Shown here piece by piece: positions 1-64,000 of a stretch of DNA of 64,000 nt. The translations under genes were made by a program, and so were the position numbers. A model generated the notes under the pieces. It was not told the origin of the DNA and ran no database searches. It was given only the letters and a program-made list of their open reading frames with translations. The stretch lies in assembly GCA_937958005.1 (NCBI GenBank), contig CALGOB010000062.1, positions 62,001 through 126,000 of the forward strand, given 5' to 3'. This stretch comes from an uncultured Cyclobacteriaceae bacterium. GTDB taxonomy: Bacteria > Bacteroidota > Bacteroidia > Cytophagales > Cyclobacteriaceae. Position 1 is the stretch's first letter, and each line of letters begins with the position of its first letter.

Positions 1-269
1 ACTAACTCTGGCTCATCTTCCAGCTTGGTATTAAATTTACTTACCGTTCCAGTAAGAGGCATAAATAAATCTGAAACAGTTTTCACAGCCTCAACAGTAC
101 CAAATATTTCAGCTTTGTCTATAGCATCCCCTTCTGTTTCAATCTCAACATAAACGATATCGCCTAATTGACCTTGCGCATAATCAGTAATACCTACTGT
201 TGCTACATTACCTTCTACCTTAATCCATTCGTGATCCTCGGTATACTTTAATTCTTCGGGTATGTTCAT
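1..269 (-). CDS. gcvH: Glycine cleavage system H protein (3' end outside window)
   Basis: Carries the lipoyl arm that shuttles the aminomethyl group between the P, T and L proteins of the cytoplasmic glycine cleavage complex. The 89 visible residues start [16 protein letters not shown] and contain the lipoylation region [11 protein letters not shown], with the modified lysine at about residue 63, followed by the typical [12 protein letters not shown] stretch. The start is the ATG at 267-269; the C-terminus lies beyond base 1. It is 66 bp downstream of sprA on the same strand. Family assignment is very secure; that it is transcribed together with sprA is an inference. Confidence 0.95.
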
Positions 270-335
270 TAATTCTAAAAAATTTTGTTTTACTCTATAC
301 TCAAAAGTAATTCGCTTTTACTTAAGTGTGAAATT

Positions 336-3300
336 TTATTGGGCTAAACTAAAGCGTACTTGAAAACCAAATGCTGAAGTTCTACGTTCTGGCACCGTAC
401 CAACTCTTTGGTTATTGATAGTTCTCTCAAAATAGGCCGTTAAATCAAGTTTTTCATTGTATTTGTAATTTAACGTTGGTCTCAATTGGAAATTTGTACT
501 TCCGCTGGTTGGTTCTGGATCATCATCTATTCTTCTTTGTATAGTTTTAGTATCACGCAATGAAAAACCAACCCTAAGAGTCAGGTCATTTTTGAGGGTA
601 ACGGTCCTTCCTTGGATTTTAAAAGGTATTCTCAGTTTATCTTTAGTAAAACCAAAATCAACTGTCAATGTATTGTTTTTAGTCTCAGTCACTTGTGAAT
701 TAGAAAGGTTCAAAGATAAATTTCTATCTTTTTTATAGTCAACCTTGAAAGACAATTTGCTTTTAGTTCGCAAATCGATTCCAATCAAAGGCACAAATTG
801 TTCTGACAAGGAAATCTGATTAATAACAAATACGGGAAGCAACCTTTCTGACTCATCGTCAAATTGCGCTGTTGGATAATCAATGATGTTATTATCTAAA
901 GATAAAGACACGTTATTGAATGATAAATTACTCACATAATTATTCACAGCATAAATAGAACGATATCCATGCTTCACATTAATGGAAGAGAAAATCTTTT
1001 TGAGTGCTGGTATTTTAGAAAGACCTGCAAAATCTAACCTCCAGTTAGGAAGTGGGATTTTCGGGAGCGGACTTGTTCTAGCTGTCCCATTGTCTTTACC
1101 TCCATATGCAGCTAAAAATGCTGGGATAAGTATATCTTGGGTAAGGACGGAATCTTCAAACGCCTGACCATCTGTTCTTTCACCATTAAGTCTCCTTCTG
1201 AACACATCTATATTTTCAACAAATTGATCAAAGGCTTTAGAGCCAAATTGATTTCCTTCATTTGTATTTTCAAATGCTGAACTAATAGAGTTAAAAGTAA
1301 TATTGAAGCTCCCAGATCTCGAGGGTGTAAATGAGGAGAATACAGTATCAATAAAATCATACCTGAAAATTTCCTGAAAATTATCTGTTACATTTCTACT
1401 AGCTTCTAGTTGGATTTTCAAGTCCTTAATAGGTTCTAAAGTTGCTTTCAAATTTAGATCTTCAGATTTAGTCTGTATAAAAGGGTTAGTAACTGGTATG
1501 CTATCTTGTAAATTCCCTCTTGCCAACCATCCATTTGCTGCTGCCCTAAATCTAATATCGGGATCTTGACTTCCCAGTATAAAACCATATCCTGGTGCCG
1601 CAAAATCATCATCAAGCCCTAATAAAAACGGTGTTTGAGAGAAGCCTGGTAAAGTAGTTGCCTCAGTAACGGCATAATTAAGTTTTATGTTTCTAACAGA
1701 CATGAGGAGTCTTAAAAAAGATTTAAGCCCTTTGTTTGCTGCAGGTGTTTTTACAGAATCAGGTTTATTGGTTGCTACAGTTGGCCTATTGGTTCGTGTC
1801 TTTCTTGCAGGTGTATTGATTTCTTTAAAAAGTTTAACCTTATTATACAGTTTAACTAGGTCAAAATCTGAAGCTAGGCTTCTATTTCTATTATTCCTGA
1901 TCACATTACCAAAGTCTTCCCGTTGCAAATTAGCTCCAGAGGTCCAATTATAAGAAGCCCCATATTGAACATTTGCATTGATCCAATTAGTTATCGGAAA
2001 CTTATCCAGTGGTAAAGTATAATTGGCTGTTACTCGTTGATCAAAAAGCCTTGTCCTCCCAAAATCCTTAATACTTTCCCATATTTCAGTCCTTACGGCG
2101 TCTGTCACCTCTCCTTCACCTTCATCTATAATAGCATTCGTACGAGCACTATAGTCTAGGTTTAAGCTTTTAAAAATATTCCACCTTACGTTATAAACCC
2201 TGTCAAAATAAAAGGTTTTTTGAAATTGAGCAGAATCAAGTGGTGTATAGTCAATATCCCGATACCTAATCCTTCTGAAATTCCTAGATAAATCACTTCT
2301 AAAAGAAAAACTATTAGGAACAGGATTAAAATTAAGATCTTTAACTAGCTGGAGGTAAGGGTTTGATAGTTTTTTAGATTCTTTAAAAGGTTCTATGGTC
2401 AAATCTCCTATATCATAATTATAAGCAACACCTCCATTATAAACTTGGTCTAGATAATCTGCTTCTACAAGTCCACTTCTTTTCGTTTCAGTATAAGAAT
2501 AATTGAAAGAAAAGTTTTCTATGTCATAAAGATGGCTTACTGCATCTTCTTTTACTTTTTCTTTCCTAATATTTGAGAAATTTATACTTTTCACAGTTTG
2601 CCTATCCTCCACAATAGACCTAAACTCTTCTTCTTCCTGAGGTGATTCAAAGTTTTGTAATGCAGCCTCTAGTGGGACATCTGGATCAGTAGGATCAAAT
2701 CTAGGGACTGCTCTACTTTTCTGGAAATTGACTGATACTGGTACTTTTATTCCATGCTTACCTGGAAGCAATTTATCTGCATTTACGTTTGCGGAGAGAC
2801 TGTAATCAAAAGTTTCTTTTCTTGTTCTCTGGATGATATTATCTTGAATCCCTCCAAAACCTATTCCTTGAAAGCTTGTGGAAGCAGACACCGTTGCGAA
2901 ATCTGCCAGTTTAGCATTTAGTCTAGCTCTTCCTGCCCAACCTTTGGTATCGTCAAAATCACTAACTCGTAATTCATTTGCCCAGATACAAACTGATTTA
3001 GATAAACCATCATCCTCATTCACCCCATCACTGCCAGGATTCCTCACACCAATCACCATGGTTCTTATAATACTCAGTTTAGGGTCCCCAACAATAGTCA
3101 AGTTATACCTACCATTTTCAGAGGGTCGTACAAAAGGGGTATTCGGATCAGCTCCCATTCTATTCCTTAGACTTTTCAGACTAAACAACTCATTGAATGC
3201 TAAATTAATTTCATTTTCCTCGGGCCATACAATTCTTCTGGTTTCGTCCAAGTTTGCTGAAAACGGGCCATTAGTCACTGAAAGTGGCAACTCTATTTCA

Positions 3301-6300
3301 TAATAATTCTGATTTTCACTATTCCCTAAACGTAAAAACCCTCTTACGTCACCATCATTAATCGGTTCTCCTTGAAAGGGTTCAGCATGAAAAAACATTC
3401 TTACAGTCCCATAACTCACTAAATCAAAACTGACCTGTTTGAATATACCTCTTGAATCCCTGTCTTGTAAGTCATCTATACAAAGTTGGATAGATTGTTC
3501 GTTTTGTCTTCTTTGGTTGGTCGTTGTATTGTCTGAATCCCTATTTAAACCTGGAGGCAATACATAAGGAGACTTATCTCCAACAGCCTGGCCATTTTCT
3601 TCTACATTAACTACTGTTATTTCAAAATCAGTTACTGAAGGATCAGGTATCTCATTAAATCCTGGTGCATTTAAAGGTGTATTAACCCTTACCCATTGAC
3701 TACCTACCATTTGAAACTTAGCCATTCTCATTACCACTGGTTGTTCCCAGCCTGTGAGATACATTCTTGTGTATTTGATATTCTGTAAATTTGGATTCCC
3801 AATAGATCTTGTAGGGCTATTGATAGGTACTCTGAATAAATACCAATTTGCTTCCCCTCCATCATCCAAAGGCACACTTACTTGATCAACAACAAATCTA
3901 TTTCGGACAAATTGCCCTCCATTGTCTACATCTATCGGAACTCTGTATTCAAAATAGTTTTCTACCGAAGACAAAGTATTATCCTGGTTCAAATCTTCAT
4001 TATCAGGCGTATTACTAAATGAGGCTGGCAGTCCATTTGCATCAATCATTGCTTGGTTATTTTGATCAAGACCGTTAAAGTTTTTATATCTTTCAATCAG
4101 GCCTGCATCTCTGCTATCTAATTCATCTCCTAAATAATATTGAAAATCATCTGCAGATGGATCATTCTGTACTGCACCTCCAAAAAGAGGTGAAGATACA
4201 AAATTTGAAAAGAATGCTCTTTCTTCATCATTATCAAGGCCATCTAAACCAACATCTTGATTTAAACGTGATTCAACAGAATTATTTGGAAAGAAATCAG
4301 TAATATATGAATCATTTGTCACCTCTCCCCAAGGGGTTTCATCTGTTCCTGTAGGGTCATTATCTTCTGGCAAACCATGCTCAAAAGAATGTCGGTCATC
4401 TCTCAAAACATCTTCAGAAACATCACCTAAGTTAAAAACCAATTCACCCCCTGTATTATTTCGAACCATATTACCTCCACCTGCGTCAAATGAATCTTGA
4501 AATGGATCTAACAACCAAAATTCTATATATTCTATATTTTGCTGCACAAAATTGGTTAAGACCGTATTCGCTCTAGTAATAGCGCCAAAATTCTGTGCAG
4601 GATCAGGAAGTGTCCCATCGGGATTCAAATCCTGAGAATAGTTATTTTGTCCACGCTCACTTGGGAAATAGGCAATGTCTAAAAGAGGCTCATTGGTCTG
4701 TACAACAAATCGGTCACGTCCAGGGAACAATTCAATGGGCATGTAAGGTCTTACGTAAATGTTCTCTAAGTCAGTTTGATCCAAATTAGAAGGGAAAAAC
4801 CGAGAATTTCTTGCATAAAAAACTGTATTATCTACCGTGTACCAGGCTATTTTTGCTTTTCGGTCATTGAAGGTTAATCTACCTGCTTCTGACTCTACTA
4901 CTGTCGGGTTGAAAAACCGGTTATCTACCGTTGTTGGACTTGCCCCTAAGTTCCAGCTTTGAAAGTTTCCTAAAACAATGGGGGTTACCGCATTTTCAAA
5001 ATCATCAAGATAAGAAGTTCCTTCACCATTTATTTGATTGGAAGTACCGGGAATAAGTTGTGCAAATTCAGCATTAAAATCTATTCTTGATGTTTCTTTA
5101 GTACTCAACACTGGAAGAAAGTCAATTACTTTCGTCAGAAATCTTGATTCTGACGAATAGTTCAAATCTAATCCCCATTTAGTATTACTAAGTGGTTCAT
5201 TACCAATAGAAAACCTACTGATTCCACCTGGTCTTTCATTCAACTTTAATAAAGTGGCACCAATATTAAAATTATCATTAAATACATACTCCGCTCTTAG
5301 ACCTGTAAACCATTTGGTTTGAAAATTGAATAAATCAGCTTCTTCAAACTGAATTCTTACTTCTAGACAACTAGTCGCAATTTGGTCGTTTATAGTCAAT
5401 GTCCCTATTCCACTAATGGTATAGTCTGTTCCGTTTCTTAAAATCCTACCACCAATAGTCACTGTAATAGAATTAGGGTCCACATTAAACGGTAATTGTA
5501 TCACATTATTTACTCGCTGACCGTTCCTTCCACTTCCGCCACCTCTTCCACTTCCTCCTTCAAAAGAGACTTCCATCACAAAGTTATTCTTTTCATTAAC
5601 CCTCGATGCATTTATTTTTGTGTCTTCATAAACTTCATTGAATACAAATCTTTCAATTAATTCATCTTCCCCATCGGCAAAGAGTTCTGCTAGGTTAGAT
5701 CCAAATGGTTCTAATATTGGAAAAACAATCTTGCCCTCGTACAGAGTAATTCCGTTAATGTCATCAAACTTTCCATCTGGTTGTTCTTCATTGTTTTGAT
5801 TTAGTCTATCTACTCCTAAAAGTTGATTTAAATTAACACCTCTAGTTTGTGATCCTTCTGGTAAATTTGGATTGGGTAAACCTGAACTAAAATCTAAGTA
5901 ATTGATCTGCATGGAAACATCTGTAATCCCTGTCCCATTTTGAAGATCATAGATATTTTTCATCATCAGATCAAATGTAGAATTTTCTATCAATACATTA
6001 TTTGGTTTAATCAGTTTCAGGAAAATCACTTCATTCTCTCCTCTACCTTGATAATCTTGAGTGACTTCCCCTACTTGATAGTTATTACCATCAAAAGCAT
6101 ATTGGTACGAAACAGCAATCATTTGTTGATCAGAAACTCTTCTCCTCAAAGACAAGAATCCTGTATTTGGGTTAACCGAATATTCGTCAGGGCTTAACTT
6201 TCTAGCACGTACATTGATAAAATCTTCCCCATCTACGAGCCCCATTTCTCTCAACCTACTAGAAACTGTATTGAAATCCCTTAAAGACTCATCTCTAACA

Positions 6301-7703
6301 ATAGTATTAAAAAGCGAGTTTGCCCTATTCTGTGTAGGCACTGCAGTCACTCTATTACTATTTCTACGCAAAGCTTCACTAATTAATTCATTTTGAGGAT
6401 CGTTTAGATCTGCTTGAGCAGTTCCAATAGTTGTATTATTTAGCCTTTCTAGATTATATTCCCCTAAGTCAGTTAAAGCGACAACATTTCTTAAAGTTCT
6501 TGTATCATTGTTATCAACCGTTAACTCATAAACTTCCACTCTTCCAGCATCTATCAACAATCCGCCATTATTTAAGGCCGGCCTTCTATCTATCCACCTT
6601 TCATAATTATCTCTAAAAAAGTGTCCTAGGAAAAAGTGCTGATTGTCAGCATAATCTGGAGCAAATATTTGCCTGGTATTCTGACTGGTACTATTATCTC
6701 CAGCATTAAAAGAATTGGAATTAGGATTTCCTCCACCAAAACCATCATTACATAAAGGCACAACCAGCTCTCTATTAGTACTTTGCTGTCTGGAGGCAAC
6801 ACCAGTTATAAATAATTTACCAAACTGTAATTTAGTTTTAACCCCAAAAAGGTTTTGGGCACCTGTCAGTAAACTGTTACTTACTGATAGGCCCACATTA
6901 CCAATTTCTATCTTTTTAATAATATCTTCCTCAAAACCAGTGTATTCAACCTTTAGGTCATTTTGAAAATCAAAAGTGTTATTGTTATCAAAACTGGCTG
7001 TTACCGCTAACTTTTCTCCTATTTTACCAACCACATTCATATTGATCTGTTGGTTGAAGTTTAGGTTTCCAGTTCTTTGCCTTCTAATGGGGATAGAAGG
7101 GTCTTCTGATCTTTGCCATCTACCACCAATATCCAAGTTAACTAAACCATTTGGCTGGATATCCACATAACTACCTCCAAAAATCCTATCAAGAGCAGGA
7201 CTAATGGGCAATTTAGGAATCAAACGCCTTCCACTAACTGCACTTTCACCATCCAATCCTAAAGATCTATTTTTCCAATAGTCTTTTATCAATTGATCAG
7301 TATGATATTTATTGAACTCATTGAAAGACATAGCTGTAGTTGGCCTAAAATTTATATCTCCAATTTTCTCATAAATAGTATAATTCAGATTAGTATCAAT
7401 TTCCACGTCAAGTTTTAAACTTGCAGGATCCTGTAACACAAGAGGGGATTTACTCGTTCTATTAGAAAAAGGGTCACCAAATCTGTCTGGTGCTTTATAA
7501 GTAGGTTGCTTGCTAGGAGCATACGGGATTTTACCAATAGAGTCTAAGGAATCCTTTCTTAAACTGTCTTGAGGAATACTATCCAGTGTTTGGGAATAAT
7601 ACTCAAAGCCTATCCTCTCTCTGGTGTCAGCTTTACTGAGTAAAGCAGCGATAAGGAGCGGTGAAACTATTATAAATGCTATGTAATACTTTATCTTCTT
7701 CAA
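336..7703 (-). CDS. sprA: T9SS outer-membrane translocon / gliding motility protein SprA (Sov)
   Basis: A 2455-residue outer-membrane protein of the SprA/Sov family, the very large beta-barrel that forms the exit channel of the type IX secretion system and is required for gliding in flavobacteria. Its length fits the family (about 2400-2500 residues). Residues 1-25 form a signal peptide (MKKIKYYIAFIIVSPLLIAA). The body is rich in alternating amphipathic strands and Asn/Asp loops, with family-like stretches such as GGRWQRSEDPSIPIRRQR and GEGTSYLDDFENA, and the protein ends in aromatic/hydrophobic alternation (AFGFQVRFSLAQ). The start is a TTG at 7701-7703, because no in-frame ATG would keep the signal peptide. 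It lies 15 bp after ruvA and before gcvH. Confidence 0.95.
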   Translation of the reverse strand: MKKIKYYIAFIIVSPLLIAALLSKADTRERIGFEYYSQTLDSIPQDSLRKDSLDSIGKIPYAPSKQPTYKAPDRFGDPFSNRTSKSPLVLQDPASLKLDVEIDTNLNYTIYEKIGDINFRPTTAMSFNEFNKYHTDQLIKDYWKNRSLGLDGESAVSGRRLIPKLPISPALDRIFGGSYVDIQPNGLVNLDIGGRWQRSEDPSIPIRRQRTGNLNFNQQINMNVVGKIGEKLAVTASFDNNNTFDFQNDLKVEYTGFEEDIIKKIEIGNVGLSVSNSLLTGAQNLFGVKTKLQFGKLFITGVASRQQSTNRELVVPLCNDGFGGGNPNSNSFNAGDNSTSQNTRQIFAPDYADNQHFFLGHFFRDNYERWIDRRPALNNGGLLIDAGRVEVYELTVDNNDTRTLRNVVALTDLGEYNLERLNNTTIGTAQADLNDPQNELISEALRRNSNRVTAVPTQNRANSLFNTIVRDESLRDFNTVSSRLREMGLVDGEDFINVRARKLSPDEYSVNPNTGFLSLRRRVSDQQMIAVSYQYAFDGNNYQVGEVTQDYQGRGENEVIFLKLIKPNNVLIENSTFDLMMKNIYDLQNGTGITDVSMQINYLDFSSGLPNPNLPEGSQTRGVNLNQLLGVDRLNQNNEEQPDGKFDDINGITLYEGKIVFPILEPFGSNLAELFADGEDELIERFVFNEVYEDTKINASRVNEKNNFVMEVSFEGGSGRGGGSGRNGQRVNNVIQLPFNVDPNSITVTIGGRILRNGTDYTISGIGTLTINDQIATSCLEVRIQFEEADLFNFQTKWFTGLRAEYVFNDNFNIGATLLKLNERPGGISRFSIGNEPLSNTKWGLDLNYSSESRFLTKVIDFLPVLSTKETSRIDFNAEFAQLIPGTSNQINGEGTSYLDDFENAVTPIVLGNFQSWNLGASPTTVDNRFFNPTVVESEAGRLTFNDRKAKIAWYTVDNTVFYARNSRFFPSNLDQTDLENIYVRPYMPIELFPGRDRFVVQTNEPLLDIAYFPSERGQNNYSQDLNPDGTLPDPAQNFGAITRANTVLTNFVQQNIEYIEFWLLDPFQDSFDAGGGNMVRNNTGGELVFNLGDVSEDVLRDDRHSFEHGLPEDNDPTGTDETPWGEVTNDSYITDFFPNNSVESRLNQDVGLDGLDNDEERAFFSNFVSSPLFGGAVQNDPSADDFQYYLGDELDSRDAGLIERYKNFNGLDQNNQAMIDANGLPASFSNTPDNEDLNQDNTLSSVENYFEYRVPIDVDNGGQFVRNRFVVDQVSVPLDDGGEANWYLFRVPINSPTRSIGNPNLQNIKYTRMYLTGWEQPVVMRMAKFQMVGSQWVRVNTPLNAPGFNEIPDPSVTDFEITVVNVEENGQAVGDKSPYVLPPGLNRDSDNTTTNQRRQNEQSIQLCIDDLQDRDSRGIFKQVSFDLVSYGTVRMFFHAEPFQGEPINDGDVRGFLRLGNSENQNYYEIELPLSVTNGPFSANLDETRRIVWPEENEINLAFNELFSLKSLRNRMGADPNTPFVRPSENGRYNLTIVGDPKLSIIRTMVIGVRNPGSDGVNEDDGLSKSVCIWANELRVSDFDDTKGWAGRARLNAKLADFATVSASTSFQGIGFGGIQDNIIQRTRKETFDYSLSANVNADKLLPGKHGIKVPVSVNFQKSRAVPRFDPTDPDVPLEAALQNFESPQEEEEFRSIVEDRQTVKSINFSNIRKEKVKEDAVSHLYDIENFSFNYSYTETKRSGLVEADYLDQVYNGGVAYNYDIGDLTIEPFKESKKLSNPYLQLVKDLNFNPVPNSFSFRSDLSRNFRRIRYRDIDYTPLDSAQFQKTFYFDRVYNVRWNIFKSLNLDYSARTNAIIDEGEGEVTDAVRTEIWESIKDFGRTRLFDQRVTANYTLPLDKFPITNWINANVQYGASYNWTSGANLQREDFGNVIRNNRNRSLASDFDLVKLYNKVKLFKEINTPARKTRTNRPTVATNKPDSVKTPAANKGLKSFLRLLMSVRNIKLNYAVTEATTLPGFSQTPFLLGLDDDFAAPGYGFILGSQDPDIRFRAAANGWLARGNLQDSIPVTNPFIQTKSEDLNLKATLEPIKDLKIQLEASRNVTDNFQEIFRYDFIDTVFSSFTPSRSGSFNITFNSISSAFENTNEGNQFGSKAFDQFVENIDVFRRRLNGERTDGQAFEDSVLTQDILIPAFLAAYGGKDNGTARTSPLPKIPLPNWRLDFAGLSKIPALKKIFSSINVKHGYRSIYAVNNYVSNLSFNNVSLSLDNNIIDYPTAQFDDESERLLPVFVINQISLSEQFVPLIGIDLRTKSKLSFKVDYKKDRNLSLNLSNSQVTETKNNTLTVDFGFTKDKLRIPFKIQGRTVTLKNDLTLRVGFSLRDTKTIQRRIDDDPEPTSGSTNFQLRPTLNYKYNEKLDLTAYFERTINNQRVGTVPERRTSAFGFQVRFSLAQ

Positions 7704-7718
7704 TGGTACATCCTACTT

Positions 7719-8312
7719 CTAGGCTCGCTTAAGTGCAAGCTTTATTAAATCTTCTACTGCTAAATTGTTACCTTGATTTTTTAATATACTTCTAATATTC
7801 TTTTCAGCCATTGACTTGTTAATACCAAGTGTAGTCAAGGCGGATAACGCTTCATCAAATAAAGTATTGTCTATAACCCCACTCAATTCTATAGATTTGT
7901 CAATAAGCCCTTCTTTTTTCATTTTATCCTTCAACTCAAGAATAATTCTTTGGGCTGTTTTAAGGCCAATTCCCTTCACACCTTGAATTACTTTTACTTG
8001 TTCATGAACAATCGCGTATTGTAATTCTTCTGCCGATAAGGATGAAAGAATCATTACTGCAGTGGAAGGCCCTACACCAGATATAGAAAGTAAATCTAAA
8101 AAGCGTTTTTTTTCTGATTCTTCAGAAAACCCATACAATGTATGGGAATCTTCTTTAACCAAAAGGTGTGTAAACAACTTTCCTTCTTTACTTTCTTTTA
8201 CATGACTAAATGTGGTCAGTGTTATTTTCACCTCATATCCTAAACCATTGATATCTACAATTATTTTAGTAGGGTCTATGAAGGCAAATTTTCCTTGTAA
8301 ATATGCAATCAT
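7719..8312 (-). CDS. ruvA: Holliday junction DNA helicase subunit RuvA
   Basis: A 197-residue protein of normal RuvA length that binds four-way junctions as a tetramer and loads the RuvB motor for branch migration. It begins MIAYLQGKFAFIDPTKIIVDINGLGYEV (OB-fold domain I), then has the helix-hairpin-helix region with LLSISGVGPSTAVMIL and VKGIGLKTAQRIILELKDK, and a C-terminal domain III (about residues 150-197) after a linker. ATG start at 8310-8312, 5 bp after the malic enzyme stop, so it is very likely translated from the same message. ruvB is not in the window. Confidence 0.97.
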   Translation of the reverse strand: MIAYLQGKFAFIDPTKIIVDINGLGYEVKITLTTFSHVKESKEGKLFTHLLVKEDSHTLYGFSEESEKKRFLDLLSISGVGPSTAVMILSSLSAEELQYAIVHEQVKVIQGVKGIGLKTAQRIILELKDKMKKEGLIDKSIELSGVIDNTLFDEALSALTTLGINKSMAEKNIRSILKNQGNNLAVEDLIKLALKRA

Positions 8313-8317
8313 AGTTG

Positions 8318-10585
8318 TTATCTAGTCTCTACTTGTTGAGCGTCTACTACAGCAATGGCCACCATGTTAACGATTTCCCTAACAGAACTTCCTAACTGAA
8401 GAACATGTACTGCTTTTTTCATCCCCATCAATATGGGGCCAATTGCTTCTGCTCCGCCTAATTCCATCAATAACTTATAAGCAATGTTTCCAGACGACAA
8501 ATTAGGGAAGATCAAAGTATTGGCTGTAGTTCCACTTAAAGAGCTAAATGGATAACTTTCTTCTAACAACTCTTTGTTGAGCGCAACATTTGCTTGCATG
8601 TCACCATCAATAACCAGTTCTGGCCATTTCTCTTTAGCTATTTTAACTGCCGCTTCAATCTTCTTTGGTATTTCCCCTTTTGCAGAACCAAAATTACTGT
8701 AACTAAGTGCTGCTATTTTAGGTTCGTAATCAAAGAATCTTACCGCTCTAGCTGATAAACCAATAATTTCTACCAGTTCTTCTGTGGTAGGATTTAGATT
8801 AACTGTAGTATCAGCGAAAAAGATAGGGCCTCTTTTGGTATTAACAATGTACATTCCAGCTACCCTATTTACACCTTCTTCAACTCCAATGATTTGTAAT
8901 GCAGGCAAAATAGTTTTAGGGTAATCATTGCTTAAACCAGAAATTAGCGTATCTGCTTCACCTCCATCTACCATCATCGCACCAAAATAGTTACGATTAG
9001 TCATCATGTTCCTGGCAAGCTTTAACGTCATCCCTTTTCGTTTTCTCTTGTCAAAGAATCTCTGAGCATACTGATCCAATTTCTTGGAATCTTCCATTGG
9101 GTCAATAATTTTACAGTCTCCCAATTCAAGCTCATTTTCCTCTATAATTTTCTTAATTACCTTTTTATTTCCAAGTAAAATAGGTTGGGCAATATTATGA
9201 TCAACTACTTGTTGCGCAGCCTTCAAAATATTCATATTATCCGCTTCTGTAAAAACTACAGTCTTCGGATCTCTTCTGGCCCTTGCTATGACCCTAGACA
9301 TCAGCCTTTGATCTATGCCTATTCTTTCTTGCAATTCCAGTTCATATTTATCCCAGTCTTTATCAGTAATTCTGGCTACCCCAGTTTCTATTGCTGCTTT
9401 TGCGACCGCGGGGGAGATTGCCGTAATAAGCCTTGGGTCTAGGGGCTTGGGAATTAAATAATCCGCACCAAACTTTAAGTTCTTAAGTCCATATGCCTTC
9501 AAAACCATCTCAGGCACACCTTGTTTTGCTAGGCCTGCAATTGCTTTAACAGCAGCAAGTTTCATTTCTTCATTGATTGTTGTTGCACGAACATCCATAG
9601 CTCCTCTAAAAATGTAAGGGAAACCAAGAACATTATTCACTTGATTTGGATGATCTGACCTACCAGTAGCCATGATTACATCATCTCTAGAGTCCATTGC
9701 CAATTGATAAGGGATTTCAGGATTGGGGTTCGCCAAAGCAAAAACAATAGGGTTCTTGGCCATACTTCTAAGATCATCTTGTGTTACCACATCCGCAATG
9801 GATAACCCCAAAAACATATCAGCTCCTACCAAAGCATCACTTATACCATGTAAATCTTTATCAGTCGCATATTTAGCTTTAGATACTGAAAGGTTTGGCC
9901 TATCTTTTCTGATAACCCCTTTACTATCCAGCATTACTACATTTTCCTTCTTTACTCCTAAAGAGACATAAAGGTCTGTGCAAGCTGTTGCTGCGGCACC
10001 AGCGCCATTTACTACTACCTGAATTTCAGAAATATTTTTGCCATTTAGTTCTAATGCATTAATCAAACTAGCACTTGATATAATCGCTGTACCATGCTGA
10101 TCATCATGCATTACAGGGATATTCATTTTCTCCCTTAATTCACGCTCGATCTTAAAACTTTCTGGTGCTTTAATGTCCTCAAGGTTAATCCCCCCAAAAG
10201 TAGGCTCTAGGGACTTGACAATCTCTATGAATTTATCTGGATCTGTTTCATTGATTTCAATATCAAACACATCAATACCAGCGAATTTCTTAAAAAGGAC
10301 TCCTTTTCCTTCCATTACTGGCTTAGATGCTTCTGGGCCAATATCCCCTAGTCCAAGCACAGCTGTCCCATTACTAATGACTCCTACCAAATTACCTTTT
10401 GCAGTGTATTTATAAACGTCATCTTTGTTATCTGCGATAGCCAAGCAAGGCTCAGCTACACCAGGTGAGTAAGCTAAAGCTAAGTCATGCTGAGAACCTA
10501 AAGGTTTAGTTGCTGCTACTTCAATTTTTCCAGCTGGGCTAGACTCATGATAATCTAGTGCTTCCTGTTTTCTAATTTTTCTCAT
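8318..10585 (-). CDS. maeB: NADP-dependent malic enzyme with C-terminal phosphotransacetylase-like domain
   Basis: A 755-residue MaeB-type malic enzyme that decarboxylates malate to pyruvate and makes NADPH in the cytoplasm. Residues 1-425 are the malic domain: [17 protein letters not shown], the metal and substrate region [23 protein letters not shown], and a Rossmann segment [18 protein letters not shown]. Residues about 430-755 resemble phosphate acetyltransferase ([49 protein letters not shown]). In the family this domain is usually regulatory (acetyl-CoA sensing) rather than catalytic. ATG start; next gene ruvA follows after 5 bp. Confidence 0.95.
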
Positions 10586-10616
10586 ATTATCAATGAAGAA
10601 TCAATGTTTTATTTAT

Positions 10617-11690
10617 TCATTCTGAGGGTAAGGTAAATGTCGATAAAACGGCATCTAATTCCCTCATTAAATTCTTTTTATCCTCACCCGGAGCATAAAC
10701 GTAGCCCTCAATATAAAAAAGTTTTCCTTGTTTTTCATCTACAAAGACATAACTAATATATGGGCCACCACCTGAAGAGTCACTTATTTTCCAGAGCCCT
10801 CTATTTCTTAGGGCAAACTTCTTCTTAAAAGTTATGGTATCTGTAAGCATAGGCAGTATGCTTTGTTGAGTGATATAGATCTTAGGTTTCTCACCATCCC
10901 TTAGATAGGTACTTGTTATCTCTTCTCGCAAATCCGAAATCCTATCTAATTGATATTGTGTACTATAATTCTCTTCATAGATGAAAAAATTCTTTTCTAC
11001 CTTAGGGTCTAATTGCCTGATCCACACAAAATTTTGAAGGTTCTTAGCCAAATCATACCCATATGGGATCTTAATTCCATAACCATGGCTTCCACTAATA
11101 GTTTCTTCTATTTCCTTAGACCTACTAACAAATAATTTTTTCTTTAACCTTTCTTGTTCTTCCCTTTCAAATATATTTTTAATGTATTCCTCTTTTTCTG
11201 CTATTTTCTTGGCTAGTAGGTCTTTATTTTTAGCGAACAAAAATACCACAATCTGTCCTCGGGCAAATTGATCTCTTAATACTATAATGTATTTACTCGT
11301 ATCATTATATATGTTATTCAAAGTCTCTTTTGCAATTAACCTCCGTAGTGCCTTGCTTTCTTTAGATGGATCGTCTAATGAGATTACATACAATAAATTT
11401 TTAGCTTTTTTCAGTACATTATTTACTCTTAAAGGATTGACTTTTCTGAGCACAAATTGTGATTCATCTTGAGGCAGCGCAACTACCGGTTTTTGCAAAG
11501 TATTTTGTAACACCTTACCTACTTTTCCTTCCCATTGTACTGAATCAATAACTGTTACTATTTCCCCAATCTCTCCATTCGCTTGAGCCAACAATAAGTT
11601 ATTCGATTTCTTAGTATTTGGTTTGTTTTCTGTACAACCCAACAACACACTTATACATAAGATCAACAGCAATAGATTACGAGTTTTCAT
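10617..11690 (-). CDS. DUF4837 family lipoprotein
   Basis: A 357-residue protein matching the Bacteroidota DUF4837 family, whose function is unknown. The N-terminus is a lipoprotein signal with lipobox LLGC (Cys19), so the mature protein is probably membrane-anchored. Family-like features are the VIDSVQWEGKVGKVLQ start, the LLYVISLDD segment, a basic helical segment near the middle (about residues 165-195), and GGPYISYVFVDEKQGKLFYIEGYVY near the end. It lies between malic enzyme (31 bp) and the MltD-like transglycosylase (23 bp), all on one strand. Neighbouring envelope genes suggest a cell-envelope role, but this is only context. Confidence 0.8.
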   Translation of the reverse strand: MKTRNLLLLILCISVLLGCTENKPNTKKSNNLLLAQANGEIGEIVTVIDSVQWEGKVGKVLQNTLQKPVVALPQDESQFVLRKVNPLRVNNVLKKAKNLLYVISLDDPSKESKALRRLIAKETLNNIYNDTSKYIIVLRDQFARGQIVVFLFAKNKDLLAKKIAEKEEYIKNIFEREEQERLKKKLFVSRSKEIEETISGSHGYGIKIPYGYDLAKNLQNFVWIRQLDPKVEKNFFIYEENYSTQYQLDRISDLREEITSTYLRDGEKPKIYITQQSILPMLTDTITFKKKFALRNRGLWKISDSSGGGPYISYVFVDEKQGKLFYIEGYVYAPGEDKKNLMRELDAVLSTFTLPSE

Positions 11691-11713
11691 AATTTAGTTT
11701 TATTTTAAGATTG

Positions 11714-13114
11714 TTAATCTGTTCCTATTAACAGTTTTTGACCTGGCTTAATTTTATTTCCTGTCAAGTTATTAAGTTCCTTAATTCTTGCAATTGGCAC
11801 ATCATTGTAAAGCTTTGATATGTCCCAAAGAGTATCGCCCTGCTTTACTTGATAAAATTTACCTTTTTCTCCAGTTTTCAACTTGCTACCAGTCTGTTTA
11901 CTTTTTGATTTATCCTTATTGTCTAAAGTTCCCGTATAGAGTTTTTTTGTTTTACTACTATAAGCCGGTAAAACCCAGATATTAAGCCTTTGCCCAACCC
12001 TTATTAAATTTCCTCTTATTCTGTTCCACCTTCTTAAATCTGAAACTCGCACATGATGTCGAATTGCAATTTTCCCCAGTACGTCTCCATTTCTTACACG
12101 ATAGCTGATTTTTTGTCTCCCAAACGTACTTCCTGGTGTATTTCTTGCCAGATACTCCAATTTTTTCTGACCTACCTTAGCTGCAGTATCGTATAAAAAA
12201 ATTCTGTTTTTAACAATATGATTTTTTAAATCAGATGGTATTCTTAAAGGAAAGTTTCTAGTCTTGGCAGGTAGTGCTCCGCGTTTTATTTGTGGATTTA
12301 ATTTTGCCAAATCATCGTAACATAAGTTCAATTGATTACAAAAAGTCTCCAAATGAAAATATTGGTTAATCCTAATCGTATCGTATTCAGGTAAAAACTG
12401 TTGATCTATAGTAGTTAGATTGTGCTGATCTGCATATTTAAGTGTATAGATTATTGCTACAAATTGAGGTAAATAAGATCTGGTTTCTCTAGGTAAATGT
12501 CTGTAAACCTCCCAAAATCTCTTTTTATATCCACTTCTCCTGATGGCCTTCCTGACATTTCCGGGTCCTGCATTATATGCTGCTATCGCTAATTCCCAAT
12601 CGTCAAAAATATTATGCAGTTGCTTGAGGTACTTACATGCTGCTTCAGTAGATTCTTCAGGATCCATTCTTTCATCGATATACCAGTCTTGGTGTAGCCC
12701 AAAGGACCTACCAGTAGCTGGCATAAACTGCCAAAGTCCTACAGCCCCTACCCTAGAAATTGCGTTTGGATTAAGTGCAGACTCAATTACTGACAGGTAT
12801 TTAAGTTCATCTGGTAATCCATATTCCTTTAATTTCTTTTCGAATAAAGGGAAATACACCTCCTTTTTCATCAAAATATTACGGGAATAAGCCCTATCTC
12901 GTATGGCAAAATATTCAATAAAAGACTGCACATTTGCATTAAAAGTTAGAGGGATTTCACTTTGGATACATGAGAGTCTATCTTCTACCAACTCATAATT
13001 TATTTCAGGAATAAATTCAGGGATTCCATTTTTTAAAATATCCTGACCAAGAGCAACTTGCCCAATAAAAACAAAAGCAAAAAACAATGGGTACAGTCTG
13101 ATCAGTCTATCCAT
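11714..13114 (-). CDS. mltD: MltD-like lytic murein transglycosylase with two LysM domains
   Basis: A 466-residue peptidoglycan lytic transglycosylase that cleaves MurNAc-GlcNAc bonds with 1,6-anhydro product formation. A signal peptide covers residues 1-23. The GH23-type catalytic domain (about 95-240) contains KYLSVIESALNP with catalytic Glu111, VGLWQFMPATGRSFGL and AIAAYNAGPGNVRKAIR. LysM modules follow at about 333-380 (YRVRNGDVLGKIAIRHHV) and 418-465 (YQVKQGDTLWDISKLY). Unlike E. coli MltD, no lipobox is seen. It begins 2 bp after the gatA stop on the same strand, so the two are probably co-transcribed. Confidence 0.9.
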   Translation of the reverse strand: MDRLIRLYPLFFAFVFIGQVALGQDILKNGIPEFIPEINYELVEDRLSCIQSEIPLTFNANVQSFIEYFAIRDRAYSRNILMKKEVYFPLFEKKLKEYGLPDELKYLSVIESALNPNAISRVGAVGLWQFMPATGRSFGLHQDWYIDERMDPEESTEAACKYLKQLHNIFDDWELAIAAYNAGPGNVRKAIRRSGYKKRFWEVYRHLPRETRSYLPQFVAIIYTLKYADQHNLTTIDQQFLPEYDTIRINQYFHLETFCNQLNLCYDDLAKLNPQIKRGALPAKTRNFPLRIPSDLKNHIVKNRIFLYDTAAKVGQKKLEYLARNTPGSTFGRQKISYRVRNGDVLGKIAIRHHVRVSDLRRWNRIRGNLIRVGQRLNIWVLPAYSSKTKKLYTGTLDNKDKSKSKQTGSKLKTGEKGKFYQVKQGDTLWDISKLYNDVPIARIKELNNLTGNKIKPGQKLLIGTD

Positions 13115-13116
13115 CC

Positions 13117-14541
13117 TTAGTTTACTTCAGCAAGTATTTGACGGGCAAACGCCAATAGCTTTTCTTCAGAAAAGTGTCTTGACATGATTTGGATACCAAT
13201 GGGCATTCCTTCTTTATCCACTCCATAAGGGATTGAAATTGCAGGGATTCCCGCTACTGAGGCTTGTACTGTAAATAAATCAGCAAGAAACATCTCAAGA
13301 GAATCATTAATAGACCCAATGTCAAATGCTACAGTAGATGTGGTAGGAGAAACAATAAAATCATATTTAGAAAGGATCTCTTCTGTCTGTTCTTTAATTA
13401 GCCTTCTTGCTTTTTGTGCTTTTGTATAAAAAGCATCATAATAACTGGCGCTCAGCACAAAAGTGCCTAACATTATCCTTCTTTTTACCTCTTCACCAAA
13501 ACCCTCAGACCTTGTTTTTTTATACATGGATTCTAGGTTCTTAGAATCCTCTGTTCTATGGCCAAACTTAACGCCATCATACCTAGATAAGTTTGAACTA
13601 GCTTCCGCTGTTGTTAAAATATAGTAAGTAGGCAATAGGTAATCTAATAAGTCAAAATTAGCTTCGGATACCTGATGTCCTCTATTTGTTAGTTTTTTTA
13701 ACAAATTTTCTACTGCATCTTTTATTTCATGATTTAAGCCTTCATGACTTAAAGTCTCTGCTAGATAGGCTACTTTAAACTTATCTTCTTTTTGTAATTT
13801 TTGCGTATAAGCTGGTACCTCTTTAGTAGATACAGTACTATCGTATTCATCGTCACCAGCCATAGTTTCTAATAGCAAAGCAGAATCTTCAACAGATTTG
13901 GTCAGTGTACCAATTGTATCAAAAGAGCTTGCATAGGCCGCTAGTCCATATCTTGATATTCTCGAATAGGTCGGTTTCATTCCTACAACACCACAAAATG
14001 CTGCTGGTTGTCTTACCGACCCTCCAGTATCTGTTCCCAGGGATACTTGACACATATCCATCTGTACCGCTACAGCTGAACCTCCTGAAGATCCTCCCGG
14101 TACTTTCTGATTTCCTTTTCCGTTGACTACAGGTCCATACGCAGAATTTTCATTGGAAGAGCCCATTGCAAATTCATCACAATTCTGTCTACCAATAATA
14201 ATAGCGTCTTGATCTATAAGTCTTTGAACTGCACTAGCTGTGAACTGTGATTTAAAACCAGTCAATATTTTACTCGCACTTCCCAGCCCGTGTCCTTTAT
14301 AAGCAAGAACATCTTTTATTCCTACCACCAATCCCGCTAAAGTTCCGGCAGAATTATTTTCTATTTTTTCTTGGATGCGTTTAGCTTGCTCTAAGGCTTC
14401 TTCTTCATATACCTCCAAAAACACATTCAGTTGACTATGTTTATGGATATTGACAAGGTAATGGTTAACCAAAGTCTCACAGGTTACAATCTGATCTTCC
14501 AGATCTTTCCTGATTTCTAAATAAGAGGAGTAATTCTTCAA
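13117..14541 (-). CDS. gatA: Asp-tRNA(Asn)/Glu-tRNA(Gln) amidotransferase subunit A
   Basis: The 474-residue amidase-signature subunit of GatCAB, which releases ammonia from glutamine to convert misacylated Glu-tRNA(Gln) or Asp-tRNA(Asn). The Ser-cisSer-Lys triad is visible: Lys76 in VVGIKDV, Ser151 in VPGGSSGGSAVAV, and Ser175 in GTDTGGSVRQPA. The spacing equals that of characterised GatA proteins. FDTIGTLTKSVEDSALLL and the C-terminal GIPAISIPYGVDKEGMPIGIQI also fit. gatB and gatC are not in the window, which is common in Bacteroidota. The start is an ATG at 14539-14541, 12 bp after the tatA stop. Confidence 0.95.
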   Translation of the reverse strand: MKNYSSYLEIRKDLEDQIVTCETLVNHYLVNIHKHSQLNVFLEVYEEEALEQAKRIQEKIENNSAGTLAGLVVGIKDVLAYKGHGLGSASKILTGFKSQFTASAVQRLIDQDAIIIGRQNCDEFAMGSSNENSAYGPVVNGKGNQKVPGGSSGGSAVAVQMDMCQVSLGTDTGGSVRQPAAFCGVVGMKPTYSRISRYGLAAYASSFDTIGTLTKSVEDSALLLETMAGDDEYDSTVSTKEVPAYTQKLQKEDKFKVAYLAETLSHEGLNHEIKDAVENLLKKLTNRGHQVSEANFDLLDYLLPTYYILTTAEASSNLSRYDGVKFGHRTEDSKNLESMYKKTRSEGFGEEVKRRIMLGTFVLSASYYDAFYTKAQKARRLIKEQTEEILSKYDFIVSPTTSTVAFDIGSINDSLEMFLADLFTVQASVAGIPAISIPYGVDKEGMPIGIQIMSRHFSEEKLLAFARQILAEVN

Positions 14542-14553
14542 AATAGCAATATA

Positions 14554-14748
14554 TTATTTGTTGCTTTTTCCTCCTTCGTCTATCTCATTTTTAATATCCT
14601 TGGTAGCATCTTTGAATTCCCTAATTCCTTTACCTAATCCACGCGCTATTTCAGGAATTCTTTTAGCTCCAAAGAAAACAACTACCACTAGACCTATAAC
14701 GATCCATTCCACCCCACTTGGCATCCCTATTGCTAACACTGTGTTCAT
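14554..14748 (-). CDS. tatA: Sec-independent translocase TatA
   Basis: A 64-residue TatA/TatE component of the twin-arginine pathway, which exports folded proteins across the inner membrane. It shows the family layout: a short periplasmic N-terminus, one transmembrane helix (about residues 12-27, EWIVIGLVVVVFFG), the hinge and amphipathic helix FGAKRIPEIARGLGKGIREFKDA, and a charged tail. Encoded just upstream of gatA. No tatC is visible nearby, so the rest of the Tat system must lie elsewhere. Confidence 0.93.
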   Translation of the reverse strand: MNTVLAIGMPSGVEWIVIGLVVVVFFGAKRIPEIARGLGKGIREFKDATKDIKNEIDEGGKSNK

Positions 14749-14825
14749 AATTCTCCTATTTTAAAAGTGATCCAACAAAGATAACGGATTAAATGCAGGT
14801 AAAAAACTTAATTCAAGGTTTGAAT

Positions 14826-16019
14826 CTAGCGATTCGACAACCATTTCTCAGGGTTTAGAGTCTTTGTATTCTTCCAGATTTGGAATTGGAGTTGCGACAC
14901 TCCTTCTTTCGTGGTTAGAACCTCACCAATCACTTCGTTTGTTTTCACACTTTGTCCTAGTTTCACATCCACATCTTCTAAGTATGCATAAGTGGTGAAA
15001 TAATCCCCATGCTTAATGATCAACATATTTTTATAGAGGGGAACTCCCTTTTGTATCACCGCTACTTTTCCCTCAAAAACAGCTCGTACCTTTTCACTTT
15101 TCTGTGTCTGAATAATTACTCCTTTATTATCTTCGTACTCCCCTTTAAGTACAGGGTGAGGGTGTTTACCAAATTTCATGGAAACAAATCCATTGTTTAC
15201 TGGCCAAGGGATCTTATTCCTGTTTTTTTCAAATGAAGCACTCAAAATGCTTAAATCAACCTTAGCAGTCGTCTTTTTGCTTGTTTCTAATTTGATAATA
15301 TTTGTTATTAAACCATCTAATTTTTTAATAGCATTATTTCTATCAGCCAACTCAGTTTTCAGTTGTTTTTCCTTTTTACTCAATTCTGAAATCAACCCAC
15401 TCTGTTTCCCTTTTAATTTTAACAGTTTGCTATTTTCATTTACTTGTTCTCTCAATAGGATATCTTGCTTTTCTTTTTTAGACACAACAGCTCCTATCTG
15501 ATTCTTCAATTCTTGGCTAACAATTTCAATTTCCTGCGCTTGAGCTTTTCTAGCTTCAGCATATTGTTCTAGGTATTTCATCCTCCTTGTCAATTGATTA
15601 AAAGTGGAAGATGAAAATAAATAAGTCAGTTTACTTAATCCCCAGTTAGATTTATAAGAAGCATATATCATAGCAGCATATTCTTCTTTCAATTTTTCTA
15701 AATCACTTGATAGGGCAGTGGTGACGATATTCAAATCGCTGATATCAGTCTCCAAGTAGTTCACTTCTTCAGAAATAGAACTTATTAAAGCTTTTCTCGC
15801 TGAGATCTGCTGATTTAATGCCCTAAGTTGACCTAATGAAGTTTGTTTTTTCTCTTCTGTTTGGAACAGAATTTCCTGTGCCTCTTTAATTTTAGCTAGG
15901 TTTTCCTTCTTTTCCTTTTCTAATTGGCTTCTACTTTTCTGTGCCAACACTAAAGGAGCATAAGCAAGGAAAGAAAAGCACAATAAAACGGACAACCAAT
16001 AAGATTTATTTTTTTTCAT
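14826..16019 (-). CDS. envC: EnvC-like murein hydrolase activator (degenerate M23 domain)
   Basis: A 397-residue exported protein with a signal peptide (about 1-26), a long coiled-coil region (about 27-255, Lys/Glu/Gln-rich heptads) and a C-terminal LytM/M23 fold (about 270-397). The M23 zinc ligands are not conserved: the HxGxD region reads EDNKGVIIQ, the YAHL His is replaced (YAYLEDV) and the final LHFEI His is replaced (LQFQIW). Loss of zinc binding is the hallmark of EnvC-type factors, which activate amidases at the division septum instead of cutting peptidoglycan. The start overlaps the end of the DUF4292 gene by 14 bp, indicating coupled translation. Confidence 0.85.
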   Translation of the reverse strand: MKKNKSYWLSVLLCFSFLAYAPLVLAQKSRSQLEKEKKENLAKIKEAQEILFQTEEKKQTSLGQLRALNQQISARKALISSISEEVNYLETDISDLNIVTTALSSDLEKLKEEYAAMIYASYKSNWGLSKLTYLFSSSTFNQLTRRMKYLEQYAEARKAQAQEIEIVSQELKNQIGAVVSKKEKQDILLREQVNENSKLLKLKGKQSGLISELSKKEKQLKTELADRNNAIKKLDGLITNIIKLETSKKTTAKVDLSILSASFEKNRNKIPWPVNNGFVSMKFGKHPHPVLKGEYEDNKGVIIQTQKSEKVRAVFEGKVAVIQKGVPLYKNMLIIKHGDYFTTYAYLEDVDVKLGQSVKTNEVIGEVLTTKEGVSQLQFQIWKNTKTLNPEKWLSNR

Positions 16020-16758
16020 ATTTCTGTGGAATTCTAAAAGAAAACCTTAATGGTTTCTTTACAACAGAAGCCTTATTATACACAATATTAACAATGGTTT
16101 TGTTATTTAAGCCACTGGTCTTATTGAAATAATTAAAAGAAGAAAAAACCTTGAACGGTAAAATCTGCTCATCTATCTCTTGGAAATTCTCATAAACTAC
16201 TTGAAGGGTATTTTGCGATTCCATGTCTTTTACCACAAGTTTCTCTACTTTCATAGACTTTCTGCCAATGTAACTATCAAACAGGAATTTACCTTCTTTC
16301 TGTTGGTAATTGAAATATTCTGGGAGTTTCTGAATATTGGATTTCTCATAAGGGAAAGTAAGATTGCCTGTAATAGCCGATTGAATCAATTGGTAATTGA
16401 TATTGAATTGAAACAGTTCAGATAACTCATCAAAATTATATACTGAATAAGTTTTCTTGATTTTATCCAGTATTACTAGAGAATCAGTAGTTACTATACC
16501 TCGCACACCTTCTATCCCTACCTTTGAGGCCGAAAACCAAATGATACTATCTTTTTTAATTCTAATATCAGTTGTTCCTTTTAAGTCGTTCTTCCCGTCT
16601 TGATATACAATTTTAACCTTAGCTGTCAAGTACTCAAAATCTACTTCTTCAACTTCTAACTCTTCACTTTGAAGATCATTCGAATAGTTGTACAAATTCT
16701 TTTTACACGCTGAAAACAGCAAGACAATCAAGCATAACAAAGCTGTAATTTTATTCAT
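16006..16758 (-). CDS. DUF4292 family lipoprotein
   Basis: A 250-residue protein matching DUF4292, a Bacteroidota lipoprotein family with an LolB/LolA-like character in general. I chose the ATG at 16756-16758 (MNKITALLCLIVLLFSACKKN), because it begins a clear lipoprotein signal with lipobox FSAC; a TTG ten codons upstream is less likely. Segments DFEYLTAKVKIVYQDG, KDSIIWFSASKVGIEGVRG and TDSLVILDKIKKTYSVYNFDEL are typical of the family. It overlaps the TPR gene by 8 bp and EnvC by 14 bp, so TPR-DUF4292-EnvC looks like a tightly coupled operon, probably for envelope or outer-membrane lipoprotein handling (inference). Confidence 0.8.
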   Translation of the reverse strand: MNKITALLCLIVLLFSACKKNLYNYSNDLQSEELEVEEVDFEYLTAKVKIVYQDGKNDLKGTTDIRIKKDSIIWFSASKVGIEGVRGIVTTDSLVILDKIKKTYSVYNFDELSELFQFNINYQLIQSAITGNLTFPYEKSNIQKLPEYFNYQQKEGKFLFDSYIGRKSMKVEKLVVKDMESQNTLQVVYENFQEIDEQILPFKVFSSFNYFNKTSGLNNKTIVNIVYNKASVVKKPLRFSFRIPQKYEKK

Positions 16759-18499
16759 AGAGTTTGCGATCGGCAATTTTCTTATCAATTAGATCTGAGG
16801 CCATTCCTACATTTTTAGCTTTCTGCCATTGAGATACAGCCTCATCTTTACGCCCTAATTTAAACAAAACATCTCCATAATGTTCAAAAATTATTCCATC
16901 AACTCCTTCTAGACTTATTGCTTTCTCAAAAACTTTCTTAGATTCTTTGTACTTCCCGCTCTTATAGAGTGCCCATCCATGAGTATCTAGGTAAGAAGTA
17001 TTCTCTGGGTTTCTCTCAGTTAATACCTTAGACATTTCTAATGCTTTGCCCAAGTTCTCGCCCCTTAAGGAAAGGTAATAACTATAGTTATTAAGCGCAT
17101 AAGTATTATTCTCATCTATTTCAAGCGCCTTTTCGAAAGATTTATCTGATTCTTCAAAATTTCCAAGGCCATTGTATGCATCTCCTAGTTGTCCATAAAG
17201 CGCATTTAATAAATTCTTATCTCTTCTGGCATAGCGAACCCCTTTCTCCATTTCATAAATGGATTCTTTATAATTCTTTTTCATTAAGTGTGCCGCCCCT
17301 CCATAAAAATAAAGCAATGCTTGATTAGGATAAATTTCTTTCGCTCTTTCACATTGCGAAATTACTTTATCAAAATTCCCTAATTCTGTCTCAATAACTA
17401 TGATATTCTGCCAGACTTCAAACTTACCCTCGTCTTCTTTCACTGCCTGCTCGTAGTACTGTAATGCCTCTTCAGCTTTCCCCAGCTGATAGTAAAGATC
17501 ACCAGTCAATGCTAATACTTGAAAATTACTTTCATGGACTTCTGACAAAACAGCCATCATATCAAGTACGTTTTGGACTTTATTTTCATTTTGTAATTTT
17601 GGCAAATACTCAAGCAATGTTTTTACTTTAGTTTCTACTGAGAGATTTTTATCTTTAATCGGTTTTTCCAGTAATTTCAGACTTTTATCAAATTTCCCAT
17701 CGTTAAATGCCATTTTTGAGGATCTTAAAAGCAACTCATTACTGCTTGGATTAGTAATAATGGCTTCCTCTATTACTCCGTTTACTTCATTTTCAAGGTT
17801 ATTTTTTTCAAGAAAATCAATGTAGGCCAAGTAATTTTCAGGAGAAGGGCTAAATTCCAAAAGATTTATCCATTCTCCCCTTGCAGATTCTTCATCTTTC
17901 AATTTCAGAAAAATCCGTTCCTTTTGCTTGGTTATCTCTATGTATTTACCATAAACATGTTCTATTCTGTTATAGATTGAAATAGATTTCTTTGGTTCAT
18001 CTGTATATTCGTAAATATTAGCTAAATCAAAAAGGTAATCTTCATTCCCTTCAAATCTATCAAACAGTTCTTCATAGTTTTTAGCTGCTGAAGTATAATC
18101 TCCTTGTTGTAAACTTAATTTTGCATTAAGGATGTAATAATATTTATTATCAGGATCTAGCTCTTTTGCTTTTATGGCAAAAGGTAATGCATCTTCAAAT
18201 TTCTCATCTTGCACATATATTTCAGCTATTTTATAATTAGCAGCCGCATTCTTAGAATTGATCTCTAATGATCTGTTGAACATGTCCAGAGATTTAGCGA
18301 AATCTTCTATCAAATAGAATTTTTCAGCTTCAATAAAATAAAATTCAGCTTGAAAAATCTCTTCTTCCGTCAAAGGCTTATTATTAACCTTCTTCTTTTT
18401 GTTTCCTTTTCTCTGTCCAAATGAATCATACTGCAAGGAAAATGTTGAGATCAAAATGATCAACATTATAGATAGGCTCTTATGGACTTTGAATTTCAT
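16751..18499 (-). CDS. Tetratricopeptide-repeat protein
   Basis: A 582-residue exported TPR protein. Residues 1-28 form a signal peptide. Multiple 34-residue repeats run from about 45 to 575; the clearest are AAANYKIAEIYVQDEKFEDALPF, GDLYYQLGKAEEALQYYEQAVKEDE-like, and GQLGDAYNGLGNFEESDKSFEKALE-like. Repeats of this kind form a superhelix that holds protein partners; no catalytic domain is seen. It is the first gene of the TPR-DUF4292-EnvC set (8-bp overlap with the next gene) and lies 4 bp downstream of the nucleotidyltransferase. Partner unknown. Confidence 0.85.
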   Translation of the reverse strand: MKFKVHKSLSIMLIILISTFSLQYDSFGQRKGNKKKKVNNKPLTEEEIFQAEFYFIEAEKFYLIEDFAKSLDMFNRSLEINSKNAAANYKIAEIYVQDEKFEDALPFAIKAKELDPDNKYYYILNAKLSLQQGDYTSAAKNYEELFDRFEGNEDYLFDLANIYEYTDEPKKSISIYNRIEHVYGKYIEITKQKERIFLKLKDEESARGEWINLLEFSPSPENYLAYIDFLEKNNLENEVNGVIEEAIITNPSSNELLLRSSKMAFNDGKFDKSLKLLEKPIKDKNLSVETKVKTLLEYLPKLQNENKVQNVLDMMAVLSEVHESNFQVLALTGDLYYQLGKAEEALQYYEQAVKEDEGKFEVWQNIIVIETELGNFDKVISQCERAKEIYPNQALLYFYGGAAHLMKKNYKESIYEMEKGVRYARRDKNLLNALYGQLGDAYNGLGNFEESDKSFEKALEIDENNTYALNNYSYYLSLRGENLGKALEMSKVLTERNPENTSYLDTHGWALYKSGKYKESKKVFEKAISLEGVDGIIFEHYGDVLFKLGRKDEAVSQWQKAKNVGMASDLIDKKIADRKLYE

Positions 18500-18503
18500 A
18501 TTA

Positions 18504-19508
18504 TTACTGATCTATTTCATTGAAATCGCCTACACTCAAATCTGTTTGAGTATACTTGATTTTAACATTTTTACCAACCATGGAGTTCTTCAGGTTTGCA
18601 AAACTCAAATTTGAATCACTTCCAATAATCGTATTTTCGATAATAGAATTGGTAATTCTTGTTTTTGCACCAACAGAAACTGAGGGGCCTACTACACAAT
18701 TTTCAAGCACTGCTCCATCTGCAATATATACGGGTGGAATGATTACAGTGTTAACTATTTTTGCACTTTGATGAATTAATTCTTCTTTCTTAAGGTAGGT
18801 TAAATAAATTTTATTGGTCTCTACCGTAGCTTTTTTGTTCCCACAATCTAACCAATCATCAACTTGACCCGGCACAAACTGAACTCCTTTTTTCTTTAGG
18901 TTTTCCAAAGCTACCGTTAATTGATATTCGCCACCACTCATGATCTTTTGATCTATCAGTTGCTGAATTTCTTCTCGTAACTTCTCCCCTTCTTTAAAGT
19001 AATAAATTCCAATAATTGCCAAATCAGAGACAAAATCCTCTGGTTTTTCAACGAAATCAGTTATCACATTATTGTCATCTAATTTAATTACTCCAAATGC
19101 ACTTGGATCTTCTACTTGTTTGACCCAAATAATACCATCACTATTTGCATCTAGCTTAAAATTAGCTTTAAAAAGCGTATCAGCGAAAGCTACTATTACA
19201 TTGCCTTGTAACAATTCCTTGGCACAATGAATGGCGTGCGCTGTCCCCAACGCCTCTTCTTGGTAAACTATTCTCCCTTTAGCTCCTAGTGATTCTGCAA
19301 TTTGGATTAGTGAATTCTCTACTTCTTCACCAAAATCACCAATAATAAATGCAATTTCTACTATTTGTTGTTCACAAACGCTCGCTATGTCTACGACTAA
19401 ACGTTCTACAATTGGTTTGCCTGCAATATGCACTAGTGGTTTAGGGGTGGTTAAGGTATGAGGTCTTAACCTTTTACCTCTACCTGCCATTGGAATGATT
19501 AAATTCAT
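18504..19508 (-). CDS. Sugar-phosphate nucleotidyltransferase with C-terminal left-handed beta-helix
   Basis: A 334-residue NDP-sugar pyrophosphorylase-like enzyme that would transfer a nucleotidyl group from an NTP to a sugar 1-phosphate. The N-terminal signature is IIPMAGRGKRLRPHTLTTPKPLVHIAGKPI (shown here as pieces: residues 3-13 hold the G-x-G-x-R loop and residues 20-22 the PKP). Also seen are the EEALGTAHAIHCA base-binding segment, VEKPEDF and MSGGEYQLTVAL. Residues about 250-330 carry hexapeptide-like repeats (VYIADGAVLENCVVGPSVSV). The exact sugar and nucleotide cannot be read from sequence. It precedes the TPR gene by 4 bp and follows the flippase gene, which fits surface polysaccharide synthesis. 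Confidence 0.82.
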   Translation of the reverse strand: MNLIIPMAGRGKRLRPHTLTTPKPLVHIAGKPIVERLVVDIASVCEQQIVEIAFIIGDFGEEVENSLIQIAESLGAKGRIVYQEEALGTAHAIHCAKELLQGNVIVAFADTLFKANFKLDANSDGIIWVKQVEDPSAFGVIKLDDNNVITDFVEKPEDFVSDLAIIGIYYFKEGEKLREEIQQLIDQKIMSGGEYQLTVALENLKKKGVQFVPGQVDDWLDCGNKKATVETNKIYLTYLKKEELIHQSAKIVNTVIIPPVYIADGAVLENCVVGPSVSVGAKTRITNSIIENTIIGSDSNLSFANLKNSMVGKNVKIKYTQTDLSVGDFNEIDQ

Positions 19509-19549
19509 AAATTAATTCTTTCTATCAATGATGTACAGATTTTTAATTC

Positions 19550-21052
19550 TTATTTCCTTCTATTTCCAATAATCGACTGGAAATTCACTTTTTCTATTTT
19601 TAGGATAACGAAAATAATCACTAAAATGATAGTATTGTTATAAATAATCTTAAAAATACCAGAAGCGAGTGGATAATAAAATAATGTCAGCGATATTAAA
19701 AAGATTGTAAAGACATATAAACCTCCTTTTTTCAACTCATAAGGAATCACAAAATACTTTTGTCCATAGTAATAACTAATAACACTCATTAAGAAATAAA
19801 TAAACGCAGTCACAAAAGCGCTCGCCATATATCCGTAAAATGGTATTAAAATCCAATTTAGCGTAATTGTTAACAAAGCACCAATACCTGATATATAAGC
19901 ACCAAATTTAGTCTTCTCGGTTATTTTAAACCAAATGGATAAATTATAATATACTCCTAAGAACAACCCTCCCAGCAGCAGCCAGGGCACTGTAGGTAAC
20001 GCCTGCAAATAAACATCGTTCCTCAAAAACAAAGCACTTATCCAATCTAAATTCAAAACAACTGCCATCAGAAGTATGCAGGCAAAAATCACATAACCAG
20101 TCATCACTTTGGCAAACAAGATAGGTGAATCTTTTTTCTCTGCCGATTTAAAAAAAAATGGCTCAGCAGCATACTTAAAAGCTTGTATCGCAAGGGCCAT
20201 AAAGACGGATAATTTATAGCAAGCACCAAAAATTCCTAATACATCCAGATTCGTTAAACCATCATAGAAATTAACTGGCAATCTATATTTCAAAATAGCA
20301 CGTGATAACATTTCATTAGTCACTCCTGCTAACCCCAAGAACATAATAGGTGTCGCATATAAAAAAAAATTCTTTAGCTCATTAATCGGGAGTTTAAATT
20401 TCATTGAGACTAATAAATCCCCCATCAACAGGAGGTATATTGCATTTGCTAATAAGTTTGCCACAAAAACATAACCCACACCATATTTAGGATCATAAAA
20501 ATTCAATAAAAAACCCTGATAACCATTTGCTTCAAGAGCTGGACACCAAACAATAAAAAACAGATTTAACAGAATAACTAACGCAATGTTTATCAATTTA
20601 GTAGATGCAAAACGTACTGCTTTTCCTTCATGTCTCAACTTGGCAAAGGGAATTGCAACTATTGCATCTATTAACATGACTGCTGCCAGCATGTAGATGT
20701 AATTTGATTTCCCAGGATAACCAAAGGCATTGGCAATCCAATCTGCATTTAAAACTAAAATGGCAGTTATGAAAAAAGCAATACAAATTATAAGTGATTG
20801 CAAATCACCAAACACCTTCTTAGACTGGTCTTTCCTTTTATTAACAAATCTAAAATAGGTGGTCTCTAAACCAAATAAATAAATCACGTTAAAAAAAGCT
20901 ACCCAAGCATAAAAATCAGTAACAACCCCATATTCACCAGGTTTAAATACCGAGGTATAAATAGGTACCATCAGGTAATTTAAAACCCTGCCAACAATAC
21001 TACTTAACCCGTAGATGGCTGTTTGGCTGAGTAACTTTTTTAGCTGACTCAA
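19550..21052 (-). CDS. Wzx-like polysaccharide flippase (MOP superfamily)
   Basis: A 500-residue inner-membrane protein with about 12-14 hydrophobic helices and the N-terminal pattern of O-antigen/oligosaccharide translocases (QTAIYGLSSIVGRVLNYLMV, then EYGVVTDFYAWVAFFN). The family flips lipid-linked glycans across the inner membrane. The start is a TTG at 21050-21052 (MSQLKKLLSQ), since no ATG lies before the first helix. It sits between the enoyl-CoA hydratase (12 bp away) and the sugar nucleotidyltransferase (41 bp), with no glycosyltransferase cluster around it, so its substrate is not evident. Confidence 0.85.
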   Translation of the reverse strand: MSQLKKLLSQTAIYGLSSIVGRVLNYLMVPIYTSVFKPGEYGVVTDFYAWVAFFNVIYLFGLETTYFRFVNKRKDQSKKVFGDLQSLIICIAFFITAILVLNADWIANAFGYPGKSNYIYMLAAVMLIDAIVAIPFAKLRHEGKAVRFASTKLINIALVILLNLFFIVWCPALEANGYQGFLLNFYDPKYGVGYVFVANLLANAIYLLLMGDLLVSMKFKLPINELKNFFLYATPIMFLGLAGVTNEMLSRAILKYRLPVNFYDGLTNLDVLGIFGACYKLSVFMALAIQAFKYAAEPFFFKSAEKKDSPILFAKVMTGYVIFACILLMAVVLNLDWISALFLRNDVYLQALPTVPWLLLGGLFLGVYYNLSIWFKITEKTKFGAYISGIGALLTITLNWILIPFYGYMASAFVTAFIYFLMSVISYYYGQKYFVIPYELKKGGLYVFTIFLISLTLFYYPLASGIFKIIYNNTIILVIIFVILKIEKVNFQSIIGNRRK

Positions 21053-21064
21053 GGAAATAAAAAA

Positions 21065-21850
21065 TTATTCTCCTTTGAATTTTGCTTTTCTTTTTTCTAA
21101 AAAAGCTTCTGTTCCCTCTTTAAAATCACTAGATCCACAGCAACTTGCAAAAGAATTAGCTTCTATTTGATATCCATTCTGTTCATTGCTAAAAACTGCA
21201 TTCACAGAATCTACTACTAAACCAATTGCTATGGGTGCTTTTTCTGAGATCTTCGCTAATATTTCCCTTGATTTCTCAATGGCTTCATGCGGTGTGTCTG
21301 CTAAGTGGTTTACCAAACCAAGGTCTTTTGCTTCCGAAGCTCCAATCAAATCCCCTGTCATCATCAGTTCTAATGCTTTTCCTTTTCCAACCAGTTGTGT
21401 CAGTCTCTGTGTACCTCCGTAACCGGGGATCACACCTAAGTTGACTTCTGGCTGACCAAACTTAGCATTTAAAGAGGAAACCCTCATATGGCAAGCCATT
21501 GAAAGCTCACACCCTCCGCCTAAAGCAAATCCATTGACAGCAGCTACTACAGGCGTATGGCAATTTTCTATCATATCGAAGATTTCTTGTCCGTTTTCTG
21601 CAAACTTTCTAGCGTTCATTTCATTGACTTGGGACAATTCTTTGATATCTGCTCCTGCAACAAAAGCTTTTTCTCCTGCACCAGTTATAATAACTCCTTT
21701 TATATCACGGCTATCGTACACACTTTGTATAGCATTTCGTAATTCTTCAAGAGTTTGCTGGTTTAAAGCATTCAATTTTGATTCTCTATTGATAGTGATT
21801 GTCAATATTCCTTCGCTATCAGATAATAATAGATTTTCGTAATCTGTCAT
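21065..21850 (-). CDS. Enoyl-CoA hydratase/isomerase family protein
   Basis: A 261-residue crotonase-fold enzyme of standard length. The CoA-thioester oxyanion-hole segments are clear: KAFVAGADIKEL (about residues 62-73) and NGFALGGGCELSMACHMRV (about 105-123). FGQPEVNLGVIPGYGGTQRL carries the family's catalytic glutamate region. Such enzymes hydrate trans-2-enoyl-CoA in fatty-acid beta-oxidation or short-chain acyl-CoA metabolism. The exact substrate cannot be fixed, because crotonase paralogues vary and no other beta-oxidation gene is adjacent. ATG start at 21848-21850. Confidence 0.9.
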   Translation of the reverse strand: MTDYENLLLSDSEGILTITINRESKLNALNQQTLEELRNAIQSVYDSRDIKGVIITGAGEKAFVAGADIKELSQVNEMNARKFAENGQEIFDMIENCHTPVVAAVNGFALGGGCELSMACHMRVSSLNAKFGQPEVNLGVIPGYGGTQRLTQLVGKGKALELMMTGDLIGASEAKDLGLVNHLADTPHEAIEKSREILAKISEKAPIAIGLVVDSVNAVFSNEQNGYQIEANSFASCCGSSDFKEGTEAFLEKRKAKFKGE

Positions 21851-21950
21851 TGGTTCATTCCATTGTGGAAGTCAAATATATAGTAGTGATATGCAAAACC
21901 AAATTATTATTTAAATTCAGTCATAATCGTACAATTTTTTCAACTAAAAG

Positions 21951-22892
21951 TTAAATCTCTACTGTCATCTGAGTTACGATTTCACGTACCATCGTTTTAA
22001 GGTCAAATGTAGGCTTCCAACCCCATTCTCGAGTGGCTACGTTATCATTTATACTATTTGGCCAGCTATCAGCAATTTTTTGCCTGAAATCTGGAGTATA
22101 TTCGATTTTAAAGTCTGGGTATATTTTTTTCAATTCGTGAAAAATCTCTTCAGGGGTAAAGCTCATGGCTGCTAGGTTATAGCTAGACCTTACTTTAATT
22201 GATTCAGTAGGAGCTTCCATAAGTGAAACAGTAGCTCTCACCGCATCAGCCATGTACATCATCGGAAGTTCAGTGTCTTTAGATAAGAAACTTTGGAAAT
22301 TTTCACCTGCTACTGCCTTAAAAAATATATCTACAGCATAATCTGTGGTTCCTCCGCCCGGCTTGGTCTTGTACCCTATAAGTCCTGGATATCTTAAGCT
22401 CCTGACATCCACGCCATATTTATGGTGATAATATTCACACCATCTTTCACCTGCTTGTTTACTTATACCATAAACTGTATCAGGGTTCATAATGGTATTT
22501 TGAGGGGTTTGATCCTTAGGTGTATCTGGCCCAAAAACAGCTATTGAACTTGGCCAATAAATTTTTTCTATCAATTTCTCTTTTGCCGCTTCTAAAACAA
22601 TTAGCAGGCTATCCATGTTTAGCTGCCAAGCAAATAATGGGTTCTGTTCTCCTTTAGCAGATAAAATAGCTGCGAGATGGTATACTTCAGAAATATCATG
22701 TTTCTTTAAGATCTTCAAAAACTGATCTTTGTCCATAATATTTAGTTCTTCAAATGGCCCATCAGCGATATAAGGTATTGGTTTACTAATGTCTGAAGCA
22801 ACCACTTGATCCTGTCCTTTACGTGATCGCAGATAAACTGTAAGCTCTGAACCTAATTGTCCACAGGCTCCAATAATCAAAGTTCTTCCCAT
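21951..22892 (-). CDS. SDR-type L-threonine 3-dehydrogenase (NAD-dependent epimerase family)
   Basis: A 313-residue extended short-chain dehydrogenase with the Rossmann motif GACGQLG (residues 8-14) and the catalytic Tyr141-x3-Lys145 (YGISK). It resembles the UDP-galactose-4-epimerase-like threonine dehydrogenases known from Flavobacterium, which oxidise L-threonine to 2-amino-3-ketobutyrate with NAD. The segments GTTDYAVDIFFKAV and LPMMYMADAVRATVSLME also fit that subgroup. The strongest support is context: it is divergently paired with kbl, the next enzyme of the pathway (255 bp apart). An unrelated nucleotide-sugar epimerase is the alternative but less likely. Confidence 0.88.
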   Translation of the reverse strand: MGRTLIIGACGQLGSELTVYLRSRKGQDQVVASDISKPIPYIADGPFEELNIMDKDQFLKILKKHDISEVYHLAAILSAKGEQNPLFAWQLNMDSLLIVLEAAKEKLIEKIYWPSSIAVFGPDTPKDQTPQNTIMNPDTVYGISKQAGERWCEYYHHKYGVDVRSLRYPGLIGYKTKPGGGTTDYAVDIFFKAVAGENFQSFLSKDTELPMMYMADAVRATVSLMEAPTESIKVRSSYNLAAMSFTPEEIFHELKKIYPDFKIEYTPDFRQKIADSWPNSINDNVATREWGWKPTFDLKTMVREIVTQMTVEI

Positions 22893-22915
22893 TATTTGAA
22901 TGTTGTTTATGATTA

Positions 22916-22923
22916 CAAAATTA
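22916..22923 (-). promoter_or_regulatory. Possible -7 element for the threonine dehydrogenase gene
   Basis: On the minus strand this reads TAATTTTG, matching the Bacteroidota -7 consensus TAnnTTTG, and it lies 23 bp before the start codon. No convincing -33 TTG is seen at the right spacing, and the region is AT-rich, so chance is a real possibility. The same 255-bp divergent interval must also serve kbl; on the plus strand it contains TAGTTTTG near 22970. Confidence 0.3.
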
Positions 22924-23147
22924 AAATTTTGTTTTGTTTTATGGTTATAAATTCATTGAGATTTAGTAGTAGTTTTGTTTTTATATGAAAAATCTATTCA
23001 TTATTTCGAAATTCATAAAAAGCCGATATAAATCATTGGTGATTTTATCAAAATATTGACAACTTTAAAATTTACGTGTGGTATCTTCTTTTTATTGATT
23101 CATTTTTTATCAATAAGTTTAAATTGCGGAAAATAAAACCCAAGAGT

Positions 23148-24335
23148 ATGTACGATTCATTGAAATCCAAACTGGAAAAGGAGATTAAAGACATTAAAGA
23201 GGCAGGGCTTTACAAAGAAGAAAGAATTATTGCCTCACCACAGGAAGCTGTTATTAAATTAGATAGTGGACAAGAAGTAATTAATTTTTGTGCCAATAAT
23301 TACCTAGGTTTATCTTCCCACCCAAAGGTATTGGAAGCGGCAAAAAAAACGGTAGATAGCCATGGGTTTGGTATGTCTTCTGTAAGGTTTATTTGTGGTA
23401 CACAGGATATCCACAAGCAATTAGAAGATAAAATCAGTAAATTTCTAGGCACAGAAGACACTATTTTATATGCAGCTGCATTTGACGCAAATGGTGGAGT
23501 CTTTGAACCTTTATTAGGCCCAGAAGATGCCATCATTTCAGATGCACTTAACCATGCTTCTATTATAGATGGTGTAAGACTGTGTAAAGCAAAAAGGTAT
23601 AGGTACAATAACAATGACATGGCTGATCTTGAAGAAAAGCTAAAAGAGGCAGCTGATGCTAAGTGCAAGATCATTGTAACAGATGGCGTTTTTTCAATGG
23701 ATGGCACTATTGCTCAGCTTGATAAAATATGTGCTCTTGCTGAAAAATATGATGCTGTAGTTATGTCTGATGAATGTCATTCTACTGGTTTTATGGGAAA
23801 AACTGGCAGAGGTGTACACGAACATTGTGGTGTCATGGGTAAAATGGATATCATCACAGGAACTTTAGGCAAAGCCTTAGGTGGGGCATCAGGTGGTTTT
23901 ACGAGTGGAAGAAAAGAAATCATTGATATTTTAAGACAGCGTTCTAGACCCTATTTATTTTCAAATACCTTAGCGCCGTCTATAACAGGGGCTTCTATCG
24001 CCGTCATAGATATGCTAAGTGAAACTACAGAATTGAGAGACAAACTTGAGGACAATACAAAATATTTTAGAACGGCTATAGAAAAAGCAGGTTTTGATAT
24101 TAAACCAGGGACCCATCCTATTGTTCCTATTATGTTATATGACGCTGTTTTGTCTCAAAAGATGGCTGCTAAATTGTTAGAAAAAGGCATTTATGTAATT
24201 GGTTTCTATTATCCTGTGGTTCCAAAAGAGCAAGCTAGAATTAGGGTACAGATTTCAGCTGTTCATGATCAGGAACATTTAGACGCTGCCATCAAGGCCT
24301 TTACTGAGGTTGGTAAAGAATTAGGGGTTATTTAA
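23148..24335 (+). CDS. kbl: Glycine C-acetyltransferase (2-amino-3-ketobutyrate CoA ligase)
   Basis: A 395-residue PLP-dependent alpha-oxoamine synthase that splits 2-amino-3-ketobutyrate with CoA into glycine and acetyl-CoA. The start is the ATG at 23148 ([13 protein letters not shown]), which gives the usual family length; an in-frame ATG at 23076 would add 24 atypical residues. Seen are [39 protein letters not shown] and the PLP-lysine motif [14 protein letters not shown] with Lys242. It is divergent to the SDR-type threonine dehydrogenase, so the two complete threonine degradation. Specificity for ketobutyrate rather than another amino-acid condensation rests on this pairing. Confidence 0.95.
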
Positions 24336-24354
24336 AGAAGAAGGTTTTAGATCT

Positions 24355-24394
24355 TAGATGCTAGACAAATGACTTAGTAATTGGCTAGCATCTA
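24355..24394. repeat. Inverted repeat with 10-bp perfect arms downstream of kbl
   Basis: TAGATGCTAG (24355-24364) pairs exactly with CTAGCATCTA (24385-24394) across a 20-nt loop. It lies 19 bp after the kbl stop. It is followed by a weak T-rich stretch (TCTTTATTT), so it might act as a terminator for kbl or simply be a repeat remnant; the large loop argues against a classic intrinsic terminator. Confidence 0.55.
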
Positions 24395-24415
24395 TCTTTA
24401 TTTCTGATACAGTGC

Positions 24416-24470
24416 CTCTATCTAGTAACTTCAATTAGCCTTGAAGTATCGGAGAATTAATATCCCTTAG
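24416..24470 (+). repeat. Decayed third copy of the 90-94 bp hairpin element
   Basis: The stretch GGAGAATTAATATCCCTTAG (24451-24470) matches the right part of the element copy at 32813-32902 in 19 of 20 positions. The preceding CTTGAAGTATC and TATCTA segments align loosely with its middle. The left hairpin and the terminal AGGGA arm are lost. It lies between kbl and the Nudix-like regulator, just after that gene's stop codon on the opposite strand. The left boundary is approximate. Confidence 0.5.
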
Positions 24471-24473
24471 AAG

Positions 24474-25145
24474 TCAAATTTTGAAATGAAAACCTTCTTT
24501 CTTTAACATATTGTATCGGTTTAGATCAAATCGGTATAGTTTAGCTGGTTTATGAGAAACTTTTTCTTGTTTTTTCCCAGAGTCAATCAGTATTTTCATT
24601 TGTTCTATCTTTGCCCTAAAATTTCTTTTGTTCAACTTAGCCTGAAGGACTGACTCATAAAGTTGTTGTAATTCTGTAAGTGAAAAAAGTTCAGGCAATA
24701 AGTTAAATCCTATAGGCTCATGCCTCACCTTTCTTTTTAACACTGCATGCCCCTCATCAATAATCAGATGATGATCAAACGCTAATTTAGGAAGTGCAGT
24801 TATATCACACCAACCAAGCCTTTCAGCTGTATGCCCAGCGATTGGTGTGTAATGATTTAGATTAATGAGAGCATAATACCCGATGGTTATTACTCGCTGA
24901 TCAGGATATCGGGAGTTATTTCCAAATGCCCTGATTTGTTCCAAATAAATGTTTTCAAGATTAGTGATGGCTTTTAAAGTCCTAAGTGCACTTGCATCTA
25001 TATCTTCCTCTTTATACACAAAATCCCCAGGCAAGGCCATTAGACCCTTTTGCGGCTCATTCCTTCGTTCTATTAGAAGTGTAAAAAGTTTCCCGTTTTT
25101 AGAACCAAACAAAACACAATCTACAGAATTTTCAATATCATTCAT
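24474..25145 (-). CDS. Nudix-related transcriptional regulator (NrtR-like) of the xylose operon
   Basis: A 223-residue protein with an N-terminal Nudix-like domain (about 1-140) and a C-terminal winged-helix DNA-binding domain (about 145-223: FSLTELQQLYESVLQAKLNK, then PAKLYRFD). The Nudix box is degenerate: after LPGDFVYKEEDIDASALRTL there is no REUxEExG motif, so hydrolase activity is unlikely and a sensor role for a sugar-type ligand is expected, as in Bacteroidota sugar-regulator members of the NrtR family. The ATG at 25143-25145 (MNDIENSVDCVLFG) is preferred over a TTG 11 codons upstream. It is divergent from the GH3-xylBAE operon and probably represses it through the inverted repeat at 25229-25251 (inference). 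Confidence 0.85.
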   Translation of the reverse strand: MNDIENSVDCVLFGSKNGKLFTLLIERRNEPQKGLMALPGDFVYKEEDIDASALRTLKAITNLENIYLEQIRAFGNNSRYPDQRVITIGYYALINLNHYTPIAGHTAERLGWCDITALPKLAFDHHLIIDEGHAVLKRKVRHEPIGFNLLPELFSLTELQQLYESVLQAKLNKRNFRAKIEQMKILIDSGKKQEKVSHKPAKLYRFDLNRYNMLKKEGFHFKI

Positions 25146-25228
25146 TAAACATAAAATAAACAGACCTACAATCGTCAAAAAATAATTTAAGCATTCCTGT
25201 GTTTTACAAAAATATATAAATAAATTTA

Positions 25229-25251
25229 CTTAGTTTACAAAACAAACTAAG
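25229..25251. promoter_or_regulatory. Candidate operator: 8-bp inverted repeat before the GH3 start codon
   Basis: CTTAGTTT (25229-25236) and AAACTAAG (25244-25251) are perfect inverted copies separated by ACAAAAC. The centre is about 18 bp upstream of the GH3 ATG, so a bound protein could block ribosome access or early transcription. It lies in the 112-bp divergent interval between the Nudix-like regulator and the xylose operon, the expected place for autoregulated control. Binding by that regulator is inferred, not shown. Confidence 0.6.
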
Positions 25252-25257
25252 CATAAA

Positions 25258-27594
25258 ATGAAATACTTAAGATTGTTAATTCCTTTGGTTTTATTAGGTT
25301 GTAATTTCAATCAGAATGAAACTAGTTCATCTGTTAAAAAGACTGGTTCAGACCCACAAGTTGAGGGACTCTTGGCAAAAATGACTTTAGATGAGAAAGT
25401 TGCTCAGTTACAATGCCTTTGGAATGAAAAAGTAAAGCTCTATGATTCGGAAAATTGGTTCTCTCCAGACTCGGCTAAAAAATATGTCCCTAGTGGATTG
25501 GGTCAAATAGGAAGGCCAAGTGAGAATCGTACACCTGAAGAAAATGCAAGGTTTACAAATGCTATCCAAAAATATTTCATTGAGGAAACACGTTTAGGAA
25601 TTCCCGTTATATTTCATGAAGAATGCTTGCATGGTCACGCAGCTCCAGAGAAAACAAGTTTTAGTCAACCTATTGGGCTTGCCTCTACATGGAATAAAGA
25701 ACTGGTAGAAGAACTTTATACGATGACGGCAAAAGAAGCTAGAGCTGTAGGAACACATTTAGCACTTACACCAGTTGTAGATGTCGCCAGGGAACCAAGA
25801 TGGGGAAGAGTTGAGGAGACGTTTGGAGAAGACCCTTATCTAGTAGGTCAAATGGGCTTAGCTGCCGTAAGAGGCTTCCAAGGAAGAGATGGGATTATTA
25901 AAGGTGATCATATCATGGCTACTTTAAAGCATTTTGCTGCGCATGGACAACCTGAATCAGGAACTAATGCAGCTCCTGTTCAAGTGAGTGAAAGAGTTTT
26001 AAGAGAGACGTTTTTATATCCTTTTCAACTAAGTGTCCAAAAAGGATATGTAAAAAACATTATGGCTTCTTATAATGAAATAGATGGGGTTCCGTCGCAT
26101 ATCAATTCATGGCTTTTAGAAGATGTATTGCGTAAAGAATGGGGGTTCAATGGGGTAGTTGTCTCTGATTACTATGCCATAGAGGAGCTTAACAGAAGAC
26201 ACCATGTGGCTACTGATTATGACCATGCTGGAATCCAATCATTGAAAGCAGGTGTAGATGTAGAATTACCAGAACCAGTAGCTTTTAAAAATTTGGCTAA
26301 AGCCGTTGAAAATGGACAACTAGACATTCAATACATCGACAGAGCCGTAAGAAGAGTTTTACAACAGAAATTTGATATGGGTTTATTTGACAATCCTTAT
26401 GTAGATGTAGCTCAAGTAAAAGAAAAAGTGGGTTTAAAATCTCACAAAAAACTTGCCTTGACTGCCGCTGAGGAAACCATGGTACTTTTAAAAAATCAAA
26501 ATTCCATATTGCCTCTAGATACTACCAAACAAATAACAATTGCAGTAATAGGGCCTAATGCAGATAGGGTATTACTAGGTGGTTATAGTGGAGAACCCTC
26601 TTATTTTGTAACTGTTTTAGATGGAATAAAGAAAAAATTTGGCAAAAACGCCAAAATTCTAAGTGCACAAGGTGTAAAAATCACTAAAGATTCTGTCCTC
26701 AGAGATGGGAAATGGATCAAAACGGCTTGGAATGTTGATCCTGTAGAAAAGAGTGATAGGGCAGAGAATTTAAAACTTATTAAACAAGCTAAAAAAATAG
26801 CCTTAAAAGCCGATGTAGTCGTTTTATGCATTGGAGGAAATGAGCAAACCTCAAGAGAAGCTTGGATGGAATCTCATATGGGTGACAGAACTGATTTACA
26901 GTTAGTTGGGGAACAGTTAGAATTACTTGATGAGTTAAACAAAACAGGCAAACCTATCATAAGTCTTTTGTTTAATGGTAGGCCTTTGGCTTTAGGAGAA
27001 GTTCAGAAAAATTCCGCTGCACTGATAGAATGCTGGTATCTGGGCTCTGAATCTGGTAATGCTATTGCAAATGTATTGAGTGGTAAGGTTAACCCTAGTG
27101 GAAAACTACCTATCAGCTTTCCTAGATCAGTAGGTCATACGCCTAGTTTTTACAATTATAAACCAACTGCTAGAAGAGGTTATTTATTTGATGAGATTTC
27201 CCCTTTGTTTTCTTTTGGATATGGGCAATCATATACCTCATTTGAATATAGTGAACCACAGCTTTCTGCCAGTACAATAGCAACAGATGGTTCAACGACT
27301 ATCTCTACTACTGTAACCAACACAGGTAAAATGAAAGGGAAGGAAATTATTCAACTGTATATCAGAGATGAAATAAGCTCAGTAACCAGGCCTGTTAAAG
27401 AACTCAAAGCATTTAAAAAAATATCTCTTGAACCTAATGAAAAAGCAACTGTTTCGTTTGAAATCAGTCAAGATGAACTAGCCTTTTGGACTATCAATAA
27501 AAAATTAGCAGTAGAACCTGGCATGTTTACTTTGATGATTGGAAGTTCATCAAGGGATGAAGAATTAAAAAACATTTCATTGACTGTCAAATAA
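25258..27594 (+). CDS. Glycoside hydrolase family 3 (beta-xylosidase/beta-glucosidase) lipoprotein
   Basis: A 778-residue GH3 enzyme. Residues 1-15 are a lipoprotein signal (lipobox LLGC), so it is likely exported and lipid-anchored. The GH3 N-terminal barrel (about 35-370) includes FHEECLHG, PVVDVAREPRWGRVEETFGEDP, KHFAAHG and the nucleophile motif VVVSDYYAIEEL with Asp304. The C-terminal sandwich (about 405-650) includes VLLKNQNSILPLD and VIGPNADRVLLGGYSG, and an Fn3-like domain follows (about 690-775). First gene of an operon with xylB, xylA and a sugar symporter, which favours beta-xylosidase action releasing xylose; beta-glucosidase cannot be excluded by sequence alone. Confidence 0.92.
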   Translation: MKYLRLLIPLVLLGCNFNQNETSSSVKKTGSDPQVEGLLAKMTLDEKVAQLQCLWNEKVKLYDSENWFSPDSAKKYVPSGLGQIGRPSENRTPEENARFTNAIQKYFIEETRLGIPVIFHEECLHGHAAPEKTSFSQPIGLASTWNKELVEELYTMTAKEARAVGTHLALTPVVDVAREPRWGRVEETFGEDPYLVGQMGLAAVRGFQGRDGIIKGDHIMATLKHFAAHGQPESGTNAAPVQVSERVLRETFLYPFQLSVQKGYVKNIMASYNEIDGVPSHINSWLLEDVLRKEWGFNGVVVSDYYAIEELNRRHHVATDYDHAGIQSLKAGVDVELPEPVAFKNLAKAVENGQLDIQYIDRAVRRVLQQKFDMGLFDNPYVDVAQVKEKVGLKSHKKLALTAAEETMVLLKNQNSILPLDTTKQITIAVIGPNADRVLLGGYSGEPSYFVTVLDGIKKKFGKNAKILSAQGVKITKDSVLRDGKWIKTAWNVDPVEKSDRAENLKLIKQAKKIALKADVVVLCIGGNEQTSREAWMESHMGDRTDLQLVGEQLELLDELNKTGKPIISLLFNGRPLALGEVQKNSAALIECWYLGSESGNAIANVLSGKVNPSGKLPISFPRSVGHTPSFYNYKPTARRGYLFDEISPLFSFGYGQSYTSFEYSEPQLSASTIATDGSTTISTTVTNTGKMKGKEIIQLYIRDEISSVTRPVKELKAFKKISLEPNEKATVSFEISQDELAFWTINKKLAVEPGMFTLMIGSSSRDEELKNISLTVK

Positions 27595-27601
27595 ATTAGG
27601 T

Positions 27602-29092
27602 ATGCTACTCATAGGGTATGATATAGGAAGCTCATCTGTAAAAGCATCATTAGTAGACAGTACTACTAAAAAAGTCTTATTGAATGCACAATATCCGGAA
27701 AGAGAAATGAGCATGATTTCTCATCAAGAAGGATGGGCAGAACAGCATCCCCAAGACTGGTGGTCTAATCTTAAAAAAGTAACAGACAAACTCTTTGAAT
27801 CAAGTGAAATTGACAGAAAAGAGGTGAAAGCCATAGGAATTGCTTATCAAATGCATGGTTTAGTTGTCTTAGATGAGCAAGGAGAAGTTGTTAGACCTTC
27901 TATTATCTGGTGCGATAGTAGAGCAGTTTCTATAGGAGAAGATGCACTAGAAGCTATAGGAAAAGAAAATTGTCTAGCTTCTATGTTAAATTCTCCTGGG
28001 AATTTCACCGCTTCAAAACTAAAGTGGGTAAAAGAAAATGAGCCTGCAAACTTTGATAAGATTAAAAATGTCTTGTTGCCAGGGGATTTTATCGCTTACA
28101 AGTTTACAGGTAAATTACATACTACTATTTCTGGTCTTTCAGAAGGAATCTTTTGGGATTTCCAAAAGGAAAAGATCAATTCAACTTTACTAGATTACTA
28201 TGGTATAGGGGATCAATTACTTCCACCAATTGTTCCAACATTTTCTAATCAAGGAAAAGTCAAAGCTGAAATTGCCAATGAATTTGGTTTTAGTACAGAT
28301 GCCATTGTCTCCTATAGAGCAGGGGATCAACCCAACAATGCGTTTACCTTAAACGCCATTAACCCAGGTGAAATAGCTGCTACAGCAGGAACCTCTGGTG
28401 TAGTATATGGTATAGTAGATCAGTTGGCCTATGACCGTGAGAGCAGGGTAAATACTTTTGCACACGTTAACCATTCTGCGAATATCCAAAGGCGACTAGG
28501 TGTTTTATTGTGTATCAATGGAACGGGTAGTGCTTATAGTTGGCTGAGGAATCAGTTAGCGGCTGAATCCAGTTATCCTGACTTAGAAATAAAAGCATCA
28601 AAAGTACCTGCTGGAGCTGATGGTGTTTTATTCTTTCCTTTTGGCAATGGCGCTGAACGCATGTTAGGCAATCAACAAATAGGTGCTCAATTTCAGAATT
28701 TACAGTTTAACCGTCATGGTTTTTCCCACTTGGTCAGAGCCTGTTTAGAAGGTATAGCCTTTTCTTTCGTGTATGGGATCAATTGCATGAAAGCATCTGG
28801 TGTTGTCCCTAACATTATAAAAACAGGCAATGACAATTTATTTCAGTCATTAATATTCTCTCAGACTATTGCTGATTTGGCTGAAGTAGAAATTCAAGTG
28901 AAAGAGGTTTCAGGTTCAGTAGGTGCTGCTTTAGGCGCTGGCTTAGGCGCCAACGAATTTAAAACAATAGAGGAGGCTTTCTCATCTGAAGAGATTATAA
29001 AAACTTATTATCCAAGCACTCAAAAAGAATCTAAAAAAGCAGAGGCTTATTACAATTGGCAAAAAACATTAAATACTTTAATAAAACCTTAA
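27602..29092 (+). CDS. xylB: Xylulokinase (FGGY family)
   Basis: A 496-residue FGGY carbohydrate kinase that phosphorylates D-xylulose to xylulose 5-phosphate. The N-terminal ATPase-fold motif is LLIGYDIGSSSVKASLVD. The substrate region MHGLVVLDEQG and IIWCDSRA is present, the catalytic base is probably Asp242 in SYRAGDQPNNAF, and ATAGTSGVVYG starts the C-terminal nucleotide-binding half. Sugar specificity within FGGY kinases is hard to read, but the gene is 7 bp after the GH3 gene and 3 bp before xylA, which makes xylulose the likely substrate. Confidence 0.93.
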   Translation: MLLIGYDIGSSSVKASLVDSTTKKVLLNAQYPEREMSMISHQEGWAEQHPQDWWSNLKKVTDKLFESSEIDRKEVKAIGIAYQMHGLVVLDEQGEVVRPSIIWCDSRAVSIGEDALEAIGKENCLASMLNSPGNFTASKLKWVKENEPANFDKIKNVLLPGDFIAYKFTGKLHTTISGLSEGIFWDFQKEKINSTLLDYYGIGDQLLPPIVPTFSNQGKVKAEIANEFGFSTDAIVSYRAGDQPNNAFTLNAINPGEIAATAGTSGVVYGIVDQLAYDRESRVNTFAHVNHSANIQRRLGVLLCINGTGSAYSWLRNQLAAESSYPDLEIKASKVPAGADGVLFFPFGNGAERMLGNQQIGAQFQNLQFNRHGFSHLVRACLEGIAFSFVYGINCMKASGVVPNIIKTGNDNLFQSLIFSQTIADLAEVEIQVKEVSGSVGAALGAGLGANEFKTIEEAFSSEEIIKTYYPSTQKESKKAEAYYNWQKTLNTLIKP

Positions 29093-29095
29093 TAA

Positions 29096-30439
29096 ATGAA
29101 TACTGACAAAATCAAATTGACTCTTGGTAATCAAGCGTACTATCCTGCAATCAACCAAATTAAATTTGAGGGTAAAGAGTCTGACAATCCTTTATCTTTT
29201 AAATATTATAATGAAGAACAGGTAGTAGGTGGTAAAACTATGCGCGAACATTTTAAATTTGCTGTAGCCTACTGGCATTCCTTTTGTGGAAATGGATCAG
29301 ATCCATTTGGCCCAGGGACCATTCGTTTCCCTTGGGATAAGGTAAATGATCCTTTAGAAAGAGCCAAGAACAAAATGGACGCTGCTTTTGAATTCATTTC
29401 TAAGCTAGGTGTTCCTTATTATTGTTTTCATGATTTTGACCTCATAGATGAAGGAAGCACTATCAAGGAGTCAGAGCAAAGGCTTTCAAAAATCACAGAC
29501 TACGCAAAAGAAAAACAACAAGCTTCAGGTATAAAGCTTTTATGGGGTACGGCCAATGTATTTTCTAACCCTAGGTATATGAATGGTGCTGCCACCAATC
29601 CAGAGTTTGATGTCCTTTCTTATGCAGGTGCGCAAGTAAAAAATGCTTTAGATGCCACTATCAAACTAGGAGGTGAAAATTATGTGTTCTGGGGTGGTAG
29701 AGAAGGGTATATGTCTTTACTGAATACCAACATGAAAAAAGAAATTGACCACTTGGCTAAATTTTTACACCTTGCCAAGGACTATGCAAGAGGTCAAGGC
29801 TTTAGAGGAACTTTCTTTATAGAACCTAAACCAATGGAACCTACCAAACATCAGTATGATTTTGATGCTGCGACTGTCATTAGGTTTTTAAATGAACATG
29901 GTTTATCGGATGATTTTAAGTTAAACATTGAGGTTAATCATGCTACACTGGCTCAACATACATTCCAACATGAGCTTCAGGTAGCTTCAGATGCTGGGTT
30001 ATTAGGCAGCATAGATGCAAACAGAGGCGATTATCAAAATGGTTGGGACACGGATCAATTTCCTAACAATCCTTTAGAAGTAACAGAGGCTCTCCTTGTC
30101 TTACTTCAAAACAAAGTGAAATTGGATGGGGGAATAAATTTTGATGCCAAAGTAAGAAGAAATTCTACAGACTACCATGACCTCTTTTATGCACATATAG
30201 GAGCAATGGATGTATTTGCCCGTTCGTTAATAGCTGCAGATAAAATTCTTTCTGATTCTGACTACCTAAAACTCAGAGAAGAACGTTATGCTTCTTATAA
30301 TCAGGGGAAAGGTAAGTCTTTTGATGAAGGTAAGTTATCCTTAGTAGATCTATACAATCATGCAAAATCCATTGATGAACCTCTATTAAAAAGTGGAAAA
30401 CAAGAGTTGTTTGAAAATATCATCAATCAATATATCTAA
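29096..30439 (+). CDS. xylA: Xylose isomerase
   Basis: A 447-residue class II xylose isomerase that interconverts D-xylose and D-xylulose in the cytoplasm using divalent metals. Signature segments are [31 protein letters not shown] with the catalytic His112, [35 protein letters not shown] with metal-binding Glu243 and Lys245, and [19 protein letters not shown]. Its stop codon overlaps the symporter start (TAATG at 30437-30441), so the two are translationally coupled. Confidence 0.97.
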
Positions 30440-31854
30440 TGGCCAGCAAGCAAAATTATCTGATTGGAATAACACTAGTAGCCACACTTGGCGGATTACT
30501 ATTTGGTTATGATACAGCTGTCATTTCTGGGGCTGTCTCTCACTTAGAGGCACATTTTATTAAGCCTCTTGGATTGAACGAGTTAGCAGCCAATTCGCTT
30601 TTAGGATTTTTGGCTTCTAGTGCATTGATTGGTTGTATAATTGGTGGTGCTTCTGCTGGATTTATCAGCGGAAAATATGGTAGGAGAAAAGCTCTTTTTG
30701 TAGCTGGAATTCTTTTCTTTATTTCTGCAATTGGCTCTACTTGGCCAGAAACTTTTACAAGTCCTACTGGAGAAAATGCTAATTTCATCATCACCCTATT
30801 TATCATTTATAGGATTATTGGTGGAATAGGTGTGGGTGTAGCTTCTATGGTTTCCCCGCTTTATATTTCAGAAATCGCCCCAAACAACATCAGAGGAAGG
30901 CTGGTTTCACTCAATCAATTGACTATTGTATTAGGGATCTTAGTCGTTTACTTCGTGAATTACTTCATTGCTGCTGGTCAAGATGAAAGCTGGTTAAATG
31001 AATATGGATGGCGATATATGTTTTTGTCAGAATCTGTCCCTGCTGGATTATTTATCCTCTTTTTATTAAAGGCCCCTGAGTCTCCGCGGTGGTTGTTGTT
31101 AAAAGATAAATTATCAGAGGCAAGAGCTATTTTATCTAAGTTCTACCATAAAGATGGAGTTGAAATGGTCATTTCGGATGTACTTGCTTCTGCTAAAAAA
31201 ACACCCAATGCCAAAGTCTTGTCTTTTGGAAGTTTAGTTATCATAGTCGGTATATTACTTTCGGTATTTCAACAGTTTATTGGGATCAATGTGGTCTTGT
31301 ACTATGCTCCTGAAATATTCAAAAGCCTTGGAAATGACTCAGATTCCTCGTTGATACAAACCATTATCGTGGGTGTTATCAACCTATTATTCACCATTGT
31401 TGCTATTTATACAGTAGATAGACTTGGTAGAAGGCCATTGATGATCATTGGATCTATAGTGATGGGTTTCGCCATGATTGCTTTAGGAACATCTCTCCAT
31501 TTACACCAAGTAGGAGTAGCTTCTCTGTTGTTTATGTTGCTTTACATTGCTGGTTTTGCTTTGTCTTGGGGGCCAGTTACTTGGGTGCTTTTGTCAGAAA
31601 TATTTCCAAACAGTATTAGAAGTAGTGCGATGGCTATAGCAGTAGCTGCACAGTGGATCGCTAATTACATCGTTTCTGCTACCTTCCCTATTTTAAATAA
31701 AAACACTTACTTAACTGAACATTTCAATCATGGGTTTTCTTATTGGCTTTATGGTTTAATGGGGCTCTTATCTGCTATAATAGTCTGGAAAATTGTCCCT
31801 GAAACCAAGGGCAAAACGCTTGAGGAAATAGAGGAATTCTGGAGGAAAGATTGA
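30439..31854 (+). CDS. xylE: Sugar:H+ symporter, MFS sugar-porter family (XylE-like)
   Basis: A 471-residue inner-membrane transporter with 12 predicted helices. Sugar-porter signatures are present: GGLLFGYDTAVISGA in helix 1, the GKYGRRK loop, the PESPRWLL motif, QQFIGINVVLYYAPEIF in helix 7, DRLGRRPL, and the C-terminal PETKGKTLEEIEEF. The XylE group imports pentoses or hexoses with protons. Last gene of the xylose operon; its start overlaps the xylA stop by 1 bp, and its stop codon lies inside the first unit of an 80-bp tandem repeat. Confidence 0.93.
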   Translation: MASKQNYLIGITLVATLGGLLFGYDTAVISGAVSHLEAHFIKPLGLNELAANSLLGFLASSALIGCIIGGASAGFISGKYGRRKALFVAGILFFISAIGSTWPETFTSPTGENANFIITLFIIYRIIGGIGVGVASMVSPLYISEIAPNNIRGRLVSLNQLTIVLGILVVYFVNYFIAAGQDESWLNEYGWRYMFLSESVPAGLFILFLLKAPESPRWLLLKDKLSEARAILSKFYHKDGVEMVISDVLASAKKTPNAKVLSFGSLVIIVGILLSVFQQFIGINVVLYYAPEIFKSLGNDSDSSLIQTIIVGVINLLFTIVAIYTVDRLGRRPLMIIGSIVMGFAMIALGTSLHLHQVGVASLLFMLLYIAGFALSWGPVTWVLLSEIFPNSIRSSAMAIAVAAQWIANYIVSATFPILNKNTYLTEHFNHGFSYWLYGLMGLLSAIIVWKIVPETKGKTLEEIEEFWRKD

Positions 31855-32043
31855 CTTGCTAGACATAGATTAATTAGGAATTATAAATGCGTAATTAGTA
31901 ATTGACTTGTTGTCTTTAGAAAATGAGAGATTGACTTGCTGGACGTAGATTAATTTGGAATTATAAATGCGTAAATAGTAATTGACTTGCTGTCTTTAGA
32001 AAATGAGAGATTGACTTGCTAGACGTAGATTAATTAGGAATTA
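31851..32043. repeat. 80-bp tandem direct repeat, about 2.4 units
   Basis: Units at 31851-31930, 31931-32010 and a partial unit at 32011-32043 each begin TTGACTTGCT. Units 1 and 2 differ at about 5 of 80 positions; unit 3 differs from unit 1 once over its 33 bp. Within each unit a shorter echo, AATTGACTTG, occurs about 50 bp in. The array starts at the xylE stop codon and has no long open frame or hairpin. It is not CRISPR-like, because the units abut without unique spacers. Confidence 0.9.
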
Positions 32044-32132
32044 ATAAGGTGTTTTCGAGGTCTTCAGTTTTTATAACGGCCATAATGGACATTTTTTTTG
32101 ACTTGATTGAGCGCATAGGTTAGATTGATATT

Positions 32133-32164
32133 AGAGGCAAACATTATGTTTGCCTCTTTTTTTT
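32133..32164 (+). terminator. Intrinsic terminator downstream of the xylose operon
   Basis: A perfect 10-bp stem AGAGGCAAAC/GTTTGCCTCT with a 5-nt ATTAT loop is followed by a run of eight T residues (32157-32164). It lies about 280 bp after the xylE stop, beyond the tandem repeat, and is the first strong plus-strand terminator, so it probably ends the GH3-xylBAE transcript. Confidence 0.85.
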
Positions 32165-32268
32165 GCCTGATAATGAGGTGTTCTCCTTCCAATAGTTCGA
32201 AGTTTCCCCAATCAACAGTATACATTGGTATATTGAAACCAAAAAATATACAGCCACTTCATTCCTAG

Positions 32269-33021
32269 TCAAAAGGATAGTTTTTTAATGGTTATACCTT
32301 CCTTTTCACTTTCACCAAAACAACACCTTGCTTGTTCAGAAAAAGTAGTCCACTTATTATTCTGTAAAGTGACATTTCTCCAATCTTTTAGCATTTTACC
32401 CGACAGGTCATAAACTGTCCAACCCTTTCATTTCTGATGCTAATGTAAGCTGACCTTCTGCGCCATAAATTGCCAATAGGTCTAAAGCATGGTTCGCGGA
32501 ATTACATTCAATAGTGTTAAGAATTCTTCCTACTTCTATTCGGAACCTATTTTTAAATTCTCCTTTTTCACTGATGAACTCATAACTTCCTGTAGCCAGG
32601 TTATGGATGGTACTGGTAAATTGATCTTTTAACCAGATTTCTTCGATTTCTGATGAGTTGGTTTCTTTTAAATTGAAGTAGTATTTTCCGCTTTCAGCTA
32701 CTTTAATGCCGATCATCATCGATCGGTTTTCCAAACTACCCGCCTGTATGGCATATGAACCCGAATGATGGTTTCATATGCTGTAGACTTGGTGTGCTGC
32801 TCCGTTATTGAATGAACCAACCCCGACACAAGGGTACGGGGTATCTATGGGCAATAATTTAATGATCGACTCAAGAGTCGGGGAATTAATATCCCTTAGG
32901 GATTAAAGGTGCATCAAAGTCAATGTCAAACATAGGAGTTGCTTCGTCTGTAAAGCCTACCAAAGTTTCATTATGGCTTACTGGAATCGTAATATCACAT
33001 ACTCTAATGAGTAGCACTAAA
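32269..33021 (-). pseudogene. Remnant of a T9SS-sorted secreted protein, split by the hairpin element
   Basis: Minus-strand translation gives pieces of the C-terminal region of a type IX-secreted protein: RVCDITIPVSHNETLVGFTD up to FDAPL (about 33020-32907), then, after the element at 32813-32902, NNGAAHQVYS, YAIQAGSLENRSMMIGIKV, YEFISEKGEFKNRFRIEVG, and a tail VYDLSGKMLKDW ending ITIKKLSF. The pieces lie in different frames with internal stops. At least three frameshifts occur, near 32775, 32410 and 32320. The pattern (SLENRSM, GxYEF, NRFRI, VYDLSGK) is typical of Cytophagales T9SS C-terminal regions. Only this tail remains; the main part of the protein is gone. The open stretch at 32408-32734 is part of this remnant. 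Confidence 0.75.
32813..32902 (+). mobile_element. 90-bp hairpin-rich MITE-like element, copy A
   Basis: It runs from TGAACCAACCCCGAC to ATCCCTTAGGGA and is closely similar to the copy at 51580-51673. Three hairpins can be drawn: CCCCG/CGGGG, CGACTC-AA-GAGTCG, and ATCCCT-T-AGGGAT. The right flank is TTAA; the left flank is TGAA, consistent with a TTAA duplication with one change. Removing the element and one TTAA joins the pseudogene codons into a readable APLNNGAAHQVYS. It encodes no protein, so movement would depend on an enzyme supplied elsewhere. Confidence 0.7.
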
Positions 33022-33086
33022 CTATAGCTACTAATTACTTTTTTGTATGGATAAGAAAAAGTCAAATTGATTATTTTTAACTTCCT

Positions 33087-33977
33087 CTATTCCAATGGCA
33101 TAAAAATCTCCGCTCTCCACTGCAGCTCATCTCCACCAAAATTTGGGTTGTCATAGAAAAACTCCACTGGTTTGCCCGTTGTTTTAAGTTGATGCTTCAT
33201 TGCATATTGTTGTAAAGCGTACCAGGCCCTATCTGAAGCAATGTAATTCCCGTTGTAAATGGCCTTGATTGATTTCTTGCTTTTCAATCGTTTGAATTGG
33301 AATAACTTGCTGTATGGGAGTTGTGAAGTTGGTTCTTTAATAGGATAACCTAAATTATATTTTATCTGATCAGACTGTCCATCCCACTCTGTGATTTCCA
33401 CAAAAGGGACTCCGTTAGTCTCTAATTTATTCTTTACGACAAAATCACTCAATGAGGAATAATTTGCCATCATCCCAAAGGCTTTGCCTGACTGTGTTGA
33501 TTCTAAAGGAACATAAACACAAAAAGTTTCATTGTACTGGCTGATGCCTTCAACTTTCACTTTAAATTGATCGATATGATCATTTACTAGGTCATAAAAT
33601 GCCTTGAGATTCTTAGCGGATGTTAGTTCTATTTCAGTATCCATAAAAGGTATAGACAAACGGTTTATCCCACTATTACGAGGCTCACTCACATAGACAT
33701 ATACTTGAGAGACTGAATCATTGATTAATTGTATATCCCATTCGTATTGATAATTCCTATCACTCTCAATAACTTCCTGTGTTAGTTTATTAATACTCTT
33801 TTGTTTTAAGATCTTGGCACTTTCTAATTTTTGATTCCAAGTCTTCACCATTTGATTGATAGTTCCGGGCGTGGTTTTTAACTTAAAGGAAACCCTGTAG
33901 TCATACGACCTAATCCCTAAATACCAAATCAGAAAGCCTATGAGTATGATAGACAAAAAGACTATCCCTTTGCGCAT
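33087..33977 (-). CDS. Membrane-anchored GyrI-like (effector-binding domain) protein
   Basis: A 296-residue protein with one N-terminal membrane helix (about 4-22), a middle region that resembles a SRPBCC/polyketide-cyclase fold (about 25-140), and a C-terminal GyrI-like/AraC-effector-binding domain (about 145-295). The latter ends with SDRAWYALQQYAMKHQLKT and NPNFGGDELQWRAEIFMPLE, a common GyrI-like signature. Such domains bind small cationic or amphipathic molecules; no DNA-binding domain is present. The ligand is unknown. It follows the three repeat lipoproteins on the same strand but is separated by about 190 bp. Confidence 0.75.
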   Translation of the reverse strand: MRKGIVFLSIILIGFLIWYLGIRSYDYRVSFKLKTTPGTINQMVKTWNQKLESAKILKQKSINKLTQEVIESDRNYQYEWDIQLINDSVSQVYVYVSEPRNSGINRLSIPFMDTEIELTSAKNLKAFYDLVNDHIDQFKVKVEGISQYNETFCVYVPLESTQSGKAFGMMANYSSLSDFVVKNKLETNGVPFVEITEWDGQSDQIKYNLGYPIKEPTSQLPYSKLFQFKRLKSKKSIKAIYNGNYIASDRAWYALQQYAMKHQLKTTGKPVEFFYDNPNFGGDELQWRAEIFMPLE

Positions 33978-33988
33978 TATTTGTATTA

Positions 33989-34116
33989 TTAAAAGTTTAT
34001 AAAAATATTATATCCTTGTCCATCAAAATTTAATTCATCTTCCTCGATTCTTTCCTCATTCTTAATAATCAGTTCTGAGATCGCTTTGCTGATTTTAATC
34101 CCTTTGCCTCCTTAAA
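33989..34116 (-). pseudogene. Possible short gene remnant
   Basis: Minus-strand translation gives an open, charged, coding-like run from about GKGIKISKAISELIIKNEE to a stop at 33989-33991 (end GYNIFINF), with no start codon of its own. Just upstream, in another frame, is a hydrophobic run IFALSIIAYYLRRQ. Together these look like the frameshifted tail of a small membrane protein, but I do not recognise a family, and chance is possible. Confidence 0.25.
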
Positions 34117-34164
34117 TAATAGGCGATTATTGATAGAGCAAAAATTGCACTTATAGAATCTACT

Positions 34165-37100
34165 CTATTTCTTAGGCAAACTATATAGTTGAGCCCGATC
34201 ATTATTAAAAGTCACCAGTATATAGGACTTATTCCTTACTTCAATTACATTTAAACTTCTGAGTGATTTACCAACTAAACTAAGACCAATGTCATTACCT
34301 TTCAGGAAAGTTGTTTCGTTTTTTAGCAGTGCCCCTGAAAAAGAATCGAACCTACCATGGTACGGTTTAACCCCAAAATAATTCCCTCCTAATAAAGCTT
34401 CTTCTTTTTCATCTCCATCAAAATCATAGACTAGGATATCCATCACAGGTGCCAACTGCAATTCATTTGGAAAGGCTACAAATTTATATTTCCCATTTTC
34501 ATTTTTCAAATAACCAGACAGCAGGTTATTCACTTCTAAAACCTGAGCTTTTTTCAAGGCTTTTTCATCAAATATTTCCTCAATAGTTTGCCCTGCGAAT
34601 GACTGATAGCTGGTATATTTTTTTCTAAGATAAACCAATTGACCTACCAATTCGTCTAATCCTTCCAGCGGGTAGTATTTACCCTCAGTAGCTGTTGCAA
34701 TGATGGTTTCTGTGCTCTTGTTCTTGTCAAAATCCGCATAATACATTTTAAGAGGAGATGCATCGCTTGCTAAAAACTTAGAATTTTTTCCCCAGTTTCC
34801 TAGCAAATAATCTGTATCTCCATCGCTATCTACATCAAACGGAGCAACACTTTGCCATAGGCCATTTAACTTTTTAGTTAGTACATCTTCTTTCTCTAAT
34901 ACCCCTCTACTGTTTTTGAAAAACTGTGGTGACATCCATTCCCCCACTACAATTAAGTCTGTAAATCCATCTTGATTATAATCATCCCAAATAGCATCTG
35001 TTACCATCCCTACATTTTGTAGTGAAGCATTTTCTACTACAGAAAACTGTCCATTTTCATTTTTCAAAAGTCTTGAAGTTGGAATTTTTCCAAAATCATT
35101 TGAGACTGCCTGCCCTCCCATAAAAATGTCTAAATCACCGTCTTGATCATAATCACAAGTAGCAATAACAGAAGTATTTTCAAATGCATCTGGTAATGAA
35201 CTCAATGCAAATCCATCATTGTTTTGTCGAAAATAACGATCTTTCAAAGGGGTCATTTGATTAAAAAAGTCTGCTCCTCCTGTACCGATCAATAAGTCAT
35301 TTTTTCCATTGCTGTCAAAGTCAGCGATAGTAGCTACCACTTCTTCATTCACAGAATCCATTTGAATAGTCGGATATTTAGCTTGTATAAAGGAACTATC
35401 ACTTTGTATATACCATTTGGATGACTTGTATTTAGAGCCTCCAAAAAACACATCCATTTTTCCATCCATGTTAATATCTCCCACAGAGGTAGCAGGGCCT
35501 CTGTCTGAAACTTGATATGGGATTAGTTTTTGGCGATCAAAATCTATGTAACGGTCTTCTTTGTGTTCAAAATTGATTCCTAAGTTACTTTTGGTCAGTT
35601 CAAAGATTTTCTCGTTTTTGATTCTTTGGATGCGGAAAGGGCGATTAATCAGTTTTTTTTGTGCAATGCTAATTGTTTGATTCAGCGCTATGTCATACAT
35701 TATCTGAGAAGTGCGATCTGGCCAATTAACGATTAATGAATCTAATTTTGTTTCCTTTCCAAAACCTAAATGAATAATTGGTTCGGATGAAGATTGAAAA
35801 CCTCTTACTGGGTAAAGTTCTTTGTATTGTAACTTTCCTCCCTGATAGGCATATACCTTAGTCCCTACTCCATATTTATTAGGCAGTTTATAGGCGAATT
35901 TAACTTTTAGATAGCTTGCGGATTCATTTGTTTGATTAATCAAGATTTGGGCAGAACTATTTAGGTTATTGATTACTAAATCTATATCCCCATCATTGTC
36001 TAAATCTCCCATGGCTGTGGCTGTAGAGAACAAAGCTTCATCTGCTAGCCAATCTTTTGACATATCTTCGAATGACAGATCACCATTCCCTTTATAAACA
36101 TAATTAGAAACAGCCCCTGATGGCATCAGTTCTAAGGCTTGCTGATCTACTAGTTTAGTTTCATCTATTTTATTTTTAACCTGATCATTAGAGACAAACT
36201 TGATATAATCTAAATCATTCGGCCTTCTTGGAATACCATTGGAAATAAAAAGATCTTGTATTCCGTCTTGGTTATAATCTGCAAATAAAGCACTCCAACT
36301 CCAGTCTGTAGCAGAAACACCACTCAATAAGGCTGTTTCCTCAAATTGATTACCTCCAGTATTGACCTGAAGCATATTTCGACTGTATTGGTAATGATAT
36401 CCATATTGTTGAGTTCTGATTCTCATGATATTGACAGGATCGTCTCCATCTGAACTTTTCAGTACTTTCTCATCAGCAGGTAACATATCTAGTGATATCA
36501 AATCTGGTAGTCCATCGTGATTAATATCTGCAGCATCGTTGCCCATAGAAAATCTTGATGTATGTCCAAAATACTCTTTTAGGCTTTCTGTAAATGTGCC
36601 ATCACCATTATTCAGATAATAGTAGTCATCCTCATGAAAATCATTACCAATATAGATATCAGGATAGGTGTCCTGATTAAAATCTGCTACAGAAATTCCT
36701 AATCCATACCCATTAACCCCTCCATAAATCCCAGCAGAATCACTCACATCTACAAATTTTCCCCCATCATTTCTTAGTAATCGGTCGCCTGATTCGTAGC
36801 TCTTTTTAAACCGGAGTTTGGCATGACCAAAAGATTCTTGTGTATGAACAGCATGGTTTAAGAGAAATATATCTAAATCTCCATCTAAGTCATAGTCTAA
36901 AAAAGAAGCAGTAGAGCTATAGGTATCATAATCCAAATTATAGTTTGCTGATTTTTCTGAAAAGGTATTGTCTCCATTGTTGATAAATAATTCGTTATGT
37001 CCATTTAATCCCCTTAATCCAACCAATGCGCAAACATAAATATCGAGAAGGCCATCGCCATTCACATCCCCCATCACAGCCCCTGTATTCCAATCGCTCT

Positions 37101-37413
37101 TACCAGCGACTCCAGCTTGCTCAGTAATGTCTTCAAACTTCAACCCTCCTTTATTCAAATAGAGTTTATTACTTTTTTGATTTCCTGAAAGGTAAATATC
37201 TGGCAATCCGTCATTATTGATATCACCTATAGCTACACCTCCACCATTATAAAAATAGAGATAATCTAATATATTAAAGTCGTCAGTTTCTGTGATCTGA
37301 TTTTCAAAGTTGATCCCTGAATCTTTTTTATCCAATTTCTTGAATAAGCGATGATCTGATTTACAAGAAGCAATCATAATCAAAACAACTATCGGTATAA
37401 AAATTTTCCTCAT
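34165..37413 (-). CDS. FG-GAP/VCBS-repeat lipoprotein with ASPIC/UnbV domain (third of trio)
   Basis: A 1082-residue exported lipoprotein (signal peptide 1-17, lipobox IASC). It has many FG-GAP/VCBS-type calcium-binding loops of the DxNxDGxxD kind, e.g. IGDINNDGLPDIYL, GDVNGDGLLDIYV, DYDLDGDLDIFL and GDINMDGKMDVFFGG, in two blocks expected to form beta-propellers. Between them (about 515-590) is an ASPIC/UnbV domain, YGVGTKVYAYQGG to VNWPDRTSQ. It is a paralogue of the two upstream genes, 24 bp after the second one. The combination is common near SusC/SusD genes in Bacteroidota, but its biochemical role is not established. Confidence 0.9.
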   Translation of the reverse strand: MRKIFIPIVVLIMIASCKSDHRLFKKLDKKDSGINFENQITETDDFNILDYLYFYNGGGVAIGDINNDGLPDIYLSGNQKSNKLYLNKGGLKFEDITEQAGVAGKSDWNTGAVMGDVNGDGLLDIYVCALVGLRGLNGHNELFINNGDNTFSEKSANYNLDYDTYSSTASFLDYDLDGDLDIFLLNHAVHTQESFGHAKLRFKKSYESGDRLLRNDGGKFVDVSDSAGIYGGVNGYGLGISVADFNQDTYPDIYIGNDFHEDDYYYLNNGDGTFTESLKEYFGHTSRFSMGNDAADINHDGLPDLISLDMLPADEKVLKSSDGDDPVNIMRIRTQQYGYHYQYSRNMLQVNTGGNQFEETALLSGVSATDWSWSALFADYNQDGIQDLFISNGIPRRPNDLDYIKFVSNDQVKNKIDETKLVDQQALELMPSGAVSNYVYKGNGDLSFEDMSKDWLADEALFSTATAMGDLDNDGDIDLVINNLNSSAQILINQTNESASYLKVKFAYKLPNKYGVGTKVYAYQGGKLQYKELYPVRGFQSSSEPIIHLGFGKETKLDSLIVNWPDRTSQIMYDIALNQTISIAQKKLINRPFRIQRIKNEKIFELTKSNLGINFEHKEDRYIDFDRQKLIPYQVSDRGPATSVGDINMDGKMDVFFGGSKYKSSKWYIQSDSSFIQAKYPTIQMDSVNEEVVATIADFDSNGKNDLLIGTGGADFFNQMTPLKDRYFRQNNDGFALSSLPDAFENTSVIATCDYDQDGDLDIFMGGQAVSNDFGKIPTSRLLKNENGQFSVVENASLQNVGMVTDAIWDDYNQDGFTDLIVVGEWMSPQFFKNSRGVLEKEDVLTKKLNGLWQSVAPFDVDSDGDTDYLLGNWGKNSKFLASDASPLKMYYADFDKNKSTETIIATATEGKYYPLEGLDELVGQLVYLRKKYTSYQSFAGQTIEEIFDEKALKKAQVLEVNNLLSGYLKNENGKYKFVAFPNELQLAPVMDILVYDFDGDEKEEALLGGNYFGVKPYHGRFDSFSGALLKNETTFLKGNDIGLSLVGKSLRSLNVIEVRNKSYILVTFNNDRAQLYSLPKK

Positions 37414-37437
37414 AATTTAACCTATCAATAGGTTCTT

Positions 37438-40400
37438 TTACTTGAGTTGATAAATTTTAGGTTTTTGGTCATTAATCGCTACAAAAAGGTAGCTATCTCC
37501 ATTCTTATCTTTCAGGGTATTGATGTGTTTTACTTCGTCTCGAATAAAGAAACCACTTTCATTGTAATTTTGCCATTCAAAGTTAAGGTTACCGTCTCCC
37601 AAAAGCACATTTCCATAACTGGCATCTAATCTTGAATATTGAGGTTTAAACTCAAAGTTATTTCCTGCCATAATTAAATCTAGGTTACCATCTTGATTAA
37701 CATCCGTACAAGTAATCCCACAAACACATGAAAGTTGAACTCTATTTGGTAAAGTTTTAATTGTAAATTTCCCATTACCTTCATTAATCGCAATTACGCT
37801 TTCAGAAATATCCACTTTCTTGACTATGGTCTTATCTATAATTTCTTTACTAAATATCTGATCTACGGTCTTCTTAGAATACTCCGCTGCTTTTAAATTC
37901 TGTTTTCTTAATGAAACCATCTGACTGGTAATCTCCTTTTTCATATGTACAGGGTAGTCACCACCTGCATAATTAACTGTGGTAACTTGTTCTATAGTCC
38001 CATTATTATCAAAATCGTTGATCCACATTTTCACTGGATTTTCCTTAGAGGCTTTATATGGAATGTTACTGCCTTGATTTCCAAATATCAAATCAAGATC
38101 TCCATCTTTATCTAAATCAGCAAGTTCCAATACATTCCACCATCCAAAGAAACTATCAAGATCACTTTCCATTTTTGATATTCTACCTCTTTTAGAGGTT
38201 GTATAAACATTAGGTGTTCCCCATTCTGAAACTGTGATTAAATCCTTTCTACCATCCCCATCAAGGTCTTCCCATTTAGCATCTGTAATCATTCCTGCAT
38301 CCTTTGTATCATAGGCAAACCTTTCTGTCGCATCATTAAAGATACCATCTCCATTATTTAATAGCAATAAATGCTTTGGGTTGATTCCGTAAACACCTGG
38401 CACGCTTCTACTGCCTACAAAAAGGTCTATATCCCCATCACCATCTACATCATTAGCTGCCAAGACGGCCACATTATGCCTAGTAGAGGGTAAGTTATCA
38501 TTGACTTTCACAAAGTTTCCGTTTCCATCATTCATGTACAGTCTGATTCCATAAGATTTTTGATCTCTAATTTCATTTCCTCCAGCACCTACCATTAAAT
38601 CCTGATCTCCATCTCCATCTGCATCTAAAAAGGTTGCTGCTGTATCCTCATAGGTGGCATCAGATTCAAAAGAATTTTGAACCTTTAACTTCAATATTCC
38701 TTTTCCTTGATGCAAGTACAATTTACCTGATTGATTTTTAGCACCACCAACATATACATCTTCATTGCCATCCCCATTCACATCTGCTATAGCTAATGAA
38801 GGCCCTTCTTGGGACAACTGTTTTGCGATGAGTCCTTCCTGATCAAAATCATTGAATAAATTTTCTTTATGGGCTATCAATTGATCGTTTGGCAACTCAT
38901 CAACCAAAGTTTCAATTACCTGATTATCAATTGGTTTAAAAACCTCTAACGCATCCTGATGAGCTAGAGTAAGTGTTTGATTCACTTTTATTTTTTTCAA
39001 TACTTGTGTTTGATCATCTGGCCAAAGTACTCTGATCGAATCAACTTCAGTGACCTTGCCTAATCCAATGGTCATGTCATAATCCATAGAAGACTGGAAT
39101 CCACGTGAAGGCATTAGTTCCTGATGGATCACTTGGTCCCCAAGATAAAGGTTCAATGAGGTTCCTATGCCAAAACTGTTCTTTTCTGATCCTTTAAATT
39201 TTAGTTTCAAATAGTTGTTTTTTGTGAGTTTCTCACTGTTATTTTTAAAAACAAATGCTTTCATATTGGCATTATTGACCACTAGGTCTAAATCACCATC
39301 ATTATCTAAATCTGCATAGGCGCATCCATTGGAGAAACTAGGAATTTCTAAACCCCATTTTTTAGTAGCATCTTCAAATGTCAAATCTTTTTGATTGTGG
39401 TAGGCGTAATTTGGTATGGCTTTAATCGGCATTTTTTCAATAATAGAAAGTACATCTTCTTTTTCGCCGGTTACTACTAATTTTTGAACCACTTCGTCTG
39501 CGAAGAAATTAACAAAATCAATATCCGTTAAATCATGGTTGATCCCATTGGTTATATAAAGATCTTTATAACCATCGTTATCCATATCAAATAAGAGGCC
39601 TGCCCAACTCCAATCCGTTTTGGCTATGCCACTATGATAAGCTGTTTCTGAAAAAGTGCCATTCCCATTATTTACTTGTAAAGTATTTTGTATGTACTGC
39701 TGATAGAAATCCCTACTCTGTTTGAGTTTAAACACATTATATCCTTCAAATTCCATCACACTCTTAATCCTTTGATCCTCTTCTGGAAGCATGTCTGTTA
39801 TGAAAATATCATTTAATCCATCGTTATTGATGTCTGCCATGTCAACACCCATTGCGGATAAACAGAGGTGGGATGTCCATTTTTTAATTTCTTCTGAAAA
39901 AGTACCATCTTGGTTATTGATATAAAGGTAGTCACGCTCATAAAAATCATTAGAGATATAAATATCAGGATATAAATCTTCATTTATATCAGTCACATAG
40001 ATCCCTAAGCCAAAACCTATAAGGCTACCATAAATCCCTGCTTCTTCAGTAACATCTACAAATTTTCCATTATCATTTCTCAGCAACAAATCACCTACTC
40101 CCTTAAAAATATCTGGGACGTCCCAGTCTTTTGCCCTGATGTGTCTATTTGCTGCATACCCCAGGCTGCTTACAGGAATGCTGCTATTGTTTAAGATATA
40201 AGCATCTAAATCTCCATCTTTATCATAATCAAAAAAAGAAGTCTGGGTCGTAAAACCAGTCTTAGCCAAGTTGTATTCTGCAGCCTTCTCAGTAAATGTA
40301 AGATCGCCGTTATTAATATACAGATCATTATCATGGTTATTACCTTTAGGGGTACCTGCATTACTCACATAAATATCCAATAAACCATCTTGGTTTATAT

Positions 40401-40782
40401 CTACCATCACCACCCCAGTAGACCAAGGCTTGTTACCCGATACGCCAGCCTTATTTGAAATTTCTTCAAATTTGAAATCCCCCTGATTGATATAAAGTTT
40501 ATTGGGGCCCATATTAGCAGTCATGTAAACGTCTGCCAACCCATCGTTATTCAAATCCCCTATAGCAACACCCCCACCATTATAAAAATTTCTATATTTG
40601 AAAACATTAAAGTCTTTTTGGTTTTCTACTTCATTGTTAAAATATATCCCTGTGCTCTCTGGCGAAAGAGCTGTAAACAGCGTAAGCGCTTGTTCTTCTT
40701 TTTGTACTTTATCAATATTACTTCCACATGAATAAACTAGCGTAGTAAATATTAAAAAACTTAATAATCGAATCTTATCCAT
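37438..40782 (-). CDS. FG-GAP/VCBS-repeat lipoprotein with ASPIC/UnbV domain (second of trio)
   Basis: A 1114-residue exported lipoprotein (lipobox VYSC, Cys19). The first propeller block starts with YNGGGVAIGDLNNDGLADVYMT and has repeated Asp-rich loops (VDINQDGLLDIYV, DYDKDGDLDAYI, DINNDGLNDIFI). The ASPIC/UnbV domain is at about 540-610 (FGIGTSLNLYLGD to VLWPDDQTQ), and a second block follows (IADVNGDGNEDVYVGG, DADGDGDQDLMVG). Same architecture as its neighbours. It lies 6 bp downstream of the first trio gene, so they are surely co-transcribed. It probably sits at the cell surface, with glycan or protein binding as the likely job; no enzyme motif is seen. Confidence 0.9.
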   Translation of the reverse strand: MDKIRLLSFLIFTTLVYSCGSNIDKVQKEEQALTLFTALSPESTGIYFNNEVENQKDFNVFKYRNFYNGGGVAIGDLNNDGLADVYMTANMGPNKLYINQGDFKFEEISNKAGVSGNKPWSTGVVMVDINQDGLLDIYVSNAGTPKGNNHDNDLYINNGDLTFTEKAAEYNLAKTGFTTQTSFFDYDKDGDLDAYILNNSSIPVSSLGYAANRHIRAKDWDVPDIFKGVGDLLLRNDNGKFVDVTEEAGIYGSLIGFGLGIYVTDINEDLYPDIYISNDFYERDYLYINNQDGTFSEEIKKWTSHLCLSAMGVDMADINNDGLNDIFITDMLPEEDQRIKSVMEFEGYNVFKLKQSRDFYQQYIQNTLQVNNGNGTFSETAYHSGIAKTDWSWAGLLFDMDNDGYKDLYITNGINHDLTDIDFVNFFADEVVQKLVVTGEKEDVLSIIEKMPIKAIPNYAYHNQKDLTFEDATKKWGLEIPSFSNGCAYADLDNDGDLDLVVNNANMKAFVFKNNSEKLTKNNYLKLKFKGSEKNSFGIGTSLNLYLGDQVIHQELMPSRGFQSSMDYDMTIGLGKVTEVDSIRVLWPDDQTQVLKKIKVNQTLTLAHQDALEVFKPIDNQVIETLVDELPNDQLIAHKENLFNDFDQEGLIAKQLSQEGPSLAIADVNGDGNEDVYVGGAKNQSGKLYLHQGKGILKLKVQNSFESDATYEDTAATFLDADGDGDQDLMVGAGGNEIRDQKSYGIRLYMNDGNGNFVKVNDNLPSTRHNVAVLAANDVDGDGDIDLFVGSRSVPGVYGINPKHLLLLNNGDGIFNDATERFAYDTKDAGMITDAKWEDLDGDGRKDLITVSEWGTPNVYTTSKRGRISKMESDLDSFFGWWNVLELADLDKDGDLDLIFGNQGSNIPYKASKENPVKMWINDFDNNGTIEQVTTVNYAGGDYPVHMKKEITSQMVSLRKQNLKAAEYSKKTVDQIFSKEIIDKTIVKKVDISESVIAINEGNGKFTIKTLPNRVQLSCVCGITCTDVNQDGNLDLIMAGNNFEFKPQYSRLDASYGNVLLGDGNLNFEWQNYNESGFFIRDEVKHINTLKDKNGDSYLFVAINDQKPKIYQLK

Positions 40783-40788
40783 TCTTTC

Positions 40789-43700
40789 TTAATTTTCCAA
40801 AAACAGGGGTTTTCCATTGTTTTTGGAGATAATAAAATATTCTTTTTCTCCTATCTTTATAGGGGCAATATCCCTGATAGGCCCATCTAAATTCATTTGA
40901 TGGATTGTACTCTTAAAAAATCCCTTGCCATCATTTAATAGCATAGTTCCATGAGAAGCATCTTGTCTTCCTAATTGGGTATTAATTTCATAGGCATTCC
41001 CAGCTAAAAAGACATCCATATACCCATCCTTATTAAAATCCTTTAATGTAAGCGTATTTACAGTAGATACTTGTGCTTCTACCGGCAAAGTTAATTGCTT
41101 AAATGTATTATTTCCTTGATTTTCAAAGTATGTGCTAGCCAATTGGTACACTTCTTTTTTTTCAGCATCTTCCAGGTTTTGCTTTCCAAAAAGCTCTGTT
41201 AGGCTAGCATTTGCAAAACTCTCATATGAAAGGTACTTTTTATTTAAAAAAGGTAATTGTTTAGTTAATTCATCCTTAGTTGCCAGTGTGGTTTGTTGAC
41301 CTTGATAGAAATAAGAAATTATAGGATCTATCTTATCATTCCCATCAAAATCATTTCTATAGAGTGTAATAGGTTCTTTAAGCGACGCCGTGATTCTTGT
41401 ATTCAAGCCCCAGTTTCCTGCTATGATATCCTGATCACCGTCTTTATCAAAATCATAGACTTTTACGGCATTCCACCAACCATTGCTTTCGTCTAAATTA
41501 CTTTTTCTTTTACTAAGTGATTTTCCATCATTCATAAAAAGACTAACAGGCATCCAATTCCCAACTACGACCAGATCTTCAAAACCATCTCCATTGATAT
41601 CAACAACGGAAATATCTTCTACTAATCCACATTGTTTAAATGAGCGAGCATAGCTATCTGTAATATCTAAAAACTGTCCTTTCCCATTATTCTCTAACAG
41701 GTAATTCCTGCTTACTTTTCCATATTCAAACGGAGTTGTATTAGAGCCTATTACTAAGTCTTGATCTCCATCATTTTCAAGATCTATACTCTTGACTATA
41801 GACGCATTTACAAACAATGAAGTAAACTGGGTACTATCTTTCATAAATACTCCTTGATTATTTAGATATAATCTGGGAGCTACTTCCTTACCAACATTAA
41901 ACTCATTCCCAGCGGCGATTACTATTAGGTCTAAATCCCCATCATTGTCACAATCAAAAAACAAATGATCAACATCTTCACTTTTAGCATCTTGGTCAAA
42001 TAGTTCTTGCTGCACAGGGGAAAAACTCCCCGAATCAGACTGAAAAAACAATCTACTCGACTGCCATTTAGCTCCCGAAATGAAAACATCTTCTAAACCA
42101 TCCTGATTAACATCTGCCACACTCACAGAAGGCCCTTCATTTCCTTTTCCGAAAGGAATCAATGGTTCTCTATCAAATTCCAAAGTAGTTTTTTCTTGAT
42201 GTTCAAAATCTATTAAATAGCTTTCTTTTTGAGTCTTGCTATTTTTTCGCTCTTTAAAGTAATTACCTTTAGCCTGTTCAAAATCCAGTATAATTGATTG
42301 GTTTACTAGAAGGTTCTTTTTAGTCTCAAACTTCCCTCCTGGCCATATAACTTGTACAGAATCAATCACCTGCACCGTATCAAGTCCAATGGTCAAAACA
42401 GGGGGTAAAGCGGATAAATATGGATTAGAGGTAAAATTTTCTTCTGCTATGGAAAACCTTCCTGCATAAACTTTCACCTTGGCCCCTTCACCGAATAGAT
42501 TACCATAAGGCCCTTTAAATTTGAATTGAATATACTTCTTCTCTGGTGCTACTTCGTTTTTAAAAATGGAGGCTGGTTCATTAACGTTATTGATTACTAA
42601 ATCCAGATCACCATCGTTATCAAGATCCACATAAACTGCTCCATTACTAAAGGAAGGCTTTGCATCAAACCAATTATTAGTGACATCTTCAAAAATCGCA
42701 TCTCCTTTATTTCTGTAAGCATAATTAGTCACTTTAATTTCAGGCAGCTTCTCGGCAAAAATCAGACTTTCGTCTGTTGGCCCTTCATTCAATTTACGTT
42801 GAATTTCATCGTTGGCAATGAAGCTAATAAAATCCATATCATTAGTTGCTCCTTTTATACCATTGGTCACAAACAAATCACGATAGCCATCTCTGTCAAA
42901 ATCAGCTCCTAAAACAGACCAAGACCAATCTGTAGCTGCAACACCTGATAAATTGGCTTGCTCCCCAAAAGTCCCCTTTCCATTATTCATATGTAACGAA
43001 TTCTGCATATACTGTGGAGCATAGCCATTTTTTAAATAATAATTGTAAATAGAATAACCATCATCATTACCTGATGTTTTGTAAGTTGCTAGTTTTTGGG
43101 GTAACATATCCAATTCAAAAATATCTGCCCATCCGTCGTTATTCAAGTCAGATATTAAGTTTCCCATTGAGAAATGAGAGGTATGACCTAGTACATTTTC
43201 GTCATTTGTAATTAACTCTTTAAATTTTCCATTTTGCTGATTGATGTAGAGATAATCATTTTCAAAAAAATCATTACTCACATAAATATCTGGGTATCCA
43301 TCATTATTTAAATCACCTAAAGAAGCATCTAATCCGTAACCAATAAGTCCTTGGTAAATACCGCTTTCGTGAGAGATATCTTTAAATTTTCCATGATCAT
43401 TTCTATATAATTTATCTCCCGAAAAGTTGTCAAACTCTTGTCTTTTTTTCCCTTTTCCATAAGATCTATTAGGATGTACCGAATGGTTTAACAGAAATAG
43501 ATCAAGGTCATTGTCTAGGTCATAATCAAAAAAAAGAGCTTTGGTAGAAAAACTGACTAAATCTAATCCGTAGGCTTCTGATAGTTCTTTATAATGAGGG
43601 ATTCCATTTTCATCTATCCCTTGATTGACATAAAGTAAATTATTTCCTTCAATAGAACGGTATGCCCCTATTTTACAAATGTATAAATCCAAAAGTCCAT

Positions 43701-44082
43701 CCTGGTTAATGTCTACCTGACTCACACTGGTAGACCAGTTCTCTTCGTTTTTTATCCCTGAAACAGTTGTAACATCTTGAAAAGTAAAATTGCCTTTGTT
43801 AAGGTAAAGCTTATCTGACACTTGGTTTCCTACAAAATAAAGATCAATCAATCCGTCATTGTTATAATCTCCAGCAGCAACTCCTGCACCATTATAATAA
43901 TACAAATAAGTCAGAATGTTAAGCTCCTGGGTTGGCACTAATGTATTCTCAAAATGGACACCTGTTATACTAGGTTCTAATTCAATAAAGTACTCCTTTT
44001 CACTATGGCAGCCAAATAGTATGCAAAACCACCCTAATAAAATTAAGTGATCATATTTAATTTTGGGAAAGTACTGGCTCAT
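40789..44082 (-). CDS. FG-GAP/VCBS-repeat lipoprotein with ASPIC/UnbV domain (first of trio)
   Basis: A 1097-residue member of the same paralogous set. I chose the ATG at 44080-44082 (MSQYFPKIKYDHLILLGW), which gives a lipoprotein signal ending in ILFGC; a TTG at 44118 would only add 12 residues. It has the opening YYYNGAGVAAGDYNNDGLIDLYFVG, repeated DxDxDG loops (DYDLDNDLDLFL, DLNNDGYPDIYV, DLDNDGDLDLVI), an ASPIC/UnbV-like domain (about 530-600, FGEGAKVKVYAG to VIWPGGKF) and a second propeller block. The RGFQSS motif seen in its paralogues is replaced by NPYLSALPP, so this copy has diverged there. Confidence 0.88.
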   Translation of the reverse strand: MSQYFPKIKYDHLILLGWFCILFGCHSEKEYFIELEPSITGVHFENTLVPTQELNILTYLYYYNGAGVAAGDYNNDGLIDLYFVGNQVSDKLYLNKGNFTFQDVTTVSGIKNEENWSTSVSQVDINQDGLLDLYICKIGAYRSIEGNNLLYVNQGIDENGIPHYKELSEAYGLDLVSFSTKALFFDYDLDNDLDLFLLNHSVHPNRSYGKGKKRQEFDNFSGDKLYRNDHGKFKDISHESGIYQGLIGYGLDASLGDLNNDGYPDIYVSNDFFENDYLYINQQNGKFKELITNDENVLGHTSHFSMGNLISDLNNDGWADIFELDMLPQKLATYKTSGNDDGYSIYNYYLKNGYAPQYMQNSLHMNNGKGTFGEQANLSGVAATDWSWSVLGADFDRDGYRDLFVTNGIKGATNDMDFISFIANDEIQRKLNEGPTDESLIFAEKLPEIKVTNYAYRNKGDAIFEDVTNNWFDAKPSFSNGAVYVDLDNDGDLDLVINNVNEPASIFKNEVAPEKKYIQFKFKGPYGNLFGEGAKVKVYAGRFSIAEENFTSNPYLSALPPVLTIGLDTVQVIDSVQVIWPGGKFETKKNLLVNQSIILDFEQAKGNYFKERKNSKTQKESYLIDFEHQEKTTLEFDREPLIPFGKGNEGPSVSVADVNQDGLEDVFISGAKWQSSRLFFQSDSGSFSPVQQELFDQDAKSEDVDHLFFDCDNDGDLDLIVIAAGNEFNVGKEVAPRLYLNNQGVFMKDSTQFTSLFVNASIVKSIDLENDGDQDLVIGSNTTPFEYGKVSRNYLLENNGKGQFLDITDSYARSFKQCGLVEDISVVDINGDGFEDLVVVGNWMPVSLFMNDGKSLSKRKSNLDESNGWWNAVKVYDFDKDGDQDIIAGNWGLNTRITASLKEPITLYRNDFDGNDKIDPIISYFYQGQQTTLATKDELTKQLPFLNKKYLSYESFANASLTELFGKQNLEDAEKKEVYQLASTYFENQGNNTFKQLTLPVEAQVSTVNTLTLKDFNKDGYMDVFLAGNAYEINTQLGRQDASHGTMLLNDGKGFFKSTIHQMNLDGPIRDIAPIKIGEKEYFIISKNNGKPLFLEN

Positions 44083-44526
44083 TGGATACAAAAAATAAAA
44101 TTCATAGACACCAAGCAATAGTCATTTTCGTGATAGGTTTGTCTCCTTTCTATAACCTTATTAATTGAAAGAGTAAATAATTAGTAATGATTCACTTGAA
44201 ACCTTTCGCTTAAGTTACGGAATAGATTGGTAAAAATAATTCAATCGAAACAATCTTTATTCGTTATTAAATAAATATCATGTGATTGATTCTTAATATA
44301 AAACTTGGTAAAACAGGTATGATACCAATTTAGATTTATAAGAACGCATATCTATTAGCAGATTTATATTTATCATGCGTTAAAAGTACTCACTATAGCG
44401 ATGCTATGTTTACGTTTTTTGTCCAAGCAGGAAACTACTTTATCAAAAGCAAATTTACTAAAATATCTTATACGCACTAACAAACATAAATCGGTATAAC
44501 TCGGTTCAATTCAAGAAGTAAAAACC
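44083..44526. other. Intergenic interval upstream of the repeat-lipoprotein trio
   Basis: No gene is seen. It must hold any separate promoter of the trio, because a terminator stands between susD and this region. It contains the candidate MITE at 44320-44499 and one TGATTCTTAA half-site at 44287-44296 that is identical to one arm of the inverted repeat in the susC promoter region. No convincing TAnnTTTG box was found at usual distance on the minus strand. Confidence 0.5.
44320..44499. mobile_element. Candidate MITE with imperfect terminal inverted repeats
   Basis: The left end ATACCAATTTAGATTTAT (44322-44339) and the reverse complement of the right end, ATACCGATTTATGTTTG, share most positions over about 20-25 bp; GCAT/GCGT echoes lie further in. 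The roughly 180-bp interior has no open frame. This arrangement looks like a small non-autonomous element between susD and the trio, but only one copy is in the window and target duplications are unclear. Confidence 0.35.
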
Positions 44527-44555
44527 TAAAAAAAGAGGGCAAATGCCCTCTTTTT
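44527..44555 (-). terminator. Intrinsic terminator downstream of susD
   Basis: Stem AGAGGGC/GCCCTCT with an AAAT loop, flanked by seven A on the left (44527-44533) and five T on the right. Read on the minus strand it is a GC-rich hairpin followed by seven T, 47 bp after the susD stop. It is symmetrical, so it could work in both directions. It separates susCD from the downstream lipoprotein trio. Confidence 0.85.
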
Positions 44556-44601
44556 ATTAATCTATACTTTAACCTGATATAAACAGGCTTTATTTTTATT
44601 C

Positions 44602-46209
44602 TTAATAACCTGGGTTTTGTTGTAAGTTAGGGTTATTAATTAAAGAACTTCTTGGAATAGGAAATAATTCTCTATCAGGGTTGTTAATAGCAGCTTCATT
44701 CTTAAATTCCCAATTTCTTGTATATCTACCAAAACGGATTAAGTCATTTCTCCTCCAATGTTCCATATACAATTCTCTTCCTCTTTCATCTATTAGATCT
44801 TGTTCTGTCACTGTAGCTAATTCTGACGCATTCCTAATTGATCTTAAAGCATTAACATCAGCAGTAGGGTCTTGTCCTATTCTCATTCGTGCTTCTGCCC
44901 TCAATAAATGCGCATCAGAAAATCTAAAAACAATTTCATGATTTACTCCATTTCCATTTGTAACAAATCTTGGATTATATTTGATCATTCTAATTCCATT
45001 ACGTTCATTACTTCCACTCAAACTTGGATAGTCTCTTGTGAAGATCAATGGATCACCTGGTCTATCATTCAATGGAGTACCAGTCACATCAAATTGCTGC
45101 CCAATTAAAAAACCGAACCCAACTTCAGAACCATCAGCAAAGCCATCTAAAACACCATCAGTTTCCCTATCTGTTCCTCCATTTACTTCTGCTAATGGCA
45201 ATCCAATTGTAGGAACAAATCCTCTTCTTTCTTCTTGTCCACTACCCACAACATTGGTGTTTGGGTCTCCTTCAAAAAGATCATAAAATTCTGCTAATGT
45301 ACTAAATCCATTCCATCCACCACCTGCAATTTCAGGAGCTTGGTTATAATGAAGACCATTCCACATTCTGTTACCAGTATTAGTCTCTAAAAACCAAATG
45401 GTCTCATTATCTACACTTGCTTCAAACAGTTCAAAGAAACCCGCCTCTAAACTAAATCCGTCACTTTCTATTGAGTTTACTGCCTCTATTACTGCTTGCA
45501 TATTTGCAGGACTTGGAGTACCCGATCCATCATAAATATGTGCATTAATCAAAACTTTAGCAAGCAAAAGATTAGCTGCTGCTCGGTTTACTCTGTTATT
45601 AGCAGCTCCAGGACCCCTAACAGGTAAATTTGGCAAAGCAGCCCTTATATCGCTTAACACAAATTCCATTGCTTCTGTCCTTGACATAACTCTTGGTAAG
45701 ATATTTGGTCCTTCATCAACTTCTCTAAATGGAGCAACACCAAAAAGGTCAAGTATAATCCACATACTGAAAGCTCTGATAAATTGAGCTTCAGCCTTCA
45801 GGACAGGTAACTCTCCTTCAGAAGTTTCCACACTTCTTTCATCCAAAATCTGAGTAGCTCTAAAGACATTTTGATTAAACTGAGACCAAACAGTCAATAT
45901 ATGATTATGCTCGGAACTCCAAGTATGATCATGCAATTGTCTCCATATACCATTATCTCCCCAATCCGTACCTCTAGTTGGAACAAGTAGTTCATCTGTA
46001 GTCACTTCATTCAATGCAAAAAGATTTGCTTGATCTCCAATTTGACCATTTAAACTATTATATAAATCTGCTACAGAAGATGAAACATCAGCAATTCCAG
46101 AAATCCCATCAAGAATGATAGAGTCCGTTGGTTCAATCTCCAAATCACAAGACATAACCATGAGTAATGGCAATATCCATATTTTCCTCACTATTTTTTC
46201 AAAACTCAT
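44602..46209 (-). CDS. susD: SusD/RagB-family nutrient-binding outer-membrane lipoprotein
   Basis: A 535-residue surface lipoprotein (lipobox VMSC, Cys21) that forms the lid of a SusC transporter and binds the incoming glycan or peptide. It has the SusD N-terminal region (LDGISGIADVSSSVADLYNSLNG), TPR-type helices (LKAEAQFIRAFSMWIILDLFG) and the typical C-terminus FRFSDAHLLRAEARMR to NNPNLQQNPGY, with DERGRELYMEHWRRNDLIRFG. It lies 34 bp after susC. The ligand cannot be told from the sequence; RagB/SusD homologues can also bind peptides. The symbol denotes the family only. Confidence 0.93.
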   Translation of the reverse strand: MSFEKIVRKIWILPLLMVMSCDLEIEPTDSIILDGISGIADVSSSVADLYNSLNGQIGDQANLFALNEVTTDELLVPTRGTDWGDNGIWRQLHDHTWSSEHNHILTVWSQFNQNVFRATQILDERSVETSEGELPVLKAEAQFIRAFSMWIILDLFGVAPFREVDEGPNILPRVMSRTEAMEFVLSDIRAALPNLPVRGPGAANNRVNRAAANLLLAKVLINAHIYDGSGTPSPANMQAVIEAVNSIESDGFSLEAGFFELFEASVDNETIWFLETNTGNRMWNGLHYNQAPEIAGGGWNGFSTLAEFYDLFEGDPNTNVVGSGQEERRGFVPTIGLPLAEVNGGTDRETDGVLDGFADGSEVGFGFLIGQQFDVTGTPLNDRPGDPLIFTRDYPSLSGSNERNGIRMIKYNPRFVTNGNGVNHEIVFRFSDAHLLRAEARMRIGQDPTADVNALRSIRNASELATVTEQDLIDERGRELYMEHWRRNDLIRFGRYTRNWEFKNEAAINNPDRELFPIPRSSLINNPNLQQNPGY

Positions 46210-46243
46210 TTTTATATTTTTTTTTAAATTTTATTAATTAATC

Positions 46244-49200
46244 TTAAAAAGCAGCATTAATACTTAAGCTAAAGGTTCTTGCTCTTGGATAAGCTGTATA
46301 ATCAATACCTGCAGTTGGCAAACCATTTAATAAAGCTCCTCCACCTGGCTGTACACTAACTTCTGGATCCAACCCATCATAGGCACTTAACAAAAATAAA
46401 TTTTGTGCATTCAAAGAAATTTTCAAATTATCTAAGAAACCGTTACCAGAAACTGGAATACTATAACCTATTGACAAATTCTGTAATCTAACAAAATCAG
46501 CTTTTTCTAAAAATCTAGTAGATACTGGTGCAGACGCGCTAAATGCTTCTCCATTATTAACCACATCTTCAATCACGTTTCTAGAAGTATTGATTCCCCC
46601 TGCTACAAAAAATGCATTGGCTGTATTGTTATAAACGTAGTGTCCAAACTGGCCAGTAAAATATGTAGAGAAATCCCAATTCTTATAACTCAAATTTAGA
46701 GAGAGTCCTGTATTAACAGTTGGTAAAGCACTCGCATCCACAAAATCTCTATCCGCAATATCAGACAATATCGGCTCACCTTCATCATTAAATCCTGAGA
46801 ACCTGTCTATAAAAAATGAGAAAAGAGGTTGTCCTTCCGCTATTCTTTGTGAAAAAGCTCCTGTTAAACCTTGCCCCCTAATAGTTCCTCCATCTATTTG
46901 TCTCTGTGTATTTTGTAATTCATTACTATTAACAGATATGTTGAAACTTGTTGTGAAATTTAAATCACTCTTTTTAATTACATCATAATTCAATGCCAAT
47001 TCCACACCTTGGTTTATTACATCAATGTCAAAATTATCAAACACAAAATTAAATGGTGCGGGTAGCGCTGCCCTTACTCTTAACAATAGATCATTAGTAG
47101 TTTTTCTGTAAAAATCAACACTTCCATAAAATCGATCATTATTAAAACCAAAATCTAAGCCAGCAGTCAATTGAGTAGTGGACTCCCATTGCAGTTCAGG
47201 GTTACTAAAAGCTACATCAGATATCCCTGGTATTCCAATAGATCCATTATCTCCAATTCCAGTCCCACCAAATCTTTGTCTTTGTATTGCATTACCAAAA
47301 CCGAGTCCATCTTGATTTCCAGTGACACCAGCACTTAACCTTAATTTAAGTGTAGAAAATGATTCTCCAATAAAATCTTCCTCACCCAATTGCCATGCAA
47401 AAGCACCTGATGGGAAAAAACCATACCTATTATTCTCTCCAAATCTCGAAGATCCATCCGCTCTACCTGTGAAAGTAAACAAGTATTTATTAGCAATAGA
47501 ATAGTTTACACGGCCAAAAAATGATTGTAATTTATCCGTATTATCAAATTTATCCACAAATACTGAATTAACATTTATGCCAGCAGGTGTTGTTAAAGCA
47601 ACACCTCTTAGTGTATTTGGAAACAAAATATTCGCAAAAGCTCCACCTGTTAAACCATCAACTCCTACTAGTGCGTTATTGTCAGGATCTCCAGTCGGCC
47701 TTGCAAAACCAAACTGCTGAACGAATCCTTCAGTACTAGAATTTGCAGTGCTTTCTAAAGATTCTATTGCTCTTACAAAATCATTTTCCATGGTTTGGAA
47801 ATCTGTACTTGCAAAACCTAATGCTTCCGCATTGAATCCTCTTGATCCAAAATCTTGAAAAGAATACCCCCCTACAATGTCAATATTTGAATTACCAAAA
47901 TCCTTTTTGTAGTTTAAAGTTGCTTCAAACAGATCATTTGTCACAACTAATTCATTAAGTGCTCCTCTACCATTACCTGTAACTCCTCTGTCAGCATTGA
48001 TCGCATTTGCATTTAAAAATGAAAAAGATTCTGACTCTGATTTATCAACTCCGTAGGTCAACTTTCCTGTTAATCCTTCGGCTAGTTCATATGAAGCTGA
48101 AAAATTTAACAAAAGCCTATTAGTGTTAGCGAATGCATCATGGTTTTCAAGGATATTATTTGGGTGCAACTGACCTCCACCTATTTGATCTCTTATATCT
48201 TCAAAGTTCGCTGCTGGATTCCATGTAGGATTAGCTGAATAAACTGCTCCTAGTAAATCTCCTCTAAATCCTGCGCTTCCACTTAATGGCGCAAATTGGT
48301 CATTTACCCTTGATCCTGTTAACTGAAGATTAAAATTCAATTTATCATTCAAATAAGACTTATTTCCATTAAATCTTGCCGTAATTCTTTCTAGGCCTGA
48401 TTCTTCTATTATACCTTGTTGGTTATCATAACCTAAAGAGGCTCTGAAATCAGCCGTTTTGTATCCTTTAGCAAATGAAACATTTTGACTATGAGAAAAG
48501 GCGGTTCTGAAAACCTCATCCTGCCAATCAATATTATTACCAAAATCCACTGAAGAAGGATCTGTTCCTGTTTCAGCTACAGCATCTAGAAATTGATCAC
48601 GATCTAATAAATCAAAGCGTTTAGCCGTTGTTGATACACTGGCTGTAGAAGAATAAGTGACTTTCAGGTCATTTCCTTTTCCACTTTTAGTGGTTACAAT
48701 TACTACTCCGTTTGCTCCTCTAGATCCGTAGATAGCTGTAGCGGATGCATCTTTTAGTATACTAATACTTTCAATGTCATTTGGGTTGATAAAACTCAAT
48801 GGGTTTCTACTTCCTGATGTTCCAAAACCAACATTTGCCCCACTATTAGCTGAAGAACCTCCCCCTAATGGAACTCCATCCACTACAAACAAAGGATTGT
48901 TATTGGATGTAACTGAATTACTCCCTCTGATATTAATGTTAACCCCTGCTCCAGGTTCACCGCTACTACTAGCTATTTGTACCCCAGCAGTTTTACCTTG
49001 TATAAGCTGCTCTGGCGAAGCTATTACACCACCATTAAAATCTTTAGCAGTAACTGCAACCACAGATCCAGTAGCATCTTTCACTGAAGTCTCACCATAA
49101 CCAATTACGACTACCTCGGCTAACTGCTCTACATCAAGTTCAAGCGTAACGTCTATTGTGGCTCTTGCTCCTACAGTTATAGTCTGTGTGGCATATCCTA

Positions 49201-49432
49201 CAAATGAAAATACTAGAATACCGCCATCTGGAACTGACAAAGAATAATTTCCTTCAATATCAGTTACAGTTCCGACACTTGATCCCTGTACAATTACACT
49301 AGCCCCTGGCAATCCTGATTTATCCCTAGCGTCTCCATCTATCACTTTACCAGTAATAGTCCTTGCCTGCTGTGCCATGAGCACTCCACAGGAAAAAATT
49401 AATAAAAAACTTAAAAGTAAATACTTCCTCAT
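46244..49432 (-). CDS. susC: SusC/RagA-family TonB-dependent outer-membrane transporter
   Basis: A 1062-residue TonB-linked outer-membrane protein that imports oligosaccharides or peptides with its SusD lid. In order: signal peptide (1-20), a carboxypeptidase-regulatory-like domain (about 23-108, ARTITGKVIDGDA to VTLELDVEQL), the SusC-type plug (VVIGYGETSVKDATGSVVAV, then NPLFVVDGVPLGGG and SISILKDASATAIYGSRGANGVVIVTTK as separate family blocks), and a long 22-strand-type barrel ending in SLSINAAF. Paired with susD and divergent from a LacI regulator. No anti-sigma-interacting STN domain is seen, in line with LacI rather than ECF control. Confidence 0.95.
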   Translation of the reverse strand: MRKYLLLSFLLIFSCGVLMAQQARTITGKVIDGDARDKSGLPGASVIVQGSSVGTVTDIEGNYSLSVPDGGILVFSFVGYATQTITVGARATIDVTLELDVEQLAEVVVIGYGETSVKDATGSVVAVTAKDFNGGVIASPEQLIQGKTAGVQIASSSGEPGAGVNINIRGSNSVTSNNNPLFVVDGVPLGGGSSANSGANVGFGTSGSRNPLSFINPNDIESISILKDASATAIYGSRGANGVVIVTTKSGKGNDLKVTYSSTASVSTTAKRFDLLDRDQFLDAVAETGTDPSSVDFGNNIDWQDEVFRTAFSHSQNVSFAKGYKTADFRASLGYDNQQGIIEESGLERITARFNGNKSYLNDKLNFNLQLTGSRVNDQFAPLSGSAGFRGDLLGAVYSANPTWNPAANFEDIRDQIGGGQLHPNNILENHDAFANTNRLLLNFSASYELAEGLTGKLTYGVDKSESESFSFLNANAINADRGVTGNGRGALNELVVTNDLFEATLNYKKDFGNSNIDIVGGYSFQDFGSRGFNAEALGFASTDFQTMENDFVRAIESLESTANSSTEGFVQQFGFARPTGDPDNNALVGVDGLTGGAFANILFPNTLRGVALTTPAGINVNSVFVDKFDNTDKLQSFFGRVNYSIANKYLFTFTGRADGSSRFGENNRYGFFPSGAFAWQLGEEDFIGESFSTLKLRLSAGVTGNQDGLGFGNAIQRQRFGGTGIGDNGSIGIPGISDVAFSNPELQWESTTQLTAGLDFGFNNDRFYGSVDFYRKTTNDLLLRVRAALPAPFNFVFDNFDIDVINQGVELALNYDVIKKSDLNFTTSFNISVNSNELQNTQRQIDGGTIRGQGLTGAFSQRIAEGQPLFSFFIDRFSGFNDEGEPILSDIADRDFVDASALPTVNTGLSLNLSYKNWDFSTYFTGQFGHYVYNNTANAFFVAGGINTSRNVIEDVVNNGEAFSASAPVSTRFLEKADFVRLQNLSIGYSIPVSGNGFLDNLKISLNAQNLFLLSAYDGLDPEVSVQPGGGALLNGLPTAGIDYTAYPRARTFSLSINAAF

Positions 49433-49461
49433 ATTACTACATTTAGATTACATTTTTCCAC

Positions 49462-49496
49462 CAAAATTAAGAATCAATAATATAACTGATTCTTAA
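49462..49496. promoter_or_regulatory. susC promoter region: -7 box overlapped by a 10-bp inverted repeat
   Basis: On the minus strand 49469-49462 reads TAATTTTG, a match to the Bacteroidota -7 motif TAnnTTTG, 29 bp before the susC ATG. Overlapping it is a perfect inverted repeat, TTAAGAATCA (49467-49476) and TGATTCTTAA (49487-49496), with a 10-bp spacer. A regulator binding here would cover the core promoter. No clear -33 TTG was found, so the promoter call is tentative. Confidence 0.45.
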
Positions 49497-49622
49497 AATT
49501 ATTGTTATAAAAACATCATTTTTTAGGTTTTTCACAAAAACCCACACCTCAATAAAATTAAAATTGAAGAATATTAAAAGTTATAAGCGACAAAAAAAGG
49601 TACTTAGATGGTAAAAAAAAAA

Positions 49623-49636
49623 TGCAATCGTTTTCA
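49623..49636. promoter_or_regulatory. LacI-family operator
   Basis: TGCAATCGTTTTCA fits the general LacI/GalR palindrome TGnAAnCGnTTnCA at every fixed position, with the central CG. It lies between susC and the divergent LacI-family gene, 139 bp before the latter's ATG. This supports control of the susC-susD transporter, and autoregulation, by that regulator. Confidence 0.75.
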
Positions 49637-49774
49637 TTTTTCCCAATTTACCCTAATTCGTTTCATCTTATACTAAATAAATTTAAAAGTGCTTCCCCCA
49701 CATTTTCAGTTATCAGTAGATTAACCTAACAAAATTTAAATAAAAGTGTAGATTTGATTATTAAATGATTAACT

Positions 49775-50797
49775 ATGAAAAGTGGCCAAGTTACAATAAA
49801 GGATTTAGCTAAAGAATTGAACATTTCTGTCTCTACAGTATCGAGAGCTTTAGCAGATAACCCTTTGGTAAAATCGACCACTAAAAAAGCAGTAATGGAG
49901 CTTGCTAAAAAGCTCAACTACCAGCCCAATTTCACTGCACTGAGTCTAAGAAGTAATACTACAAGAACCTTAGGGGTAATTCTCCCACAGGTAGTTCATG
50001 ACTTTTTCTCCCAAGTTCTAAGAGGAATAGAAGACATTGCCTATTCAAAAGGTTATAGTGTCATTATCTGCAATACACATGAATCTTATGAAAGAGAGGT
50101 AATGGATGCCAAAAATTTAGTAAATGGAAGAGTGGATGGTATCTTAGCGTGTGTATCTAAAGAAACTAAAGATTTCACTCACTTTCAAGAGTTCAAAGAT
50201 AGAAACATACCTCTTGTTTTTTTTGATTGCGTAGTAGATGATATTACCACAGATAAAGTAATTATTGATGATCATGAGGCAGCTTTAATTGCAGTCAATC
50301 ACCTTATTTCTACAGGCAGAAAAAAAATTGCCTATGTAGGTGGCCCTGAAAATCTTCTTATATCAAAAAATAGGTATAAAGGATATAAAGATGCTTTGTT
50401 AGAAGCAAATATCGCCTTTGATGAAAATCTTGTTTTACACAGAGAGACTGGGGATTTTAAAGATGGCGCCGGGGCAGTGCAAGATCTTCTTAAAAAGAAT
50501 GTAGAAATAGACGGTCTTTTTGCTGCTACTGATTTATTGGCAATTGGGGCATTAAAGGAATTGAAAAAAGCAGGTTATTCTACACCTCGTGATGTTTCTA
50601 TCTGTGGTTTTAGTAATTGGAAAATATCGGAAATTTATGACCCTTCTATTACTACGGTAGATCAACCTGGGTATAATATGGGTAAAATCTCCTCAAATAT
50701 GCTTTTCAAGCAAATAGAAAACAAAGATGCAAATCACAAAGCAGAAACGAAAGTGTTAAAAACTTCACTAGTCATTAGAGAAAGTACACAAATATAA
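49775..50797 (+). CDS. LacI/GalR-family transcriptional regulator
   Basis: A 340-residue regulator. The N-terminal helix-turn-helix and hinge (about 3-60) read TIKDLAKELNISVSTVSRALAD and KKAVMELAKKLNYQPN. The ligand-binding periplasmic-binding-protein-like domain follows (about 62-338: TRTLGVILPQVVHDFFSQVLRG, VDGILACVSKET, TSVVIRES-like end). Divergent from susC with a consensus operator between them, so it most likely controls that Sus locus. The inducing sugar is not evident. Confidence 0.93.
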   Translation: MKSGQVTIKDLAKELNISVSTVSRALADNPLVKSTTKKAVMELAKKLNYQPNFTALSLRSNTTRTLGVILPQVVHDFFSQVLRGIEDIAYSKGYSVIICNTHESYEREVMDAKNLVNGRVDGILACVSKETKDFTHFQEFKDRNIPLVFFDCVVDDITTDKVIIDDHEAALIAVNHLISTGRKKIAYVGGPENLLISKNRYKGYKDALLEANIAFDENLVLHRETGDFKDGAGAVQDLLKKNVEIDGLFAATDLLAIGALKELKKAGYSTPRDVSICGFSNWKISEIYDPSITTVDQPGYNMGKISSNMLFKQIENKDANHKAETKVLKTSLVIRESTQI

Positions 50798-50805
50798 GAT
50801 TCAGG

Positions 50806-51194
50806 TTAAAGAGCTTGTCTAAACGAGATAACATACCCCTTCTTTCACATCAAAACCACGCATACCATATTCTCTATCTGCTATAGGGTTTGCAATTGTC
50901 ACTCTCTTCTTTTGACTCTCTCATATAATAGATCTATATCAAAAACAAAAACATATAAAGACACAGGACTATTGAGGGTCGATTGATGTGAAGAATCCGA
51001 CCTGCTAAGGTGTCTGCTAACAGCTTCTTCTCTATTCATCACAAGAAAATCGATTGGGTTGTCCCACTTAGAAGTAATAGTAAATCCTAACTTTTCTGTA
51101 TAAAAAATGGCTGATTCTTCAGGATCAGCTACTGGCAATATAGTTGCTGCGTGTGAAACATCTTTTTAGAATTTAACTTGTTTTCCTCTTTCAT
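50806..51194 (-). pseudogene. Frameshifted VOC/glyoxalase-family gene
   Basis: The longest open piece (50899-51138) reads PVADPEESAIFYTEKLGFTI and VYVFVFDIDLLYERV-like text, the first half of a vicinal-oxygen-chelate (glyoxalase/bleomycin resistance) fold. A likely start, ATG at 51192-51194 (MKEENKLNSKK), is in another frame. The family's C-terminal end also persists out of frame: IANPIADREYGMRGFDVKE, then GYVISFRQAL before a stop at 50806-50808. At least three indels are therefore needed to restore one protein of about 125 residues. It is non-functional as read. Confidence 0.75.
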
Positions 51195-51241
51195 TTTCAA
51201 AAGATCATTTTAGTTCAAAAATTAACCGCTAGTAAGGTAAA

Positions 51242-51858
51242 CTATTCTAAAGATAGCAAAGCATGGTATGGATCACCCGTGAGGTTTAGCAGTTTGCAAA
51301 ACGCAGCTTCCGTTTTCATCCCATTTTTTTTCAGCTCAATAATGGACTCTCTAAATTGTTCCCCTTTAGTCTTTAACAATTTAAATTCAATCAATAGATG
51401 TCGATAGGCCAAATGCTTTTCAATTGCTTTATTCTGTCCAAAAATTTCTACCTCAAAACCAGCTATCTGAAATCTGGCTATAACGGCACCATCATTATCA
51501 AAAACTTTTTGGTTAATTGAGAAACTAATTTCATTTTCAAAATTCAATTTTAGTAAGCTAATAAATTCTTTTTCGTTAATGAACCAACCCCGACCCAAGG
51601 GTACGGGGTATCTCTATCGGCCAAAAGCTTTTTTATCGACTCAAGAGTCGGGGAATTAGGTATCCCTCAGGGATTAAAATCACATATGATATCTATATCA
51701 CTAGTTTCTATTGCAATGTCAATGGGGATAGTTCCTACAAAAACGGGATTAAATTCATCTAAAACCTCAAAAATCTTTCGTTCCTTAAAAATACTAAACA
51801 CTTCTTTTTGTAGAGAAGTACCCTCTTTTAGATAAGATAATTCCTTAAAATTGATCAT
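51242..51858 (-). pseudogene. DUF4269-family gene interrupted by the hairpin element
   Basis: The N-terminal part (51858 down to 51674) reads MINFKELSYLKEGTSLQKEV to VGTIPIDIAIETSDIDIICDFN. After a 94-bp insertion, the rest (51579 down to 51242) reads NEKEFISLLKLNF to NLTGDPYHALLSLE. Joined at the TTAA junction (DFN-EKEF), they give one protein of about 170 residues with the DUF4269 pattern (nucleotidyltransferase-like GTIPIDI and SDIDIIC). The insertion adds a stop right after DFNP and shifts the frame, so the intact protein is not made. Confidence 0.85.
51580..51673 (+). mobile_element. 94-bp hairpin-rich MITE-like element, copy B
   Basis: It runs TGAACCAACCCCGACCC to ATCCCTCAGGGA with TTAA on both sides (51576-51579 and 51674-51677), a clean 4-bp target duplication. 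It has the same three hairpins as copy A: CCCCG/CGGGG, CGACTC-AA-GAGTCG and ATCCCT-C-AGGGAT. The linker between hairpins 1 and 2 differs much more than the hairpins do. It interrupts the DUF4269 gene; excising it with one TTAA restores the reading frame. Confidence 0.8.
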
Positions 51859-51903
51859 TCTAAAATGTTTTACATCATTAAAGCAAATGTATAAAGCAAC
51901 TAA

Positions 51904-53382
51904 CTATTTTGTTTTGAAAGTACCAACCACTCTTTGTATATCTTCAGAAACTTTTTTTAATTCTTCTGAGTAGTTTGCCAACTGGCCAGCGGAAGCATCA
52001 TTCTGTTGAGATATCTGATTTAACTCTTGCATAGATACATTGATTTGATCAGTCCCCATTTTTTGTTCTGCACTACTCACGCTTATATCTTTCACTAATT
52101 CTGCAGATTTCGAAATTTCTTTTACACTTTCTTCTAATGCTAAACTAGTTTTTTCAACCATTGTCATACTTTCTATAGAAAGTGCAACAATCTCTTCAGA
52201 AGCATTTTTACTTTTCTCAGCTAATTCTCTAATTTCCTTTGCTACTACTGCAAATCCTTTACCATGTTCTCCAGCCCTAGCCGCTTCAACAGCGGCATTC
52301 AATGCCAGCAAATTTGTTTGATCAGATATTTCATTGATCAAATCAATTTTATTAGATATCCCTTTAATAGACTCAAAGCCCTTGGTCGCTACTTGCTTAA
52401 GGTAATTAATTTTAGCGACTGTATTTTGCGAACTAAGACTGGTCTCGGAGGCATTACTAGAGTTTAAACTGATACTAGATGTCATTTCCTGAATAGATGC
52501 CGATACTTCCTCTGCAGTAGCTGCTAAAGTAGATGCCCGCATATTCAATTCTTTTGAATCTTCAGTCAATTGCCGACTTGTCAAGTTCATGCTTGTTGAT
52601 TGATCATCCAGTGTACTCACTATATCAGAAAATCTTTCCACCATGATATTCATTGCATACATTACTGCTGTAATTTCATTCTTCTTCCCTAGTGGCATTG
52701 CTATTGTCAGATCTCCTTTCCCTAAGGCTTTTAAGAATCTTAGCATTTTTTGAATAGGGTTCATGATACCCGTTAATAATATAAAAGTACCTAAGATGGC
52801 AATTATCATAGTTAAAAAAAGCATCGCCAAAAGAAAGTCATTTCGATTTTTAGATTTTCGATTGTTATCCGCAACCATTGCTTTAACCAGCTGATTATTG
52901 GCTAATAGCATTTGATCAACCATCCTATTTAGATTATGATGAGCAGTTTCTTTTTCTAGTTTATCCCCACTTATAATCTGTTGTGCATAAGATTGATATT
53001 TTTCCCAAGTGGAGTCTATTACAGCCATTTCTTTGGCAAAAAGATTTCCAACGCCCTTTATTTGGACTCCTTCATCAGAAATTCCTCCTTTTCGGATCAC
53101 TTGTAACGATGCATGATGAAGCGCTATTGATTCGGATAAGGAAACAACAGCCTTTTTATTTCCACTAGCTACTTCTGAAGCAGAGTAGGCTATACGTTGT
53201 GATAACATTCTATTCCTACCAGATATATCGATCAAAAATCCGTTTTCATATAAGTCCTCCCAATTAGATATGAAGTTTATTGTTGAAAATATAAATGACA
53301 GGACAAAAAGAGCTATTACCCTTGTTATTACTGACTTAAACAATAATTGTTTGAGTTTTTTTTTATTTAATAATAATGTCAT
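51904..53382 (-). CDS. Methyl-accepting chemotaxis protein with PilJ-type N-terminal sensor
   Basis: A 492-residue inner-membrane chemoreceptor. TM1 is at about 19-38 and TM2 at about 183-205, enclosing a periplasmic sensor with the motif [12 protein letters not shown] (54-65) typical of PilJ/type-IV-pili methyl-accepting sensors. A HAMP domain follows (about 206-258), then a coiled-coil signalling domain with the conserved tip [20 protein letters not shown] (351-370) that contacts CheA/CheW. No che gene lies nearby. The signal it senses and the motility machine it drives are unknown. Confidence 0.92.
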
Positions 53383-54809
53383 TCAACTAAATTTAGAATC
53401 TAACAAAAAACCTCTTTAATGCAATCAAACAAAGGTCATTTAAAGGCACCAAAAATACTTCCTCCCTAAAAAATGGATTGCAGGTAAGACCAGCTTCTGT
53501 CCATTTTTTCTTGATAAAAAACGAACTGTACGGCGACTGTCAAAAAATCAGGCTGTCGTGGCTCTAATAATTTAAAACTTCCACCCAAAATCCCTTTGTG
53601 CGCCTCACTAAATGATCACCGGAATAGCGTACTAAGCCAACCCACCTAAGCACATAGAACTGAAGATTTTTTTACACTAATATCACTAATTAACATTAAT
53701 AATCGTGATTTATCAAACAGTACTACTTAAACTATAAAGCTAGAGAAACCTTAATGTGAAAATTAGATAGTGACTATTACTTGCAAAAAAAGATCTTTTT
53801 TTTTGAAAGTGCTAGTCAATTAAGCTTATATGACAACTCCGCATGAATTTATTATAAAAAAAGGAATATTTAGAATATTATTCTCTGTAGCTATTAGTTT
53901 ATTCAAAAAAAGAACAGGGTTAAAAAAATACTTTTCCAATCCTCGTTTACTGTCATACTGTGGCCGTATATAAGAAATAATTGCCTAGTGAAAATTTGGT
54001 TCTTTCCCTTTTACACTACTGCTCATTGTCTCAATAAGATCTCCATTATTCATCTAATCTAAACGATGGGATGAACCTCTCTTAGAATGAGCAAGCAGCA
54101 CAAACGGTCATTTAGGCCTTGAAATGAGCTCCGCTAAAGCCTTTTATTTGATGGTGAGTCCCTAACCAAATTCACAGAAACAATTGTTTTTTTCAGGGAT
54201 CTGACTCTGCAGCATGGAGAAAATGGACAAATCTTCTTAAAAGATCTGACTTTTATAGAAGAAGCATAATTTTAAATTGGGTTGAAAACATCTATTTATT
54301 GTCTTTTAACAAAGTTTTATCGTGCAAAACAAATTTAGTCGGATTGACACTAATTAGAGATTACTTCGACCTATTTTATATGCCCTTAGCCCTCTAGTAA
54401 AAACACACAGTAACCTTGTCTAATAGGTAGTTTGCTGTCAGTGTTTTATTCCAAAATAAATCTATCTTGTGATATTACCTAGCCGTTTTTAAGTCAAATT
54501 ATTTTCAAAACCAGGTTTCAAGCTTTAAAAAATTATATCAAATACCAAAACAAAATATTATAATGAATTTAATTAAATTAACAAAATAAAAACTAATCTC
54601 AACAACCAACAAGAAACATATACCTAAACATTGCGTTATTCTTCTCAAGGTATTAATGATAATTCTTTCTAACATGAAGCTTCAGGAATTATTTACCTAG
54701 TTTCACAATTACAAAACCCTATTTACTATAATAATTTTTAAGTAGATTTGCGGAAACATTTAAGAGTGGACAAATTTTTTTTGGTTACAGAAAAACTTAT
54801 ATTCGAAAA
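53383..54809. other. 1.4-kb region without a recognisable gene
   Basis: It separates the chemoreceptor gene from the DksA-like gene and has stops in all frames. Two things stand out. There is an 18-bp palindrome of seven A, GATC and seven T at 53785-53802. There is also a 43-codon open stretch without ATG at 54138-54269 that reads coding-like (FDGESLTKFTET, FFRDLTLQHGENGQIFLKD). Both could be remnants of lost genes. No tRNA, structured RNA or insertion-sequence end was recognised. The promoter of the next gene must lie near the right end. Confidence 0.5.
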
Positions 54810-55187
54810 ATGGGAGAAAAAACAAGGTATTCAGAAGAAGAGTTAAAAGAGTTTGAAGAACTAATCCTTGAAAAAATAGAGAAAGCAAAAAAAGAACTTA
54901 ATTTCATCAAATCTTCTTTGAATAAAACAAGTGAGACTGGTATCGGCAATACTTTCGGTACAGTTAAAACACTTGAAGATGGTGCAGAAACTGCTGAGAA
55001 AGAAAGCTTAAACCAACTAGCAGCCCGTCAACAAAAGTTTCTCAATAATTTAGAAAAAGCACTGATTAGAATTAAGAACGGCACTTATGGGATTTGTATT
55101 GATACTGGCAAGTTGATCCAAAAAGATCGACTAAAAGCAGTTCCACATACCATGCATTCTATCGAAGCTAAATTAAGTAAAAGATAG
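54810..55187 (+). CDS. TraR/DksA-family protein with degenerate zinc finger
   Basis: A 125-residue protein with the DksA-like layout: N-terminal coiled coil (about 8-90, Glu/Lys-rich, ending LEKALIRIKNGTYG) and a C-terminal zinc-finger-like region (GICIDTGKLIQKDRLKAVP). Of the four zinc cysteines of classic DksA, only Cys96 remains; the others are replaced. Such proteins may still bind the RNA polymerase secondary channel, as cysteine-poor DksA-like proteins are known, but zinc binding is unlikely. First of three closely spaced plus-strand genes. Confidence 0.82.
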   Translation: MGEKTRYSEEELKEFEELILEKIEKAKKELNFIKSSLNKTSETGIGNTFGTVKTLEDGAETAEKESLNQLAARQQKFLNNLEKALIRIKNGTYGICIDTGKLIQKDRLKAVPHTMHSIEAKLSKR

Positions 55188-55189
55188 CA

Positions 55190-55753
55190 TTGGATTTTTT
55201 GGCTAATCATATTGAAGCTTTAATATTCTGTTCTCCTAAACCTATAGAGGAAAGTGAGTTACAGGTTTGCCTTTCAGAAATGTTTGAAGCAAAAATTCCT
55301 TCTGAAGACATCTCAAAGGCAATTGCTGGTTTAAGTGAAAAATATGAATCAGAACAATTCTCTATTCAACCAGTAAAAAGTGGTGGAGGGTATCAATTCC
55401 TTACAAAACCAGCCTATCAAGCAAGTATTGGTATTTTACTTAAACAACAATCGAAAAAAAGATTGTCTAATTCTTCTCTTGAGACACTCTCCATTATTGC
55501 ATATAAACAACCTATTACCAAAGGAGAAATGGAACAAATAAGAGGTGTAAACTGTGATTATGCTGTCCAAAAACTACTTGAAAAAGAATTAGTAGAAATT
55601 AAAGGGAAGTCTGAAGCTATTGGACGACCTTTGCTATATGGTACCAATCAAAAATTTATGGATTATTTTGGTATCAATAATTTAAAAGAACTTCCAACTC
55701 CAAAAGATTTCTTTCAAGAAGAAGATAATTCAATTGGGGAAACTTCCGAATAA
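55190..55753 (+). CDS. scpB: Segregation and condensation protein B
   Basis: A 187-residue ScpB, the winged-helix subunit of the SMC-ScpA-ScpB condensin. It shows LANHIEALIFCSPKPIEESEL, SGGGYQFLTKPAY, LSNSSLETLSIIAYKQPITKGEMEQIRGVNCDYAV and GRPLLYGTNQKFMDYFGI, which is family-typical throughout. The start is probably TTG at 55190, two bases after the upstream stop, because the frame is closed just upstream by TAA at 55178 and no ATG is available. scpA is not adjacent. rluB follows after 9 bp, a common partnership. Confidence 0.93.
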   Translation: MDFLANHIEALIFCSPKPIEESELQVCLSEMFEAKIPSEDISKAIAGLSEKYESEQFSIQPVKSGGGYQFLTKPAYQASIGILLKQQSKKRLSNSSLETLSIIAYKQPITKGEMEQIRGVNCDYAVQKLLEKELVEIKGKSEAIGRPLLYGTNQKFMDYFGINNLKELPTPKDFFQEEDNSIGETSE

Positions 55754-55762
55754 CAATCCCGC

Positions 55763-56560
55763 ATGACGGACAAGAAAAGACCAGTGATTATAAAGAAAGG
55801 CAGCAATACCGAGGCTCCCAAAGATACAATTCGTCTCAATAAATATATTGCCAATGCGGGGGTCTGTTCAAGAAGAGAAGCTGACACTTTAATAAGTGAT
55901 GGTAAAATCAAAGTCAATAAAGAAATCATCAGGGAATTAGGCTTTCAAGTAAAAAACACTGATAAAGTTTATTTTCAAGGCAAACTCTTAAGTAGAGAAA
56001 CATTAAGCTACATATTACTTAATAAACCTAAAGATTTTATCACAACAATGGATGATCCTCACGGAAGAAAAACTGTGATGGATCTAATTAAACATGCTGG
56101 CAAAGAAAGAATTTACCCAGTTGGTCGGTTGGATAGAAATACCACAGGTTTATTGTTATTTACTAATGATGGAGAACTAGCAAAGAAATTATCACATCCA
56201 TCTTATGAGATCAAGAAAATATATCAGGTAGATCTAGATAAACCAATTACTCAGGCAGATATAGAAAAAATTCAAGCTGGAGTTACCTTAGAAGATGGTC
56301 TAGCTATTGTAGATGAAGTCGCTATTCTTAGTAAAGACAAAACAATTCTAGGATTAGAAATTCATATTGGAAGAAACAGAATTGTAAGAAGGATTTTCGA
56401 ACATTTAGGTTATGAAGTTATCAGGCTTGATAGGGCTATGTTTGGATCTCTTACTAAAAAAGATCTTCCTAGGGGAAAATGGAGAAGACTCGAAGAAAAA
56501 GAGGTCATTATGTTAAAAAAATTTAATCAGTCAAAATCTCCCAAACCTAAAGGAAAGTAA
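55763..56560 (+). CDS. rluB: 23S rRNA pseudouridine synthase (RluB/RsuA family)
   Basis: A 265-residue RsuA-family pseudouridine synthase. The N-terminal S4 RNA-binding domain (about 22-80: IRLNKYIANAGVCSRREADTLI-like text) precedes the catalytic core with YPVGRLDRNTTGLLLFTND, where Asp124 is the nucleophile, then ELAKKLSHPSYEIKKIYQV and RNRIVRRIFEHLGYEVIRLDR. RluB modifies 23S rRNA helix 89-type sites; RluE/RluF specificity cannot be ruled out. The 3' end overlaps the convergent outer-membrane protein gene by 30 bp. Confidence 0.9.
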   Translation: MTDKKRPVIIKKGSNTEAPKDTIRLNKYIANAGVCSRREADTLISDGKIKVNKEIIRELGFQVKNTDKVYFQGKLLSRETLSYILLNKPKDFITTMDDPHGRKTVMDLIKHAGKERIYPVGRLDRNTTGLLLFTNDGELAKKLSHPSYEIKKIYQVDLDKPITQADIEKIQAGVTLEDGLAIVDEVAILSKDKTILGLEIHIGRNRIVRRIFEHLGYEVIRLDRAMFGSLTKKDLPRGKWRRLEEKEVIMLKKFNQSKSPKPKGK

Positions 56561-57181
56561 CCCATTAATTCCTGATAAATCGTTATCTTTTATAGGTTGA
56601 GCAAAATTGCTCCCCCTGATAAGTCTATAGGTTGCGCCTAGTGAAACTCTAAACGATGTGGTAATATTTGCCTCTATACTTAAACCAGGTTCAATTACAT
56701 AAAAAGCAGAATTTTCAATGGTAAAATCTGTGTCTATTGAATTATTAAAAAAATCCTCATCCGAAATGTAAATACTACCTGCTCCTAAAATAACTGGAAC
56801 TGAAATATGTACAATGCTCTTAGGTGCTATAATTCCTCCAAGCATCAATCCTCCGTAACCTCCGTAAATATTCAATTCCTTAGGATCGTCAAAGCTGGGT
56901 ACATTCCCAACAAAAGTATTCTCTGTGACTAAACCGTACCCTGCTATACCTATGAAATAATGCCTATTAATAATAATGCCTCCATATGCGCCTGTAAATA
57001 CTGAACGTACTTCATTAAAATCTCCAACCTTCACATCTATCCCTCCAAATCCAGTAATATCATTATCTTTACTTAAAAGTGATTTAACTTCACCAGGGTC
57101 ATTGCTATCAAGAAATTTCTGAGCAGACAAAGTATGACTTACTAGTAATAGCAAAACAGTTAATAGGTGTGTGAGTCTCAT
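56531..57181 (-). CDS. Predicted outer-membrane beta-barrel protein
   Basis: A 216-residue exported protein (signal peptide 1-20, LLVSHTLSAQ) with short amphipathic strands and Gly-rich turns (GAYGGIIINRHYFIGIAGYG, NIYGGYGGLMLGG), ending with an aromatic residue (LLSFRFGRF), as outer-membrane barrels do. The family is not recognised beyond that. Last gene of the ECF-sigma operon, 42 bp after the preceding barrel gene. Its 3' end overlaps rluB convergently. Confidence 0.7.
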   Translation of the reverse strand: MRLTHLLTVLLLLVSHTLSAQKFLDSNDPGEVKSLLSKDNDITGFGGIDVKVGDFNEVRSVFTGAYGGIIINRHYFIGIAGYGLVTENTFVGNVPSFDDPKELNIYGGYGGLMLGGIIAPKSIVHISVPVILGAGSIYISDEDFFNNSIDTDFTIENSAFYVIEPGLSIEANITTSFRVSLGATYRLIRGSNFAQPIKDNDLSGINGLLSFRFGRF

Positions 57182-57223
57182 GAAACTATTAAACTTAGAG
57201 AATTAACAATTTTTAGTTTATAA

Positions 57224-57754
57224 TCAAAATATATATTTAAAGGACAAACCAGCATCCCAAAATTTAGTCCTTGTAAAGCGCATTCCTATGTAATTAAAAT
57301 AAGGCTTTATATCAAAAGAAATCGTAATAGGTACACTTAACCATCTATATTCAATTCCCACAGTTCCGTCTATGCCCATCGTAAAGTAATTCCTATTATC
57401 GAAAACAAAAGTGTTTAACCCATTACCATCTGGGACAATAGATTTATTTAAGTTATTAAAATGCTCCAAACCTATATGCGCCCCTACACCATAAAAAACA
57501 TAAAAATTTGAATTAAACGAAAATTCCAGCGGCTTATGAGTTAGATAACTAACCGTAACCTGTAATCCCTCATTCCTTCCAGACAATAAAATTTCAATGG
57601 CCTGTTCATCAATAAGAAATTTTTTATAGGTAAGTCCAGCAGTATTACCTAGTCTTACTCCAGCCGAATGTTCATAGGTTTGTGCTTCTATTGTAAAATG
57701 GAAACTAGACATCAAAGCGAGCAATAATAGATAACCTAACAGGCGGTTCTTCAT
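57224..57754 (-). CDS. Small outer-membrane beta-barrel protein
   Basis: A 176-residue exported protein (signal peptide about 1-25, ending IEAQ) with eight or so predicted strands, e.g. SAGVRLGNTAGLTYKKFL, VTVSYLTHKPLEFSFNSNFYVFYGVG, GTVGIEYRWLSVPITISFDIKPYF, and a C-terminal aromatic (GLSFKYIF). This matches small Bacteroidota outer-membrane proteins in general. It follows the DUF4097-like gene by 7 bp within the ECF-sigma operon, so it is probably an effector of that regulon. Function unknown. Confidence 0.7.
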   Translation of the reverse strand: MKNRLLGYLLLLALMSSFHFTIEAQTYEHSAGVRLGNTAGLTYKKFLIDEQAIEILLSGRNEGLQVTVSYLTHKPLEFSFNSNFYVFYGVGAHIGLEHFNNLNKSIVPDGNGLNTFVFDNRNYFTMGIDGTVGIEYRWLSVPITISFDIKPYFNYIGMRFTRTKFWDAGLSFKYIF

Positions 57755-57761
57755 GGTTTAA

Positions 57762-58925
57762 CTATTTACTCTTAGTGAAAATTGAAGTCTCTTTAATTGA
57801 TATAATCAAATCGGCACTGTTCGCTTTAATATTTACTTTGCCTATTAACTTTCTTGTATAGCCTACTGTTCCACTTAAAGTAAAGTCATAGCCAGCGCCA
57901 GAGTTATCTCGTTTACCTAAAGAAAGCATGCTATTGGGTACAATCATACGTTCTTCATTACCAGAAATATTCGCTGTAAAATATGATTTCGGACTTAATA
58001 CTAAATTAATATCTGCAGATTTACTATTCAGGCTGATCGATCTAAAATCCTCTCCAATTCGCTCAATAAATAATTCCCCATATTCAAGGTTCAAGTCTAG
58101 GTCATTTTGGACATTAGAAACAAAAATATCTGTAAAATCACCACTTCCTTTTAATATACCTAGATCATCTGCCCTAATCTTATCATTTCTAGAATTGACT
58201 TTAAGGCTTTTGATAGCACCAAAAGTAAGTTCCGAAGAAGAACTCTGAATATCTATTTCAATCCCATCATCTACATCTAACTCTCCTCCCTTTAATTTAA
58301 CAAATCCATTTCTAATATATTTGATTCGGCCATTTCCATAACTTAAGGAAATATTAGTTCTACCATTTAGAGCCCTTGTTTTTAAATCTCCATGAGCTAA
58401 TTCAAGGTCTAATGAACCCTCCAGGTCATCTCCAATAAATATATTCCCAAATTTATTCTCAAGATTGAGAGAAATACTTTTAGGAATATGAATAGTATAA
58501 TCTACAGTCAATTTACTCTTATTGTTCAACAAGTTTTTAGAATAACCTTTTATACTAGAAAGTACAGAACTGAAACCACCACTTTTCTTATTCATATCAG
58601 TTTCTACTGAAACATAATTAGAGCCTTCCAAAAAATCTATCTCTACACTTTTCATCAGTTTTTCTACTGCCTGGTAATTCTTCCCAAAAGCCTCTATATC
58701 AACCGATACCTTCACAGAATCTTCATTCCATATTTTGACAATTACTTTCCCATATTTATTAAGTACATCAAGCTCCCCATCTTCTCTAATTGGATAAGAT
58801 TTTGTTATATTTTTTGTCAGTTTTATATCTGCACCTTTATGGTTGGCAGCACCTACACTGCTATTAACAGTTAACAAACATACTATTACAAACAAACCTT
58901 TTATAAGATCTTTATATATTCTCAT
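57762..58925 (-). CDS. Exported DUF4097-like (adhesin-type beta-helix) protein
   Basis: A 387-residue exported protein. I chose the ATG at 58923-58925 (MRIYKDLIKGLFVIVC), which is preceded by a purine-rich GGAGGGAAAA and starts the signal peptide; an upstream in-frame ATG at 58964 lies inside the anti-sigma-like gene. The body is a repetitive run of short strands (DLELAHGDLKTRALNGRTNIS, SYGNGRIKYIRNG, DDGIEIDIQSSSSELTF), the pattern of the DUF4097/DUF2807 putative adhesin fold. These occur often with anti-sigma or PspC-type genes. It overlaps the upstream gene by 14 bp, suggesting coupled translation. Confidence 0.72.
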   Translation of the reverse strand: MRIYKDLIKGLFVIVCLLTVNSSVGAANHKGADIKLTKNITKSYPIREDGELDVLNKYGKVIVKIWNEDSVKVSVDIEAFGKNYQAVEKLMKSVEIDFLEGSNYVSVETDMNKKSGGFSSVLSSIKGYSKNLLNNKSKLTVDYTIHIPKSISLNLENKFGNIFIGDDLEGSLDLELAHGDLKTRALNGRTNISLSYGNGRIKYIRNGFVKLKGGELDVDDGIEIDIQSSSSELTFGAIKSLKVNSRNDKIRADDLGILKGSGDFTDIFVSNVQNDLDLNLEYGELFIERIGEDFRSISLNSKSADINLVLSPKSYFTANISGNEERMIVPNSMLSLGKRDNSGAGYDFTLSGTVGYTRKLIGKVNIKANSADLIISIKETSIFTKSK

Positions 58926-59451
58926 TTTTCCCTCCCTTCTGTTTTCTGTTTCGTTCTTTTTCAAATTCAGACAATATCTTATTCAAAATCTTAAGTTTCA
59001 ATTGATAGTTTTCTACCATGGCAATAATGACTTCTTCATTGTGTACATCATCTTTCAGATCTTTTTTCAAGTCATCGAAAGCAACATCCAGATCATCTAT
59101 ATCCTTAAATACCTGTTGATCCTTCACAAGTTCTTTAGCAGCAGTCAATTTGTAATTTATTTCACTGGTATAGTAATCCCTCGCCTCTGCCAACTCTTCA
59201 TTCCCAGAAAAAATAACATCCAATGAATCTGAACTTTTATATTGCGAATAAAGAAAAACTGAACAAGTCAATAAAATCACACTCACAGATGCTGCTATTG
59301 AAATCCATAACGCCCTTTTTGGCTTAGGTGCTTCAACTTTAGGTTCCGACACTCTATCGGCTATATTTTTCCATGAAGCCTCAAAATCTGCCTCATAAAG
59401 GTCAAAATCATCTCTTTGGGTTTCTATCCAATGTTTTAACTTATCCTCCAT
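58912..59451 (-). CDS. Predicted anti-sigma factor with one membrane helix
   Basis: A 179-residue protein with a cytoplasmic N-terminal part (MEDKLKHWIETQRDDFDLYE, 1-45), one transmembrane helix (about 47-68, ALWISIAASVSVILLTC) and a helical, charged C-terminal part (about 75-179) that would face the periplasm. There is no HxxxCxxC zinc motif. It overlaps the ECF sigma gene by 11 bp. Position and topology fit an anti-sigma factor that holds the sigma at the membrane; this is an inference from context, as I do not recognise a specific family. Confidence 0.7.
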   Translation of the reverse strand: MEDKLKHWIETQRDDFDLYEADFEASWKNIADRVSEPKVEAPKPKRALWISIAASVSVILLTCSVFLYSQYKSSDSLDVIFSGNEELAEARDYYTSEINYKLTAAKELVKDQQVFKDIDDLDVAFDDLKKDLKDDVHNEEVIIAMVENYQLKLKILNKILSEFEKERNRKQKGGKNENI

Positions 59452-60004
59452 AATACTGCTGTTTTTCCTCTCCCAACAATTTCCTAAGTTTCATTTTCGC
59501 TTTACAATACTGAGATTTAGATGCCGATTCTGAAATAGACAGTATTTGTGCAATCTCAGAATGGTCATAGCCTTCAAATAAATAAAGATTCATCACCACT
59601 TTACATCCATCTGACAAATCATCCATGCATTGTATAATTCTTTTCGCTTTAAAACGCATGATTTGGTCATCATCCATTTCATCATCTGCATAATCAGAAC
59701 TTTCATTTAAATCAACCGTTACAAGTCTTCTTTTTTTTATTGCATTGATGCATCTATTAATCACAATTCTTTTGATCCAAGCACTGAATGTATTAATATT
59801 CTTTAAAGTATTCAGTCTAGTAAACGCATCTACAAACGCATCTTGTAATGCATCCTGTGCGTCTTCATCATTACCCATCATTCTTCTACATATATTATAC
59901 ATCGCTTTAGCATAGAGTTGGTATAATTCACGTTGGGCACGTGCATCCCCTTGCTGGCTCTGAATTATCAGGTATTTATGTATCGACTGGTGTGAAGAAG
60001 TCAA
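59441..60004 (-). CDS. ECF-type RNA polymerase sigma factor
   Basis: A 187-residue sigma-70 factor with regions 2 and 4 only. Region 2 (about 25-95) has ELYQLYAKAMYNICRRMMGN, DAQDALQDAFVDAFTRL and FSAWIKRIVINRCIN. Region 4 (about 125-178) has the helix-turn-helix MNLYLFEGYDHSEIAQILSISESASKSQ. TTG start at 60002-60004, since the next ATG would remove region 2. First gene of an operon with the anti-sigma-like gene, the DUF4097-like gene and two outer-membrane proteins, probably an envelope-response regulon. Confidence 0.92.
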   Translation of the reverse strand: MTSSHQSIHKYLIIQSQQGDARAQRELYQLYAKAMYNICRRMMGNDEDAQDALQDAFVDAFTRLNTLKNINTFSAWIKRIVINRCINAIKKRRLVTVDLNESSDYADDEMDDDQIMRFKAKRIIQCMDDLSDGCKVVMNLYLFEGYDHSEIAQILSISESASKSQYCKAKMKLRKLLGEEKQQYYGG

Positions 60005-60040
60005 GGTTCTTTCTTTTTATTTTAATGACACCAGTAAATA

Positions 60041-60652
60041 TTAAAGGTTTCCATTTTTCTTAAAAATAATTGAGAAAACTTTACCATTCAAAAATTCTGT
60101 CCCCTGCTCTTCAATAAAGCCCTGTTTCATCATATACAATTTGATTGGTTGCAATTGTTTACTCTCCAATCTTGAAAACAAACCAAAAAAGATATGCATA
60201 CTTTTTAGCAAAAGCTTGCCATAAATGGAGCCGTCTGACTTAAAATCTGTGACTAACAGTCTTCCTTCTGTTATTAAAAGTGAGGAAATCTTGTGAATCG
60301 CTTTAAATAAATTCTCTTTTGTAAATACATCCAAAAAAAAATTTGCGATGATCCAATCATATCTTTGATCAAATTTATATTCTAAAAAATCAGCTTGTAT
60401 AAAGTTAACTGTTGCTACATATGATTGCTTTCTAGCATTCATCAGCATTTTTTCTGAAAGATCTATATATAACACCTCACAGTTTACTGGTAATTTTTTT
60501 AGAATATCTCCATTTCCTCCCCCTAAAATAATCACCCTACTCTTAGGCTTTATTTGGTGAACCCAATAGCTCTCTGCTCTATACAAATGATTTCCAAAAA
60601 TCATCTTTTTGATAGGTTCATAAAAAGGAGCAACCAGATTAAAGTTATTCAT
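60041..60652 (-). CDS. Class I SAM-dependent methyltransferase
   Basis: A 203-residue methyltransferase with the SAM-binding glycine loop RVIILGGGNGDILKKL (motif I), an acidic strand end CEVLYIDLSEKMLMNARK, NFIQADFLEY and the active-site strand YDWIIANFFLDVF. It overlaps the UbiA-like gene by 4 bp (ATGA). The pairing with a prenyltransferase-like membrane protein makes a lipid or quinone substrate plausible, but this is inference; the acceptor is unknown. Confidence 0.82.
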   Translation of the reverse strand: MNNFNLVAPFYEPIKKMIFGNHLYRAESYWVHQIKPKSRVIILGGGNGDILKKLPVNCEVLYIDLSEKMLMNARKQSYVATVNFIQADFLEYKFDQRYDWIIANFFLDVFTKENLFKAIHKISSLLITEGRLLVTDFKSDGSIYGKLLLKSMHIFFGLFSRLESKQLQPIKLYMMKQGFIEEQGTEFLNGKVFSIIFKKNGNL

Positions 60653-61461
60653 ACTAGAAAGATTAGTGGTATAAAGAAAATACCATCGCCTAATATCCTA
60701 TAATAATCATGATTTAGACTGATTTTTTTTGTGTAATAAATTCCTCCTAAAACTGCTATCATTAAACCATAACAGTAAACCATGTTTAGGGGCAATAGAG
60801 ACAAATAAAAAGAGTTTACCAAGATAACAGTTAAAGATAGGAACAAGGCAATCATCAGAGGTTTAACTTTACTCCCTAATACAATAGCTAAAGATGGATG
60901 ACCATCTTCTATATCAGATTTTTTCTCAAAATCAGAGAACATCAATAGGTTAATAAAAGCAATCAATAAAGTCATCACAAAACTTATAGACAAAGAAATA
61001 AGGTTCACAGGGTGGACAGCACAACTATATGGGCCTAAAAAAACCCCTAAAGCATATAATACGGCTATAAATAGTTCTTTATGGTAAAACTGATTTTGAA
61101 AATGAATCAATATGAAATACAATAGAACAAAAACACAAAGCATAATACCCATATATACTGTTTGGACAGGTAAGTAATAAATCAATATAGCGCCCAATAA
61201 AAGAGCTATTAAAAGAGCTATATGTAGTTCCTTAGCATATATTTTATGAAACAAATGCCTATAGGTAGAAGGGTTGTCTACAGAAGCTGCATCTTTTAGG
61301 TGATCCCAGGTATAGATACTCCAGACTGCCAAAGCCAGTTCAACATAAACTATTTCAGGTACACTAACCTGAAGCATATTCGCTATAGATGCCGAAAATA
61401 CTACTGCACCTAAAGCAACATCCATAGAAAGCGCCCTCAAAAACTTATATAAGCATCGCAT
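60649..61461 (-). CDS. UbiA-like membrane protein (prenyltransferase family)
   Basis: A 270-residue integral membrane protein with about eight helices. Two acidic motifs in cytosolic loops match the UbiA plan: WSIYTWDHLKDA (about 47-58) and MFSDFEKKSDIEDGHPSLAIVLG (about 173-195), which in the family coordinate magnesium-prenyl diphosphate. The first motif lacks the full NDxxDxxxD, so activity is uncertain. Its ATG lies 12 bp downstream of the atp operon terminator, so it must have its own promoter or rely on read-through. Confidence 0.6.
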   Translation of the reverse strand: MRCLYKFLRALSMDVALGAVVFSASIANMLQVSVPEIVYVELALAVWSIYTWDHLKDAASVDNPSTYRHLFHKIYAKELHIALLIALLLGAILIYYLPVQTVYMGIMLCVFVLLYFILIHFQNQFYHKELFIAVLYALGVFLGPYSCAVHPVNLISLSISFVMTLLIAFINLLMFSDFEKKSDIEDGHPSLAIVLGSKVKPLMIALFLSLTVILVNSFYLSLLPLNMVYCYGLMIAVLGGIYYTKKISLNHDYYRILGDGIFFIPLIFLV

Positions 61462-61472
61462 CTGGTGAAAAT

Positions 61473-61504
61473 AAAAAAGCTGAGTAGAAATTCCACTCAG
61501 CTTT
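61473..61504 (-). terminator. Intrinsic terminator of the ATP synthase operon
   Basis: Stem AAAGCTGAGT (61476-61485) and ACTCAGCTTT (61495-61504) with a 9-nt loop. On the minus strand it is followed by TTTTTTATTTT. It lies 31 bp after the atpG stop, so it should end the atp transcript just before the UbiA-like gene. Confidence 0.85.
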
Positions 61505-61535
61505 CAATATATTATTTTAATCTACTAGTATAAAC

Positions 61536-62435
61536 TTAGCTTGCCGCTAATGCTTCTGCTCCGCCAACAATCTCAAGAATTTCTTTGGTAATCGCTGCTT
61601 GTCTGGTTCTGTTATAAGTTAATTTCAACTCTTTTAACAATTCACCTGCATTATCAGTCGCTTTATCCATTGCAGTCATCCTAGCTCCATGCTCGGATGC
61701 ATTAGACTCTAGCAATGCTTTATAAAACTGGATTTTCAATGACTTAGGAACAACTTCCTTAAAAATAAATTCTTTAGAAGGTTCAAAAATATAGTCATCA
61801 GAAACATCTTCTTGTTCTTGATTATTTACTTCCTCTGGTTTATCGGGAATTACAGGCAAAAACTGTTCTGCATTTACAATCTGAGTTGCCACATTTCTAA
61901 ATTCATTATAGATAATCTCTACTTTCTCAAATCTACCTGCAACAAACTCACTCATTGCAAATTCAGCAGCTTCTCTTGCTCTGTCAAAAGACAATTTGGC
62001 AATTAAGTCACTGTATCTATCAACCATAATAAAGTCTCTCTTTTTAAAATATTCAAGAGCCTTCTTACCTATAGGCATGATATATAAATCATCATTAGCC
62101 AATTGTTCACTATACTTTTCTGATATTAACTGTTGTGTTGCTTTAAAAATACTACTGTTAAAGCCACCACAAAGTCCCCTATCAGAAGTGACAACTACTA
62201 AAAGTACCCTACCACTGTTATTTCCTTCAGTGTATATGTTTTCTACCCCTTCAGTTATTGTAGCAGTTACGTTTTGTATTACCTTAGAAAGCCTTTGAGA
62301 ATACGGCCTCATTTGGGTAATCTTATCTTGCGCCCTTCTTAATTTAGCAGCAGCCACCATTTTCATAGCTTTTGTTATCTGCTGAGTTGAAGAAACCGAA
62401 GATATTCTATTTTTAACTTCTTTTAAATTGGCCAT
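61536..62435 (-). CDS. atpG: F1F0 ATP synthase subunit gamma
   Basis: A 299-residue gamma subunit, the central rotor shaft of F1. It starts MANLKEVKNRISSVSSTQQITKAMKMVAAAKLRRAQ (pieces at residues 1-36) and ends with YNRTRQAAITKEILEIVGGAEAL, the conserved terminal helices that form the coiled coil inside the alpha3-beta3 ring. An insert-like acidic segment (PDKPEEVNNQEQEDVSDD, about 196-213) lies in the middle, as often seen in Bacteroidota. It follows atpA by 12 bp. Confidence 0.97.
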   Translation of the reverse strand: MANLKEVKNRISSVSSTQQITKAMKMVAAAKLRRAQDKITQMRPYSQRLSKVIQNVTATITEGVENIYTEGNNSGRVLLVVVTSDRGLCGGFNSSIFKATQQLISEKYSEQLANDDLYIMPIGKKALEYFKKRDFIMVDRYSDLIAKLSFDRAREAAEFAMSEFVAGRFEKVEIIYNEFRNVATQIVNAEQFLPVIPDKPEEVNNQEQEDVSDDYIFEPSKEFIFKEVVPKSLKIQFYKALLESNASEHGARMTAMDKATDNAGELLKELKLTYNRTRQAAITKEILEIVGGAEALAAS

Positions 62436-62447
62436 GCTATTGTGCTA

Positions 62448-64000
62448 TTAAACAAAATTAGCAGCAGTTTCTTTTGCTACCTTCTCCAATGTTGCAGTTG
62501 CATCATCTGTTAACTTACCTGCTCTCAGTGAATCCAAGGTCTCTTTATAAGAGCTTCTTAAAGTAGTTAAATAAGATTCTTGTAATTCCTTTACTTTATT
62601 CACAGGTACTTTATCGAAAAAGCCTTTTGTAGAACCAAAAATAGTTGCTACCTGCTCTTCTACTGGTACAGGAGAAAACTGAGGCTGCTTTAACATTTCC
62701 TGGTTTACTCTACCTCTATCAATAGTTCTTTGTGTAGCAGCATCTAGATCTGAACCAAATTTGGCAAATGCTTCCAATTCTCTAAATTGAGCCTGATCAA
62801 GTTTCAATGTACCAGAAACTTTTTTCATTGCTTTTATCTGTGCTGATCCACCTACCCTAGATACAGAGATACCTACATTAATTGCAGGTCTAATACCTGA
62901 ATTAAAAAGGTTTGTTTCCAAGAAAATCTGTCCGTCTGTGATGGATATAACATTGGTTGGGATATAAGCTGATACATCCCCTGCTTGTGTTTCTATAATT
63001 GGCAAGGCAGTTAAAGAACCTCCACCTTTTACTTTACCTTTCAATGATTCAGGCAAGTCATTCATCTGCTGTGCAATATCATCATGCGCATTGATCTTAG
63101 CAGCACGTTCCAATAACCTTGAGTGAAGATAGAATACATCACCAGGATATGCTTCACGTCCTGGAGGTCTTCTCAACAATAGAGAAACTTCACGGTAAGC
63201 AACCGCTTGCTTTGATAGATCATCATAAACTACTAATGCTGGTCTACCAGTATCTCTAAAGTACTCACCAATTGCAGCACCTGCAAATGGAGCAAAGAAT
63301 TGCATAGGAGCAGGATCCGCAGCAGATGCACTTACTATTACCGTATAATCAAGAGCCCCACCTTTTTCTAATGCAGCAACAATACCTGCAACAGTAGATG
63401 CTTTTTGACCTATGGCTACATAGATACAGAAAACGGGTTCTCCTCTATCATAAAATTCTTTTTGGTTCAAAATGGTATCAATAACTACAGCGGTTTTACC
63501 AGTCTGCCTATCACCAATTACCAATTCTCTTTGGCCTCTACCAATCGGAATCATGGAATCTATGGCTTTGATTCCTGTTTGCAATGGTTCAGCTACAGGT
63601 TGTCTGTAAATAACACCTGGTGCTTTTCTTTCTAATGGCATGTCAAACAACTCACCTTCAATAGCGCCTTTACCATCGATAGGAATACCTAAAGTATTAA
63701 CAACCCTTCCACACATACCATCTCCAACTTGAATAGAGGCAATGGTCCCCGTTCTTTTTACAGTATCACCTTCTTTTACATCGCTTGAATCTCCAAGTAA
63801 TACAGCTCCTACATTGTCTTCTTCAAGGTTTAATACCATTGCATTCAAACCATTTTCGAATACCAATAACTCACCTGATTGTGCCTTGGACAATCCATAG
63901 ATTCTAGCTACACCATCACCTACTTGTAGTACCGTACCTACTTCTTCAAGTTCAGCCTCAGTTTTCTGATTCGAAAGCTGTTCCCTTAAAATTGCTGATA
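62448..64000 (-). CDS. atpA: F1F0 ATP synthase subunit alpha (5' end outside window)
   Basis: The non-catalytic nucleotide-binding subunit of F1. The reading frame stays open to the window edge: upstream of 63893 it continues [20 protein letters not shown] and [20 protein letters not shown], typical of the AtpA N-terminus, so the real start lies beyond base 64000. The P-loop is [10 protein letters not shown]. Other signatures are [38 protein letters not shown] and the C-terminal [19 protein letters not shown]. At least 517 residues are visible of about 525. Confidence 0.97.

Follow-up and report, generated by a model that had tools for sequence, protein, structure and literature searches.

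What kind of element is a hairpin-forming insert of fewer than a hundred bases that interrupts a gene between two TTAA tetranucleotides, and what moved it there? The question is raised by a locus in the window, by which we mean the whole stretch of 64,000 nucleotides that was analyzed, where such an insert (at about 51580-51673) lies inside a minus-strand gene whose two halves each match the DUF4269 profile (positions 3-40 at 45.8 bits for the N half, positions 43-151 at 125.3 bits for the C half). The answer that we consider very probable from sequence comparison is that the insert is a PATE, that is, a non-autonomous, palindrome-ended derivative of the IS200/IS605 family, and that a Y1 transposase probably mobilizes it in trans. 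It could also be called, loosely, an IS200-type MITE, being a left end and a right end without the tnpA core.

Much of the original prediction for this locus is borne out: the insert forms a hairpin, both gene halves match DUF4269 and TTAA is present on both sides. The prediction was also right that an empty site can be reconstructed, but its boundaries (94 bp, or 98 bp with one TTAA) and the junction CDFN-EKEF that it proposed are one codon off. When 95 nt are removed, residues 39-187 of the joined protein align without a gap to DUF4269 columns 3-151 at 183.9 bits, as compared with 178.0 bits when 98 nt are removed, and CDFNNEKEF is the better-fitting junction. The net insertion is therefore best taken as 95 nt rather than 98 nt, which makes the empty site one codon longer than first proposed. 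A net length of 98 nt, which the reading frame allows (it differs by 3), is disfavored by the profile score and also by a nested copy and a guide rule, both described below. The fold of the 102-base insert region is moderately better than that of shuffled sequences (z of -1.6 and -1.8, with 11 and 9 of 200 shuffles as good), and there were no Rfam matches up to an E value of 1 in positions 51000-52200 of the window. The features at the locus, together with a second copy elsewhere in the window, are as follows.

51242..51858, minus strand: split DUF4269 gene, seen as a 63-aa ORF (51858-51667) and a 118-aa ORF (51598-51242), both entering the element
51579..51673, minus strand: inserted element (net length 95 nt), running from T(+1)CCCTGAGGG to GGTTCAT, the transposon top strand being the window minus strand; placed by the frame test, the gapless DUF4269 profile, nested copy C41 and the guide/cleavage rule
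51674..51677, minus strand: TTAA, target and left cleavage site (C_L), part of TT(T/G)AA^T and kept once in the flank
51579..51582, minus strand: TCAT, right cleavage site (C_R); 152 of 153 copies end in TCAT, followed by T in 150 of 153
32812..32902, minus strand: second window copy, of the 91-nt form, between listed ORFs, with its TTAA target at 32903-32906

Copies and boundaries

The genome, a draft assembly (96% complete, 267 contigs), contains the 34-base core of the right end at 443 places (226 and 217 on the two strands, with up to 3 mismatches allowed), whereas the reversed pattern was found at none on either strand; the element is thus a repeat and not a chance hairpin. A 28-base version of the core was found at 452 places. 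A search with the 114-base element region gave at least 41 matches in the same genome at E <= 0.001 (40 of 612 candidates were scored), so the possibility that the insert had no other copies fell away. At about 97 nt each, copies at all 443 core places would make up some 0.8% of the genome.

Copies were collected from 70 pieces totaling 1,712,870 bases (31% of the genome), in which there were 156 full copies, 39 with a left end only and 21 with a right end only; since the sampled stretches came mostly from contigs known to carry copies, the density in the sample is not that of the genome. A smaller sample of 1,138,701 bases held 90 full, 22 left-end-only and 13 right-end-only copies and recovers the copy in the DUF4269 gene, which is missed by an earlier element pattern applied to the same bases (78, 27 and 17, respectively). 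Several of the one-ended cases are full copies with diverged ends. Our flank counts use 153 of the 156 full copies (three lack a 30-base flank), and the frame test described below drops 10 whose flanks are short (5 of 90 in the smaller sample). The length is 89-111 nt in 150 of the 156 full copies, which is too short for a transposase gene.

Among the 153 copies there are 72 distinct sequences, a 91-nt form being represented by 38 identical copies and a 105-nt and a 95-nt form by 15 each; no two copies share the same pair of flank sequences. The 38 identical copies suggest that the element spread recently, and it may still be transposing. The 91-, 95-, 105- and 109-nt forms result from two left-end types (124 and 29 copies) in combination with a GC-rich stretch of 14 bases that either precedes the left hairpin or is absent, and this mosaic may reflect exchange between copies. 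Certain diverged copies (e.g., in the C57, C204 and C252 stretches) have, at the tip of the left hairpin, the right hairpin or both, an additional stretch of about 30 bases that resembles a stem-loop, as though there were older forms with longer hairpins; many of these would escape the core pattern. We also noted two copies (L012 and L022) with flanks alike on both sides, where a larger repeat carrying the element may be duplicated, and a locus (L186 on C201) where two opposite copies border what is apparently the same coding stretch (shared residues, two joined frames), a possible rearrangement.

The flanks of the copies define the target. On the transposon strand the left side reads T (150 of 153), T (152) and T or G (143 and 9), followed by AATCCC in 149, and AAT follows T, T and T/G in 151. 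TTAA accordingly adjoins the left-end side in 143 of the 153 copies and TTGAA in 9. On the far side, TTAA is present in 18 copies as compared with 16 expected from base composition, which is the level of chance, and the bases outside AATGAACC vary from copy to copy; beyond the target and the ends, no flank position is comparably conserved. The right-hand TTAA of the copy in the DUF4269 gene is the conserved target and left cleavage site, whereas the left-hand TTAA is a chance occurrence, made up of the conserved AA of AATG and two flank bases. Thus, TTAA is a target that is kept once, not a target-site duplication, and the clean duplication that the original prediction had read from this one copy is not a property of the family.

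Two further results fix the boundaries. When the TCCC...TTCAT unit was removed, a long frame was restored across the junction in 10 of 146 copies, whose net lengths fall in all three residue classes (5, 3 and 2), whereas removal of one or two bases more or fewer gave a long frame in none of the 146; in the first sample, similarly, 8 frames were restored and none with shifted removal. The test is blind to length differences of 3. The nested copy (C41:19872, in transposon orientation), whose target was the TTAA of an older copy, shows the TCCC...TTCAT unit and has no far-side TTAA. Neither the net length nor the empty site would change with cuts at TTTAAT^ and TTCATT^ in place of TTAA^ and TCAT^, and we prefer the latter pair solely because of the guide rule. 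The boundaries of the element are in this way settled to within one shared base. There is no inverted repeat between the two ends, TCCCT... and ...TTCAT.

End hairpins, guide sequences and a partner IS

The genome has 12 matches to Y1 transposases, two of which, L033 (intact) and L038 (decayed), are linked to the element. L033 is a 545-nt element of the form TTTAA^TCTCTTAGGG...AATTCCCCGACCCTTGGGTCG...tnpA...GATACCCCGTACCCTTGGGTCGGGGTTGCTTCAT^T. Its intact tnpA encodes 151 aa, which match the IS200 transposase model NF033573 at 125.7 bits (cut-off 55) and PF01797 at 116.9 bits. The protein is related by sequence to solved transposases, including ISHp608 (chain 2a6m), and its HVH and the Tyr of NYVRDQ, which we take to be the catalytic HUH motif and tyrosine, align with a solved transposase. 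The right end of L033 is identical to that of the element at 34 of 35 positions. Its left end, which was read by eye and was not found by the BLAST search that found the right end, is identical to the commoner form of the element in 35 of 41 columns (a score reached by none of 2000 shuffles) and to the form in the DUF4269 gene in 34 of 42. L038 is 69-73% identical in pieces, with its right end present. The remaining Y1 genes and fragments (L031, L032, L034-L037 and L039-L042), several of which have in-frame stops or lie near contig ends, are a more distant group; those matching the L033 protein do so at 29-36% identity. Judged by its ends, the miniature element looks like an L033-type IS minus its core, although L033 itself is perhaps not the direct parent. 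The original prediction was right to see in the insert a mobile element that is not autonomous and probably depends on an enzyme encoded elsewhere, and to see a disrupted gene.

The hairpins and putative guides of the copy in the DUF4269 gene, as predicted by DNA folding and by comparison with L033, are the following.

51662..51674, minus strand: small left-end hairpin ATCCCTGAGGGAT (DNA fold), not predicted in the L033 left end
51654..51657, minus strand: AATT, putative left guide at the foot of the left hairpin, +17 to +20 here; 149 of 153 copies have AATT with C as the next base
51637..51650, minus strand: left hairpin CGACTCTTGAGTCG (DNA fold), with the same place and form in L033 (CGACCCTTGGGTCG)
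51609..51612, minus strand: GATA, putative right guide at the foot of the right hairpin; 144 of 153 copies have GATA with C as the next base, and GATA is present in IS200 relatives
51588..51608, minus strand: right hairpin CCCCGTACCCTTGGGTCGGGG with a bulged T (DNA fold), its stem kept paired in 20 related right ends

In IS608 the cleavage and guide tetranucleotides are TTAC and AAAG on the left and TCAA and GAAT on the right, according to the available text of PMC5934647. Applied in silico to the element, the IS608 pattern of pairing would be satisfied by three of three pairs for TTAA with AATT and by three of three for TCAT with GATA, as compared with 0, 1, 1 and 1 pairs for four shifted cuts; that source, in its available part, spells out two pairs for the left end, and the third was read off the IS608 tetranucleotides. 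One left pair fails in the nine TTGAA copies. L033 thus combines a Y1 transposase match with predicted guide/cleavage pairing at both of its ends, as expected for an IS200/IS605 element. Two of our searches used a right-end motif that included GATA, and so they do not test the GATA guide.

Support for the hairpins themselves is moderate in fold z-scores (-2.7 and -1.7 for the left and right ends of the element, -1.1 and -2.7 for those of L033), and the CCC at the foot of the left hairpin is unpaired. Across 20 distinct 33-base right ends, the right-end stem is paired in 96.3% of cells and has two-sided changes in 9 cells, as compared with 2.4 in shuffles and 0 to 3 when the stem is slid; the number of its pairs with a two-sided change (three) is not above that in shuffles, 101 of 500 being as high. 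Only the inner pairs are informative here, because the outer stem was fixed by the search pattern.

In our view the likeliest course of events is the following. The element would have arisen by deletion of the core of an IS200/IS605 element with the ends kept. When its strand became single-stranded, as on the lagging-strand template, a TnpA dimer supplied from elsewhere (the intact copy being L033) would grip the two hairpins, and the tetranucleotides at their feet, AATT on the left and GATA on the right, would position cleavage at TTAA^ and TCAT^. The single strand would then leave as a circle, to be inserted on the 3' side of a TTAA elsewhere (TTTAA with a T after it being preferred), without duplication of the target.

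Genomic placement and rival explanations

The copies are depleted in genes. Long frames held only 8 of 85 copies, and 10 of 146 when more were sampled, but 658 of 1000 randomly chosen points and 544 of 1000 TTTAAT sites. A test against called ORFs placed 3 of 156 copies inside ORFs, but it leaves the element in place and therefore misses broken genes. The DUF4269 insertion is one exception to this avoidance, and the gene is broken.

The copies are also biased in strand. With 8-kb flanks, copies whose transposon strand is the locally G-rich one outnumber the others 92:53 (n = 145, p = 0.0015), and where the absolute skew is at least 0.05 they do so 60:23 (n = 83, p = 6e-5), whereas control TTTAAT sites split 2153:2140. 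The split is weaker with 3-kb flanks (93:63, p = 0.02) and 5-kb flanks (93:61, p = 0.012) and slight with 20-kb flanks in the smaller sample (29:22). Convergent gaps carry most of it (28:11, as compared with 40:31 in co-directional and 15:11 in divergent gaps). The bias fits a lagging-strand preference if the G-rich strand is leading-strand sequence, an indirect argument that runs through GC skew.

How do other explanations fare against these observations? A MITE of the classical sort, belonging to a DDE transposon that moves as a double strand and duplicates TTAA, would account for the TTAA on both sides of the copy in the DUF4269 gene, and MITEs are indeed short, non-coding and repeated. We nevertheless consider this extremely improbable: the chance frequency of far-side TTAA in the flanks of the other copies already contradicts it, its two ends do not form an inverted pair and resemble those of an IS200 element, and removal of 95 nt scores higher against DUF4269 than removal of 98 nt. 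What was found speaks for IS200/IS605 chemistry on a single strand and against a transposase that duplicates TTAA. Scarcely better placed, and in our judgment very unlikely, is a REP or REPIN element spread by a domesticated TnpA_REP (RAYT), as several hundred short, mostly intergenic hairpin copies in a genome with a dozen Y1 matches might suggest. The L033 protein (the only one scored) is above the IS200 cut-off and below that of the REP model (22.7 bits against 80), the feet of the hairpins carry AATT and GATA instead of GTAG, and each copy has two ends, both with a site that looks like a cleavage site, while similar ends bound an intact IS.

A third explanation, which we regard as unlikely but less so than the other two, is that the element was once mobile, that its insertions are old and that it is now kept as a functional hairpin, either a terminator or a stabilizer of mRNA. 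The avoidance of genes and a slight excess of copies between convergent genes (39 of 136 classed copies, as compared with 23% of intergenic bases) are in keeping with such a role. Depletion in genes is, however, expected from selection alone, the sets of identical copies suggest recent spread, and orientation relative to the genes in co-directional gaps is even (36:35). For a terminator in particular, the orientation and position of the copies give no clear support. The copies may have a secondary effect on transcripts.

The reading as a PATE agrees with what was found on the following points: the element has no terminal inverted repeats, has palindromes near both ends, causes no target duplication (153 flanks and the nested copy), is too short to encode a transposase and has ends related to those of an IS200/IS605 element.

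Distribution and comparison with known systems

The element core was not found in 58 relatives, one of them of the same genus, nor was the 28-base core found in 389 other genomes drawn from the order. No DUF4269 gene carrying the element sequence as part of an intact gene was seen among the 58 relatives, as the original prediction would have it, but an empty site could not be read in the same-genus genome (G001), which is unaligned at this place. When the window and other loci were compared with stretches (up to 20 kb each) of 20 of the 190 contigs of G001, there were two short BLAST matches, both away from the insertion; when 6 kb around the insertion were compared, other parts matched at 70-79% and the place of insertion was unaligned. 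An L033-type tnpA was not found in G001, G002, G005 or G008 in a search run without a positive control.

Relatives of the tnpA gene were found in other taxa (28 in all), and we read the flanks of nine of them by eye. Five (L099, L100, L101, L105 and L106) have both TTAATC...AATTCC and GATACC...TTCATT ends, one (L104) has the right end only, and three (L102, L103 and L107) have neither end in full. Among 395 genomes from the phylum, 34 contain a generic form of the right-end motif, with 362 exact places in the present genome and 1 to 15 in each of the other 33; the rest have none. The genomes of seven of the tnpA relatives have 0 to 6 right-end places, and thus the burst of copies is not general.

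The kind of element is already known, and we found no description of this particular family in the available text of the literature searched (ISfinder apart). The PATEs of Haloquadratum walsbyi, as the available portion of PMC3119063 describes them, lack terminal inverted repeats, have near-end palindromes like those of IS605-type transposons, cause no target duplication and are too short for a transposase, some having arisen by core deletion. Our element shares with them the end palindromes, the lack of inverted repeats and the lack of duplication. It differs, on the same text, in its bacterial host, in having one intact solo tnpA as its partner and in numbers: 177 and 194 PATEs over six families in two strains of H. 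walsbyi, as compared with 443 core places for one family here. This is an unusually high copy number for a PATE-like element. A bacterial example, the PATE-like sequence of Halanaerobium hydrogeniformans, is likewise an ends-only relative of IS605 but is, in the text available from PMC7290912, one sequence of about 271 nt, as against hundreds of about 90-110 nt here.

As for autonomous elements, IS608 and ISDra2 resemble ours, on the evidence of the text available from PMC5934647, in their end hairpins, in guide/cleavage pairing (in silico here), in keeping the left target once and in preferring a particular base just 3' of the target (C for IS608 and G for ISDra2, T here). The same text sets them apart in their targets, TTAC or TTGAT as against TTAA (TTTAA^T); our element, moreover, has no genes, and its 545-nt partner IS has room for tnpA only. 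REP and REPIN sequences with their RAYTs, as presented in the accessible parts of PMC6006769 (see also PMC3116915), are similar in their many short, mostly intergenic hairpin copies and their link to a Y1 transposase, and differ in that L033 passes the IS200 model and not the REP model and that ours is a two-ended unit with no GTAG foot.

Finally, the locus illustrates how boundaries drawn from many copies corrected a reading of TTAA duplication that had been based on one. The 156 full copies sampled and the 443 core places are a large natural data set from which to study how single-strand transposition chooses its targets, which strand it prefers and what it costs in fitness. That hundreds of ends-only copies stand beside a single intact tnpA is relevant to how REP-like repeats may derive from IS200/IS605 elements. 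We put forward tentatively, and with some doubt, the idea that we see here a natural step from an IS to a REP population, in which one surviving ordinary IS200 TnpA would sustain several hundred ends-only copies that outnumber their parent more than 200-fold in one species (the parent being counted, in a draft assembly, as one intact and one decayed copy).
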